Of a stretch of DNA of 64,000 nt, positions 1 to 64,000 are shown one piece after another; position 1 is the stretch's first letter; each line of letters starts with the position of its first letter. The notes under the pieces are model-generated. The model saw only the letters and a program-made list of their open reading frames with translations, was not told the DNA's origin and ran no database searches. This stretch comes from Allacma fusca (lineage: Eukaryota; Arthropoda; Collembola; Symphypleona; Sminthuridae), in assembly GCA_947179485.1 (NCBI GenBank), contig OX359245.1, forward strand, positions 39,915,067 through 39,979,066, read 5' to 3'. The position numbers and the translations under genes were made by a program.

Positions 1-119
1 TACTCCCCATCAGCATAGTCTTATACACTCGGTAAATGGAAATCGGGGCTACAAAACTCAATCCCTTATATCAAAAAATCCACTATAAGGATAGAAAGAA
101 TTATATACGAAATAGGAAG

Positions 120-186
120 AATGAAGGCATTTTTTTAAGTCCCATTAGAAGGCGTGAAGGAAGGCCATTTCATTTGGACATCTCTG
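120..186. mobile_element. Right end of a CCTTCC-word hAT-like element
   Basis: GAAGGAAGGCC words run into an end whose complement reads CAGAGATGTCC followed by AAATGAAATGG. The same terminus recurs at 3050 and, in variant form, at 31983. The left part of this copy is not recognisable within the window, so the element is partial here. Bases 187-529 show nothing recognisable. Confidence 0.55.
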
Positions 187-529
187 CGCCTAATTAAGCT
201 CAAAAAGCAGTGTCGGTATAAACCATCAACGTCTGCCTATAATTGTTAGATACCGCCAGCCAGCCAGTATTCGGGCGCACGTTTTGACTGCTTCGTAATG
301 CCACATATGTACATACATGATAAAACTGTAAGGTTAGACAGTGGGGAAAAGTTTACGACAGACTAGTGCCTACGAGCACTGCACAGCCAGCATTTGCTGG
401 CTCAGAAATGCAAATGTAAATAGAGTAGGCAGTAAATAGTTGTATGCAATAGCTGCACATAGCTATGGTCGTCGATACAGCTAGAGCGCGCGAATATTTG
501 ATTTTTACCATCACGGTCACGGACGCGGA

Positions 530-1752
530 GCATAGATGGGCACCCTCACGAGGGATGAGGCATTGATGGCCCTCTGCCTCTGCCTCATCCCTCATAAAAT
601 AGAGGCATGATGGAGAGTACAAGTTTAACGTGAATGCACTCATTAAAATGAGGCTGAGGGGCAAAAGCAAATAAGTCTGCAAATGAGGACGATGGGGAGT
701 GCTACTTATGCCCTCATTTGGAAAATATCGGAACAATTGAGTACAAAAATATTCCAACATCATAGCGCCATCACGCCACGCAAATCTGCACAAATTATGT
801 CCGATATTGTCAAAAGTCATTTCCATAGTGCAAAAAATTAACGGATCAGCATGGTGACCCGTTATTTGGCATCATAAATTTCTCCCATTTTTTTCTTTCT
901 ACATTTGTATAAGTTTGTCAAGATTTTACATTAAACTACAATGAGTGGCGTCAATCAACCTGGAACAAAACGTAAACAAACGATTATCTCCAGACCTATA
1001 AGTCCAAACATGAAAATTCACAAGAGTAATCAGAGTTCTAGTCGTGCGTTCTTTAAGAAGACAGGCATGTCTGTCTCAGGGTCCTTGTCTAAAGAAACGA
1101 ACAGGGCAGCTGAAATCAGTTCAAGTTTGACAACTAAGCACCAGAAAACTCTAAACGAATTTTTGCACCATCATCAAATTAACAATCCCGTCAAACACAG
1201 CAGCCAGATCGATGGGATTTCGACAGAAGTTATAATCGAAGAATGTAATTTAAGCAACGAACAAATCGACCATGAATGGACAGGCAATCTAAAACTGTCG
1301 TGAGGCCAATACCATCTCTCGCTTCATTTTTATTTCTTACCTGCTTGATTCTCGTTTTTTAAAATTATTTACGGCAGTGGACAGATTTAGCCTTTCAGAC
1401 AAACATGTTTGTCTACAAGATACATCGATAATTTAATTTTTGGAATTCACTTATCCTGTGCTGGTTATTTTGTCTAACTAATATTTGGTTCTATTGTATT
1501 TTTTTAAATACTCGTTATGGAAACTCACGTTACAAATCTATGATTTTAATGCAAGTAAATAAAAACAATTCACGTCGGGAGTGGCAGTCACATTGACGAG
1601 GGAGAGGGCTGTGTTTTATAAGTTGGTGCTCAGGAGGGAGAGTGTGAGTGCTATCTCGTAGATGTCGTGCGAGGGTTTGTGAGGGAGGGCATGACCGCAT
1701 ATTTTGACTGCCTCATGAGGGGAGGGCGAGGGTAGATTCAGTGCCCATATGT
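530..1752. mobile_element. Candidate hAT-like element with CCTCAT/GAGGG words
   Basis: Both ends carry the inverted word ATGGGCAC. CCTCAT-rich sequence follows the left end and GAGGG-rich sequence precedes the right end. The flanks GACGCGGA (522-529) and GACGCGCA (1753-1760) match at 7 of 8 bases, which would fit an aged 8-bp target duplication. The plan matches the other elements of the window, but the inverted repeat is short. It encloses the small ORF at 941-1303. Confidence 0.5.
941..1303 (+). CDS. 120-aa ORF inside the candidate hAT-like element, unknown
   Basis: An intact ATG-to-TGA frame encodes a hydrophilic protein rich in Ser, Lys, Asn and His. It starts MSGVNQPGTKRKQT and has an acidic stretch near the C-terminus (about residues 93-110). 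There is no signal peptide or membrane segment, and I do not recognise a domain. It lies between the two word arrays of the element at 530-1752, where the transposase gene of a full element would sit. It may therefore be a transposase N-terminal remnant or a passenger frame. Chance is also possible at this length, so confidence is low. Confidence 0.3.
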   Translation: MSGVNQPGTKRKQTIISRPISPNMKIHKSNQSSSRAFFKKTGMSVSGSLSKETNRAAEISSSLTTKHQKTLNEFLHHHQINNPVKHSSQIDGISTEVIIEECNLSNEQIDHEWTGNLKLS

Positions 1753-2539
1753 GACGCGCAGACTATCCACTCGCTTGAATTAGAAGAGAGGATACTGTAA
1801 GATCTACTTGTTACGTACAGAAAAGCCATTTAACGTCAATCAGCTGAAAGTAATTAACCAGTTTCCGATGGCACAACCACTAACGCCTTTGTGAAAAATC
1901 GTCTTGGTGGGCTTATTATCGTACTTATTACTATTATATATAATAATTATATATATTAATGATATTGATTGCTCACGCTTATTAAGAAAGTTGTTGCTGA
2001 CGAAGATTATGGTTACCGTGTCCTACATTTAACAAAGCATCCTTTCAGACTTTGGATAACAATAAATTTGCTGATAACATGTTGCATGTATTCTTGTGAC
2101 TTCCGAATAAATTTATAGGAAGGCTTCAATGTGATACTAAATATTCTAAAGTTAATCTTTATGCAATTAAGTATGTCATATTGAATTAAGTGTAAAAAAT
2201 ATTAGGAAATAGCCAGCAATCATTTCAGACAAGTGTGCAGCTAATAATAAGCTTTCGAATGGTATTTTGAATATCATCTGACGAGTTCTGGTTACAAATA
2301 ATTATAGGTGACATTACATAATCGTTTGTATTAATTAATATGTTACTATGTGATTGATAGAAAATTAATAAACCACGATGTCTTTAACAGCAAGTAATAA
2401 ACGACTGTAATGATATACATAATTAAACGATAGAATATGATGATGAAATAAACTGTTTAAGTTTAGAGTTCACCTAAGATGGGCGTGATTATGATTGTCA
2501 ATTAAACAAAGTAAAAAGCAATAATTACCTACATAATGG
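1753..2539. other. AT-rich stretch, no gene recognised
   Basis: No coding, tRNA or clear transposon signal was seen. A short TA-rich microsatellite lies near 1937-1958. Confidence 0.5.
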
Positions 2540-2690
2540 TAAAAGCCCTGTACTTCACGGGGACACAATTACTTGGACAGGTGGTAGGGTGAGTGTAGAA
2601 TTTAAAAACTAAAAGGCTTACGAATCAATCCCCGTAGTGGAGACTTATTTTATGCCTAAATCTTGCACGCTTAGCTTAACATTAACGCGC
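2540..2690 (-). mobile_element. Degenerate Helitron-type 3' end
   Basis: The segment begins with a CCCTGTACTTCACGGGG hairpin near 2546-2562. It continues with the same sequence (ACTTGGACAGGTGGTAG and so on) that follows the better preserved Helitron-like end at 31057. The terminal CTAG is lost in this copy. Bases 2691-3049 show nothing further. Confidence 0.45.
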
Positions 2691-3049
2691 GTAGCTTTAA
2701 ATAAACGGACAGGTAGAGCTAATTAATAATCAGGATAGAAAGTATGGTTCAATGAAACAACAGCTTAAGGCTGTTAAACTATGTATCACAGAAGATTTTG
2801 ATGAGGAAATTGTTAGATCGTCTATTCGAAACATTATGGTTGGCAAAAAACCTAAGCCATGTAGCAATGAATTTGTACAACAGTGGCTGATAATGGTTGA
2901 GTAATTGTCAAGTGCACAGTGAGACTCAAGATGCACGTGAAAGATTCAATGACCCGGAGTTGAGTAGCACATCAGAAGGATATACTGTAATCAATATTTA
3001 TATGTAATTATATTCATAGAGTGGAAGGTGTAAATTGTAAATTTTGTAT

Positions 3050-4410
3050 CAGATGTCCAAATGAAATGGCCTTCCTTCACGCTTTCAAGGGGCAATTTAA
3101 AAAAATGCCTTCCTTCTTCCTACATATGAATGAAACCTTTAAAATTATTTGCCCTTCCTTCAGCCTTCCTCCAAAAACAGCCCTCCTTCATTTCGAGCCT
3201 TAATTTATTGTAAAATTGTAGAAATGCTATCAAAACTACCACGAATTTTAAAAACGAAGTAGTCTTGATCAATGTTATTGTCACATGTGAATGTGATGTA
3301 TGGAAGTTCATACAATATTTAACAACATTAGGCGCTTCTATACATTGTATTTAATCCATAAGGCATCATCCACATTAAGTCTTTACTACATCAGAAAGCT
3401 TCTTCTAACCCGTCCTTCCTTCCCCTAACATTTTTAGTAAATTTTATGAAGACTTCCCTCAACCTTCGCGAAAAAATTCAGCCAACCTTCCATATTCCTT
3501 CTCTGGGCTGAAAAGTCGGTCAGCAGCCTTCAATAAAGCCTTCTTTAAAGGCTAGCCTTTGAATTAGTGCTGTCCATGGGAACAGGAGACACCCAGGTTT
3601 TTGGGAACAGGAACAGGAATGGGTGCGTACGGGAACACAAATTTTGTTCCCAAAACACTTTGGGAACGTTTGGGAACATAGAAATTGTTCCCAAAATATG
3701 GGAACAAAAGCGGGTTTGGGAACAGGAACAAAACGTGTACCTACCTGGTATTCACATGAAGTTTATAATATAAAAATACCTCAGAAATAAAATATTATTT
3801 TAAAAGTACGTCGCAACATGCCAAATAAGTCACTCTTTTGCACGTTATTATTTAGCAAAATAATAATTAATAATTAATTAACACGTTGCAAAAATGGAAC
3901 TCTGTGGAAATTAAACCCAAAATTGTAGCTCAGAAAACTCCAGCGTGCTCTTATCCTTGTTAGTTCAGCAAAAGTATATTGAAAGTGCTACTTATCTTAA
4001 CTAATTTCATTTTACTGTACTTTGCGCTGAGATGATTAATTTAATGACTGTTACTGAATTCTCATTTAAATTCGAGTAGCTAAAGGTATTGGAGATGGTG
4101 TACTGTTATTTACTTTTAATAAAGTCGATTTGATATTTGGTTTTTTAAATCGATGCATAAATAGAGTTACCTGGGGCATAAATGTGTAGGTTGTACTTTT
4201 CTGCTAGTCTTTAAGTACTTTTGGGAACAGGAACATTCCTGTTCCTGCAGGAACAGGTCCAGGAACTTTGAATTGGTACCCATTTTTATGGGAACAGGAA
4301 CAGGACCATTGCTTTAGTTCCTGAAAAAATGGGTACAGGTACAGGAACAGGTATGGGTACCAAATTTCCGTTCCCATGGACAGCACTACTTTGAATACTG
4401 GACATGTCTG
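3050..4410. mobile_element. CCTTCC-word hAT-like element, interrupted by a younger element
   Basis: The left end reads CAGATGTCC then AAATGAAATGG, and the right end is its degenerate complement, closing at TGGACATGTCTG. GCCTTCC words fill both arms. The element is split by the insertion at 3565-4388. No convincing 8-bp duplication remains outside it (TTTTGTAT against GCTTTGGT), so it is older than its guest. Confidence 0.6.
3565..4388. mobile_element. hAT-like element, GGGAACAGG word
   Basis: The termini TAGTGCTGTCCATGGGAAC and its exact complement (19 bp) are flanked by the perfect 8-bp duplication CTTTGAAT (3557-3564 and 4389-4396). GGGAACAGGAACA words lie beside the left end, and their complements recur before the right end in mixed order. 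No transposase frame is left, so it is non-autonomous. It lies in the right arm of the CCTTCC element. Confidence 0.92.
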
Positions 4411-4618
4411 GCTTTGGTTTCCTGATTGTGAGCGTACACTCAGAAATTAGACCACACGAAATAAGGAGTTCCTGTGGGAACGAGGAGTTCCCACAGTGAT
4501 TATCCAAGAATTGCATTTGACTGGCTACCAGCAGTACAATAAAACTTGTAATTAATGCAAATCGTGTAGATGTCAAAACACAGGTAATTATTGTCATATA
4601 TGAGCTATCTGTTACCAA
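4411..4618 (-). other. Possible exon fragment beside the transposon, unknown
   Basis: On the minus strand an open frame carries a hydrophobic stretch (RFALITSFIVLLVASQMQ) followed by a cysteine-containing tail (three Cys). It then runs straight into the two nested transposons. This could be the start of a small secreted or membrane protein cut by the insertions, or chance. No homologue is recognised. Bases 4619-4984 hold nothing recognisable. Confidence 0.25.
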
Positions 4619-4984
4619 TTGTTACTTGTACCTTTGCATGAACTTTGTATTTAAAAGAATAGTTCTACAATTAAGAGTGAAATCTACTGCGTAATTTTAT
4701 AAAATCAAATATTATTCCACTTATTACTACGATATTGATAATTTCTTGTTTAGTTGGAAAGTAAAAAGTCTTAAACGAAAATAAAACACAAAAATAACTG
4801 ATTACAGGGCTGACTCCTTTGTAAAATTATACTTAGGTATACACGACATAGGCATACAGCCCAGCGAGTATGAAATTTCTTTGTACTAGTACCATTGCGT
4901 TAAATTTTTCGGATTCCGAAATGCGGAGATGACAAAATTTTTGTATCCAAAAGGATTAAATGGATATGTGCGAAAGTTTCACTT

Positions 4985-5125
4985 TCTAATAATAAAAAGC
5001 CCAAGTTTTCTACCCACTCACCTCACACACATTACAGCTCCCACCTCGGCTGTAACAACTTAAATCATTCCCAGCTTTATTTACTTCAAGCTTTTCATTT
5101 TCATTCTGTCGAAATCACTGTACCT
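4985..5125 (+). promoter_or_regulatory. Copied promoter and 5' UTR relic
   Basis: This segment aligns along its whole length with the TATA box and 5' UTR of the gene at 11571. Shared pieces in order are AAAAAGCCC-AGTTTTCTACC, CTCACATTACAGCTC, CTGTAACAACTTAAATCATT, CAGCTTT and TTTTCATTTTC with TTCGAAAT. A TAATAAAAAG stands where that gene has ATATAAAAG. The coding part is not recognisable downstream, so a duplicate gene has decayed behind a conserved-looking promoter. Confidence 0.55.
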
Positions 5126-6199
5126 TTTATATCCTGACTACATCAATATTTTGGTTCGCTTAATTGGTATCAACCAATCCACAATATAACACTATGCCAA
5201 TTTTGAACTTATTTGGAATGCTTTTATATTGCATATGAACTCGTTCGTTAAAAATTTGAGTTAGATTCTAATACTACATTAGATTACATAAGAATCCTGC
5301 ATAGATTCTGAAATAAAATAGCAGGAAATTGGCATTTTTGTAAAATGCAGCGTGCAAGGACACGTTTTCAACATATATCAAAGAAGCTTAAATTTTGGAT
5401 TTTTAAAGTTGTCCTATTTTATTTATCTCCTCCAAATCTTCTGAAACGGATTTATTCGATTGTCTTGATGGGTGGCTTGTGGGACTAATGGGATTTCTCT
5501 TTTTGCGTTATTTTTCTCTGCCATGTTAAAAGGATATTTGAAATAAAATAAATTATACGAAATTCAGCCTTGACTAGTGTATTTTTTAAGACGGAGCCAT
5601 ACATTTTGAGCTAGATTATTCAACGATGCAAATCCTAGCAAAACCAGAAAAAACCTTCCACGTGTCGGCTCCATGTAATTGTTATAGACGACGTTACGAG
5701 GAAGTTTCCTTATTGATACAATGTATAGTCGAATCTTGAATGATTTATTGTGATATATTAAATGAGCTCTGTTGACATGTTTTGCAATTGCATTAGTAAT
5801 CAAATAGAGATTATGTGGTCTCAAGACATTTTCAAAAAGGATATTACGCTTCAAAAACTTTTCATCGTCTGCAAGAGAAAGACATACCTGTCAAGATCAA
5901 TTTTGGATATACTTTTATTCGTAAGTGTATTTCTTTTGAATTGTATGGTTGGCAATAAGCCAGGTCAATCATCCTGACGGAAGAGGTTTTAGCTCCACGT
6001 GCTTCATAAATAAATGACATCAATTATATGTACATACATAATTATAGTAATTATAATGATGTACTTATTTTTATTACTGTGTGTACATGCACATATGTAG
6101 ATATATGGTACGAAAAAAATCTCATATACAGTGTTAGTTTTACATATGTGTAAAGTTGTAAGTAACCGTGCATGCAAGAGATCCCTCAATCCAATGAAA
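5126..6199. other. No gene recognised
   Basis: Short overlapping ORFs exist on both strands (for example 5564-5854 minus and 5762-5977 plus). None shows a domain, splice structure or homology to the rest of the window. Confidence 0.4.
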
Positions 6200-6850
6200 T
6201 GTAGTCAAAAAAAGGAATTGCATGTTATTTCCAGCTTAGGAAATTTTAGAAGTAAAGGAATGATAGGTAAAGGAATTAAAGCCTTGACTTGCTCGTTTAT
6301 GTTCGTAATATCCCCAACCAAGTTAAATTCCAACTACTTAATTTTTAAAGTCAGTAGCTCCTCCCAGGACCTTTCATTAACATTGACGATGGTTTACCAA
6401 CTGGAAATTGCTATAACCTTCTCAAATATGTATGCTCAAAATTTCAACTACACTTTCCACATGGACTTACCAACCTGGGCCTGGGCATTGCAATCACTAA
6501 ATGAAACATGACCGGGACCAATTATTGCCCATGTGATCAATCAATGGAGATCGACTTGACTGTCACATCCAGCTAATTAATTTAAATGCACCAGAGTCGT
6601 ATTTTTCAACAAAACCAACAACCCAGTGCATGTTCATGTCAGGGAAAAACGATCTTCTAGACACGTAAATTATTTGTAGCTGTTTTTTGGGGGGAGGGGA
6701 TTTTGGGCATTGAAGAGTCATCTATTTGCCGTTTATTGAATACAGGTTTACACTCTGAGGTAGGTTTCTCAAAATTCTTGGAAATCAGTGGTCATCCAAT
6801 ACTGGTCAAAGAGTTAAGTGGGAAACTTTGGTGAACATTTTATCAATCAA
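6200..6850 (+). pseudogene. Degenerate ionotropic-receptor relic
   Basis: Several pieces of the IR family follow one another in the correct order but in shifting frames. SNYLIFKV resembles the SNYFIFIV segment of the other IRs. FNYTFHMDLPTWAWALQSLN lines up with the FTYDMEYPKFKGMVQLKN segment. LINLNAP and then FFNKTNNPVHVHVRE line up with MNLNAA and FFNRTRNPVYMNIRD of the 9012 gene. The pore and both flanking helices are deleted, and stops and frameshifts are frequent. It is closest in style to the 9012 gene, which lies downstream on the same strand. Bases 6851-7345 hold nothing recognisable. Confidence 0.6.
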
Positions 6851-7345
6851 AGCTATGAAATGAAGGTCGCATCACAAGAGTCAGATTTTGTATTTAAGAT
6901 GATTCCCTCATACTCGAATCCCCACTCATAACTCACTACATGTAGTTTCGAGCATTTCGAGAACGAAAGGAAACCATACACGGAATTATTTATGTCCAAT
7001 CTTATGTAAAGCAGTGTCAGTCACAGACAACGACTGATTAATAATAAAGACGTGCCAATAATTAATTATTTACAAACTATCAAGTGTTATTATTGTTTAC
7101 ATTATATTAGTACGGATGTTTGGTTCATTGAATCAGAAAGAATTAAATGTGTGAATCAATAACTGTCTCTGTGCATGTATGCGAGACGTATCTTTAGTTC
7201 AGGTTGATTTAATTAGCTCGAAAACAAGTTTAATATATAGAGTAGAACAAATATTATGTTCTGTTAGAGTCAATATCTTAAATTTAGATGTTGATCAATA
7301 TTGATTATGGACTCCTTGAAGTTTATAACAAGTATAATTATTTAA

Positions 7346-8044
7346 TTAGCCCCGACCCCTACTGTGGGTTACTGACCCTGAGGACGATAAGGACGAGTGT
7401 TGAAATCTCCCTCTTCGAAAATGTGATGCGTCTTCCCATGGGGTCCACTGGCGTTTAACTCTGCAAAGAAATGGTTAAAATTCAGTAGTATGTATTTATT
7501 ATCCGAAAATGTTCAAATGGGACCCTTCACAAAAATTGTAAAATTAAAAGATTACCTGTGTATAACACTTGACGGAACTTTTACGTCCTCCGTACCAGAT
7601 TTATCCCCCCGTTCAAATAATCTTGTAGCATTTGCAAATACAAGGAGAAGAACCAATGCGCAAACGAAGGTGGATATCTGAAAAAAATTTACATTTTATA
7701 TAGGCACTGTAATTTATGAAAACCTAATTATTTAAATCTAACCACATATGGAAGTCAGAAAATCGTCTTTGCTCACAAAATGCATTTTTTAAACATATTT
7801 TTGTATGTACTGTAATAAGCTATGCATGCGCAAACATCACTTTATTTTATTCACGTATTCACGTTCACCTAACCCAAAATGACACTCTCTTTAATAACAG
7901 CACCCTGAATTGTAAAATGAGCCGATTTTGATAATTTGCTTAAATATCTCAAATATTGGTTAAATACTTGTAGTACATACACTCAGCAATGTATGTACAA
8001 TTGAGTATCAACTGGTTAAGTCGCAAAACTATTACCTTAGTCAT
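7346..8044 (-). CDS. Small secreted prohormone-like protein, three exons, 81 aa
   Basis: The predicted CDS joins 8036-8044, 7556-7677 and 7346-7460. Introns are GT-AG with donors GTAATA and GTAATC and acceptors TTTTTTTCAG and TTTCTTTGCAG. Phases agree (9 nt, then 40 codons plus 2, then 115 nt to TAA). The product starts MTKISTFVCALVLLLVFANA, a good signal peptide with cleavage near residue 20. A KR pair at 46-47 and an RR pair at 59-60 bracket the 11-residue stretch QWTPWEDASHF. The tail is Ser, Gly and Arg rich and has no Cys. This layout is that of a neuropeptide-like precursor, and the released peptide would start with Gln. I recognise no named family, and an antimicrobial or other secreted peptide is possible. 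The evidence is the coherent splice structure plus signal peptide. Expression is not shown. Confidence 0.65.
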
Positions 8045-9011
8045 GTTCAGGGATAATAATAATTCAACAGGATAATTTTTGAAGCTAATGCAGATAGCTC
8101 TAAATACAAATTAATAATTGGACAGTCTATTGGCAATCACAGTACTTATACTCCCAAAACAAGTCCGATTTGAGCTTTCTCTAATAATTACGCTTAGTTT
8201 CTGTAAAGCTTCAAAAGCCCACTATTATTTATGCATGTACTCTCATAAATATACTGACGGTAATAGCAATTTAGAAAACAGTTCAAATCAATTGGAGCAT
8301 AAAAGCTTTCCTAACAAGAAGAAACTATAATCCTCAACCTTAAGTCTTCTTATTAAATAGCCTCATGTACATACACACGTACGTATAATGGGTCTTTTAG
8401 TAGTTAAGCATAATTCAACAAGAACGATTTCTCCAGAAAATAATGAATTGCATCGTTCCAGAACTGTCGGATTGAATTATTTCTGTAAACATTTATTAAT
8501 CAGTGTTGAGTATGCTACAGCATGGAAGACTGGAAGAGTCGATATAAGGAATAGTGAAGATTTGGAATCAAGGATATGACAATATTCGTCCTTAAAATAT
8601 TCCCTGGTCATACATCATACTTACTGTAGTCGCAATACATCAACGTCCAGGAATTCCAGGGATAAATTAATGGAGCAAGATACAGTTGACTGGATATAAA
8701 AACAATTTCAAACAGCCCCCTAATCTAAAGGAAGTGTAACATCCCTATATGTGCTCCAGACAGTAACTAACGCTATAATTAATTTAATAATTGCTGGAAA
8801 TAGATTCAATAGATTCAATCGATCACAGCTCAGATCTAGTAAACAAATTACGCCAGAATTTTATGATCGGACCTTGTATCAAAATGCAAGTCCCACTACA
8901 GTTCCAGTTTGTATACAGCCTTATTAGTACTCACACAATTCTACCCGATTATAGCTCTGCTCTAAAAAATCCACCCCTATTTTAAGATAGTGTTACAAAA
9001 ACAGTAACACA
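8045..9011. other. Upstream region of the first IR gene, no other gene recognised
   Basis: AT-rich spacer with short unconvincing ORFs (8118-8330, 8388-8579 and 8791-8985). It holds the divergent promoters of the 7346-8044 gene and the 9012 IR gene. No clear TATA box was assigned. Confidence 0.4.
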
Positions 9012-10904
9012 ATGATACAGGACTTCCACTTTATTTTAAAAATATTCCTTCTTGTTTTATCTCACACCAAATATTATTCCCAAGTTCGTGGATGCTCATC
9101 CCTACAGTTAATTTACCAAGAAAATCAGGATTTACAATCAGACTTGGAACCTTTAAGGAACTTAAATTTTTCCGACTTCAAACTTTTCAATATGAAACAT
9201 TTGCCGACAAAACCGACCAATTTCAGCATTCAAGAAAGACATTTCCTACTACACTGCGACACAGTGCTGATAATCTTCCCCCCAAATGGTTATTTTCGTG
9301 AAACAGCTGATGAGGCAGCAGCATCTTTGGAAAAATACATTTTTATTTCTCTCCAGCCAAAGCAAGACTTATTCATCATAAAAATAGCTGGGGATTCCCC
9401 AAATTCACCAGAATGGAGTTGGTTTAGAAATAAATTAAGATTCTCTGGGAAAGTAAAGAGTGTGAGGGAAATGACATTGAGAGGAAATTCCAATAAGGCT
9501 GAGAGCATGCGAGAATTCCTGAGGAAGCATCACATCCGAGTGACTTCATTAGCAATCCAACCGTATTTACTGATGAGGGACCAAGTCCCAATTTCTGGAT
9601 GCTTCTACAATCTTGTGGTGGAGTCAGCACAGTTTTATAATTACTCCTATGACTTGGCCTATCCCAAATTCCCAGGGGTAGCTCAGCTTAGGAATGGCTC
9701 TTGGATTGGACCCATGGGACAAGTGACTCGAGGAGAGAAGGACCTTGTCCTAGGCACTGGCCGGACCTATGACCGGAATCCTTATTTAGATTACCCTTGC
9801 TTTGTGGAACTGACTGGGGTTAAATTTACGACGGCTCAGCCCAAAAAATCCTTAAACCCTGCTGCTATCCTTTATGTATTTCAGCCCCTCACATGGCTTT
9901 GCTTGGGTTTATCCTTTCTGGGGATTTTTATTATTTTCATGTTAATTACGGGCTCCGTCTCAGACAACGAGCTCAGCCTCCAGAATATGTTCCCAGTCTT
10001 TGAACTCACCTTCGATCCATTGATGGAGCAAAGTGCGAATGGCGTCTCAAAGGATAATTTACTAAGGTTCATTTACACCATTTGGATCCTCACTTCTGTC
10101 GTTATTGTCACTTTTTACAAGAGTGACTTCATTGCTTACGTCACGTACCCTCAGCATGAGGTTGTTCCGAGGACTTTCCGGGAATTGACCGAGAGGGATG
10201 ACTACAGCGTGGTCCTCATGAATCTGAACGCTGCTGCTGCCATGTTTTTCAACCGGACACGGAATCCTGTTTATATGAATATCAGGGATAGGATCCGTTT
10301 GGAAAGTAACTGGATCAAATGTATGGATGAGGCGGCTTTTTCCCCCAAGACCGTTTGTATTAATTTGGATTTTGCGGGGGTTAGTACCATCGCCAAGAAT
10401 TTTACTTTACATCGGTCCTTCCCTTGTGTCCGATTCTCATCCGACTCTGCTGTGGACTTCCAGTGGAGCATGGGATTTACGAGGAATTCCATATTTGTGG
10501 ATAGTTTCAGTGTCATTGTGGGCTATGTTAGGGATACGGGGTTGTTTCGGAAATGGATCCAGGATGTGTATGACCATGGGATCAGTGGGGGGATCAAGTG
10601 GCTCTTGAGTACTAAGGGGAAGATGTATAAGGAAATTAAAACTGCTTTGAAGGATCAAATGAGTATGGAAGTCATGCCTTTTGAAATTAAGAATATCATT
10701 GTTAGCTTTTTAATATGGGCCGGGGGCTTGAGCATTGGCGGCTTCACATTTTTCTGTGAGACTTGTATCACTCGGGGGATTAACATAGATATTTTAGCAA
10801 GGCATATATGGAAAGGAATTACTGGGCTTGCAAATTATTTACTTGTTGTAGGATTTGGGGTTACTATTCCTAGGGACATAAATGCACAGTTTAATTGGAT
10901 GTAA
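9012..10904 (+). CDS. Divergent ionotropic receptor, intronless, 630 aa
   Basis: A ligand-gated cation channel of the ionotropic glutamate receptor superfamily, expected in the plasma membrane of chemosensory neurons. In order it shows a hydrophobic signal-like N-terminus (1-27) and a short extracellular part with the first ligand-binding lobe (DQVPISGCFYN about 196, then a block ending GEKDLVLG). The first helix is PLTWLCLGLSFLGIFIIF (about 291-312). A re-entrant pore region (about 325-345) is followed by the second helix YTIWILTSVVIVTFYKSDF (about 353-372). The second lobe contains RDTGLFRKW (about 509), and the last helix lies near 562-585. The length is normal for divergent IRs. The ATG at 9012 is chosen because it gives the signal peptide. 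It is clearly more distant from the 23152 and 44418 genes than those are from each other. The ligand cannot be told from sequence. An AATAAATAAATA polyadenylation-like signal lies about 100 bases past the stop. Confidence 0.92.
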   Translation: MIQDFHFILKIFLLVLSHTKYYSQVRGCSSLQLIYQENQDLQSDLEPLRNLNFSDFKLFNMKHLPTKPTNFSIQERHFLLHCDTVLIIFPPNGYFRETADEAAASLEKYIFISLQPKQDLFIIKIAGDSPNSPEWSWFRNKLRFSGKVKSVREMTLRGNSNKAESMREFLRKHHIRVTSLAIQPYLLMRDQVPISGCFYNLVVESAQFYNYSYDLAYPKFPGVAQLRNGSWIGPMGQVTRGEKDLVLGTGRTYDRNPYLDYPCFVELTGVKFTTAQPKKSLNPAAILYVFQPLTWLCLGLSFLGIFIIFMLITGSVSDNELSLQNMFPVFELTFDPLMEQSANGVSKDNLLRFIYTIWILTSVVIVTFYKSDFIAYVTYPQHEVVPRTFRELTERDDYSVVLMNLNAAAAMFFNRTRNPVYMNIRDRIRLESNWIKCMDEAAFSPKTVCINLDFAGVSTIAKNFTLHRSFPCVRFSSDSAVDFQWSMGFTRNSIFVDSFSVIVGYVRDTGLFRKWIQDVYDHGISGGIKWLLSTKGKMYKEIKTALKDQMSMEVMPFEIKNIIVSFLIWAGGLSIGGFTFFCETCITRGINIDILARHIWKGITGLANYLLVVGFGVTIPRDINAQFNWM

Positions 10905-11443
10905 CATTTCGCTAGATTTATAAAAATATATTTTGCTAAAAAATGTTCTTACGTTATAAAAACTTGTTTTTTCTTGGCGTGTATTTGTACTTGCGTTCTT
11001 GTAACAATAAATAAATATTTGATACAAAATCTTTTGTAGTTCCATCATTTATCCTTGGCGTGATTAACAGTTGAGGATATATATCCGTTTATGGCAGCTC
11101 CATGTAACGAATATTGTAATGAAAGGGACTGGGGCTATCTTCTGTTTTAAAATAGCTTTTGAACCCTCAATGTAATATGTATAAATAAATGCAGACATGC
11201 ATTTCAGTTTGTCTGGAAATGAAAAGTAAATAACAAAAATTTCCAGCTTAAAAAATAAAAGTTTCCATCAGATTTTGTGCTTTCAAATTTCCTGGAAAGG
11301 GCATTTCTGTATAAAGTTATAATTATTCTAATAATTGATTTTTTACTTTCTTTTTATGTCACTTCGAATGTATTGGCCAAGCGTTTTTAAAAAAGGTAAG
11401 ATATACAAATACTTAAGAGAATGTGACCGCTGCTTTACCTCCA
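10905..11443. other. 3' flank of the IR gene, no gene recognised
   Basis: AT-rich. Contains the polyadenylation-like AATAAATAAATA near 11006 and no coding signal. Confidence 0.5.
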
Positions 11444-11453
11444 AATATAAAAG
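11444..11453 (+). promoter_or_regulatory. TATA box of the Gly/Ser/Thr-rich protein gene
   Basis: ATATAAAAG stands about 125 bases before the ATG at 11571. The TATA box and the following 5' UTR are copied at 4985-5125, which supports a real promoter unit. Confidence 0.55.
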
Positions 11454-11570
11454 CCCCAGTTTTTTACCAACAAAACTCATTCACATTCCAGCTCTCATCA
11501 GCTCAGCTACAGTAACTCAAATCATTAGCAGCTTTTTTCAAATTCTACCTTTTGTTTTCATTTTTTCGAA

Positions 11571-12215
11571 ATGAATACTTTTTACACTCTTGCAATTGCA
11601 AGTTTTGGGCTTGCTGCTTTGGTAGCCACCAACCCACACGAGAATACTTTTTTTTATAGAATTACCAATGGGGTCACTAACTGTAAGTCTTGATTTTCAA
11701 AAACAATTTTTTACAATTTTAATCTAAATTTTATTATTGACTAGTTTAGTTCATCCATTTTACAACGACAATTTTATTTCACATCCAAGAGTTAAATATG
11801 CGAGGATACTAATCTCAATGATTTGGTTTTATTTGACAGTTACTGGGAACGTCGTTGCATCCGGTGTGGGTACATCAAATGGAACTGCCACTGCGGGGGG
11901 TCCAAACGCAACCGTGAGTCTCACAGTGGGCTCAGTGGGGTCAGCCTCAGGTGTTAGTTTTGAGACCGGGTCCGTGAATGGTCCATCTACGGGCATTAAT
12001 GTCGGCACTGGGACGTCAGCCACTGGGAATGGTTTTGGATCTGGCTCTGCTTCCGGTTTGAATGCAACCGTGGGAATTATTACCTCTGGCAATGGTACTG
12101 GGTCCGCCGGGCATAATTTTACCGCTGTGTCTCCAACTGCACCTAATGCAACATCCACATCTACCACAACCACAAGTACTACAACCACAACTCGTAGACC
12201 AATTTCATCCCCCTT

Positions 12216-12247
<32 letters not shown>

Positions 12248-12426
12248 CTACAACCACAGCAAGGCCTGCGTCGCCTTCAGTACCCACAACAGCAAGAACA
12301 ACAACAACCTCAACAACGCCTGGTACAGTAACAGGACGTTCCTTACTGTCGGAATTGGTCAATGAGTACCGTCAAGGCCGGCTGTTTTTCTACAACCCTA
12401 ACTACGGTGGTAATCTACTCCAATAG
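11571..12426 (+). CDS. Secreted Gly/Ser/Thr-rich mucin-like protein, two exons, 232 aa
   Basis: The predicted CDS joins 11571-11682 and 11840-12426 across an intron with donor GTAAGT and acceptor TTATTTGACAG. The phase (one base carried over) fits. The N-terminus MNTFYTLAIASFGLAALVA is a signal peptide. Residues about 38-130 are Gly, Ser, Thr, Val and Asn rich with repeated N-glycosylation sites of the NGT, NAT and NFT kind. Residues about 135-205 are almost only Thr with Ser, Pro and Arg, partly encoded by an ACA microsatellite near 12220-12250. The C-terminus (LLSELVNEYRQGRLFFYNPN) is ordinary sequence. Extracellular mucin or matrix protein is the natural guess, and no named family is recognised. 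The open frame continues upstream of the acceptor from 11737, but the spliced start supplies the signal peptide and the copied promoter. Confidence 0.7.
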
Positions 12427-12922
12427 ATGTTGCTACGGCCGGAAGTAAATAACTATGAAAATAGCCACCTACAAAAACATACAAATACTAGAATAGACAA
12501 ATCCTGTGCGCATGATGGAATTACATCAACTGAGATTTACTGTATGAACGCCAGAGTGCGCGCAGGCATATATGATTCATACCACTGGCGTTACTAAAAT
12601 ATGAATCTGAATTGCATCCAAGTGTCACATGCATTCAGTTAGTCAATAATAGAGATTCAACGTCCACAGTATGAATAAACCCTATAACAGTTGCTTAAAA
12701 TCTTAATTATCTTTGGAACAATTCGTGAGGATTTGTTGGCTGCATAAATACATTAGTAATAAGGAATGGGATTTTTTGAAGAATTTTTATTTTAACTCTG
12801 AGGGTTCTTGTCTTAAAGCATCATTTCAGAGCTTATGAGTGTACGGATTCTTCTATGCCATTGGATATAAAATAATTGTTATTTCGTAGTTTTTAAATGT
12901 AATTATTATCCAATAATTGCGT
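12427..12922. other. Spacer between two convergent genes, nothing recognised
   Basis: AT-rich and without coding signal. It separates the 3' ends of the 11571 (+) and 12923 (-) genes. Confidence 0.5.
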
Positions 12923-13536
12923 TCAGCTAGCATCACTACTCGAGTAATACCCCTCGTCAATAAATCTTTTGAAGATGTTCGTTCGGATGTCACGTTTATC
13001 CCGATTTCGTCTCCGAATCCCTTTGAACACGTCCAGCTCATCTATGACATCCTGATCTTCAGGGGTCTCGGGTCCGGTAACACGTCGATGACGCTTGACT
13101 CTCTTGGATTGATCATGGCTCCTCTCATATTTTGCAAGAAACTCCTGGTCGTTTATATCATCGTTTGGGACGGGATTGGGTCGGCCTGGAATTTTTTGTT
13201 AGACAGATTGTGACATTTTAGAGACCAATAATAATGTTACTGTACATTCAGTGAGCTCTGAAGCTCTTCAAGAGAAATAGTTTCGGTGAAGGAGAAAATA
13301 TTTTTCATACGTGTTTCTTACATACATACGTATGTGCCCAAATGTTTTTTGCTCCTTTTAGTAACGTGTAATATATAAGACTTTAACTATTCTACTTACT
13401 TACTCGAGTTAGTTACTACTACAAAGAGAGATTTTGAAATGCATTAAAATAATAATTTAGGAAATGCTTTACCTGAAACTTCTCCCAAGAAATATATGAT
13501 CCATAGGAGTATGACGGGGAGGAGAAAGATCTTCAT
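12923..13536 (-). CDS. Small secreted protein with many dibasic sites, two exons, 108 aa
   Basis: The predicted CDS joins 13473-13536 and 12923-13185. The donor is GTAAAG and the acceptor AAAAAATTCCAG. The first exon ends one base into a codon and the second supplies the other two, giving 327 nt. The product begins MKIFLLPVILLWIIYFLG, a signal peptide cleaved near 22. The rest is very hydrophilic and charged, with Lys/Arg pairs at 49-50, 52-53, 55-56, 79-81, 85-86 and 94-95 and no Cys. That density of convertase-type sites suggests a peptide precursor, though a basic secreted protein is possible. No family is recognised. The opposite strand has an overlapping open frame (12917-13213), which I take as a shadow because it lacks a signal peptide and splice support. 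Confidence 0.65.
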
Positions 13537-14449
13537 TTGGGCTCGATATTTGGAACCACAGTAGTGAGTCAGCGGTAGTCAAAGCTAAAATTTAAAAGTA
13601 AATAAAACGTAGGATTATAGGAATCATTTTCTAGAATTTTGGATTGAATTTTTGATAATTTCAACGTATTTAATTATACACAATTTTTATACTCAGATAA
13701 TAGTACATAGAAAAATAGTGGTTCATTATATCTTAATACAAGAGCTAATGATAATTAAGCTTGCTTTTTGCTACAGGTTTTGTTTTACATACAAAGGTGT
13801 ATTCTGAGTATTGTTTTATTTTCTGGGAAGTCGAATGTTGTTACCAGAGCTGATCTAGTCCAACGCTCTAAAGGAATTGAATGAGCTGTTTTGTTATGTT
13901 AAGTTGTGCCAAGGGAATATGACAGTTAAATGCAAGGGGTAAAATTATGTTATGGATTGTTGAGGAGATAATCTTATTATTTTTGCTACCTTTGCATATT
14001 ATTTTGCAGTAGTTTCCGAATGGACGTTCAAAGTTTATCCAACATGGCAAGTGACTTGGGAGAACTCATGTAGGTCAAATTTTGGGTTAGAAACTGTCTT
14101 TTCATCATTCATATCTGTGTAGTTTGTTGTAATTAGAAGTAGTGGAAATTGTTAAGACGACGAATAAATTTTGCTGATTTTGAGAGAATTGCATTTGCTT
14201 GATTTTTCAGTGCTGATTGTGAGGTTAGTTCTGAAATATTTTTCCTTATTGAGACAATAACCTGACTCAGCATGCCTTCCTATTCAAAATATTTTATACT
14301 TAATTAACAAGCAATGCTCATATACATGATGGTAATTATATCTGAGTACGTTCTAACATTGACATAGTGTGTTGTGCATCATCTGACAATTACAATGAAG
14401 TCTGTGCAAATTGCAATGTATGGATGATATGCAGATGATTGCACTGATC
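13537..14449. other. No gene recognised
   Basis: AT-rich spacer upstream of the 12923-13536 gene. The 13868-14050 minus ORF has no recognisable features. Confidence 0.45.
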
Positions 14450-15138
14450 TAAGGCTTCCATCCGACCGGATAAATCGAATATCCGATCCGAATCCGATCC
14501 GAACCGAAATTTTCGGATAAGTTTTCTTAATATCCGATCCGACCGTTACGGATTCGGATAAAAATTTTATTCATCCGTATCCGATCCGAAATTTTCGGAT
14601 CGGATAAGTGCAGTATCCGATCCGATCCGCGGATATCCGAAATTATCCGAATTGATACCATTGGGTGATAAAAAAAAGTATTAGGAATTTTCACTGCAAA
14701 AATGCATTAGCTTTTTGCTACATCACAATATTAATAATTTTTGCATGCATTACGTCATGTGTACAAACTGAAGAAAAACTTTACAAACAACGCTGTAAAT
14801 GTGAAGCACAGAATTAAGAAGAAAACAAGTAAAAAGCGGCACAGTTACTCTTTGGACAAATTGTTGTTGCACACTTCGTTCTTATTGGTCGCTCGAACGC
14901 GCTAAAAATTTGATTTTCGGATATCCGTCGGATTATCCGATATTTATTATTTGTGATCCGAACCGATCGGATAAAGTCTTTTCCAAATCCGATCCGATCC
15001 GAATCCGATGACCGGATAAGGGGTACGTATCCGATCCGATCGGATTGTGTTCGGATCGGATAAGTATGTATCCGATCCGAAATTTCGGATATCCGATCTT
15101 CGGATATCCGAGGATCATCCGATCGGATGGAAGCCTTA
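14450..15138. mobile_element. hAT-like element, GGATCCGATCCGA word
   Basis: The ends are TAAGGCTTCCATCCGA and its complement, flanked by the perfect 8-bp duplication CACTGATC (14442-14449 and 15139-15146). Words built on ATCCGATCCGA and GGATATCCG fill both arms. The centre is unrelated AT-rich DNA. Confidence 0.92.
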
Positions 15139-16585
15139 CACTGATCAATTCCAGTGCAGTAAAAGTGCATGAGCATGCTCTTTCATGTACAAGATTTTTC
15201 TGTAGCATCCAAACGAATGAGCTCTCTGTATTAAGAGCACCCGTCATGAGTAATTTGAATTTGAATCTTAAGGATTCTGTCTATTGTGACATGCTCGCAC
15301 TAGGAGATGATTTAACACTAACGTAAACAGGAATCTGTACGATTCTTTCTCCGCTACAGGAAATGTTTACAAGTGGACCTCATTTATAGTGTAGTGTGAT
15401 AGTAGTGAGGGCTCCTCACAATTTCAAGTAGTAATTGCAACTGTCAATTTCAAATACAATTTCAATTCAATTTCAATTGATGGTAATCTGCAAGTTGTAA
15501 ATTGAAATCAATTTCAAATAAAAATGGCTTTTTAGTTGTTGATTCAATTTCAATTACAAATCAACTATCAATTCAGGCATTATAATTGGGAACTTCCACA
15601 ATTTCAATTTCAAATAGTAGCATTGTCAAAAATTGATAGTTGAAGTTGATAATTGACAACTAGTAAATGTTAAAGCAAGGAAGCGCGCAAAGGAAGAAAT
15701 GTGTAATTAAAGCGCGGAGATTACTCAACTTCCTACAGCAAATGACATCTCGCCGACATAATTGCTTGTAATACAAAAGCAACTAAATACTGAAAAAGGC
15801 GCTACGATCCAAACCTTAGTGGGCAATCATCAATAATCGAATCCGAAGATCTGCTTGATATTCAAATGAAGAGATGTAAATCCAGGGATGAAATATAGCG
15901 ATATCTTTCAGAGCTCCCTACAAAATCTACAGATCCGAAAATGGTGTTCTTAATCTGCTGTTGGAAGGTTTTACATTTATGAATACGTGAGAAATGATTT
16001 TTTTCGTAACCGCTTTTTGAAAAAATACATTGCATACATATTTAGTTTGTCTTACTGTAGGAGAATTAAAATGCTTATCCTATTTTTCCAGGATGCGAAG
16101 AGATGTTCTATGAGTTTCTGCTGCTGGCATCATGTATAATATGTTTGTTTTCCCCTGCTAATGACATGTTGACCTCAAACAGGCTTTGCATGCTTGCTGT
16201 GGCTATAAAAATTTGTCATTGCCATAAATGTTACCTCAAGTTTAAAAATCTTGTAGAACATTTAAAGCAAAAATCTGTTGTTGTCAACAGGTTACTTCTT
16301 GGGATGCTTAAAATTGTTAATAAATTATTACTTTACAACCAGAATGAGTTGTAATTTCATAGCAGGCAAATTAAACAGATGTAGCCAACAATATTTTTGT
16401 CGAATTTATCTTCACACCCATTTTTTCATTTAATACACACGGGTAGGATGTTAAACTACAAATCCAATTTCAATTCAATTTCAATCCAATTTAATCCCAA
16501 TTTCAAGTCAATTTTAACTTGCGTGAGTTTTGAAAGTTGTAATTGACAACTTCAACTATTGATGCTGCTACTTGATTATTACAAA

Positions 16586-17502
16586 CAAGGATGGGAATCG
16601 GAATCGGTATCCGAATCGGAATTATATTCGAAAATTTGAGTATTTTAATTCATATTGGAATCCGAAATAATTCCCAGGAAGTATTTTAATTAAAAATTGC
16701 ATTCAAAAAATGTTTTGAAATCGGAATTGGTATTCAAATATTTTTGAATGAATTCCGATTAAGTAAAGTATTGTTTTCAATGGCACATTCTCATTGTTCA
16801 GTGTACATACTTAAATATAAAAAAATTGTCGTAATTTTTACTTACAACGTAAAGCTAATCAAAGAGCATTGGCGAACGTTTTCTTCATTCGAAATGAACA
16901 TGCTTCCGCATTCCACTTAAAATAAAGGGGAATTATTAGCACTTGTAATAGGTTTTTAACGGTTGTGCTCAAAACTATTGTTTGTCCTACACGTTAATTA
17001 CTCAAGTAATTTACATAAATCGCTGATACTAAACTACTAACTAAAAATTTTTTTATGTAACTAAAGATTTTTTATGTAACTAAAGATTTTTTTATGTAAC
17101 TAAAGATTTTTTTATGTAACTAAAGATTTTTTTAGGTAACTACAAATGGGTCAAAACACAATTAGTGAGTTTGGAGTTCAAGTATCAGTTGAAAGTATTT
17201 TTCAACACTTAAATTGATACTTAACGACCTGCAGGGGAAACTAGATTCCCAAAATATTGATGATATCATGTTTCTAAGGTCGAATTTTTTCCATAATTAA
17301 ATTCTTTGTATTTTCAGTATACTAGGAGTATTCAAATAAATATTCAAATCGGAATTCATAATGAACGAATACTCGAGGATATTTAAATCCGTATTAGAAT
17401 TCATATTTTTCAGTATTGCTATAGGTATTTTAAATCGGAATTCTTCGCCTTGAATATTATAATTCGAATTATAATTCATACTTTTCCGATTTCCCATCCT
17501 TG
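16586..17502. mobile_element. hAT-like element, GGAATCGGTATCC word, nested
   Basis: Ends CAAGGATGGGAATCGG and TCCGATTTCCCATCCTTG are flanked by the perfect duplication ATTACAAA (16578-16585 and 17503-17510). The left array is only about two word units long. This is the compact sister of the satellite-bearing copy at 27215-30871, with which it shares most of its interior. Confidence 0.92.
17038..17137. repeat. Minisatellite of five about 20-bp units inside the nested element
   Basis: Five near-identical units of the form TAACTAAAGATTTTTTTATG. The sister element (around 30440-30515) has fewer and more diverged units, so the number grew in this copy. Confidence 0.85.
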
Positions 17503-17799
17503 ATTACAAATTGATTATTTGTCTAGTATTTGATTGATTAATAAGCAATTACAATTTACCACTACAAACTGAATTGAAAATTCAATTTCAATTACAAGTT
17601 CAATTTCAACTAACTCAATAAATTGAGTTGTGAGGAGCCCTAATAGCAGTGGTACATTTTTTAAATGTTTTTGCCCAATGCCCCAATTGCCAAGTGTAGA
17701 TACTTATTGTTAATCTAACGAGCTATTATACTTCACAATCAGTCCTTCGGTAAAAAGTAATTTAGAGCTGACAATGAGTGCAAGACAGCGATGAATATT

Positions 17800-18031
17800 A
17801 CAAATTACAACTTGTATTAACTAGCGCGGGAACTGTTCCGGTCCAGTCCAGTTCTAAAATTTTAATCTGGTACGGTCTGGTCATTGGTCTGGTTATGCCT
17901 TGTCCGAATTTTGGAGTATTCTGAAATGTTATAAAAAGCTGATTATTAATATAATCACCAAAAATAAAACCAACAAAAGAAAAATTTTGGACCACACCAT
18001 TAGGATCGGATCACTAACCGGTTAATCACCC
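17800..18031. mobile_element. Possible degenerate hAT-like element, GGTCCAGTCC word
   Basis: Left GGTCCAGTCCAGTTC and TCTGGTC words, and a right end whose complement reads CAAGGGTGATTAACCGG, resemble the plan of the other elements. The inverted repeat is poor (CAACTTGTATTAAC against CAAGGGTGATTAACC) and the target duplication is doubtful. Sequence from 18032 to 18787 shows nothing else. Confidence 0.3.
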
Positions 18032-18787
18032 TTGATTACAAGAATGAACTGTAAAAATAGCACTGTTTTGAGTACTCTACTGGTAAGTGTATAATAATTT
18101 AGACTTGGAAGACCTTTGCAATCGAGAGATTACTTTATAATGATAACATAATTATTAATTTATACAAACTGACAGTTGAATAATTTTTTGTGAGAAACAG
18201 TCGAAATCATAATTTGATGTCACGACATCCTATGCTATCAAGGCCCTAAATCCTCGGTACAAAAATGCATTTACGTCCAGAAATTGTCCTGCCCCAATCA
18301 GAATCCCTCAATGGCTCAAAATGTACGTTCCCTACTGTGGATAAACCAAAAGGTTACCTCCGCTCAGTACCCTTAGCAAAACCATGGATAAGTAATATAA
18401 GGTACAGAGTAACTTATGTTAGTTTTTTAAAGCAGACAATTCCAACACAATTTATGTACCGGTGAATTAAAAGTGTTTATAACAATTTTAATTTGAAATG
18501 TGTGTGGATTTATTGACGCATCTTAGTACTTCTCAACTGAAAGTTATAAAAAAACATCGACTGCGTCATCTGTTCGGAGAAGTATCTATAAGCAGTTGTG
18601 TATATATGTTCTGTTTAAATTTCCTCACATCATACGGATGAGCCATCTTCTAACAAATAACGTCTGTTGAATAGATTTTTTGTCCAAGGAGATCAAAATG
18701 GTCACATATAAACACATGCTAATACCTGTATCATCGACAGATGGCGCAGTCATTTACAAAACTGTGAAAAGCTGTAATGGTTCTTAT

Positions 18788-19265
18788 TAGTGTTTCTGAA
18801 CGGTACCAAAACATGGACTCGACCCGACTCGTTTTCCCGAACCGAAAAAAATCCCAATTCTGTTCCCAAAACCGGAACCGATATTTTCGAGTCCGGGACA
18901 TTTTTGGCTTCCCGGAACCGATCCGGAAAATAAAAGCGGTTCCCGAACCGGTTCCGGTTCCTTTCCGAACAGACAGAAAATGTATATGATTCATTTTTAT
19001 GGAAGCCAACATTGTGTCGCCTTTTCAAATGATAGTTGACAAATGCTGGCCAAATGCAAGTTTCGCGTTTTCATCCAAAACGGCAGCTTTAACAAACCAT
19101 TCCCGAAAACTTTCGGTTTTGATTTTTGTACCCGAAACCGGACCGAAATTTGACGGTTCATAAACCGATGACCCGAAACCGGACCGAAATGTAACGGTTC
19201 TTTAAAACGTTGACCCGAAACCGAACCGGAACCTCGGGAATTCCCGATACCGAACAAAAACACTA
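18788..19265. mobile_element. hAT-like element, GGAACCGGAACC word, copy 1
   Basis: The ends TAGTGTTTCTGAACGGTACC and the related complement (GGTATCGG on the other end) are flanked by the perfect duplication GTTCTTAT (18780-18787 and 19266-19273). Arms are GGTTCCGG and CCGAAACCGG words. It is the same family as 42227-42721, in opposite orientation. Confidence 0.92.
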
Positions 19266-19773
19266 GTTCTTATTGGATACCCATAATAGGTACCCACCAC
19301 AAATACGAGCCTAAGGTTGATAGGGCCATCAAGCTAACCTTAGAAAAGTTTATCTCACATATAAACACATTTGTATACATTCTTCAAGTAGTGTAAGGTA
19401 ATAAACTCACCATTGACTGGATGTTGCAAACAGCTTGCTCGTGCGATTTGAGCGAATTTTCTAATTGAAAATGCTTTTAAATAAAACCTACGTTTACGCC
19501 CCTCTGCCTGCGAAGTTACATTTTCTGTCCCATTTGTTTTAATACAATACCTGACTTCGCCCCTTTGTGATTTTGTTTATGTTTAATATGTGCATGTTAC
19601 ATATTTATTTATAGATGTAAGTTGCAAACAGGTGTAAGTTGATTTGACAAGTACTCTCTTCTCTTCAAAAATAATTGGCTTATAATAATCTCCACAAATA
19701 ACTATCCTGGCATAAAAGACCTAGCTATAATTTTATGCTATGCAAACCCAATAACTAATAAATAACAATTTAA
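19266..19773. other. No gene recognised
   Basis: AT-rich spacer between the hAT element and the reverse-transcriptase fragment. Confidence 0.5.
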
Positions 19774-20172
19774 AGAAATTTTCGCTCATGTGGAAAATCT
19801 GGAGTTACAGTCATACAAATAATAACGTTTTTTACACAAAACAGCCTAATACTCAACACCCACAAATCCAAAATTGTTACCTTCAGGAAGCCTGATGGCA
19901 GAACCAGAAATATTGAATTTCGGTGGGGAAAATCCAAACTAGAATCCTCAAATGAAAATAAGCACCTAGGGGTTCTTTATTCTCAATCAGGCTCAACTAT
20001 TTGCACCCGCAAAGACTCTAGCAAGAGGGAAATCTGTAATATCTTGATTATGGCCGCTTATAATGACCATCTACCTTTCAGACAAATTTCACGCTGTTCA
20101 ATTCAATGGTACGGTCCGTTGTCACATACGGTGGCGACAATCTGCAGCACTATTTTGTCAAAAAACTACTGA
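19774..20172 (+). mobile_element. Non-LTR retrotransposon reverse-transcriptase fragment
   Basis: An uninterrupted 132-codon frame without an early ATG reads LILNTHKSKIVTFRKPDGR, then EFRWGKSKLE, then KHLGVLYSQSGS. The pattern of leucine-rich NTxKSKIV, a W-containing strand and LGVxxS is typical of the C-terminal part of LINE reverse transcriptases of the Jockey/CR1/R1 kind. No catalytic YxDD box, endonuclease or tail is seen, so this is a truncated remnant, open but not functional on its own. Confidence 0.6.
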
Positions 20173-21239
20173 CAAGGTAACATTTTCAGATGGTACACGT
20201 GGATTCAAACAAAGCATAGCACACTTTTTGGTACTCACCTAGTATGTTTCAAAACTCATGTAACTCGAGTGCATTTTGCCCCGTTCTCCTAGGACACGTC
20301 ACAAAAGTTTCAAAATTTAAAACGGTACCACAGGGACCTGTCTTTTAGAAACAAATCAATGTTAAATCCCATAAGGATTTTGAATTTTTAAAAGTCGGTG
20401 AAATTTTGGTTTTTACTATTTCAAGGAAATTCAAGTTTTAACGTATATATCCTTCGACAAAATTCCCCCAAAAGTAATCCCTCCATCATGGCGCATCCGC
20501 ATGTATCTAGTCGCAAATATATATTCACTCCGTATTTACATACGAATGAACTAGACTATTGAGTTTTGCCTTATGATTTACACATGTACAACATTAGTAA
20601 ATTACAAATTAAACTAAATTAGCCCCCAGCAAAAATATCGTCACATTTTATTCAAAAGTAATCTCATGGCGTATTTAGAAGAAATATGAGACACAAAATT
20701 GCAGACACTTCTAAGCGTAAGAAACAAATTGGTCTATTAGATCGTTAAGCCCAACAAGAAAGATTGACTAATCGTGCCATGCCCAGAGAAAATGGCCGAC
20801 AGACACACATGCCTGTCTCCAACAGACCTTTGCTGTCATAAAAGTCACCGCAGCCCAAAATTGGAACTTGGAAGTCAGTATTGACTGACTGACAATGAGA
20901 ATACACCTCCAATACAAACTCAATCATATAGTGAGAAGAACGAAATACATTACCTTTGAAAGATCCTTGAATGAAATAATGTAAGAGCTTGCAGAAGTTT
21001 AAAAAATAATATCACATTAGTTTTTAAATAAATATGTTAAGCATAACTTACAAAAATAACAAATTATGTCCCAGCAAAATTATCCTGACTATGAGTGAAA
21101 ATTTATATCAATGTGTTCAATCTCTCCCATATTATAATTTGAAATTCAATGACGAAAAGAATCGATTCAACATATCATCTACATATAGTCACCATGGGAT
21201 ATAGGCCATTGGGAAAGGCTCCAACACATTAACATTATT
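20173..21239. other. No gene recognised
   Basis: Weakly resembles the flank at 27100-27180 around 20690-20760 (AAATTGGTCTA then TAG-TCGTT). The minus ORF 20745-20927 has no recognised domain. Confidence 0.4.
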
Positions 21240-21857
21240 ACATGTACTTAATAATAAACTATAGAAAACAATCTATACTCGTGGGATTGGCCTTCCTGCA
21301 ACAGAAATTCCCTTCACACACCAAAGGAACTCTCTCCCGAAATAATGGATAATTCCAATACCCGGGTTTAAAATTTCTGACAATCAGTGCTGAACAAGAA
21401 GACACATTGCAACAGAGAGGAGCAGCCGCACGCGATTGTGGAAGTTACGCCTGCTCACAATCTGTGCCCACTTCAAGGCTCAATAATTAGGGCTACATAT
21501 TTCACATCAGCCCGTCACATTTCTAAAATATCAGTTGAAGATTGGTAACTCTTTCGGTAGTTATTCCGAGGTTCTACTTTACGTAACTAATTTCAGCGTG
21601 CACTTCATCCGATAATAGCATATAATTTCTACATGCTAATAGTCTAGAAAATTATGCTGAAAAAATGATTCGATAAACTCTACCCTCGAATTAAGTACAC
21701 GTGCAAATAATTACTCGTATATAAACAAATTTTAAGAATAGACGACAATTTATGGATATCCCAATGGTCGCCTATACCATAAGGTCTACTATAAGCTTCC
21801 CAATATTTATGTCTAATCTATCAACTTGAAAAATAAATGACCAATGGATATCCCAGA

Positions 21858-22852
21858 CAGAGCTGCGTTCAAGTTCAAGTTTAACTTGACTAGTTCAAGT
21901 GCGTATCAAGTTCAAGTCAAGTGCAGAAAATTTTGTAACTTGAAACTTGAACATCAAGTTCAAGTGAAATTATAACTTTAATTTGAATTTTCAAGTTCAA
22001 GTTCGATCAAGTCCAAGTTAATAATTTATTACTTGATTGCAAAATCGAGTCAAGTTCAAGTACACTGAATGGAAGTACTTGAATAAAACTTGAGTATAAC
22101 TTGAGTTTTTGTCCCTGAAAAGCAATTTAAGCATTGCGTAATTAGTGGCATCATTGCGTCCCACTAAAAATAATATTGGATGTCAATTATCATAATAATG
22201 ACATCTTTATGTTTGTATTTATTCCATCGACATTCAAGTCGCCTCCACGATGCCCAGAGGTCGAGATCAAGAATAATTCTACTGTTTCCATACTTATGGT
22301 AGCACTGATCCGACTTGTTGTTTTAAAAGGATGTTCTTGTTACTCAGGGTTCTTGTACCATTATAAAAATCAAGTTCAGTTCACCTGTTCTGAAGCTAAA
22401 AAGAAGTATAAGAGAAATTTATTATTGCCTGTAAGAATGATTTTTGCTGATATTAACCATGAGGCGCAAATGAACAACAATGTTATAAACCAACAAACAT
22501 TTTTAAAATAAAATTAACGACGACAAACATTCATGAGTAAAACCGCTGGTTACACTCACCAGATGAGTGCAACACTAATGTGAACAGATCAATGATGGCT
22601 AACCACTTAATTATGGAAATTAGTAAATTATACTACAATGTTTATAGTTATTTGATCAAGTACTTTTAACTTTTAAAGTAAACAATACCATCCGCATGCC
22701 GTTTAGTTTATCCTAATAACTATAATAATTGTAGACGAAATTTCTAGCATTGACTATTCATTTACGAAAAAAATACTTGAATAATCAAGTTCAAATACAA
22801 GTACACGTTCAAGTCAAGTTGTCTAAAATAACTTGACTTGAACGCAGCTCTG
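21858..22852. mobile_element. hAT-like element, TTCAAGTTCAAG word
   Basis: The ends CAGAGCTGCGTTCAAGT and its exact complement are flanked by ATCCCAGA (21850-21857) and ATCCCAGT (22853-22860), a 7 of 8 match. Arms consist of TCAAGT words. The centre holds a 111-aa open frame (22176-22511, +). In another frame at 22250 it contains MPRGRDQE, which resembles the start of some BED-finger hAT transposases, so the centre may be a decayed transposase gene. Confidence 0.9.
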
Positions 22853-22859
22853 ATCCCAG

Positions 22860-23060
22860 TCAATAAAATTGTTCAGAATAATTGCACGTGCAGGTCACTT
22901 TTATTGTATATTGATAAAGTGCACTTTGATTCGTCAATTTTATTTGTCCTTATTACAGAAGCTTATAATTTCGTTTACTTATAAGATCACAATATTTCGT
23001 AGTACTGCATAGGTTATTAGTTGTCATCGGTTTCTGTTCTGGGTCAAACTATGTCGAAGT
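22860..23060 (+). promoter_or_regulatory. Candidate IR promoter block
   Basis: AATTGTTCAGAATAATTGCA, CGTGCAGGT, a run ending AAGTGCACTTTGAT and the GTACTGCATAG motif are kept before both the 23152 and 44418 genes. The first motif also heads the pseudogene at 32850. Conservation may only reflect recent duplication. Promoter activity is inferred from position. Confidence 0.4.
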
Positions 23061-23151
23061 AAACGTGTATATCCATTTCAAGAAACGTAACTACAGGAAT
23101 ACAAGTGTCAGCTTAAATATTGTCAAAAAACATCAAGCTTATTTCGTAATT

Positions 23152-25083
23152 ATGACAGCATCTTCTCTAGTCCCGGTCAACACCTTTAATATTTTCGCAT
23201 TTATAATAGTATTGCCATTGACTATAATTTCTGCATATGAATCTACCTCCTCCAAGATCATTTCCAGTCCCAGTTCAATTAAAGAATTGTTGCAATGCTC
23301 CCTTCAAATAATCTACGAGGATCGAAGTGATATTGAGAAACTCCAAACCGAAATCAGCAATTCAGCAATGTTTTCCAATTTTCGTATTCAAAATTTAAAT
23401 AATTACACTTCGAAAACGCTAAAGCGTTCCACGCCGCGCTTCCATACCAATTGTAACACAGTGGTTTTACATTTGAAAGAAATGTCCCTTTCCCTGAAAA
23501 ATTACGTTTTGAGTTCACTCCTGCCACAAAGTAACTATTTCATATTTATTGTACCATCCAAATCTCAAATCAACAACAATCATTTAAATAATATAAAACT
23601 AAAACTACGGTACTTCATGGTCATCAAAAATTTTAATGAGTTTCTGAATAATAAAAATAGATTTTTATTTTCAACGAGGGAGTTCATGAAAAACGAGCAT
23701 CTTCGTACGACAATAATAGTTGTTGACCCGTTCATCCTTTTCAAAGACCAAATACCAGTGGGTGGATGCTACTATAATATCCTTCTGGAGTCATCCATAC
23801 TTTACAACTTCACTTACGACATGGAGTACCCAAAATTCAAAGGGATGGTCCAGTTAAAAAACGGGACTTGGATTGGTCAAGCAGGGCAAGTGATTCGGGG
23901 TGAGAAAGATGTGATTTTAGGTTCAGCCCAGACATTTGCCCGATACAAGTACTTCGACTTCCCAACCATCCTAGATGTCTCTGGTATAAAATTCATTACT
24001 GCACTTCCCCGCAAGACTTTGGACTGGGCAGCAGTGTTGTACATTTTCCAACCCCTCACCTGGATTTGCTTAAGTCTCTGCTGCTTTGGAATTTTCACAC
24101 TGGTCTATACATCCCAGCTTTTCTTTTACCACAGTAACCAGAGGAACTGTCAAAATATTACCGCCATTTTGGGAATAACTTTGAACCCTTTAATTGAACA
24201 CGGTGCCACGGTGTCAACATTCAGCTTAGTCAGGGTCATTTACACCTTCTGGATCCTTGGTTGCATAGTTATCGTCACATTCTTCAAGAGTGATTTCGTA
24301 GCTTACATAACTTATCCCAAGCATGAAGAAGTTCCCAGGACTTTCTTCGACTTATCCCAACGACCGGAATATAATATCAAATTGCTGCAAATGAACGCTG
24401 CAGCCACGACTTTTTTCAATACAACCACCAGTCCCGTTTACTCAAAGTTACGTCAAAGAATGACACTGGAGAAGGATTGGTTACAGTGCATTTATGCTTC
24501 TGCCTTTGAGCCGAAGACTGTTTGCATTACTTTTGATTTCTATGGAGTGAGTACCATTGCCCAGAACCTCACGTGGCATAGATCCTTCTCAAATGTCCAG
24601 TTCTCTACGGACTATGCCGTGGATTTTCAGTGGAGCATGGGCTTCACGAAAAATTCCAAGTTTTTGGGGACCTTCAATGAAGTAGCAAGATTTGTAAGGG
24701 ATACTGGACTCTTCCGGAAATGGAAGGAAGACTTTTATGAGAGCATGCGGCAGGATGGAATTGGATGGTTGAAGCAAACTAAGGGAAGGGTTTATGAGAG
24801 GATTTTGAATTCTTTGGCGGATCAGTTAAACTTGGAAGTGGTTCAGTTTATATTGAAGAATGTACTCGTAGCGTTCATCATTCTGACTGTAGGTTTAAGC
24901 ATTGCAAACTTAGTATTTCTGTGGGAACTAGGGGTGAGTATCTCGTTGGTTTTAAACTTCTCGTTTGTCTCGTTCTCGTTTCTGAAAAAAATACGAAAAC
25001 GTTATATTTTGATAACGAGAGTAGCGAGAGTAAGCAACGCACGAGACAAACAAAACAGGGCAAAAACATGGTATTTGTGTTGA
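23152..25083 (+). CDS. Divergent ionotropic receptor with transposon-derived C-terminus, 643 aa
   Basis: An intronless ligand-gated channel of the IR family. The ATG at 23152 is preferred over the in-frame one at 23065 because it matches the start of the paralogue at 44418 (MTASSL) and gives the signal peptide. The first helix lies near 301-322 (PLTWICLSLCCFGIF), the second near 361-389 (YTFWILGCIVIVTFFKSDF), the second lobe includes RDTGLFRKWKEDFY, and the last helix lies near 569-592. After LVFLWE the frame enters a hAT-like element (24929) and reads 51 element-encoded residues. These include a hydrophobic run (VSISLVLNFSFVSFSFL) and a basic tail. All channel parts are intact, so a protein is plausible, but the changed cytoplasmic end may impair it. 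A 506-bp stretch is identical to the 44418 gene. Confidence 0.88.
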   Translation: MTASSLVPVNTFNIFAFIIVLPLTIISAYESTSSKIISSPSSIKELLQCSLQIIYEDRSDIEKLQTEISNSAMFSNFRIQNLNNYTSKTLKRSTPRFHTNCNTVVLHLKEMSLSLKNYVLSSLLPQSNYFIFIVPSKSQINNNHLNNIKLKLRYFMVIKNFNEFLNNKNRFLFSTREFMKNEHLRTTIIVVDPFILFKDQIPVGGCYYNILLESSILYNFTYDMEYPKFKGMVQLKNGTWIGQAGQVIRGEKDVILGSAQTFARYKYFDFPTILDVSGIKFITALPRKTLDWAAVLYIFQPLTWICLSLCCFGIFTLVYTSQLFFYHSNQRNCQNITAILGITLNPLIEHGATVSTFSLVRVIYTFWILGCIVIVTFFKSDFVAYITYPKHEEVPRTFFDLSQRPEYNIKLLQMNAAATTFFNTTTSPVYSKLRQRMTLEKDWLQCIYASAFEPKTVCITFDFYGVSTIAQNLTWHRSFSNVQFSTDYAVDFQWSMGFTKNSKFLGTFNEVARFVRDTGLFRKWKEDFYESMRQDGIGWLKQTKGRVYERILNSLADQLNLEVVQFILKNVLVAFIILTVGLSIANLVFLWELGVSISLVLNFSFVSFSFLKKIRKRYILITRVARVSNARDKQNRAKTWYLC

Positions 25084-25467
25084 ATTATATGCAATTTAAT
25101 TGAGCCTGCACAAATTTTGGTGAGAGGACATACAAATTTATTTAATTTCACTAATCAGGAAAATCCCCAGGAGCAAAATATTTATTTTTAGGTTTGGACC
25201 ATAAAATTTGAAAACATGAAAGCCTTGAAAAAAATTAATGAAGACCTACCGCAATAAAAGCTAGCACCAAGAACTGCAAAATGTCTTAATTAGAAAAATG
25301 GCATAGCAAAAAAAAACCATTTTTCAGTTTGATATGGGTTTAAACAAGATTTAATTATAAACGATATTCTCGTTAAATAAACCGAGATGTCTCGTACTGT
25401 CTCATTGATGAATAAAGAACGAGATAAACGAGATTCTTATCTCGTTGTCTCGTTATATTTACCCCTA
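24929..25467. mobile_element. hAT-like element, TCTCGTT word, inserted in the IR coding end
   Basis: The ends TAGGGGTGAGTATCTCG and a partly matching complement (TAGGGGTAAATATAACGAG) are flanked by the perfect duplication GTGGGAAC (24921-24928 and 25468-25475). Words are TCTCGTT and TCTCGTAC. The empty site is preserved in the paralogue near 46176 (TATGTGGGAACGCTGC). It supplies the stop codon used by the 23152 gene. Confidence 0.93.
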
Positions 25468-25475
25468 GTGGGAAC

Positions 25476-25571
25476 GCTGGTCATACGTTCACATTTCTAG
25501 AGAAAGTTCCCGGAATTCCAAAGAATTGTCGCCAGTTAATTTCACGGGTTATTTTAGTACGATAGTCATTG
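25476..25571 (+). pseudogene. Displaced original 3' end of the 23152 IR gene
   Basis: Right of the hAT element the sequence resumes with the homologue of the last exon part of the 44418 gene (CTAGAGAAA, CCGGAATTCCAAAGAA, TTTCACGGGTTATTTTA). It is about 2 bp shorter than that gene before CTAGAG, so the original tail was either different or already frameshifted when the element arrived. Confidence 0.75.
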
Positions 25572-26830
25572 CTATTTATTTTGAGAACTGATTCTATAGA
25601 TTTTCGTAATTAATAGTAATTGACTTATTATTGTTATTTATTGACAAAGAATGTTTTTTGTATTTTAGAGCTCATTTTTAATCGAATAAAAATACTGTTA
25701 ATTGTTAGTACTTTTAGTGTTCGTCAACACTGAAAGCACAAAGCTAACAATTGCTTGCTTGGTTAGACTTCCAAATAAGATTTGCTTGAAATAAAGTGTA
25801 ATTTTCCCAAAAGCTTTCAATGGAGATCCTCGGGAATCACACTATGCAAGGGTAGATCAGCAGGTGTGGCATAAGCACTAGACTGCTACAGCAGTAAGTA
25901 TTAATTTACTGGAGTTATTTATTTAAATAAATAGGAAAATACGAGTTTTACAGTACGTCGAACCCAAGGAACGGAACCAGAAGATAGTTGACGCAAGCTT
26001 TAGCTGCCCGGTTAAGGCCACCACTCAACTTAAAGTATTAGTGCAATTAATTGATGTCAAAGGAGGCGAAATTTAGTTTACTATATTGGTTGTGTTTTAT
26101 TCAGGATCAAAAATCCTGAGCAGAATTTTAAGCATATTTTAGACCTCCAATTTCGAAAATCAAATTTAAAGTGGCATTTAGTTGGATTTGGTCGAGGCTC
26201 TAATTCCCCAAAGAATGAACCACCTAAAATCAGACCTACAAGCCTTGACCTATGTCAGAATCTTTAGCATCATTAATACCGCCGGAGTCACACTACAATA
26301 TTCCATTACAAGGAGTTAATGACACATCATAGGTCTATACCAAAAAGTGCTATCTCTCATTATACAGTAAGTTTCGTGATTGAAATGGGCTTTCTATTTC
26401 CCGTTATAAAACAACAAGAAAAATAATCCTTACCTGACAATTGTGGACAAGATAATCGGAGCGGTTTGCATAGCCATGTCATAAAATTCAAATTTTATTG
26501 CTTTGATAATTTCATCCCAGCGTGAGTTGACAAAATATTATTGTATCTTTCAGTCGGCTTCTAATTGTAAGCCGTTGTTAGAGGTACTAATCTACACTTA
26601 TATACATTCAGTAATAAATGCCGGCTTTGTGCTTGAAATACAAGTTTGTTCTTTCGTAGTTAGTAGTACTTATATGAGCAGTTTGATGCATTGAAATGTG
26701 CTGTGACTATAGAGTAAATGCGAAAGGAAATATTTCTGCTGTTCGAGCATTGCCTTCTTTTGAGCATAAATAAATGTTAACCCAAATTATTTTAACAATG
26801 GACATTATCAACAGTCAAAATTTCAAGAAC
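25572..26830. repeat. 3' flank of the IR and tRNA cassette A
   Basis: From about 25970 the sequence matches about 36900-37955 and 55910-56762 (CGGTTAAGGCC, CACTCAACTT, CAGGATCAAAAATCCTGA, CCAGCGTGAGTTGACAAA). Each of these copies ends in a tRNA-Pro gene. The motif TTTTAACAATGGACATTATC stands just before the tRNA. Confidence 0.75.
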
Positions 26831-26902
26831 GGCTCAATGGTCTAGGGGTATGATTCCTGCTTTGGGTGCAGGAGGTCCCGGGTTCAAATCCCGGTTGAGC
26901 CC
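26831..26902 (+). tRNA. tRNA-Pro(TGG), copy 1
   Basis: A 72-nt cloverleaf with acceptor GGCTCAA/TTGAGCC, anticodon arm CCTGC-TTTGGGT-GCAGG with anticodon TGG, T arm CCCGG-GTTCAAAT-CCCGG and discriminator C. A box TGGTCTAGGGG and B box GGTTCAAATCC are intact. There is no intron. A T-run (ATTTTTG) follows as terminator. All eleven copies in the window are identical over the 72 nt. Confidence 0.97.
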
Positions 26903-27214
26903 GAAATTTTTGCTTTTAAAATTGTAATGCCGACTTTGTCGCTGCACTTTCTATTCCTTTCACGTATTATTCTAATTGAATCAAAAGGTGGTATTTTGAT
27001 TAAATTACTATATTTATATTATTATTACTATATTTATATTATTATTATTTCAATTATTGCTGACATAATTGTGCATTGCCTATTTAGACGAAATATGTGT
27101 CAAAAAACTTCAAGCGTTTCCAAGTGTAAACAAAATTGGTCTACTAGGTCGTTTAGGTCAACAATAAAAATGCACCGATTTAAGCAAACTTCGTTTGCAG
27201 GTGCAGGAAAATGA

Positions 27215-30083
27215 AGCTTCGGAATCGGTATTCGAATCGGAATCGGTATCCGAATCGGAATCGGTATCCGAATCGGAATCGGTATCCGAATCGGAATCGG
27301 TATCCGAATCGGAATCGGTATCCGAATCGGAATCGGTATTCGAATCGGAATCGGTATCCGAATCGGAATCGGTATCCGAATCGGAATCGGTATCCGAATC
27401 GGAATCGGTATCCGAATCGGAATCGGTATCCGAATCGGAATCGGTATCCGAATCGGAATCGGTATCCGAATCGGAATCGGTATCCGAATCGGAATCGGTA
27501 TCCGAATCGGAATCGGTATCCGAATCGGAATCGGTATCCGAATCGGAATCGGTATCCGAATCGGAATCGGTATCCGAATCGGAATCGGTATCCGAATCGG
27601 AATCGGTATCCAAATCGGAATCGGTATCCAAATCAGAATCGGTATCCGAATCGGAATCGGTATCCGAATCGGAATCGGTATAAAAATCGGAACCGGTATC
27701 CAAATCGGAATCGGTATCCGAATCGGAATCGGTATCCGAATCGGAATCGGTATCCGAATCGGAATCGGTATCCGAATCGGAATCGGTATCCGAATCGGAA
27801 TCGGTATCCGAATCGGAATCGGTATCCGAATCGGAATCGGTATCCGAATCGGAATCGGTATCCGAATTGGAATCGGTATCCGAATCGGAATCGGTATCCG
27901 AATCGGAATCGGTATCCGAATCGGAATCGGTATCCGAATCGGAATCGGTATCCGAATCGGAATCGGTATCCGAATCGGAATCGGTATCCGAATCGGAATC
28001 GGTATCCGAATCGGAATCGGTATCCGAATCGGAATCGGTATCCGAATCGGAATCGGAATCCGAATCGGAATCGGTATCCGAATCGGAATCGGTATCCGAA
28101 TCGGAATCGGTATCCGAATCGGAATCGGTATCCGAATCGGTATCCGAATCGGAATCGGTATCCGAATCGGAATCGGTATCCGAATCGGAATCGGTATCCG
28201 AATCGGAATCGGTATCCGAATCGGAATCGGTATCCGAATCGGAATCGGTATCCGAATCGGAATCGGTATCCGAATCGGAATCGGTATCCGAATCGGAATC
28301 GGTATCCGAATCGGAATCGGTATCCGAATCGGAATCGGTATCCGAATCGGAATCGGTATCCGAATCGGAATCGGTATCCGAATCGGAATCGGTATCCGAA
28401 TCGGAATCGGTATCCGAATCGGAATCGGTATCCGAATCGGTATCCGAATCGGAATCGGTATCCGAATCGGAATCGGTATCCGAATCGGAATCGGTATCCG
28501 AATCGGAATCGGTATCCGAATCGGAATCGGTATCCGAATCGGAATCGGTATCCGAATCGGAATCGGTATCCGAATCGGTATCCGAATCGGAATCGGTATC
28601 CGAATCGGAATCGGTATCCGAATCGGAATCGGTATCCGAATCGGAATCGGTATCCGAATCGGAATCGGTATCCGAATCGGAATCGGTATCCGAATCGGAA
28701 TCGGTATCCGAATCGGAATCGGTATCCGAATCGGAATCGGTATCCGAATCGGAATCGGTATCCGAATCGGAATCGGTATCCGAATCGGAATCGGTATCCG
28801 AATCGGAATCGGTATCCGAATCGGAATCGGTATCCGAATCGGAATCGGTATCCGAATCGGAATCGGTATCCGAATCGGAATCGGTATCCGAATCGGAATC
28901 GGTATCCGAATCGGAATCGGTATCCGAATCGGAATCGGTATCCGAATCGGAATCGGTATCCGAATCGGAATCGGTATCCGAATCGGAATCGGTATCCGAA
29001 TCGGAATCGGTATCCGAATCGGTATCCGAATCGGAATCGGTATCCGAATCGGAATCGGTATCCGAATCGGTATCCGAATCGGAATCGGTATCCGAATCGG
29101 AATCGGTATCCGAATCGGAATCGGTATCCGAATCGGAATCGGTATCCGAATCGGAATCGGTATCCGAATCGGAATCGGTATCCGAATCGGAATCGGTATC
29201 CGAATCGGAATCGGTATCCGAATCGGAATCGGTATCCGAATCGGAATCGGTATCCGAATCGGAATCGGTATCCGAATCGGAATCGGTATCCGAATCGGAA
29301 TCGGTATCCGAATCGGAATCGGTATCCGAATCGGAATCGGTATCCGAATCGGAATCGGTATCCGAATCGGAATCGGTATCCGAATCGGAATCGGTATCCG
29401 AATCGGAATCGGTATCCGAATCGGAATCGGTATCCGAATCGGAATCGGTATCCGAATCGGAATCGGTATCCGAATCGGAATCGGTATCCGAATCGGAATC
29501 GGTATCCGAATCGGAATCGGTATCCGAATCGGAATCGGTATCCGAATCGGAATCGGTATCCGAATCGGAATCGGTATCCGAATCGGAATCGGTATCCGAA
29601 TCGGAATCGGTATCCGAATCGGAATCGGTATCCGAATCGGAATCGGTATCCCAATCGGAATCGGTATCCGAATCGGAATCGGTATCCGAATCGGAATCGG
29701 TATCCGAATCGGAATCGGTATCCGAATCGGAATCGGTATCCGAATCGGAATCGGTATCCGAATCGGAATCGGTATCCGAATCGGAATCGGTATCCGAATC
29801 GGAATCGGTATCCGAATCGGAATCGGTATCTGAATCGGAATCGGTATCCGAATCGGAATCGGTATCCGAATTGGAATCGGTATCCGAATCGGAATCGGTA
29901 TCCGAATTGGAATCGGTATCCGAATCGGAATCGGTATCCGAATCGGAATCGGTATCCGAATCGGAATCGGTATCCGAATCGGAATCGGTATCCGAATCGG
30001 AATCGGTATCCGAATCGGAATCGGTATCCGAATCGGTATCCGAATCGGAATCGGTATCTGAATCGGAATCGGTATCCGAATCG
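27215..30083. repeat. Satellite of 18-bp GGTATCCGAATCGGAATC units
   Basis: About 160 near-perfect units, with a few 12-bp short units (for example near 28135, 28437, 28570, 29014 and 30030) and scattered point changes at the edges. The unit is the subterminal word of the hAT element at 16586, and the array continues without a break into that element's interior at 30084. Because the unit length is divisible by three and lacks stops, several frames stay open for hundreds of codons. These are not genes. Confidence 0.97.
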
Positions 30084-30871
30084 GAATTATATTCGAAAAT
30101 TTGAGGATTTTAATTCATATTGGAATCCCAAATAATTCCCAGGAAGTAGTTTAATTGAAAATTGCATTCAAAACAAATTTTTGGAATCGGAATTGGTATT
30201 CAAATATTTTTTAATGAATTCCGATTAAAATAAAAAAAATTGCCACAATTTTTACTTACAACGTAAAGCTAATCAAAGAGCATTGGCGAACGAATTCTTC
30301 AGTAGAAATGAACATGCTTCCGCATTCTACTTAAAATAAAGGCGAATTATTAGAACTTGTCATAGGTTTTTAACGGTTGGCATCAAAACTATTGTTTGTC
30401 CTACACGTTAATTACTCAAGTAATTTAAATCGTTGATACTAAACTACTAACTAAAGAGTGTTTTATGTAACTAAAGATTATTTTAGGTCACTAAATTTTT
30501 TTAGGCAACTACAAATGGGCCGAAACACAATTAGTGATTTTGGAGTTCAAGTATCAGTTGAACTTATTTTTTAACACTTAAATTGATACTTAATGACCTG
30601 CGGGGGAAACTAGCTTCCCAAAATATTGATGATATCATGTTTCTAAGGTTGAATTTTTTCCGTAATTAAATTCTTTGTATTTTCAGTATACTAGGAGTAT
30701 TCAAATAAATATTCAAATCGGAATTCATAATGAACGAATACTCGAGGATATTTAAATCCGTATTAGAATTCATATTTTTCAATATTGCTATAGGTTTTTT
30801 AAATCGGAATTCTTCGCCTTGAATATTTTAATTCGAATTAAAATTCATATTGTTACGATTTCCCATCCTTG
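30084..30871. mobile_element. Interior and right end of the hAT-like element carrying the satellite
   Basis: Sequence from ATTATATTCGAAAATTTGAG onward is the homologue of 16620-17502 and ends in the same terminus, ATTTCCCATCCTTG. The left terminus CAAGGATGGG is absent before the satellite at 27215, so the element is left-truncated. No target duplication can be found. Confidence 0.88.
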
Positions 30872-31056
30872 GTTCCTGGTGGATTCCTTAAAGCACACTC
30901 GGTGTTGGTTACGAAAGTGTACATTGTCGGGATCAGATTTCCTTCAATTAATACCAATTGTGTTCTCGGTGGAGTAAACATATTGCTTGGTTTGCCTTAC
31001 AAGAATCCTCGTTGTCAGCACCAGACCCGAAAAAATTAGTAACTAAGTATACAGTA

Positions 31057-31230
31057 CTAGTAAAAGCCCTGTGCTTCACAGGGACGATTACTTGAAGAGG
31101 TGGTAGTGTGAGTCTAGAAATTAAAAGCCAAACGGTTTACAAATCAAGCCCTGTCATAAAGACTTGTTGTATGCCTAAATCGTGCGCGATTATATTAAGA
31201 GCAGCGCTTTAAATAAATGGACAGGTAGTG
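31057..31230 (-). mobile_element. Helitron-type 3' end
   Basis: On the minus strand the sequence ends in a perfect hairpin (CCCTGTG, 3-nt loop, CACAGGG, at 31067-31083), then six bases and CTAG. It is followed by T, which is the usual Helitron end. The adjoining sequence recurs at 2540, inside 37100-37332 and, inverted, before 38981. The 5' end is not identified. Confidence 0.65.
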
Positions 31231-31325
31231 CTCGTTAATAATTAGTGCTTGGCATGCCACCTTTTGGGCGTTTTGTGATGCCATTGAACTATGAAAGTGC
31301 GAAACTTTAAATAAAAGGACAGAAA

Positions 31326-31511
31326 GTGCTCTTTAATAATAAAGGAAGGATTCTCGGTGGAGTGAAAATATACTTGGTTTGCCTTACTGGAATCCTCGTT
31401 GTCAGCACTGGTTTCGAAAGCATTAATACCAATTATATTACTGGTACTTCTTCCTTTCGCGAAAACCCCCGCCCCAAACCAAAGAGTCAATCTTTCTGCC
31501 GTGCCCTTTAA
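31326..31511 (+). other. 61-aa ORF and its partial tandem copy, unknown
   Basis: The frame contains a hydrophobic stretch (VKIYLVCLTGILVVSTG) followed by a polar tail with PRPKPK. The block around ATTCTCGGTGGAGT and TTGCCTTAC-GGAATCCTCG is repeated at 30960-31025, on the other side of the Helitron end. This may be a small secreted-protein exon or a dispersed repeat. No family is recognised. Confidence 0.25.
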
Positions 31512-31559
31512 CATTTACATTTTGTGGTTCAGTAAATGACTGAATAGTATAATAGATTG

Positions 31560-32849
31560 ATACCATGGTGTACACCTAATACAAATTTTACAACTTGTAT
31601 TACGTTTTATCCTGGTGAGTTCCACTGGAAATTCAATAATTATATGTAATTCCAGAAAAAAACCCATGTTAAACCCTATATACCAGATAGGAAAGAATAA
31701 CTGACTGGCCTTCCTTCAACAGAAATTTCAGTCACACCACAGGAGTTCTCCCCGGAAACATTGGAGACTTCCTATACCCAGGTTAAAAACTTCTCAGGGC
31801 TCACCAAGAAGGGACACAGGGTAACAGAGGAGAGCAGCCTCTCGTGATAGTGGACGTTAGTCCTGCTCCCAACCCGTGTCACGTCAAGGCTCATTAGGGC
31901 TATATCAGCCGTCACATTTGTAAGGTATTATTTGGAGAATTGTACCCCTTTCGGTAACTATTCGGAGGTTCTGCATTTATTCCAGAGATGCGCAAAAGAA
32001 ATAGCCTTCCTTCAAGCCTTCGAAGGCAAAAATTCAGTAAAACTGTCCCCTTCAACATGTCCTAGAATGAAGCCCTCTAAAAAATCTGCCTTCCTTCACC
32101 CTTCCTTCCAAAATACATACACTCGTTTTTGCCTTCAGCCTTCTTATAAAAATAGTCTTCCTTCAATTTTATAACTAGCGCCCCGCTTAAAAACGTTTTG
32201 CGCCAGCAGGATTCAGTGCAGTGAAGAGAGCGGTCACTCATTGTCCGTTGTGAGTTCACGAATTGGCTGTATCTCAAAACGTCTTTACATATGTATGCTA
32301 TGCTTTCACGTTATAGATATTTCGTATACATGGAAGCCTTCACGACCTTAGAGGGCTAATATTTAGGAAGCCTTCCTTCACAATCCTTCGTTGCTAGTTT
32401 TTGTGAAGGCTTCCTTCAGCCTTCAGCAAAAAGTATCCCCATCCTTCCATTCCTTCTGAAACGTTAAGAAAGTTACCTTTCGGCCTTCAAGGAAGCCTTA
32501 TTGGAAGGCTAGCCTTCAAAGGCTGCGCATCTCTGATTTATTCACATAACTAATTTCAGCGTTGACTTCATCCTAGTCCTAGAAAGCGTCTTACAGACAA
32601 CCGGCTCCGACAGCATATAATTTCTAAATGCTAATAATCTAGCAAATTATGCTAAAAGAATGATTCGATAGACTCCACCCTCGAATTACATGTAAATAAT
32701 TACTCGTATATAACCAAATTTTAATAATCGACGACTATTTGTGGATATCCCAACGGGCTACCTATGGCCTCAGGCACATTATAAGCTTTCCAATTGACGT
32801 CAACTTTAACAACTTGAAAAATAAATGATTACAATACATATGTATGTCA
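31560..32849. repeat. Duplicated IR upstream block, copy B
   Basis: Homologous to about 21240-23151 and 43480-44417 (TACCCCTTTCGGTAACTATT, the GGTTCTGCATTTATT site, CTAATAATCTAG). Interrupted by the hAT element at 31983-32535. Confidence 0.75.
31983..32535. mobile_element. hAT-like element, CCTTCCTTC word
   Basis: The ends CAGAGATGCGC and GCGCATCTCTG are flanked by the perfect duplication ATTTATTC (31975-31982 and 32536-32543). GCCTTCCTTC and GAAGGC words fill both arms. The empty site is seen in the paralogous block near 43818-43832 (GTTCTGTATTTATTTACATAA). Confidence 0.93.
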
Positions 32850-34520
32850 GCTTATAAAATTGTTCAGAGTAATTGCACTTACTACAGTAACCACAATAAC
32901 GACCAAAATATAGTCGCACTATTGGAAGTCGCTTTCAACCCTTTGATTGACCAAGGAGCCACGGTGTTAAAGGCCAGGTTCATCAGAGTAATTTCCATCT
33001 TCTGGATGTTCAGCTCCTTAGTCATAGTAACTTAATACAAGAGCGACTCCTTTCCTCAGCTTACGTAACTTACCCCAAACAAGAAGAAGTACCGAGAGAA
33101 TTTTCGGATTGGCTGGAACGACCAGGCTGTACAAATATACTAGAAAATCCAGCTGATACACATGAATGGTGCGATTTTCTTCAACACAACTAAGCATGAG
33201 ATCGGTTCGGTTTAACGCGGTTATCCGACCATCGGTTAACCGAAACCGACGGTTCGGATCGAAGATTCGTAACCGAATTGAAATAACCGAACGGTTCGGA
33301 TACGCCAATGCGTAACCGGATATCGGTTTCGGATCGGTTCGGTTTTAAATATGAATTTATCCGTTCGGTTCGGATCAAGTGAATGCATCCGCTCGGTTAA
33401 ACCGACGGATAACCGATTTTGAATTTTTTTCTAAAATTTTTAGCAAATCGTAATCCAGAACGACTGTAGCATGAATTTCTCGAGACAAACGATTGTTTCA
33501 TTATGTATTTGCAATATATTTAAAAAGCACATCGCATGGACCACGGGCAGTCATACATTTGTTCATCACATCGCAATTATTTCTCACGCCACTATTTAAT
33601 TTTTAGCTTAAATTAAATATGTGCCTTATTACTACAACTAATATGGCATCAATGGAAACCTCCGACTCCACAATAAAAGCAGAAACTACAGGGAAAAATG
33701 AGCCTTCAAAAAAACGATGAGATGCGAGTTTTGGGAACATTTTGGACTTACTGGAGGTTTAGTCCTTAGATTTTTAGTTGTCATTTGAAATCAAATAATA
33801 GGTAGAATTTGATAAAAATTAGTTTAAGTTTAAACAACATTTTTATTAAAACAAAGATTTAAAAAAAATTATTAAATATATCTCTTTCGAATGAAGTTTT
33901 CATTGGTAAAATGTGCAACATTGTTTCGGTTATTCGGATAACCGACAAACGGTTCGGTTATAAAAATCATCCGAACCGATATTTGGCGGTTCGGTTTCGG
34001 ATACGAGTATTTTTTTATCCGAACAAAACGGTTCGGTTCGGATTTGAATAAAAAATTAACCGAAAACTTCGGTTCGGTTCGGTTACGGTTCGGATTTATG
34101 TTTTATCCGAACCGATCTCATGCTTAAACACAACTGAGATTTGATGACGAATTAGTCTGGAGAAAGATTCGATACGGTGCATCTACCCAGTCACTTTTAA
34201 TCAAAAGACCGTCTGCATTACATATGATTTCAGGGGATATTTTAGAGATGGGTTGAGGGACTCGTGAGGGATACGGAACTCTTCCGGAAATGAGGGAAGA
34301 GTATTATGAGCGAGTTTGTGAAGTGGGGTTTGGATGGTTGAAGGAAACCAATGGAGGTGTTTATGAAAGGATATTAAATTCTTTGGAGGATCAGTTAAGC
34401 ATGGAAGTGATCCCTTTTACATTTACGAACGCGTATTTGTAGCTTTCATTGAATTTTACCGGAGGTTTGAACATTGCGTTTGTGGCATTTGTATTGGAAA
34501 CTAACAATAAGTGGGCCTGA
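32850..34520 (+). pseudogene. Ionotropic-receptor pseudogene, deleted and split by a hAT element
   Basis: The promoter-like motif TTGTTCAGAGTAATTGCA is joined directly to the middle of the IR coding sequence. About 1 kb, encoding the extracellular part and the first helix, is missing. Then come VAFNPLIDQGATV and the second helix (RVISIFWMFSSLVIVT), a stop where the others have FFKSDF, frameshifts, and AIFFNT. The hAT element (33191-34126) follows, then KTVCITYDF, a further deletion, and WLKETNGGVYERILNSLEDQ close to the end. The order of surviving parts is that of the 23152 and 44418 genes. Multiple lesions rule out a channel. Confidence 0.92.
33191..34126. mobile_element. hAT-like element, GGTTCGGTTCGG word
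   Basis: The ends TAAGCATGAGATCGGTTCGG and its exact 20-bp complement are flanked by the perfect duplication AACACAAC (33183-33190 and 34127-34134). Arms are ACCGAACGG and GGTTCGGAT words. The empty site is the TTCAATACAACC stretch of the intact IR genes (24415 and 45669). Confidence 0.94.
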
Positions 34521-35026
34521 ATTTTGTAACGACATAATTGCACTATGGCCACACCTTTAAAAGTGCAGTCATTTGCATATATATTTTTTGTATTACGGAG
34601 TATCTGTCATAGTCATCCAGTGACTGTCTAGTGACTTTATTGATGGAGGCTATTGAGGTCATTTAACGTATTTGGAAATTTCGAAATGAAAGAACGTCGA
34701 AAATCATCTGAAGATGTAGGACCAGGAATAAAAATATCATTATGGTTTGCAGAGGAAATAGAGGATATTAAAAGTTCATTGAGGCTATTAAAGGTTCAGA
34801 AGACAAATTTCCTTGACAAAGAAGCAGATCTGAATTAAGTTTATACACTTTAGTTATTAAATCATCCCTTGGACTTTGTTGTAACTATGCTTTACCATAT
34901 AATGGTTTGTTTGGATTTATCGCAAAATCCAACATTCTCACAACTTCTATGGGATCCCGGTTGATAAGAGTAATCCAGTCTTTGTGGGCTACATTTATGC
35001 CGCTAACAGAAATGACTTCAATTTTC
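34521..35026. other. Unassigned, two small open frames
   Basis: On + a 61-codon frame (34653-34835) is charged and possibly helical. On - a frame ending at 34885 reads EVISVSGINVAHKDWITLIN and is cut at 35027 by the neighbouring hAT element. Neither is recognised. Either may be a transposon ORF or exon remnant. Confidence 0.3.
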
Positions 35027-36221
35027 CAGGGTTCTACAGTCTTCGGTTTGATCAGTCCGAGTCCTCCATCAGTCCCATGTCTCATTCTGCCAATCAGTCC
35101 CAGTCAGTTTTGTATCCCAGATCTATCAGTCCCTATCAGTCTCAGTCCTGCTAAAAGTCCTTGCCAAAAGTCTCAGTCAGTCCACAAATGTATATTAATG
35201 TATTTAAGACTGCCAGAGCTCGCATAACGTTGAAAACACATTGAAAACGTTCAATTTCGACAACTATGTTCCTATACACCCAGAAAGAAAATCCCCACTA
35301 ATTGAAATTAGTTTATAATTTTCCAACCTATCCATTGCAGTTAAATTGGTGTAGGTTTAGTAATTTGGAAAAATAACCGTTCGGTACAAGAATTCAATAT
35401 AGAGGTCATGAAAGGGACAAGTGATGGTGGTTATTTGGAAAAATGAAATGATAGAATTACTTATAATATAATAAACCTTCAAAAAAATAATTTGGTTCTC
35501 TTTGTAACAAATTCAAACAGATTTCCAGTAAACATTTACAATATACGACAACTAATTGTAAGTTGAATACTTCAGGAACAGAATGGTCTGCGAAGCATGA
35601 TTACATCAGAAGGATTTAATTCAGTTTCACATATCGGAAAAAGTTTGAATTAATATTTCATTTTTGAATATGTAATCAAATTTTGGCCTTATTAAAAGTC
35701 AGTCACATCAGTTCATTACATACACTGATACTGCACTTATAGAGTTATAATTTTAACGTTGCCCCTCTAATTGTAATTTATCATTATTTATTATGAATAA
35801 TGCACCAGAACGTGGGAACTCAATTACTCAAGTGATTTGTACAATGTGGTGCGGGTGCGGGCCAACTAACACAATATCTTTGTTAAACAATAACGACAGG
35901 TGGAAGCCATAGTATAGCTGGAAAGAAGAGACCAATGATAAAAATTAATTTAATGAAACGTATAGGAAATACCCTGCCACTTTGATTTGTCCATGCGATT
36001 TTTAAAGCTCAGTTCAATACTTGCACTCTTGCACATGCTTGAGCTCATTAGCAGTGCTCATATCAGTCCCAGTCAGTTTTGGCTATGAAATTCATCAGTC
36101 TCAGTCAGTCTCAGTCTTAAAAAATAGGACTCTGTATCAGTCCCAGTCAGTCGCAGTCTTCAGTCAGTCCTATGATCTACCCACTCAGTCTTTCCCCTGA
36201 GTCCAAGACTGTAGAACCCTG
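35027..36221. mobile_element. hAT-like element, CAGTCAGTCC word
   Basis: The ends CAGGGTTCTACAGTCTT and its complement are flanked by the perfect duplication CAATTTTC (35019-35026 and 36222-36229). CAGTCCCAGTCAGT words stand in both arms. The centre (about 35230-36040) is AT-rich without a transposase frame. Confidence 0.93.
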
Positions 36222-36646
36222 CAATTTTCCACTCAAGTAAGTATATACTTATTCGCTCCATTACAGTATATTTGATTACATATTTCATCCAAATGTCAAT
36301 TACAATGTATTACTAATGCTTCTTTGAGCTGGCTCCGCAGTATTAGTTACAGCTATTTACTCACTGGCAGCAATTGCTTCGATGCAGATTTTAATTTATA
36401 GTTATGCCAGATTATTTATGCTTGCAATACAAGTTTGTTCTTTTGTATAGTTAATGTATGTATGAGCAGTTTAATGCAATGGGATGTGTTGTGTTGCTGT
36501 CGTTGCGACTATACCATAAATGTGAAAGGGATTACTTCTCCTGGTGTACTTCAAGCATTGCCTTCTTTTGAATAGGTATAAGTACATAAATTTTAACCCA
36601 CATTATTTTAACAATGGACATTATCAACAGTCAAAATTTTAAGAAC

Positions 36647-36718
36647 GGCTCAATGGTCTAGGGGTATGATTCCTGCTTTGGGTGCAGGAGGTCCCGGGTT
36701 CAAATCCCGGTTGAGCCC
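36647..36718 (+). tRNA. tRNA-Pro(TGG), copy 2
   Basis: Identical in sequence and fold to copy 1. The conserved 5' flank TTTTAACAATGGACATTATC lies about 30 bases upstream. Confidence 0.97.
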
Positions 36719-36899
36719 GAAACTTTTGCTGCTGCTTATGAATTCGTCGGAAAACCCTTTAAAGGATGTTTATGCAAATAAGATTTCTTAAAGTGCACTA
36801 GGAAAGCATATATTCGTCGCTGTTGGTACGGATAGATATATACAATGAATATTTTTATACCAGGACAATTCCGAAGTATAGTGTAATGTATAGCAAGAA

Positions 36900-37955
36900 T
36901 TTCCCTGCCTGGTTAAGGTCAGCACTCAACTTCAAGTAGCAGTGCAATTAATTGATGGCAAAGGAGGCGAAACTTAGTTTACAACTTCGATTGTATTTTA
37001 TTCAGGATCAAAAATTCTGAACAGAATTTTAAGCATATTTTAGACCTCCAATTTCGTAAATCAAATTTAAAGTGGCATTTAGTTGGATTTGGTCGAGGTC
37101 AGAGATGCGCATCCGCATTTTCGTTGCGTTACGTTACAGATATAGGCTTTAAAAAAACGTTAATTACCACTTACCACTAAGCCCAGTGCTTTACAGGAAC
37201 AATTACTTGGAGAGGTGGTAGTGTGATTGTTGAAATTAAAAGCTAAATGCCTTACGAATCAAGTCCATTCGTGGCGACTTGTTGTATGCCTCGTTATTGT
37301 TAGGTAGAAGTAACATAACGGGCGCATCTCTGGTCGAGGCTCTAATTGCTCATAGAATGTTCCACTTAAAATCAGACCTAAGTCAGAATCTTTAGCATCA
37401 ATACCACGGCCGGAGGCACACTACAATATTCCATTACAAGGAGTTAATGTCACATCATAGGTCTATACCGAAAAGTGCAATCTCTCATTAGGCAGCGAGC
37501 TTCGTGATTGAAATGGACCTTCTTATCCCCTTATAAAACACCCAGAAAAATAATCCTTACGTGGCAAGTGTGGAAAACGTAATCAGAACGGTTTGCATAG
37601 CTATGTCATAAAATTCAAATTTTATTGCTTTGATTATCTCGTCCCAGCGTGAGCTGACAAAGCATTACTGTATCTTTGATTCTAATTATTGTAAGCCGTA
37701 GTTAGAGATACTAATGTACACGTATGTACACACGTGTAGAATTCCGGTCTTGCGCTTACAATACTAGTTTGGTTTTTCGTAGTTAGTATATGAGTAGTTT
37801 GATGCATTGGAATGTGCTGTGACTATGGAGTAAATGTGAAAGGGAATATTTCTGCTGTTGTTGTACATCAAGCATTGCCTTCCTTTGAATAGACGTAAAT
37901 TTTAACACAAATTATTTTAACAATGAACATTATCAACAGTCAAAATTTCAAGAAC
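36900..37955. repeat. tRNA cassette B
   Basis: Parallels 25970-26830 and 55910-56762 and leads to tRNA copy 3. It carries the small hAT element 37100-37332, which the other two copies lack. Confidence 0.8.
37100..37332. mobile_element. Small 233-bp hAT-like element containing Helitron-derived sequence
   Basis: The ends CAGAGATGCGC and GCGCATCTCTG are flanked by GTCGAGGT (37092-37099) and GTCGAGGC (37333-37340), 7 of 8. Empty sites are kept at about 26190-26205 and 56105-56120. Most of the inside is a copy of the Helitron-end sequence also found at 2540 and 31057. Its termini match those of 31983-32535. Confidence 0.88.
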
Positions 37956-38027
37956 GGCTCAATGGTCTAGGGGTATGATTCCTGCTTTGGGTGCAGGAGG
38001 TCCCGGGTTCAAATCCCGGTTGAGCCC
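37956..38027 (+). tRNA. tRNA-Pro(TGG), copy 3
   Basis: Identical to copy 1, with the same 5' flank and the same ATTTTTGCTTTT tail. Confidence 0.97.
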
Positions 38028-38575
38028 GAAATTTTTGCTTTTAAAATTGGAATGCCGACTTTGACGTTGCGCTTGCGTTTTTCGTTGGATGCTTGAATGA
38101 ATCAACTTTATTTATTGAAACTGCTTCCGATATTTAAAAACAATAATTTAATAATGAAGAACAAAAGATTCAATAATTTTATTATTATACATAAACTCCT
38201 GGAAATTCAGCTGTAACAATGTATGATGTACAATGCAATATGTTTTCTCCAATAGATACGTTATGAAAAATTGAATACATAGAGCTTGTAATGAGATAAA
38301 ACATATCAGTGCAATTGAAAGTAAGCATAATCCCTTCATAAAATGTTGAATGTACTCCATCATTAATCCGATTTAAGAGACATCCAAATCCTATTTTGCC
38401 ATGTTAATACTTTCAGCAGGGAATTTGCTTGTCTTTGACTATACATATGCATAGTAAATGTGAGAGTGAGAATTTCTCAAGCGTATTTAAAGCCTTGCCT
38501 TCTTTTGAATATACGTAAATTTTAACACAAATTATTTTAACAATGGACATTATCAACAGTCAAATTTTCAAGAAC
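38028..38575. repeat. Second tRNA cassette type, copy 1
   Basis: Matches the spacers before tRNA copies 8, 9 and 10 (CTGAATGAATCAAC, TTCAGCTGTAACAAT, CTTTCAGCAGGGAATT). The minus ORF 38148-38363 within it is interrupted in the other copies and is not taken as a gene. Confidence 0.8.
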
Positions 38576-38647
38576 GGCTCAATGGTCTAGGGGTATGATT
38601 CCTGCTTTGGGTGCAGGAGGTCCCGGGTTCAAATCCCGGTTGAGCCC
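38576..38647 (+). tRNA. tRNA-Pro(TGG), copy 4
   Basis: Identical to copy 1. The 3' flank ATTATTTTGCTCCATGAATG is shared only with copy 10, and both are followed by the same small secreted-protein gene. Confidence 0.97.
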
Positions 38648-38849
38648 ATTATTTTGCTCCATGAATGCTTCCATAATATCACTTAATCTGATTATTACGG
38701 CTTTACTTATCTCCCAAGCTGTTCAGAGAATGAGCCCTGAGGCAACTACTGATGTAGAAATTTTACGGAAAGCCCGCAAGATATCCTTATAAATTAATGG
38801 CCTAGGAATGGAGTTTGTGGCTATTAAAATTCCGAGCTCTAATCTTAAG

Positions 38850-38981
38850 ATCAACGCGCAAGATTTAGGCGTACAGTAAGTCTCCACGACTGGGCTTCAT
38901 TTGTAAGCGATTAAGCCTCTACACTCACACTACCACCTCTCCAAGTAATATTGTTCCTGTTAAGCACAGGGCTGCTGCTAG
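38850..38981 (+). mobile_element. Helitron-type 3' end
   Basis: A hairpin CCTGT-TAAGC-ACAGG is followed by GCTGCTG and the terminal CTAG (38978-38981), with T as next base. Upstream sequence is the inverse of that after 31057 (CCAAGTAAT, ACTACCACCTCT). Confidence 0.6.
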
Positions 38982-39123
38982 TTGTCCAGATTCCTTACAG
39001 AGAAGTTTTTTTATTCCTTATTCGTAGAAATTAATTGAAGTATTAAAAGATAATAGCGGTGGTAAGAAAATGAAATGTTGTAGAGTAGAGCACAAGTTTG
39101 GTAAATTGGTTTTTCTGGTCATA

Positions 39124-39519
39124 TTATTTGGTAATATCATCCATCGGAGTTTTGGAATAAAGCCCATCTTTCAATTTTCTTACGATTTCTCGAGCTCTTG
39201 CCGGTTCACTCCGGTCATGAGCCTCACTACGAAAGGATTTGCATCAATGAAATAATAAATGCAATTCGTAGTTAAATCAGAAGTACATCTGTATATGCAA
39301 TCTACATTGTAAATATAATATTCTTTGTAAAAACATCATACCGTTGCTGATTCTCAGTGATCTTTGGAGCAATAATTTCACTACAGTCATATCCGGAGAC
39401 ATGATGACTTTTCATAGTTTTGGCAACATTGTGCTTGTTCATTGACCTTACGAATGATTGCCATTGACTGGAGTCCCTCTGACTCAAACTGTTCCCTGAC
39501 ATTTGACACGCTCTCCTAC
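39124..39519 (-). pseudogene. Truncated copy of the 124-aa secreted-protein gene
   Basis: The last exon (39124-39226) and most of exon 2 (39342-39519) align with the gene at 58929-59496. The GT-AG intron (donor GTATGA) and the frame are kept, reading SLSQRDSSQWQSFVRSMNK and ending MDDITK. A 6-bp in-frame deletion removes two residues. Homology stops at 39519, where a hAT-like terminus (CAGGGGTCGG) begins, so exon 1 and the signal peptide are missing. It could still be transcribed but has no proper start. Confidence 0.7.
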
Positions 39520-39720
39520 CAGGGGTCGGATTTTTGTGGGAAGGCGGGAGGATTCTTCCCAGGGAAAAAATATTTCTGGCAGGGAAATATCAAAGGGAAG
39601 AGATTTGTTTTTACGAGCAGGGATGTTTAAATTCGTTGATTTTTTTTATCAGGGATTTTTAGATTGGCTGACTTAATTTGGCAGGGATTTGACGTCTTGT
39701 GGGGAAATTACCAAACAGGA
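39520..39720. mobile_element. Probable left end of a hAT-like element, GGGAAGG words
   Basis: CAGGGGTCGG opens exactly where homology of the gene copy stops, followed by GGGAAGG, CAGGGAAA and GGCAGGGA words. The expected right end (CCGACCCCTG) was not found, so the element or the gene copy has been deleted further right. Confidence 0.45.
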
Positions 39721-39986
39721 AAAAGTATCAATGTATGTATAGGCACCGTGAGTCAAAAATTAATCTAAAATTGAGGTGCTACCAGCTATTTCTGTCTTAT
39801 GTATGCCTTGTTATTGCGGGGTGTGCTTTAGTCTTAAAGGAGGACACTGACGCAAGCAAGAAATAACCATGCCGCAGATATTCAATTATGTAGAATGTTG
39901 TGATACCATGTCGGCACTGGTGCCCTAGTCTAGTCTGGCTTGACTAAGAAAATATGGAATAGACTAGACTAGTGGTTAATGGGGAG

Positions 39987-40736
39987 TAGAGGTGGGTCCC
40001 GGAAGCAGGTTTTTTTCGGGTTTTTGGCAGAGTACGGGCTGTAAATACGAACTTACGTCGGGCTCCGACCGGGTTCGGGCTGCACTGAAACAATGAAACC
40101 GGGTTAAGGTCGGGCTTGGGCCTGTATTTATTTTTCAGTTCGGGTTTCGGGCGGGCCAGAAATTACAAATGACCCGACAATCATACTAGAATAGAATTTA
40201 GTACAGATAGGTGGCATGCATATTTGACGTCGCGCAGAGTTCAAGCATTGCTTTCACGTATGTATATTCATGATAAATAATAGTTCATTGTATTTAAAAC
40301 GTACACATGCTTAAGCATTTTGAAACGATCCCTTCCGCTTGATAGTTTATGTTCAAAAATTTTCAGAGCCAAAAAGAAGTTTGGCTCATTTAGTGCACGC
40401 TAATTGAATGTGATGAGTAGGGATGGATAGTATGTGTAAATATAATAGAATATGTAAATGAAGACTTCCCATCGGATTCAAGTGTTACTAAAAAGTCGGG
40501 TTTTCATCGGGTTTTAAAACCATTTAAGGATCGGGTTTTTAGCGGGTTCGGGGTGTAAAAAATTTTGGAGACCAGGTTTTTAACGGGTTCGGGCTTCACA
40601 AAAGTTAAGGTGCATAAAACGGGCCGGGTTGAATATCAAATATTTAGCCCGTTGGTGGGCCGGGTCGTGCTAATAGAGCATTTGTTCGGGTTTCTTCCGG
40701 GTTCGGGCCTGAAGACAAGCCCGAATCCCACCTCTA
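39987..40736. mobile_element. hAT-like element, CGGGTTCGGGC word
   Basis: The ends TAGAGGTGGGTCCCGG and CCCGAATCCCACCTCTA share TAGAGGTGGG and are flanked by the perfect duplication ATGGGGAG (39979-39986 and 40737-40744). GGGTTTTTCGGG and CGGGCC words fill the arms. It lies inside ACTAG-word sequence that may belong to an older element. Confidence 0.92.
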
Positions 40737-41034
40737 ATGGGGAGCGAAATGAACAAACTGAAACAGACTAGCCGTATGCGAGGTTTAGAAGCACTAGACT
40801 AGAGACTACACTAGACTACAGATAGTCAGATAATGAAAACACATAGAATAGAATAGACTAGGCTAGGAAAATAGACCAATTCCTACTAACAGATTTCGCT
40901 CAAATTAGGCTGCACAGTGCCAGAGCAAGCACTCGGTTTCATAAAAATACTCTATACACTTTTGTCATAGTTATGTACACAACATTTAAGCATGGAAACG
41001 AAAGGGTATCCTTCCTTCCTGCAGCAGCTAGCAA

Positions 41035-41498
41035 TAGCAGGCGGACCAGTTCAATTCAGAATTAAATATTTTCGATTCGATTAAATTCGATTCAGTAGTA
41101 TTTCGATTCGATTTGTAGCAAGGCTACATCGAATGATTCGATTTGTGGTATTGAACTGAATTCAATCATGTGAATTGCAATTCAAACAATTCATCAAAAC
41201 TGCTTCGACTCCACCCTTCATTTTTCTTTTCTTTGCATACTCAAAGCAAATAATACGTATGCCACAACGTTTGTTATTTTAGTGTAGCTTTTACTATACC
41301 CTTTATAATATGTAGGTATAGTTTTACATATGGAACTGCAGTAACATACATTTTGGAAAATTTTTGCATTTTCCCGCTTGAATCGTTTTATTTATTGTTC
41401 AATTCGATTCACTGAGTGAACTGAATTAAATTGGATTGCTTTGGGCAAACTGAATCGAAAATCGGTTTTTCAATCAAATTTAATCGATCCGACCAATA
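41035..41498. mobile_element. hAT-like element, ATTCGATTCA word
   Basis: A perfect 8-bp duplication GCTAGCAA (41027-41034 and 41499-41506) brackets a 464-bp segment filled with TTCGATTCGATT words on the left and GAATTAAATTG on the right. The inverted ends (TAGCAGGCGGACC and TATTGGTCGGATC) are degenerate. Confidence 0.75.
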
Positions 41499-42226
41499 GC
41501 TAGCAAGTAGTATTTCGTCGTTAAAGAGGCTGATTGTGAACAAGCTAGATTCATTTTCATAAAATTATGTACACGCTGTACAAATACATTTGCTTGTAGA
41601 TCATTTTGCTTTTGTTGAAACATGTTGAAGATAATTTTACTTGTAACCAAAAACGCATATATCCAATTTTTACAAGTATTACATAGCTTTTTAAACAAAA
41701 ATGGAAATATTACATTATAAAGACAGGATTTTTTACGTTTATAATTTGGGATCAAGTTTACTTTAGTAACCCCCATTTTGTTTTGATAACAATTGGTACA
41801 TATGCAATATTTCAGTTGTAAATAACGGAACAATATTTTTGACAACGAATCTCTAGTTCCCGAGGTATGAGAGATCAAAGGTCACATTCGTTACTAAAGC
41901 ATAATTTTGGGATTCATATTTGGGATGCTTATAAAAACTAGCCTGACAGTCTATCAACTTGGTGTGATTGGTGATAAATATTGAAAGCCTAATCTAACCA
42001 TAGAACGAACTTCGAAGTAATTTTATCAGTAAAATAGGCTTTAACAGAAAAATGTTGTGAACAGTAATCTAAAACTGAAAACCTAACCTAACCAGAAATA
42101 GAAGCACTTGGAAGTGATTTAATCAGTGAAAATGGCATTATCAGGTAATTGTTGTGGTTAGCCGTGCTCACGGACCTGAGGTTTGCAATTATCTGCAACC
42201 GTAGTGAACGCGGCTAACCTCTCATA
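41499..42226. other. Unassigned stretch
   Basis: A 132-codon minus frame (41480-41878) with several Cys is the longest ORF and overlaps the preceding element's right end. No domain is recognised. Confidence 0.3.
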
Positions 42227-42721
42227 TAGTGTTTCTGTTCGGTATCGGGAATTCCCGAGGTTCCGGTTCGGTTTCGGTTCCGGTACGGTTTCGGGTCAAC
42301 GTTTTAAAGAACCGTTACGTTTCGGTCCGGTTTCGGGTCATCGGTTTATGAACCGTCAAATTTCGGTCCGGTTTCGGGTACAAAAATCAAAACCGAAAGT
42401 TTTCGGGAATGGTTTGTTAAAGCTGCCGTTTTGTATGAAAACGCGAAACTTGCATTAGGCCAGCATTTGTCAACTATCATTTGAAAAGGCAATACAATTT
42501 TGGCTTCCATAAAAATGAATCATATACATTTTCTGACTGTTCGGAAAGGAACCGGAACCGGTTCGGGAACCGCTTTTATTTACCGGATCGGTTCCGGGAA
42601 ACCAAAAATGTCCCGGACTCGAAAATACCGGTTCCGGTTTTGGGAACAGAATTGGGATTTTTTTCGGTTCGGGAAAACGAGTCGGGACGAGTCCATGTTT
42701 TGGTACCGTTCAGAAACACTA
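42227..42721. mobile_element. hAT-like element, GGAACCGGAACC word, copy 2
   Basis: The ends TAGTGTTTCTGTTCGG and GGTACCGTTCAGAAACACTA are flanked by the perfect duplication CTCTCATA (42219-42226 and 42722-42729). The copy is nearly collinear with the inverse of 18788-19265. Confidence 0.93.
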
Positions 42722-42729
42722 CTCTCATA

Positions 42730-43479
42730 CCTCGGGTACTAGTGGTTTGCTGACAAAAATTCTTTCAGTTTTTTAATCTGCTGCTGAAATATTGCATGTG
42801 AACCAATGTTTATTAAAAACCGCCTAGAGCTATTACAGTAAACGTAACTATTATTTTATTTTATTTTCAGTTATCAGCAGTTATTTTTAGTTCATGAGTG
42901 CTTCAGGTGTCATTTGTACTCATTTTTAGGCTGCACCTGTGAATACACTCAACCGGGGAATGGCAGCAGTACTGAAAACTCTACCAATATTTTATTTGTG
43001 ACGATTAGTCATCGTTAATTTTTATATTAAAGATAATAGTGCGAACTTGCTGTTATGCGCATTTTATTTCTTCATTCCTACCTCCCTCATTTTGTCCATG
43101 TACTTCTGAATCTAAGACCAGGATCCGGCTAATTCCAATCCCTTGTCCATTACATTTGAGCAATTTCCGGAATTTTTTAGTTTGAGCGTTGAACAGAAAT
43201 TGACTAGGAATATTAAGAAAAGGTTTGAACAGGACTAGATTAGACTAGCGCGAAGAGATTCGTAGAAGAATATACTACAATTCAGTAGGCAAGGACAACC
43301 CTCCGAAAGAATGGATAGACCAGACTAGTCAACCTCTTGAGAACCAGTCCATGTTCGCATCGACAACCGTTTCTTTCATGGATTATTCGAATTGAATCAA
43401 AAGCTGGTATTTTGAGTAAGCTATTATATTTATATCATTATTATATTACTATTTATATGATTGATGACGTTGATTATGC
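42730..43479. other. No gene recognised
   Basis: Contains ACTAG and GACTAG words at 43199-43330 that echo those at 39920-39975 and 40770-40880. Confidence 0.4.
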
Positions 43480-44417
43480 TATGAACTTAATAATAAATTA
43501 TAGAAAACAATTTATAATCGTGGGACAGACCTTCCAGCAACAGAAATTCACGTCACACACCACAGGATCTCTCTCCCGAAATAATGGAGAATTCCAATAC
43601 CCGGGTTTAAAACTTCTGACAATGAGTGCTCACCTAGAAGATAAACAAGGCAACAGAGTAGCACCGCGCGATCGTCGAATTTACGCCTGCTCAGTGCTCA
43701 CAGCCTGAGCCACATCCATGCTCATTAATTAGGGCTACATCTGGCACATCAGCCCCTCACATTTGTAAAATATTATTTGGAGAATTGTACCTCTTTCGAT
43801 AATTATTCGGAGGTTCTGTATTTATTTACATAATTATTTTCTGCGTGGACTTTTTCCAAAAAATGTCTTACAGACAACCGGATCCGACAGAATATAATTA
43901 TTGCTAAATGCTAATAGTCTAGTAAATTATGCTAAAAGAATGATTGGTTAGCCGCCACACGCGAATTAAGTACATGTAAATAATCTCTCCTGTATAAACA
44001 AATGTTAATGATAGATGACTATTTATGGATATCCCAATGGTCTGCCTATGTAATAATGTCTATTATAAGCTTTCCAATCGATGTCTAATTTATCAACTTG
44101 AAAAACAAATGACAGCAATAGATATGTCAGCCTATGAAATTGTTCAAATTAATTGTACGTGCAGGTAAGTTGTACTGTCAATTAATAAAGTGTACTTTGA
44201 TCCGCACTTTAATTTTGTTGGGCCTTATTACAAAAGCTTATAATTTTGTTTACTTATCCGAACATAATATTTCGCAGTACTGCATAGTTTATTCGTTGGC
44301 AACCGTTTCCGTTCTGGGTCAACCTATGTCAAAGTAAACGTGTATATCCATTGTAACCACAAGAATACAAGTGTCACCTTAAATATTGTCAAAAAACAGT
44401 AAATTTGTTTCGTAATT
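43480..44417. repeat. Duplicated IR upstream block, copy C
   Basis: The uninterrupted version of the block (compare 21240-23151 and 31560-32849). It shows the empty site of the 31983 element. The last 280 bases contain the candidate IR promoter motifs. Confidence 0.75.
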
Positions 44418-46274
44418 ATGACAGCATCTTCTCTGGAACTGGTCAAAACCTGTAATATTTTCACATTTATAATTATATTGCCTTTGCCTATAATTTCTGC
44501 ATATAAATCTACCTCCTCCAAGATCATTTCCAGCCCCAGATCAATTACAGAATTGTTGCAATGCTCCCTTCAGATAATCTACGAGGATAGAAATGATATT
44601 GATAAACTCCAAACGGAAATCAGCAATTCGGGAGTGTTTCCAAATTTTCGTATTCAAAATTTAAATTATACTTCGAAAAAGTTCAAGCGTTCTACGCCAC
44701 GCTTCCATACCAATTGCAACATAGTAGTTTTACATTTGAAAGAAATATCCCTTTCCCTCAAAAATTACGTTTTAAGTTCACAAAGTAACTACTTCATATT
44801 TATTGTACAATCCAAATTTCAAATCAACCATAATCATTTAAATAATTTAAAACAAAAACTACGATACTTTATGGTCATCACAAAATTCAATGAGTTGCTG
44901 AGCAATCAAAGTAGATTTTTATTCTCAACGAGGGAGTTCATGAAAAACGAGCATCTTCGTACGACAGTAATAGTTGTTGACCCATTCATCCTTTTGAAAA
45001 ACCAAACACCAGTAGGTGGATGTTACTATAATATTCTCCTGGAGTCATCTCAACTTTACAACTTCACTTATGACATAGAGTACCCAAAATTCAAAGGGAT
45101 GGTCCAGTTAAAAAATGGGACTTGGATTGGTCAAGCAGGGCAAGTGACTCGAGGTGAGAAAGATGTGATTTTAGGTTCAGCCCAGACATTCGCCCGATAC
45201 AAGTACTTCGACTTCCCAACCATCCTAGATGTCTCTGGTATAAAATTCATAACTGCACTTCCCCACAAGACTCTGGACTGGGCAGCAGTGTTGTACATTT
45301 TCCAGCCTCTCACCTGGGTTTGTTTGAGTATCTGTTGCTTTGGAATTTTCACACTGGTCTATGCATCCGAACTTTTCTTTTACCACAGTAACCAGAGGAA
45401 CTGTCAAAATATTACCGCCATTTTGGGAATAACTTTGAACCCTTTAATTGAACACGGTGCCACGGTGTCAACATTCAGCTTAGTCAGGGTCATTTACACC
45501 TTCTGGATCCTTGGTTGCATAGTTATCGTCACATTCTTCAAGAGTGATTTCGTAGCTTACATAACTTATCCCAAGCATGAAGAAGTTCCCAGGACTTTCT
45601 TCGACTTATCCCAACGACCGGAATATAATATCAAATTGCTGCAAATGAACGCTGCAGCCACGACTTTTTTCAATACAACCACCAGTCCCGTTTACTCAAA
45701 GTTACGTCAAAGAATGACACTGGAGAAGGATTGGTTACAGTGCATTTATGCTTCTGCCTTTGAGCCGAAGACTGTTTGCATTACTTTTGATTTCTATGGA
45801 GTGAGTACCATTGCCCAGAACCTCACGTGGCATAGATCCTTCTCAAATGTCCAGTTCTCTACGGACTATGCCGTGGAATTTCAGTGGAGCATGGGCTTCA
45901 CGAAAAATTCCAAGTTTTTGGGGACCTTCAATGAAGTAGCAAGATTTGTAAGAGATACTGGACTCTTCCGGAAATGGAAAGAAGACTTTTATGAGAGCAT
46001 GCGGCAGGATGGAATTGGATGGTTGAAGCAAACTAAGGGAAGGGTTTATGAGAGGATTTTGAATTCTTTGGCGGATCAGTTAAACTTGGAAGCGGTTCCG
46101 TTTATATTGAAGAATGTACTCGTAGCGTTCATCATTCTGACTGTAGGTTTAAGCATTGCAAACTTAGTATTTATGTGGGAACGCTGCAGTCATTCTTTCA
46201 AATTCCTAGAGAAAATCCCCGGAATTCCAAAGAAACGCCGCCAGATATTTTCACGGGTTATTTTACTACGGTAG
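44418..46274 (+). CDS. Divergent ionotropic receptor, intronless, 618 aa
   Basis: An intact IR-family channel with signal peptide MTASSLELVKTCNIFTFIII, extracellular region, first helix near 297-318 (PLTWVCLSICCFGIF), pore region, second helix near 357-385 (YTFWILGCIVIVTFFKSDF), second lobe with RDTGLFRKWKEDFY and last helix near 565-588. It ends in a basic tail (CSHSFKFLEKIPG to VILLR) that represents the undisturbed C-terminus of the pair. It differs from the 23152 gene throughout the first half but is identical at DNA level over 45372-45877. Ligand residues cannot be judged by eye. Expected in chemosensory dendrites, as for the family. Confidence 0.93.
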   Translation: MTASSLELVKTCNIFTFIIILPLPIISAYKSTSSKIISSPRSITELLQCSLQIIYEDRNDIDKLQTEISNSGVFPNFRIQNLNYTSKKFKRSTPRFHTNCNIVVLHLKEISLSLKNYVLSSQSNYFIFIVQSKFQINHNHLNNLKQKLRYFMVITKFNELLSNQSRFLFSTREFMKNEHLRTTVIVVDPFILLKNQTPVGGCYYNILLESSQLYNFTYDIEYPKFKGMVQLKNGTWIGQAGQVTRGEKDVILGSAQTFARYKYFDFPTILDVSGIKFITALPHKTLDWAAVLYIFQPLTWVCLSICCFGIFTLVYASELFFYHSNQRNCQNITAILGITLNPLIEHGATVSTFSLVRVIYTFWILGCIVIVTFFKSDFVAYITYPKHEEVPRTFFDLSQRPEYNIKLLQMNAAATTFFNTTTSPVYSKLRQRMTLEKDWLQCIYASAFEPKTVCITFDFYGVSTIAQNLTWHRSFSNVQFSTDYAVEFQWSMGFTKNSKFLGTFNEVARFVRDTGLFRKWKEDFYESMRQDGIGWLKQTKGRVYERILNSLADQLNLEAVPFILKNVLVAFIILTVGLSIANLVFMWERCSHSFKFLEKIPGIPKKRRQIFSRVILLR

Positions 46275-47228
46275 TCATTACTTTTCATTTGATCGTATTT
46301 ATTTGTGTTGACGCATTCTACAAAATTACATAATTAATTGTAATTGACTTTATCCAGCTGCAGTTGTGAAAGGCCTTTGGTTGCATAATTAGTTATTATA
46401 GGTTGACAAAGAAATTGGTTTTGTATTTTAGAGCTTATTTTTAATCGAAGCAGAATACTTTGAATTATTAGTGCCTTTAGTGTTTGTCAAGACTGAAGGC
46501 ACAAAGCTAACAATTGTTTGCTTGCTTAGATTACTAAATAAGATGTGCTTGTAATTAAATGTTATTTTCTCAAAAACGTTTTACATCAATCAATACAATT
46601 TTGATATTGTAAGTATTACTTGTGATTACTAAAATGGAACAACATATGTACAAACTTTTCTTATCAGAAGTGTTTTTTATATTTAAAATACCATGTTTTG
46701 CAAATGTAGGTATTTTGGTGTGCTCAGCATATATTGTATTTGCATGTGATTTACATTGTAATAAGCTATTTTACACAAAATGATGGCATATCATCTTACT
46801 GACAACATAATTTGATGATGATGAAAATTAAGTCTTCGCTCTCCCTCCTACACGCATTACTACTGTATTGGTGTGCGAGTACCAATTACCACAAGTGAAT
46901 GTATGTACATACATGAAAAAGTTTGCTTATAAATTTTGTGTAAATCCATAAATCCCAGCTAAATACATTTGAACACGCTATTATGTGCTCTGCAACATTC
47001 CAATCACATTCTAATAAAGTACATTTCATTAAAACTATTTATATTTTTCATTAAATAAGTTATGTCAAATTATATAATTATTATTCTGGACAAAAAAAAC
47101 ATTTATAAAGAATTCGGTAATCAAATAGAGAAAACAGTGTTGACAAGAGTAAACTTATAAAACATATTACTCTAGCCATCATTTCCAAGTAAAATGGGGG
47201 GCCTCCACCAAAATCCAACTGTTTTCAA
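46275..47228. other. IR 3' flank and AT-rich spacer
   Basis: The first 300 bases match the flank of the 23152 gene (AGAGCTTATTTTTAATCGAA, CACAAAGCTAACAATTG). The rest shows nothing. Confidence 0.5.
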
Positions 47229-48018
47229 CAAAGGTGTCCGCCTATCCTACATATAGGCCTATTTGTAGGCTATTTATAGGGTGCTAGGATTTTATTAAAG
47301 AGGCTTGTAGGCAAAATAGGGTGCAAGAATATACACTTAAAACCTAGCCTACAAAATAGGTAGGCTCAGCCGTTGTAGAATTATAGGCATATATGTAGGC
47401 TATTGAAGCATGTCATCTTCATTTAATGGCATAATGAATGGACAAAATGAAAATTAAAGAATAATCCGCGCCCGGTACTTGCAGATTGTTTTATGGGACG
47501 GTTCAAGCGTAAACAATACGTGTTATCTCGCCTTGATATGTGCTGAAACCTCAGTGAAATTAAAACTTCTAAATATTCGGTAAAGTGGGAACTTAAGGAA
47601 ATCTTAAGTGCGACATCCCTTTTGACCAATGTTAACATTTCGGAACTATTTCCGGCGTAAACCAAACCAATATCCATGTTATTTTGCTCTTAGGGCTTTG
47701 GCCTAGGTGACTAAACTTAAGCTATTTTATTTCAATCCCATTTACTTGAAAAAGGACTTTTAATTTATTAGAGTAGAATGCTCTTAAATAGTCTGCCAGT
47801 TACGAAAAGCGCATGAGATTTAGGAAGGGTGTAAAATTTGTTGAGCTAATTTGTCAGTGAAATGTAGGCTAATATGTAGGCTTGGTGGTCCCCATATAGG
47901 AAGGATGTAGGATAGGCTGATCTATTCGGCGGTTAAAATGTAGGCATATAAGTAGGCTCGGTTCGAATTTTATAAATAGGAAGGATATAGGATAGACTGA
48001 GTCATTTGGACACCTTTG
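47229..48018. mobile_element. hAT-like element, TGTAGGCTAT word
   Basis: The ends CAAAGGTGTCC and GGACACCTTTG are flanked by the perfect duplication GTTTTCAA (47221-47228 and 48019-48026). ATAGGCCTATTTGTAGGC and GTAGGCTC words fill the arms. Confidence 0.93.
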
Positions 48019-48581
48019 GTTTTCAATATTAAAACCCAGGTATTCTCACAAGATTACCCAAGAATTTTAAAAATTTTGATTTGAAATACTCACATGTGTA
48101 ACATGCGGCGGTGGGACTGCCATCCTTCCTTCAAGTAAACGTATTTTTCAATAACAATTGGAAGAAACTCACCTGTTATGCTCGGATAATTTTTTAAATT
48201 TGATTCGGTAGCCTAACCAGCAAAAGTATATATTTTGTTTAAGCCAATTGCCATGAAGAAATACCGTAAAATCCGCAGGATCAGAAATAGAGTTCAATAC
48301 ATTCGATTTTTCTCTGCTTTTCCGAGGACGAAGACATATTGTTGATTCAATTACAGGAATTTAAATGGGATTGTGATTATTTTGTGAATGACATCCTTGG
48401 GCAACATGTGAGTTTGTTTCTAAAGAATCCCCCAAAAGTCGACGAATTAAATCGCATTGAATTCGACGAAGTCATGACAGGTTGGTTACGAAATTGTTCC
48501 GGTTTCTATTTACCACGCAAGATGCTAAGGGATGTCCCATTTTAGGATGTCAATGCAATGTAACAAAGGGTCAATTCCATT
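48019..48581. other. Unassigned stretch with a 68-codon ORF
   Basis: The frame 48339-48545 reads QEFKWDCDYFVNDILGQHVS and has balanced composition like a real exon, with no acceptor or homology that I can name. A second frame at 48254 begins MKKYRKIRRIRNR. Confidence 0.25.
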
Positions 48582-49403
48582 TAAGGTTCTCAACGGATCG
48601 GATACGGATAGGATAAAACTGAAGATTATCCGATCCGATATTTATCCGAACGGATCGGTTTTGTCATTCGCATCCGAAAAAAATCCCGGATAGGATCGGA
48701 TACTACTACATAAAATATCCGAACGGATCGGATAGCGACCTTTTGTTTTTCGGATTCACCGACAGGACATTAGTTCGACAATTTCTCAAAACGTTTATAC
48801 TTTTTTCACTTCATGTAGCTTTTGTAGCAAACCTGAAACCGAACCTTACGAAAATAAGCATGCCGTCAAGTATTTATGTTATGATTAGAAATTCGGTCAT
48901 ATTTTGAATTTCAGCTGCTTATTCTAGATACCTGTTCTTATAGGCTTCAAATTGTTAAAGGTTACTAATAAGTAAATATTTGAGAATATCTGATAAGCGA
49001 AAAACAACTCTCAATTCTTAAATTATTTATGTTAAATGTTTTGCCAAGCAAACATATGTATATGCACGGTTTCTTCTGTCATTACAATACATTATAAACT
49101 GACAGAATATTGTATTTAAAACTAAAAGCCAAACTCTAGGATCAATTTAAACTTCTATAATTGATTCGTGTATCCGCATATAGGATCGGATATCCGCGGA
49201 TCGGATAGTTCCTTATTCGTATCCGACGGCTTCGGATAGGATAAATACGTCATCCGAAAATTTACGGATAAGCTTCGGATAAGATTAATTTTAATCCGAT
49301 TGAAGCGGATAGGATCGGATACGCTTATGTTTTATCTGTAAAAATTTGGATCGGATAGGATACGGATAGGATAACGGAATTATCCTATCCGTTGAGAACC
49401 TTA
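48582..49403. mobile_element. hAT-like element, GGATCGGATAGGATA word
   Basis: The ends TAAGGTTCTCAACGGAT and its exact 17-bp complement enclose arms of GGATCGGATACGGATAGG words. No 8-bp duplication is left (ATTCCATT against GTAAAACT), so the flanks have diverged or recombined. Confidence 0.82.
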
Positions 49404-49735
49404 GTAAAACTTTTAAGCCTTAGGGTGTACTCACATAAAGCATGTTTTGTCCGTACACGTAAAATATTTCTCCGTTACGGAGAGACCTCTCACATAAGTT
49501 CTTTCCGTATGTAATTATTTAAGGAGGTGCATGTTCCTGCCGTGTGGGGAACTTCGAGCGTTTGCTTGCCACTGCCTCATTGCAATTTGCATTCAGTTTA
49601 AGGGAAAACAAAGCGGGAAAAGAACAAAATTGCCATTTACCAATCAGCGCAAAAAATCTACAATTTTCTCGTTTTAATTTTTGTAGTTAATATCCCATTG
49701 TCATACACTAACAAATCGAATAAATTATCTGTATA

Positions 49736-51337
49736 ATGGGAGAACCAGCTAAAACAAAAGCAATTACCATAACTGATGAGGTTGATACTGTCATTAATAT
49801 GGTTCAGCTTCGTCGTTATCTTTATAATAAGCAACATAAAAAGTACTTTGGCAGAGAACTGAAGCAAATTGCCAAGCAGGAAACTGTAAAAGTATCATCA
49901 ATGACTGGTAAGTACAGAAAACAGCAAATATGTGTTTCATTGAATATATACAAATTAAGTAATTAATTTTAAATTATATAAATTAATTTTTAATTGGAAT
50001 ACAATAATATTGATCAACAGTTACGTGAATATTACTTCAAAGTTTTTGTAAAAATTATTGTAGTTGGTTAAGCTAAATCTAAGTGTTCATATCTAAGTGA
50101 TGAATTTAATCGCAAGAAAAATGCAAAGATTGGCAGTGGTTCCAAAGCCTCGAAGACCAATTCTGCAACTTTGATTTTTTTGAAACAAATGTCATTCCTG
50201 GGGCCATCCTAGGGACAGCGAAGGAAGTAAGACAATTAGAAATCGTTTTATATTTTGAAGATCCCAACTACCTGCCCAGAAAATAAAATTACTGGCGACC
50301 AAACTCCAGCATGAACGGAAAGTCGAAGTTTTTGAAATTATAATTCACTATTTGAGATGGATGTACAACAATTGCGACGAGCTAGAACCCATCGTTTTAT
50401 TGCCTTAATCACCCATTCGACTGTCAGTAATTTTATTTAAAGGTTGCTTAAGTACTCAACCGAAAGATTCGTAATTCGATTGCAACTCAGCCTTAATTTA
50501 AATTAATTTATTGCCGTTTTTTAAATCGGTATTTAAATGTGCCAATTGTCATGCTTAGTTCTTAAGCAAGTGCGCTATATACTGAATTTAAGGGGCGGAT
50601 TATTAACTCCTGAAATATTTGTTACTCCCATTATTCAAATATTCTTATATTTTTTTAAATTTCTGTAGTTCAGTTTTTGTGTTCATGCGAGTAGCGGATG
50701 TGACAACAAAATATTCTATTTTGGCATTTGAAAGGCAGGTTTTGAGATGTGTACATGCCGGACGTGCTTTTATGAAACAATCACATCTTTTTTGTTCAGA
50801 ATTGTGGGCATAGGCTATACATTTTCGAAAATATATCTTTGTCATATTCATATATCTATGTAATCAGAATATTAAGTTTATGAATAAATCTTTATTTCAG
50901 AAACTAAATAAATGTAGCCTTGCTTCTGAATGTTAGCCATGTAACCTCAGATTTACCTTATTTACAAAGAACAAGATTTAGGCGTAAAAGAATTTATTTT
51001 AAAATATGGAAACCGGGATTTTTTTTATTGGGGACAGAATGAGAAACCGATTTTGCACTCCTGTACTGGTAGATTAAATATATAATTAATTGCAATTATA
51101 GTGCGGTAACTGATAGTCCTGATTTTCTATATTATTTTTAGGACTTCTGGAAACTATTCCACTAAGGAAATTGACGGAGAGATCAGCATTGAGGAAACTC
51201 CAGGACCCGTTAATTGCGGAGACATATCTGATGCAGAGAGCGTGTTATCGCAACCCTCAAATTATTTACCAAAACAAAACAAAAGATCAAAACTAAAAGA
51301 TCCTGGAGTAAATGACATTTGCTTGGTCGATTTTTAA
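49736..51337 (+). pseudogene. MADF-like domain gene, three exons, one in-frame stop
   Basis: The predicted exons are 49736-49907 (donor GTAAGT), 50073-50226 (acceptor GGTTAAG, donor GTAAGA) and 51142-51337 (acceptor ATTATTTTTAG). Phases 1 and 2 fit and give 174 codons. The N-terminal part reads VINMVQLRRYLYNKQHKKYFGR. Exon 2 reads LSDEFNRKKNAKIGSGS and FLKQMSFL, matching the order of a MADF (Myb/SANT-like) DNA-binding domain: LYxKxHKxY, then a basic LRDEF stretch and GSG, then an MSFL end. The usual tryptophans are missing. A TAG at 50210-50212 is the only lesion and would stop the protein at 103 residues. The last exon is acidic and polar (KEIDGEISIEETPGP). It may be a recent pseudogene, a polymorphism or error, or spliced differently. 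Such proteins occur both as host regulators and as partners of PIF/Harbinger transposases. Confidence 0.5.
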
Positions 51338-52229
51338 TTTTTTGATTTTAATTTTCCTAATAATCTTGTACGCTGTTTGCACTAATGAAACTTGTACAAT
51401 TAATAAAACCTGTTGAGAGAAAATTACATAGGAAAGTCGACTATTATGAAATAAAAAGCTGGTTAAAGGCTGATTCCAAATATCAACACTATTTTTTTAA
51501 AACTAGCAATTTCGAATTGAGTTTTGTCTTTGAAGCCAAACACTGTGTAGGACAATTACCAGCTGTCTCATTTGGATCTTTTTGCAATATATAAATACAC
51601 ACATTATGCACATTATACCTATATATAAATATATATAATTATATAAAATGTGTAGTGTGTACATGTATAGTGTTTCGGGACAGGATGGTAGGGTAAGTCG
51701 GGACCGAAACATTATTTGCAAATTGAGAATATTAAGTTTAAACAAGTGTGAGTCGTTCGATAATATAACATTTAAAAGATGCTAAATTCCTACAGTCAAA
51801 TCTTACCACTCTAAATACTACTCTTTTAGAAAGATTGGATGTTGGGATGTTTTTGTAGAGACTGAGTTTCTGCTAGGGACGAGACATATCTGGACATAAG
51901 TCTTGCCCCCGTGTTATTTTGGGGACGGGATCGGAATACATACTTATTTTTGTCACTGGATTTTGAAACGAAACGGAATCTTCTGTGGAACACAACAATT
52001 GTCTCCAGCAGAAGCTCTAGTAATATAATTACAATATTTTAAAACACTCATATCCAAATTTTATGGGACCGTGACAGCTTGACAGATATTTAATATGCAA
52101 CGCATTCAAATTATCCTGAAAATTATCAATTAATAAGTCCAAAATAGTCTCATACCCGAAATTCATAAAAACACAAAAATGCACTATTTACAACGTTTCG
52201 AGACATAAAATTACATGTTACCTAAACGT
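51338..52229. other. Unassigned stretch
   Basis: A 69-codon + frame at 51385-51594 (MKLVQLIKPVERKLHRKVDY) follows the MADF gene directly and is unrecognised. GGGAC words around 51670-51720 and 51880-51930 may be a decayed word array. Confidence 0.3.
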
Positions 52230-52346
52230 AAAAGTTGAATAGTCAATTGTGATTTAAATCAATGATTTATTTGAAAAAAATCAAGTGATTTAAATCTGGA
52301 TATAAATCAAGATTAAAATCAACGTGATTTAAATCAAGCCACCCTG
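52230..52346. mobile_element. Right end of a hAT-like element, GATTTAAATC word
   Basis: GTGATTTAAATCA words lead to an end whose complement is CAGGGTGGCTTGATTTAAAT. No matching left end lies nearby, so this is a fragment. The tRNA cassette resumes at 52347. Confidence 0.6.
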
Positions 52347-52618
52347 GTTACAGTACTTACTCGTCAGCGCTTGAATTGATGCAGATTTTAGTTATACTTG
52401 TACCAGATTTGTGCTTGCAATACAATTCTGTCCTTTTGTATAGTTAATGTATGTATGAGCAGTTTAATGCATTGGAAATTGGAATGAGCTGTCGTTGTGA
52501 CTATACCGTAAATGTGAAAGGGAATATTTCTCGTCCGTATTTGAAGCAGTACCTTCTTTGGACGTGCATAAATAACCCAAATTATTTTAACAATGGACAT
52601 TATCAACATTTCAAGAAC

Positions 52619-52690
52619 GGCTCAATGGTCTAGGGGTATGATTCCTGCTTTGGGTGCAGGAGGTCCCGGGTTCAAATCCCGGTTGAGCCC
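52619..52690 (+). tRNA. tRNA-Pro(TGG), copy 5
   Basis: Identical to copy 1. The conserved 5' flank (TTTTAACAATGGACATTATC) is shortened by a small deletion before AAGAAC. Confidence 0.97.
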
Positions 52691-53019
52691 GACATTTTGC
52701 TACTGCTCTTATTAATTAGTCGAAAATTCATTTAAAGGTCATTATGTAAATCAGATTTGTGAAAGTTGCACACGAAAAACATATATTGCTCTTGGTGCGG
52801 ATAGCTAAATATTCAATTTAGTACCGAGGTACTATCTAGGAGTATAGTGTAAAATATAGCAAGAATTTTCCTGTAAACGTTTCAGCTACAACAAAAAAAC
52901 ATGCAGGTGTAAAATAATGGTTGTACTCCGATTCACGTGCTTATCCTGTACCATTATTCCGTAATAAAGTCTTTAATAATTAATTACTGTAGCCACGATC
53001 TCACAAGTTCCTTCAATTC

Positions 53020-54420
53020 AGCCTTTTCGTACTTTAGTTTACCCAAGCCCCAGATAAATAAACATATCTGTTCGTTATGTTGGAACACATTCGAGACTTT
53101 TTGCATAAACGGTTTGCCCGTTATTGTATACTTTAACACATTCCACATTAGGGCTCCTCACAACTCTTATTTGAACCTGAAGTTGTATTTGAAGTTGAAT
53201 TTTCAACGCAATTTCGGCCTAGTAGTTGTATTTGACCATTTGTAAATGAATTTTTTAATTGACAGTCAATTACTGGAAACCAACTTATAGCTTCAATATT
53301 TGAAGTTGACAATTACAAGTAGTAATATTTATACAAGTTGAAGTTGAATTGAAATTAACTTGAAGTTGATTTAAATTGAGTCGAACAATTTAACGTGCCA
53401 TTAAATACTTCGACTTAATATCAAAATAAAATTATAATGGTTTATCACATTCTGGTTTATTACTTTTAACACATAAAATTACAAGAAGCTGCACTTTAAT
53501 ACCATTAAAGTAAATCTAAGTTTACCCCAGGAACTTCTTAGAAACAGCAATTGATTTTTGCTTCTAAAACTCCAAAATGGTTTTCAAATTTCAGACAACT
53601 CTCAACTCCGTCGGTGAGTACATAATGCTTATATATGTCAAAGGATTTCGTTTTCGTTTGTAGTTTACTGATTGAACCATGTTCTGAGTCTCCATTACCA
53701 ACTAAATCAACGATTTTCTCCCTTCCCTCACTCATATTAATAACGTTGATTAAACCCATCAATTATTTCAACGTCATTATAGATTATGTATGAACGAGAT
53801 TTCTGGAGCTTTGTGTTGCCAAGAGCTGTGGCGTACTATCTTTTGTTTACTAAAAATACCGGTGGATTCACGCTATTTACTACAAAGCTTTTCCCAATGC
53901 GCATATTTAATTGTTATTGTCAACTAATCAACTTCAACTGTCAACTGTTCATACTTCAGCAACTTGAAGTTGAATTGACAATGCTTCTCAAATGAAAATC
54001 TTTATTTAGTAGTTGAATTGAATTTGAAATTGAATGGTCAACTAATATTTCGTTTCAAATTGAAGTTGACTTCAATTTACAATTTAATTTTTTAAATAAA
54101 TTGAAGTTGACTTGAAGTTGTAATTGAAATTGTAAGTTGCAACTACTGCTTGAAGTTGTGAGGAGCCCTATTCCACATATGTGGTAAATTAATTTGGTTA
54201 TCATGGAATTACTAAACCGACATTTTTAAGCAAAGAGTAACTCATCAGATCCAATTTGACAATCCAATGGAAAACAGGGGATGAATTACTTTTACTCTGT
54301 ATTAATCATCTAGAATGGGAATTATTAAATCAGTTAATGTCATGCGAAACGTAGCGTGACTGATTCAGTAGCAGTCGAATAACTTTCTATAGGTCGAAAC
54401 TCCTGGGGATCCTATATCTC
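53020..54420. repeat. Dispersed repeat, filled copy
   Basis: Sequence on both sides of the hAT element at 53149 matches 63450-63880 (TTTAGTTTACCCAAGCCCCA, AACATATCTGTT, CATTTTTAAGCAAAGAGTAA). The copy at the window end lacks the insertion. Confidence 0.85.
53149..54170. mobile_element. hAT-like element, AACTTGAAGTTG word
   Basis: The ends TAGGGCTCCTCACAA and its exact complement are flanked by the perfect duplication TTCCACAT (53141-53148 and 54171-54178). It is the same terminal family as 15407-17642. The empty site lies near 63570-63582. On the minus strand about 53538-53730 it keeps a frame (KSFDIYKHYVLTDGVESCLK) that resembles a BED zinc finger with its second Cys lost, the usual N-terminus of hAT transposases. 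Confidence 0.93.
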
Positions 54421-55069
54421 AATCGCATTATTTCTCAAGATTAGAATATAAAATGTAATCTTTAATTAATTCAAAAACCTGGACAAAAGTTGTGAAGTTT
54501 TGAGAATATTATTTACAAGACATCTTAAACCTCTAAATAATTGTTGACATATAAATAAAAATATCATCTCATTATTACTAGTTATAACGATGTGATGACT
54601 TCAACATTCCTTTCCGGAAGATAAGTTTTTCCCAGACATTGCACCCGAATGTAAACATACTGCGTTAGCTCCAGAGATTTGCCCCTGACATATGAGCTAT
54701 CTTTGCCGGGCACTATGACAGTAGCAATAAATTTGGGCCGCCGAAAGAACGCATAGTCCTTCTGTAATCTGTAGCACTGTTTTTAAAGTTCGTAATACTC
54801 GTTCTCTACGTTTTTGATTGTGTTGCTGTAAACCAGCCTCAATTCGCTTTGTCAGGCTTAAAACGATCAGCTCTTGTTTTGCCCAAGAGCAGCTCACACA
54901 AACAGCTCTTGTATACAAACCGTGTGGAGGTATATTCTATGATTTCCATCATGAATGACATATTTCTTTCTCTTTGCATGGAATTCTGTAAGTACATAGT
55001 GCACATTTGTACAAATGAAAGTCATTTTGTTTTTCGAGTTGATGAACTATTCTTAATCATTATAACAAA
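54421..55069. other. No gene recognised
   Basis: Less AT-rich from 54640 to 54900, with overlapping short ORFs on both strands. No domain is recognised. Confidence 0.35.
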
Positions 55070-55141
55070 GGCTCAATGGTCTAGGGGTATGATTCCTGCT
55101 TTGGGTGCAGGAGGTCCCGGGTTCAAATCCCGGTTGAGCCC
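55070..55141 (+). tRNA. tRNA-Pro(TGG), copy 6
   Basis: Identical to copy 1 over 72 nt, but its immediate 5' flank (CATTATAACAAA) is unlike the other cassettes. The 3' flank matches that of copies 2 and 5. Confidence 0.97.
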
Positions 55142-55769
55142 GATATTTTGCTGCGGCTCTCACGAATTAGTCGAAAAACCATTTAAAGGCCATTACATAA
55201 ATCAGATTTCTTAAAGTTAAACACATATATTCGTCGCTCTTGGTGCAGATAAATACAATGAATATTTTTATACTAGGACAATTCCGAAGTATAGTGTAAC
55301 GTATAACAAGAATTTCCTTGTAAAAGTCTCAGCTACAATAAACAGCCATGCATCCAGGTGTAAAATATTGGGGGTGTACTTCGATTCACGTGCCTAACCC
55401 GTATTTTTATTTCGTAATAAAGTTTTCAATAATTAATGACCTTCTCACAAACCACATTCCGATTAAATCTTTATAATACTATATTACTGGTCTCCTTCTG
55501 GTGTGTTATTTTAAAACAAACAACTTTTTGAAATGACCTCATACAACGCACAATAGATGGCAGCAGGACAAGCCCATGCAGCCCCATGCAGAAGCTGGGC
55601 TGTGTCAGCACATGCATCCCATGCAGAAGTTTCGATGTGAAAGTAAGCTCGAATCGAATACTTCTACGATCATCGTATGTGTAAACGTTCATAAGTAAAA
55701 AACTTTCTAGCCAGGAATTGCCAATGCTTGGTTAGGGAGCCCTTGGCTAAGTATACAGAGTATACTAAG

Positions 55770-55830
55770 TACTCAAACACCCCCTCCCCTCCAAGTAAAT
55801 GATGCTGTGGATCACAGGGCTTTTTGCTAG
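55770..55830 (+). mobile_element. Helitron-type 3' end
   Basis: A hairpin CTGTG-GAT-CACAG (55805-55817) lies before CTAG (55827-55830) and T. CCTCCAAGTAAATG upstream matches the end at 38981. Confidence 0.55.
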
Positions 55831-55909
55831 TAAACATAATCACTGAATGAGTTGAAGGCTGCCGAGAATTAAACCCAAGGAATTGGGAACAGACGACAGT
55901 TGACGCAAG

Positions 55910-56762
55910 CTTAAGATACCCGGTTAAGGCCGCCACTCAACTTAAAGTATTAGTGCAATTAAATGATTGCATGGCTGTGAAACGTTAACTACATCCTTTG
56001 TATTTTATTCAGGATCAAAAATCCTGAACAGAATTTTAAATAAATATATTTTAGGCCTCCAATTTTGAAGATAAATTTTAAAATGGCAATTAGTTGGATT
56101 TTGGCGAGGCTCTAATTCCCCAAAGAATGAACCACCTAAAATCAGACCTATGCCAGAATTTTTAGCATCAATACTACCGCTGGAGTCACACTACAATATT
56201 CCATTACAAGGAGTTAATGTCACATCTTACAATTAGATCTATATCAAAAAGCACTCATTATACAGGAGCTTCGTGATTGAAATGGACTTTCTATTTCCCG
56301 TTATACCACAACAAGAAAAATCATCCTTGCAAATTACCTGGCAAGTGTGGAAAAGATAATCGGAACGGTTGCATAGCCAAGTCATAAAATTCAAATTTTA
56401 TTGCTTTGATAATTTCGTCCCAGCGTGAGTTGACAAAGCATTACTGTATCTTTGAGTTAGCTTCTAATTGTAAGCCGTAGTTAACTAACGTAACTAATCT
56501 ACACTTATGTGCATATATGTAGAATTCAGTAATATGTGCCGGTTTTGTGCTTGCAATGCAAGTTTGTCAGTTTGTCCTTTCATAGTTAGTATATGAGCGG
56601 TTCGATGCGTTGGAATGTGCTGTGACTATAGAGTAATTGTGAAAGGGAATATTTCTCCTGTTGCTGTATTTCAAGCATTGCCTTCTTTTGAATGTACATA
56701 AATTTTAACTAAAATTAATTATTTTAACAATGAACTTTATCAACAGTTAAAATTTCAAGAAC
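55910..56762. repeat. tRNA cassette C
   Basis: Homologous to 25970-26830 and 36900-37955 and free of the hAT insertion found in the latter. Confidence 0.8.
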
Positions 56763-56834
56763 GGCTCAATGGTCTAGGGGTATGATTCCTGCTTTGGGTG
56801 CAGGAGGTCCCGGGTTCAAATCCCGGTTGAGCCC
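56763..56834 (+). tRNA. tRNA-Pro(TGG), copy 7
   Basis: Identical to copy 1, with the conserved 5' flank and ATTTTTGCTTTT tail. Confidence 0.97.
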
Positions 56835-57379
56835 GAAATTTTTGCTTTTAAAATCATTATAATGTCAACTGTGACGCTGCGCTTGCGTTTCTCATTTGAT
56901 GCCTGAATGAATCAACTTTATTTATTGAAGGCGCTTCTGGTGTTTAAAAACAATTACTTTTTAATGATGAACAAAAGACACAATAATAATTTTATTGTTA
57001 TACAAAAATTATTGGAAATTCAGCTGTAACAATAATTATTTTCTCCAAAACATACGTACATATACCGCTAACTATAAAAATTGAATACATAGATCTTGTA
57101 GTGAGAGAACAAAAATATCAGTGATTTCGAAAGTTGGCATAATCCCGTCATAAAATGCTGAATGTACTCCATAACTAATCCCACTCAACGGGCATCCAAA
57201 CCCTGTTTTGCCAGGTTAATACTTTCAGCAGGGAATTCGCTTGCCTTTGACTATATGAATAGTAAATATTAGAGTGAGTATTTCTCGATCCCATTTAAAC
57301 CCTAGCCTTCTTTGGACATGCACAAATTTAAAAAGAAAATTTAACAATGGATATTATCAACACTACATCTTTCAAGAAT

Positions 57380-57451
57380 GGCTCAATGGTCTAGGGGTAT
57401 GATTCCTGCTTTGGGTGCAGGAGGTCCCGGGTTCAAATCCCGGTTGAGCCC
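57380..57451 (+). tRNA. tRNA-Pro(TGG), copy 8
   Basis: Identical to copy 1. Preceded by CTTTCAAGAAT as in copy 9. Confidence 0.97.
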
Positions 57452-57996
57452 GAAACTTTTGCTTTTAAAATTATTACAATGTCAACTTTGACGCTGCGCT
57501 TGCGTTTCTCATTTGATGCCTGAATGAATCAACGTTATTTATTGAAGGCGCTTCTGGTGTTTAAAAACAATTACTTTTTAATGATGAACAAAAGACACAA
57601 TAATAATTTTATTGTTATACAAAAATTATTGGAAATTCAGCTGTAACAATAATTATTTTCTCCAAAACATACGTACATATACCGCTAACTATAAAAATTG
57701 AATACATAGATCTTGTAGTGAGAGAACAAAAATATCAGTGATTTCGAAAGTTGGCATAATCCCGTCATAAAATGCTGAATGTACTCCATAACTAATCCCA
57801 CTCAACGGGCATCCAAACCCTGTTTTGCCAGGTTAATACTTTCAGCAGGGAATTCGCTTGCCTTTGACTATATGAATAGTAAATATTAGAGTGAGTATTT
57901 CTCGATCCCATTTAAACCCTAGCCTTCTTTGGACATGCACAAATTTAAAAAGAAAATTTAACAATGGATATTATCAACACTACATCTTTCAAGAAT

Positions 57997-58068
57997 GGCT
58001 CAATGGTCTAGGGGTATGATTCCTGCTTTGGGTGCAGGAGGTCCCGGGTTCAAATCCCGGTTGAGCCC
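57997..58068 (+). tRNA. tRNA-Pro(TGG), copy 9
   Basis: Identical to copy 8 together with its whole upstream spacer. Confidence 0.97.
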
Positions 58069-58519
58069 GAAACTTTTGCTTTTAAAATTATTACAATGTC
58101 AACTTTGACGCTGCGCTTGCATTTGATGCCTGAATGAATCAACTTTATTTATTGAAGGCGCTTCCGGTATTTAAAAACAATTACTTTGTAATGATGAACA
58201 AAAGACTCGAATGATTTTTTTATTCTATATAAACTATTGCAAATTCATTTTCTCCAGTGCATACGTTATGAAAAATTACATACGTTGAGCGTGTAGTGAG
58301 AGAAAAACATTATCAATGTATTTGAAAGTTGGCATAATCTCGTCATAAAATGCTGAATATACAACATTGTTAATCCCACTCCACAGGCATCCATACATGC
58401 TTGCCTGTAACTCTATGTATAATAAATATGAAAGGGAGTATTTGTCGAAAGTTTAGCTTTCTGTGTGGACCCAAATTATTTTAACAATGAACATTATCAA
58501 CGGTCTAACTGTCAAGAAC

Positions 58520-58591
58520 GGCTCAATGGTCTAGGGGTATGATTCCTGCTTTGGGTGCAGGAGGTCCCGGGTTCAAATCCCGGTTGAGCCC
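58520..58591 (+). tRNA. tRNA-Pro(TGG), copy 10
   Basis: Identical to copy 1. The 3' flank ATTATTTTGCTCCATGAATG is shared with copy 4. Confidence 0.97.
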
Positions 58592-58928
58592 ATTATTTTG
58601 CTCCATGAATGCTTCCTTAATATCACTTATCCTGATTATTCCGGTATTTTACTTTTCTCACAAGCTGTCCTGAAAATGAACCCTGAGGCAACTACCAATA
58701 TAGAAATTTTACGGAAAGCCCACGAGATATTGCCAATATTGTTACCATTGGGTAGCACATTTGACTAAACTGTTTTAATTAAACCTGAATTGTGATTACA
58801 GAAGAGAAGTTTTTTATTCCTTATTCGTAGAAATTAATTGAAGTATTATAAGATAAGAAAAATTGGTAAGAAAAATGAAATGTTGTAGAGTAGAGCACAA
58901 GTTTGGTAAATTAGTTTTTCTGGTCATA

Positions 58929-59496
58929 TTATTTGGTAATATCATCCATCGGAGTCAGATTTTTAGAATCAAGTCCATCTTTCAATTTCCTTACGATTTC
59001 CCGAGCTCTTGCCAGTTCACTCCGGTCATGGGCCTCACTGCAAAAAGATTTGTATCAATGAAATAATTAATGAATTTTGTAGTTAAATCAGAAGCGCATC
59101 TGTATATATAATCTACATTGTAAATATGATATTGTTTGTAAAAACACCTTACCGTTGTTGATTCTCAGTGATCTTTGGAGTAATGTTTTCACTACAGTCA
59201 TACCCGGAGGCAACATGACTTTTCATAGTTTTGGCAACCTTCTGCTTGTTCATTGACCTCACGAATGATTCCAATTGACTGGAGTCTCTCTGACTCAAAC
59301 TGGTCCCTGACATATGACACTCTCCTACTTCCAAGGTTTGACATTGTTTACACATACCATTTGTACTCACAATAACTACGATTGTGACTGTCAGGAGTAT
59401 CTGAAATATGAATCACTTAATATTTAGTTTCATTTATAAATATATTGTAGTTGCAAGGAACAATTGGGAAGTTCTTACCATCGCTAGAAATTTCAT
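58929..59496 (-). CDS. Small secreted protein, three exons, 124 aa
   Basis: The predicted CDS joins 59479-59496, 59153-59400 and 58929-59037. Donors are GTAAGA and GTAAGG, acceptors ATATTTCAG and TTTTTGCAG, and phases fit exactly (18, 248 and 109 nt). The product begins MKFLAMILLTVTIVVIVSTNG, a signal peptide. Mature Cys lie near 23, 26 and 34, with a fourth near 75. The middle is Ser and Lys rich (SLSQRDSSQLESFVRSMNK), and a charged helix-like end (RSELARAREIVRKLKDG) closes at MDDITK. No family is recognised. Extracellular function is inferred from the signal peptide alone. A truncated copy with kept frame and intron lies at 39124-39519, again just downstream of a tRNA-Pro. Plus-strand ORFs over the same bases (58863-59066) are shadows. 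Confidence 0.7.
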
Positions 59497-60340
59497 AGCA
59501 AGTTTTTGTAATACTTACAATCTGTTCAAATACAAAATAGTGTATTTAAAATCTCTAATATATATATAGTGAGTGTTTGAGACTATGAATATTTTTGATG
59601 AGAATATTAGTAAAAAATTCTTTCAATTTCTTCAAAAAGTTTTTTCAATTTATGCAGGCTACTAAATTCTCACGACCAATACCAACTGCACCGGTACGGT
59701 TTGTGAATTGTCTTCCTTGAGAATAACCGGGCATTTATAAATATTTTCAAGTATTATGCACACACTTGTATTAGAATGGTTGAATGATAATGTAAGGGAA
59801 CGGTCGTGTGCAGGGTTATGCAATTTCTTATGAATGCACGCTATTTGGACATTAAAAACCTTGAGTAGACTCCTCACATGAGCGTTCCAGTAATTACATT
59901 TAAGATCATAAACATGTGAGTACTATTTCCTTTTGGCTGAGATGACCTCAAACTTTTCAAACCTTGTGATGTATCTGATTGTAAATGTCGTAACACACCC
60001 GATACAGTTTACTCTCTCCATAAGATCGCCCTTAAAAGCATAAAAATTTGATTCGTGTAAAGGGTTGGTCTGATAAGGAAAAAAATTAACTTGGTAAATT
60101 AGGTTGTTGTAATCGGTTTGGCTGGTGTAAGGTGATCTCTGATTGTTAGCGAGAGCGTATTGCACTTCCTGGCCAGAAAGTACTGGAGCAGGGATTACAT
60201 TTATCTCCGATAGAATTTGAACTCAAGGATATTTTATAATATAACCACGACTGGGAGAAGTGAAAGTAATTGCAAATGTATTGCGTGTACACGGTGTACA
60301 GTAGGCATATACAGGATGCAGAACAATTGAACACATCCCT
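59497..60340. other. Unassigned, minus-strand open frame
   Basis: A minus frame from about 60190 to the stop at 59923 reads GQEVQYALANNQRSP and continues to CIGCVTTFTIRYITRFEKFE. Its composition looks protein-like and may be a last exon, but no acceptor, start or family could be fixed. Confidence 0.3.
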
Positions 60341-62154
60341 CGAGCCATCTACACTTAATTATAGTTAAACTCCTTAATTTTTCAATGGTAGAAAATTGAG
60401 GGTAGATGCAAAGTGCAGGTAATGAAATTACCCATCGATGGGTAATTTAATTATTTATGTTCATATTTATTACAGGATTCTTTTCAGGCGGCGCCCATAT
60501 CATCCATACAATATTATCAAACATTAAGAGAGGATAATTTCATTACCGCCAATTGCTTTAACCCGCAAGACGAAGTGACGGCAATCCGCCTCAAGTACGA
60601 AATTTTGAGCAAAAAAATTAATCACGCCCCTGCAAAGTTACAATGCTAAAACAACTCACGTAACCTTCTAACTACAACTTAACATTATTAATTAATTATA
60701 ACTGTAACAACAGAAGCTAACATTAAGGTCGGCAAAATTTGTCTGAACATACCCTGAATATATTTATATATATATTATATATATATACGCCAGGGTGTAT
60801 TTTCTACAATAGTTTAAATTTTGAAAGTCTGACAGTAAACTAGCCTGGATGAAAATTTGATACTAAAACTAGGCTCCCAAATATTTGTAACTTCGGTTAC
60901 AGTTTTAAGGAAAAATGATGCAAAACACCACCCGTTTCGTAACGGCTTTGTCGTATTTTCACTGACTTGATGCTTTGCGTATTGAATGGCTGACGCCTTA
61001 TTAGAATGCGATGTACGCACGTAACCCCAACGTGTATTTGTTTCCTCTTTTGGTTTCCGTACAAGGTATAATTATGTATGTCTGCTCTTCAACAATATTT
61101 GGCCATTGCGTGTCTAGTAAGGTGTTTGTGTATTCTCAAGTTGTTGTTCATTTATTGCAACATTTCCATTAGGTCTTCGGGGAGAAAGACATCAGACAAC
61201 AATCTATTTACGGCAGCAAAAATACCTTCCTAAATGGCAAACAATTTGCAATATATTAAAAATTTGGGTCCTAGCTGTAAGTTATACTTTCTGCAAAGCC
61301 GTGCAAGATTACACTTCTGCATGATCGGCATGCTCTTCAAAATGTCAGTTTTGTATTTTTTCTAAGGTAGACAAACATAAGTGGAAGGACAAATGTTAAC
61401 GCGTCAGCCAAGATGTAATGTATTTCAATTTTGTGGCTAAAATTAGACAAAGCTACAATAAATTTTGAGCACACACAAATAATTACTTATAAATCAAAAA
61501 ATTATATAAGCGAGACTGCCCGGCGGAGCTTCGAATCGCTCGTCAATCCTAAACTGACGGTTAGGACTTCGCATACCATACAGTTACCATTGAAAGATGT
61601 GAAATATATATATGTATAAGATATATATGTATGTATATGTGCCTAAATTATAAGTTCTCAAAGTTCACCATTGATTTGCGGGGAAACTATAGGATTTGTA
61701 TGCACTTTTCAATCGTGAATCACACATGAAAATGTGACTCCGCCGCACGTGAGAACTGTTAGTTCAGCAGTTTGTTACCCCCTGAGAAATTCCAGCTGCC
61801 AGCTATCTCTGGAAAAACACAGGCATTAGAATATTCGATGGGGACGTGTAGTGGCAATTGACAATAACGAAATAATTTCACAATCAACGCCGCATAATCC
61901 TTCTTTAAATCTTTTTATTATACAAAGTTATCCGTGCTTGGCATGCGGGGATGTGAAGAAGTAAAAGCCCTTTGGAATGCATTCATGCGCTTGCATACAG
62001 TATTATTTATGCATGTATATCTAATTTTAAACCCCAGTATGTAAAATGTGCTACCCAATGAATATCTACAATTTATTATTACTACTTTTTGTTAGTTCTG
62101 AAATTTGGAGTAGTTCAAGTTGTTGTTAAGCAATTTAATTGATCAACCATTGAA
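60341..62154. other. Long spacer, no gene recognised
   Basis: Contains TA-rich microsatellites near 60764-60788 and 61603-61640. The rest is AT-rich without coding or transposon signals that I can support. Confidence 0.5.
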
Positions 62155-62226
62155 GGCTCAATGGTCTAGGGGTATGATTCCTGCTTTGGGTGCAGGAGGT
62201 CCCGGGTTCAAATCCCGGTTGAGCCC
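62155..62226 (+). tRNA. tRNA-Pro(TGG), copy 11
   Basis: Identical to copy 1 over 72 nt but with unrelated flanks on both sides (5' ATCAACCATTGAA, 3' ATAATTTTTAC). It is therefore the most isolated copy, perhaps ancestral or separately moved. Confidence 0.97.
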
Positions 62227-62466
62227 ATAATTTTTACAATATCGTTTGTAAAATATAGTAATTGAAATAACAAAATGAAACTTATCGAGTGATGCCAGGG
62301 AATCATAAATAGTACATAAATAAACGCATGCAAATAATTAATTTTTGTCTCAGAAAGAGGTATAATAATTAACAATCGACAGAATTCTTAGACTTGAAAG
62401 TTGTTGTGAAGGGTCTGTTACCCCATGTAGTTTTAACCAGGAGATGTTAGCAAAATAACTAGTCAC

Positions 62467-63150
62467 CTATGGAGCTGACGTTGAAACACTGCTAGGCGCT
62501 GCTGGAGATGTTGACCTTCCCTTTGACCCGGTGGCTAAAGTTGTTGAATCACTACTAGGCGCTGCTGGAGTTGTAGGCCTTCCCTTTGACCCGCTTGCTA
62601 AAGTTGTTGAATCACTGCTAGGCGCTGCTAGAGTTGTTGGCCTTCCCTTTGACCCGGTTGATAAAGTTGTTGAGTCACTGCTAGGCGCTGCTGGAGTTGT
62701 AGGCCTTCCCTTTGACCCGCTTGCTAAAGTTGTTGAGTCACTACTAGGCGCTGCTTGAGTTGTAGGCCTTCCCTTTGACCCGCTTGCTAAAGTTGTTGAA
62801 TCACTACTAGACGCTGCTAGAGTTGTTGGCCTTCCCTTTGACCCGCTTGCTAAAGTTGTTGAATCACTGCTAGGCGCTGCTAGAGTTGTTGGCCTTCCCT
62901 TTGACCCGGTTGATAAAGTTGTTGAGTCACTGCTAGGCGCTGCTGGAGTTGTAGGCCTTCCCTTTGACGGAACTGGTATGGCTCTTAAGCTCAATCTTAA
63001 ACCAGTTAATCTCTTAGGCTCAATAACTTCGTTCGAAATATTGTCGTCGTAGGAGTGAAAAATGACTTCGGGTGCATTTTCAATGTTAGTCTTTTCGACG
63101 GTTCTAGTCAGACAAACCCCAATAAGGGATACGAAAATGATCAACTTCAT
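62467..63150 (-). CDS. Secreted protein with 21-residue Ser/Thr/Pro repeats, 227 aa
   Basis: The start MKLIIFVSLIGVCLTRT is a signal peptide. Residues about 18-62 are non-repetitive and acidic. From about 62 there are eight tandem units of about 21 residues with consensus SKGRPTT-AAPSSDSTTL plus TG or SG, the last one degenerate and truncated (KGRSTSPAAPSSVSTSAP). Each unit has one Lys-Gly-Arg step and a Ser/Thr-rich stretch suited to O-glycosylation. Mucin, cuticle or gland secretion is a guess, and no family is recognised. Units form two patterns that alternate, so blocks of several units seem to have been duplicated together. Single exon. An overlapping + frame is a by-product of the repeat. 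Confidence 0.75.
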   Translation of the reverse strand: MKLIIFVSLIGVCLTRTVEKTNIENAPEVIFHSYDDNISNEVIEPKRLTGLRLSLRAIPVPSKGRPTTPAAPSSDSTTLSTGSKGRPTTLAAPSSDSTTLASGSKGRPTTLAASSSDSTTLASGSKGRPTTQAAPSSDSTTLASGSKGRPTTPAAPSSDSTTLSTGSKGRPTTLAAPSSDSTTLASGSKGRPTTPAAPSSDSTTLATGSKGRSTSPAAPSSVSTSAP

Positions 63151-63439
63151 TCTTGTATTTTAAAGATACCTTACACCCGAACTTCAAATCTTACAATGGG
63201 AATACTTTCCAAAAATACTTTTATTTATAATAATTTTAAAATTAATGCTGAAATTAATTCGAATTAAACACTATTTCTCAAACCGCAAAAAATTTTGTTC
63301 CGTTTCACATAGTTGAGTCTGTAAAACCTGTAACCCTGAATTTAATTCAATAGCTTCTTGTTTTTTGTGTATTAGCCATCTGTTGGCTACCAGTACTTTA
63401 TTATCTTCAGGATATCCTCTCAAGAGTATCCTGATCTAC

Positions 63440-64000
63440 GTCGTTCCTTCCATTCATCCTTTTCGCGCTTTAGTTTACCCAAGCCCCAGATGAGTAAACA
63501 TATCTGTTTATTATGTTGGAGCACATTCGAGACTTTTTACATGTTCTATTTGCCCGTTTTTGTATATTTTAACACATTTCACACATACGTTTATCTATGC
63601 ACAGGTAAAATAATTTGATTATCGTGGAATTACTAAACTGACATTTTTAAGCAAAGAGTAACTCATGAGATTCAATTTGACAATCCAATGCAAAGCAGAG
63701 GATGAATTACTGTTATTCTATATTTTACCATCTACAATATGGGAATAATTATTAAATTACTTAAAGTCATGCAAATGTAACGTGTGTGATTCAGTAGCAG
63801 TTTAATAAGCAATTTAATAATCCTGGGGATTATAAATGCCAGTGATATTATTTCTCAACATCAGCATGTACAATTTAACCTTAAATTAACTCAAAAGACA
63901 AAAGTTGTGATATTTTTAGAATATTATTTTCGAGATGTCTGAAATCGCTAAATAATTATTGACAAAATATCATTTCGCAATTACTAATCATAACTATGTG
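63440..64000. repeat. Dispersed repeat, empty copy
   Basis: Homologous to 53020-54420 without the hAT insertion (ACACATTTCACACATACG across the site). It runs to the end of the window. Bases 63151-63439 hold nothing recognised. Confidence 0.8.

Follow-up and report, generated by a model that had tools for sequence, protein, structure and literature searches.

Repeats inside transposon ends are already an accepted source of satellite DNA. In Drosophila virilis, as far as the consulted parts of the report describe them, tandem repeats in the ends of Tetris (TIR-220) gave rise to homogeneous arrays of kilobase size, and disruption of the element was proposed to accompany the expansion (PMC4079207). 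Repeats in the long arrays were 94% alike, compared with 87% for those inside complete elements (PMC4079207). In Xenopus tropicalis, miDNA4 and Xstir (from the Xmix MITE) are repeats internal to a MITE that vary in copy number (PMC9659126, PMC12628747). Under the model after Scalvenzi and Pollet, in the sections consulted, MITE-internal repeats become satellite arrays once the terminal segments decay (PMC12628747). Short tandem repeats are also tied to MITEs in Lepidoptera, where (GTCY)n repeats are described, by title, as mobile microsatellites hitchhiking on the element (PMC9659126).

The array found in the springtail Allacma fusca resembles Tetris in that tandem repeats of a transposon end reached kilobase size, and it differs from each system. 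Tetris has a 220-bp unit, is a foldback element and accounts for 610 repeats in 69 contigs, whereas the Allacma array has an 18-bp unit, belongs to a putative hAT-type MITE and occupies one locus. The miDNA4 and Xstir repeats are reported satellite DNAs, compared with one array only here (PMC9659126, PMC12628747). The Lepidoptera repeats are mobile with their element; the long Allacma array sits in one copy that lacks an end. A limited search of the literature on satellites, hAT elements, MITEs, subterminal repeats, minisatellites and springtails, with sources consulted in part, did not turn up this case, a result that carries little weight.

The kind of event is thus already known, and the locus illustrates it cleanly, though not for the first time. 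It is a single-locus, early-stage birth of a tandem repeat from a transposon end in Collembola: very probably, the subterminal words of a tip-less relic grew in situ, through slippage or unequal exchange, into a single-locus minisatellite of 2.9 kb. The general picture is unchanged, because repeats of this origin were already accepted as a satellite source. The short-run state is kept at many other copies, an unexpanded copy lies at a distance of 10 kb, and the array has diverged edges around a homogenised core, and so the locus lends itself well to testing models of how arrays are born. In Allacma fusca the array could also serve as a length marker.

Structure of the array and its passage into the element

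The following features were delimited in the window, the whole stretch of 64,000 nucleotides that was analysed.

16586..17502, + strand: compact copy of the element, with words AATA (about 1.3 units) and a perfect 8-bp target duplication, ATTACAAA
27169..27218 (50 bp), + strand: head of another dispersed repeat, called X, joined directly to the array on its left (genome similarity search)
27218..30083, + strand: 18-bp minisatellite, unit GAATCGGAATCGGTATCC (A-A-T words), about 160 units (Tandem Repeats Finder 27219-30087, score 5367; word parse)
28062..29651, + strand: substitution-free core of the array, 1,590 bp, which holds five of the six 12-bp units (variant-free gap 28056-29652)
30084..30871, + strand: interior and right end of the putative hAT-type MITE, from GAATTATATTCG to the right terminal repeat (alignment to the compact copy)
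30872..30879, + strand: GTTCCTGG, the expected right copy of an 8-bp target duplication and its only + strand occurrence within the window

Tandem Repeats Finder gave the array a period of 18 bp, 161.4 copies and 96% matches over 2.87 kb, in agreement with an earlier reading made from the sequence only, which had described about 160 units of 18 bp in 2.9 kb. Each unit consisted of three 6-bp words in the order A-A-T, where A is GAATCG and T is GTATCC. Parsed from position 27222, the array contained 477 words: 317 were nearest GAATCG, to which tied words were assigned, and 160 were nearest GTATCC. Fifteen were variant words, with 17 substitutions in total.

Intervals from one T word to the next were 18 bp in 152 cases, 12 bp in six cases and 36 bp in one case; in the single 36-bp interval the middle T word was GAATCC. 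The 12-bp intervals followed T words at 28128, 28428, 28566, 29010, 29058 and 30024, and all six were on the 6-bp phase, which bears out the suggestion that 12-bp units display a shorter sub-period. The 6-bp phase was kept throughout the array, and its length changed only in multiples of 6 bp. With a unit inside the range of roughly 10-100 bp, a size in kilobases and a discrete locus, the array has the form of a minisatellite.

Higher-order repeats were sought at lags of 6-396 bp in steps of 6 bp and rejected, with values above 0.97 at 18 bp (0.981) and 36 bp (0.972) only. Long open frames ran through the array in several frames on both strands, reflecting a stop-free repeat, and were not taken as genes. 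Stretches of 54 nt from the array folded no better than shuffles on either strand (z of -0.72 and -0.12), and the instability of the array is therefore not explained by a hairpin. No function of the array is indicated.

HiFi reads are long compared with a 2.9-kb array, and the ultra-low-input HiFi protocol may include PCR. These two points pull in opposite directions on whether the length of the array is wrong or invented through assembly or amplification, which we consider very unlikely. The Allacma fusca assembly was, per the consulted part of its report, made with hifiasm from 80-fold HiFi reads prepared by the ultra-low-input protocol, and tandem arrays could slip if PCR was included (PMC10427803). 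Against such an artefact stand the depth of coverage, assembly with hifiasm, the shortness of the array relative to the reads, a window that is without any N, and the irregular variant words and 12-bp units that mark stretches of the array.

On its right side the array ran without a break into the interior of the element, as had been claimed: window positions 16595-17505 and 30060-30874 aligned at 84% identity. The array copy thus belongs to the same family as the compact copy, which sits unexpanded. The compact copy had been credited with about two units of the same word; the word is the same, and the count is lower, as listed above. The right terminal repeat of the array copy was intact. The reverse complement of GTTCCTGG occurred in the window at 4259 and 53527.

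The element family and its left-end words

A search for the family scored 40 of 609 first-look candidates and returned 54 matches spread over 40 places. Two of these places lay in the window; the other 38 loci were fetched for analysis, several of them duplicates of one insertion. Duplications of 8 bp with the target preference nTnnnnAn are hAT features, and short terminal inverted repeats such as those found here are hAT-like. The commonest ends were CAAGGATGGGAATCGG on the left and CAAGGATGGGAAATCGG on the right (reverse complement). Among 25 distinct insertions, the left and right 8-mers were equal at seven or eight of eight positions in 21; in the remaining four they were equal at 5, 4, 4 and 3 positions. 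Mismatched pairs, used as a control, were equal at seven or more positions in 4 of 600 cases. Paired ends were lacking at six fetched loci, which fell outside this count (L060, L061, L062, L065, L075 and L085). T was found at position 2 in 21 of the 25 insertions and A at position 7 in 19. The 8-mer beside the array copy, GTTCCTGG, fits this pattern at position 2 and departs from it at position 7. Judged by these features, the family is classed as a putative non-autonomous hAT-type MITE, with copies mostly of 790-910 bp.

The 393-Mb assembly contained 206 left ends CAAGGATGGGAATCGGAATCGG at no more than one mismatch (106 forward, 100 reverse). Positions were listed for 100 of these, and words were parsed at 33, comprising 32 fetched loci and the copy at 16586, with one mismatch allowed per word and duplicates of insertions included. 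The parsed ends read AATAA (20), AA (6), AAA (2), ATAA (2), AATA (2) and AAAA (1). One fetched locus was left unparsed as one word had lost a base (L052), and five showed no left end (L060, L061, L062, L075 and L085). Words A and T were present at the parsed left ends, so that the unit of the array is indeed the subterminal word of the family, as the sequence-only reading had stated. A comparison of unit counts across copies, which that reading had proposed, gave at the 33 parsed ends a range of 2-5 words, commonest A-A-T-A-A, versus 477 in the array.

Four fetched loci were duplicates of one insertion, with their flank in common (one difference, in L079) and an identical interior start. Two of them read AATAA (L079, L082) and two ATAA (L080, L081). 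Because AATAA is the commonest state, a word was more probably lost here than gained.

Several features of individual copies were noted. Four loci (L054, L055, L056 and L057, on C12, C8, C12 and C9) had flanks and the 8-bp duplication in common; it therefore seems that the element is carried there by a larger dispersed repeat. Left ends at C10:63115134, 63118492 and 63121850 were spaced by exactly 3,358 bp, which suggests a 3.36-kb tandem duplication carrying the element. A different 18-bp array, with 25.6 copies of the unit ACTCAAGTTTGAAATGGA, was found in the flank of one copy (L069:2571-3030). Inside the element, a 20-bp AT-rich repeat reached 15.1 units at L082:1768-2066, 5.3 units at window 17038-17142 and 2.4 units at window 30448-30495. 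The element is repeat-prone at two places, and only the subterminal words of the array copy are known to reach kilobases.

The whole assembly (392,743,791 bases in 91 contigs) was searched for further arrays. An exact 38-mer of the array occurred 125 times, and all 125 occurrences were inside the array. A 25-mer probe spanning two units (two T words at 18-bp spacing, no more than two mismatches) matched at 153 places, again all in the array, with no reverse-strand match across the 393 Mb. Reversed-pattern controls gave no match across the same 393 Mb, and chance is thus excluded. No second place with two units at 18-bp spacing and up to two mismatches, and no array of intermediate length, was found in the assembly. 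The array is therefore a single-locus minisatellite and not a satellite family. The sequence-only reading had seen a transposon end converted into satellite DNA: birth from the element end stands, and the word satellite, which implies many arrays or high copy number, does not apply to 153 of 153 places in one 2.9-kb array. The opposite outcome named in that reading, a satellite found widely with no link to the element, was looked for and was likewise answered by these matches. Overall, the assembly has about two hundred left ends of the family and one expanded run; any array that was collapsed or left unassembled would escape this view.

The left edge, the age of the array and its probable course

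Neither CAAGGATGGG, the left terminal repeat, nor a left-hand copy of GTTCCTGG was present beside the array. In their place lay the first 50 bp of X. Of 138 candidates in the search for X, 40 were scored; 38 of the 40 places returned matched only the 27169-27218 stretch, at 88-98% identity, and the remaining two were the window itself and 43370-43462, which matched a different part of the query. Ten of the 38 copies were fetched, and all ten departed from the window sequence at the array junction. Beyond the junction they continued into other sequence that, by eye, was mutually similar at least initially in 10 of 10. A paralogue of the DNA to the left of X (20665-20764, 75% identity) matched up to 27171, no more than 3 bp from the start of X.

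The array copy is therefore a truncated relic: it has the right end only, rather than both ends with a target duplication, and a fragment of X is fused where the left tip was lost. Neither the missing left tip and left duplication nor the fusion to X had a part in the sequence-only reading. The reciprocal half of such a rearrangement, GTTCCTGG joined to a left tip, was sought in the genome at up to three mismatches; 11 places were returned, none exact, the best with one mismatch at C9:21943098. Paralogous stretches bracket the 27.2-31.7 kb region on the left (20665-20764 and 43370-43477) and on the right (21285-21580 and 43524-43826). They stop short of the flanks of the element, and the pre-insertion (empty) site was thus not recovered. 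We infer, as the simplest account of the left edge, an end-joining deletion of most of X, the intervening DNA and the left tip.

A left edge that adjoins an unrelated repeat is also what a captured array might show, and so the array could have come from a wider genomic satellite family that joined the element and was not born from it. This is extremely unlikely: the assembly holds no other array, the unit is the subterminal word of the element itself, and X ran into the unit in none of the 10 copies fetched.

The age of the array was approached through its substitutions. When 774 interior sites of the array copy were compared with the majority of 23 copies, 31 (4.0%) differed, with 1.8% private. 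The 23 comprised both copies in the window plus 21 of the 38 fetched loci, picked as near-complete and non-duplicate; as the chosen copies have subfamily structure, the 1.8% private rate is a rough clock. The left 840 bp of the array contained 12 substitutions (1.4%) and the right 432 bp contained five (1.2%). In the core no substitution was observed, compared with 28.6 expected at 1.8%, and a variant-free gap this long arose in a fraction of 8e-5 of 100,000 random placements of the 15 variant words. The core is thus without substitutions yet has length variants, as it contains all but one of the six 12-bp units.

The contrast between a clean core and edges near the private divergence of the element indicates that the core turned over recently; unequal exchange or conversion would be expected to leave such a clean middle between older edges. 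Either an array of modest length existed early and its core was renewed later, or growth itself came later. As the divergence of the edges is close to that of the element, some of the array may date to near the insertion.

That closeness (1.2-1.4% versus 1.8%) would also suit an array that was already long in a mobile copy and was carried to this place, with the tip lost afterwards. Sisters of a mobile long-array copy might then be expected, whereas the assembly has no second two-unit place, and we regard such an arrival as quite unlikely.

Growth in place is accordingly the preferred reading. A non-autonomous element, hAT-type by its features, would have inserted at the locus, and its left subterminal run, normally 2-5 words, would have grown there to 477 words. 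Most likely, replication slippage would have started the growth, and unequal sister exchange or conversion would have taken it further. The separate end-joining deletion would have taken the left tip together with its target duplication, as well as most of the neighbouring X, leaving the first 50 bp of X, and may have come before or after the growth.

If it came before, loss of the left tip could itself have released the expansion of the word run. The words may be held to 2-5 as putative transposase binding sites in a working end; alternatively, overgrown ends may be lost on excision, and a run whose tip was deleted would be free to grow. Such a release fits the observation that the sole expanded run in the assembly is on a tip-less copy (n=1), and we hold it to be unlikely.

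Other features of the window

Window positions 26831-62226 contained eleven tRNA-Pro (TGG) genes, every one on the + strand and several of them in repeated blocks of 75-93% identity. Three long open frames resembled ionotropic receptors: 9012-10904, 23065-25083 and 44418-46274. Two of the three had sub-threshold Pfam matches to ligand-gated channels. Window positions 22857-24928 and 44128-46182 were 92% identical, and by this similarity the pair is likely a recent duplication.

Repeats containing CCGAAACCGG or ATCCGATCCG words were located at 18788-19265 and 42227-42721 (inverted, 94% identical) and at 14470-15200; these may be further elements with subterminal words. A 63-bp repeat of 7.8 copies was found at 62480-62968, within an open frame of 227 amino acids on the minus strand.
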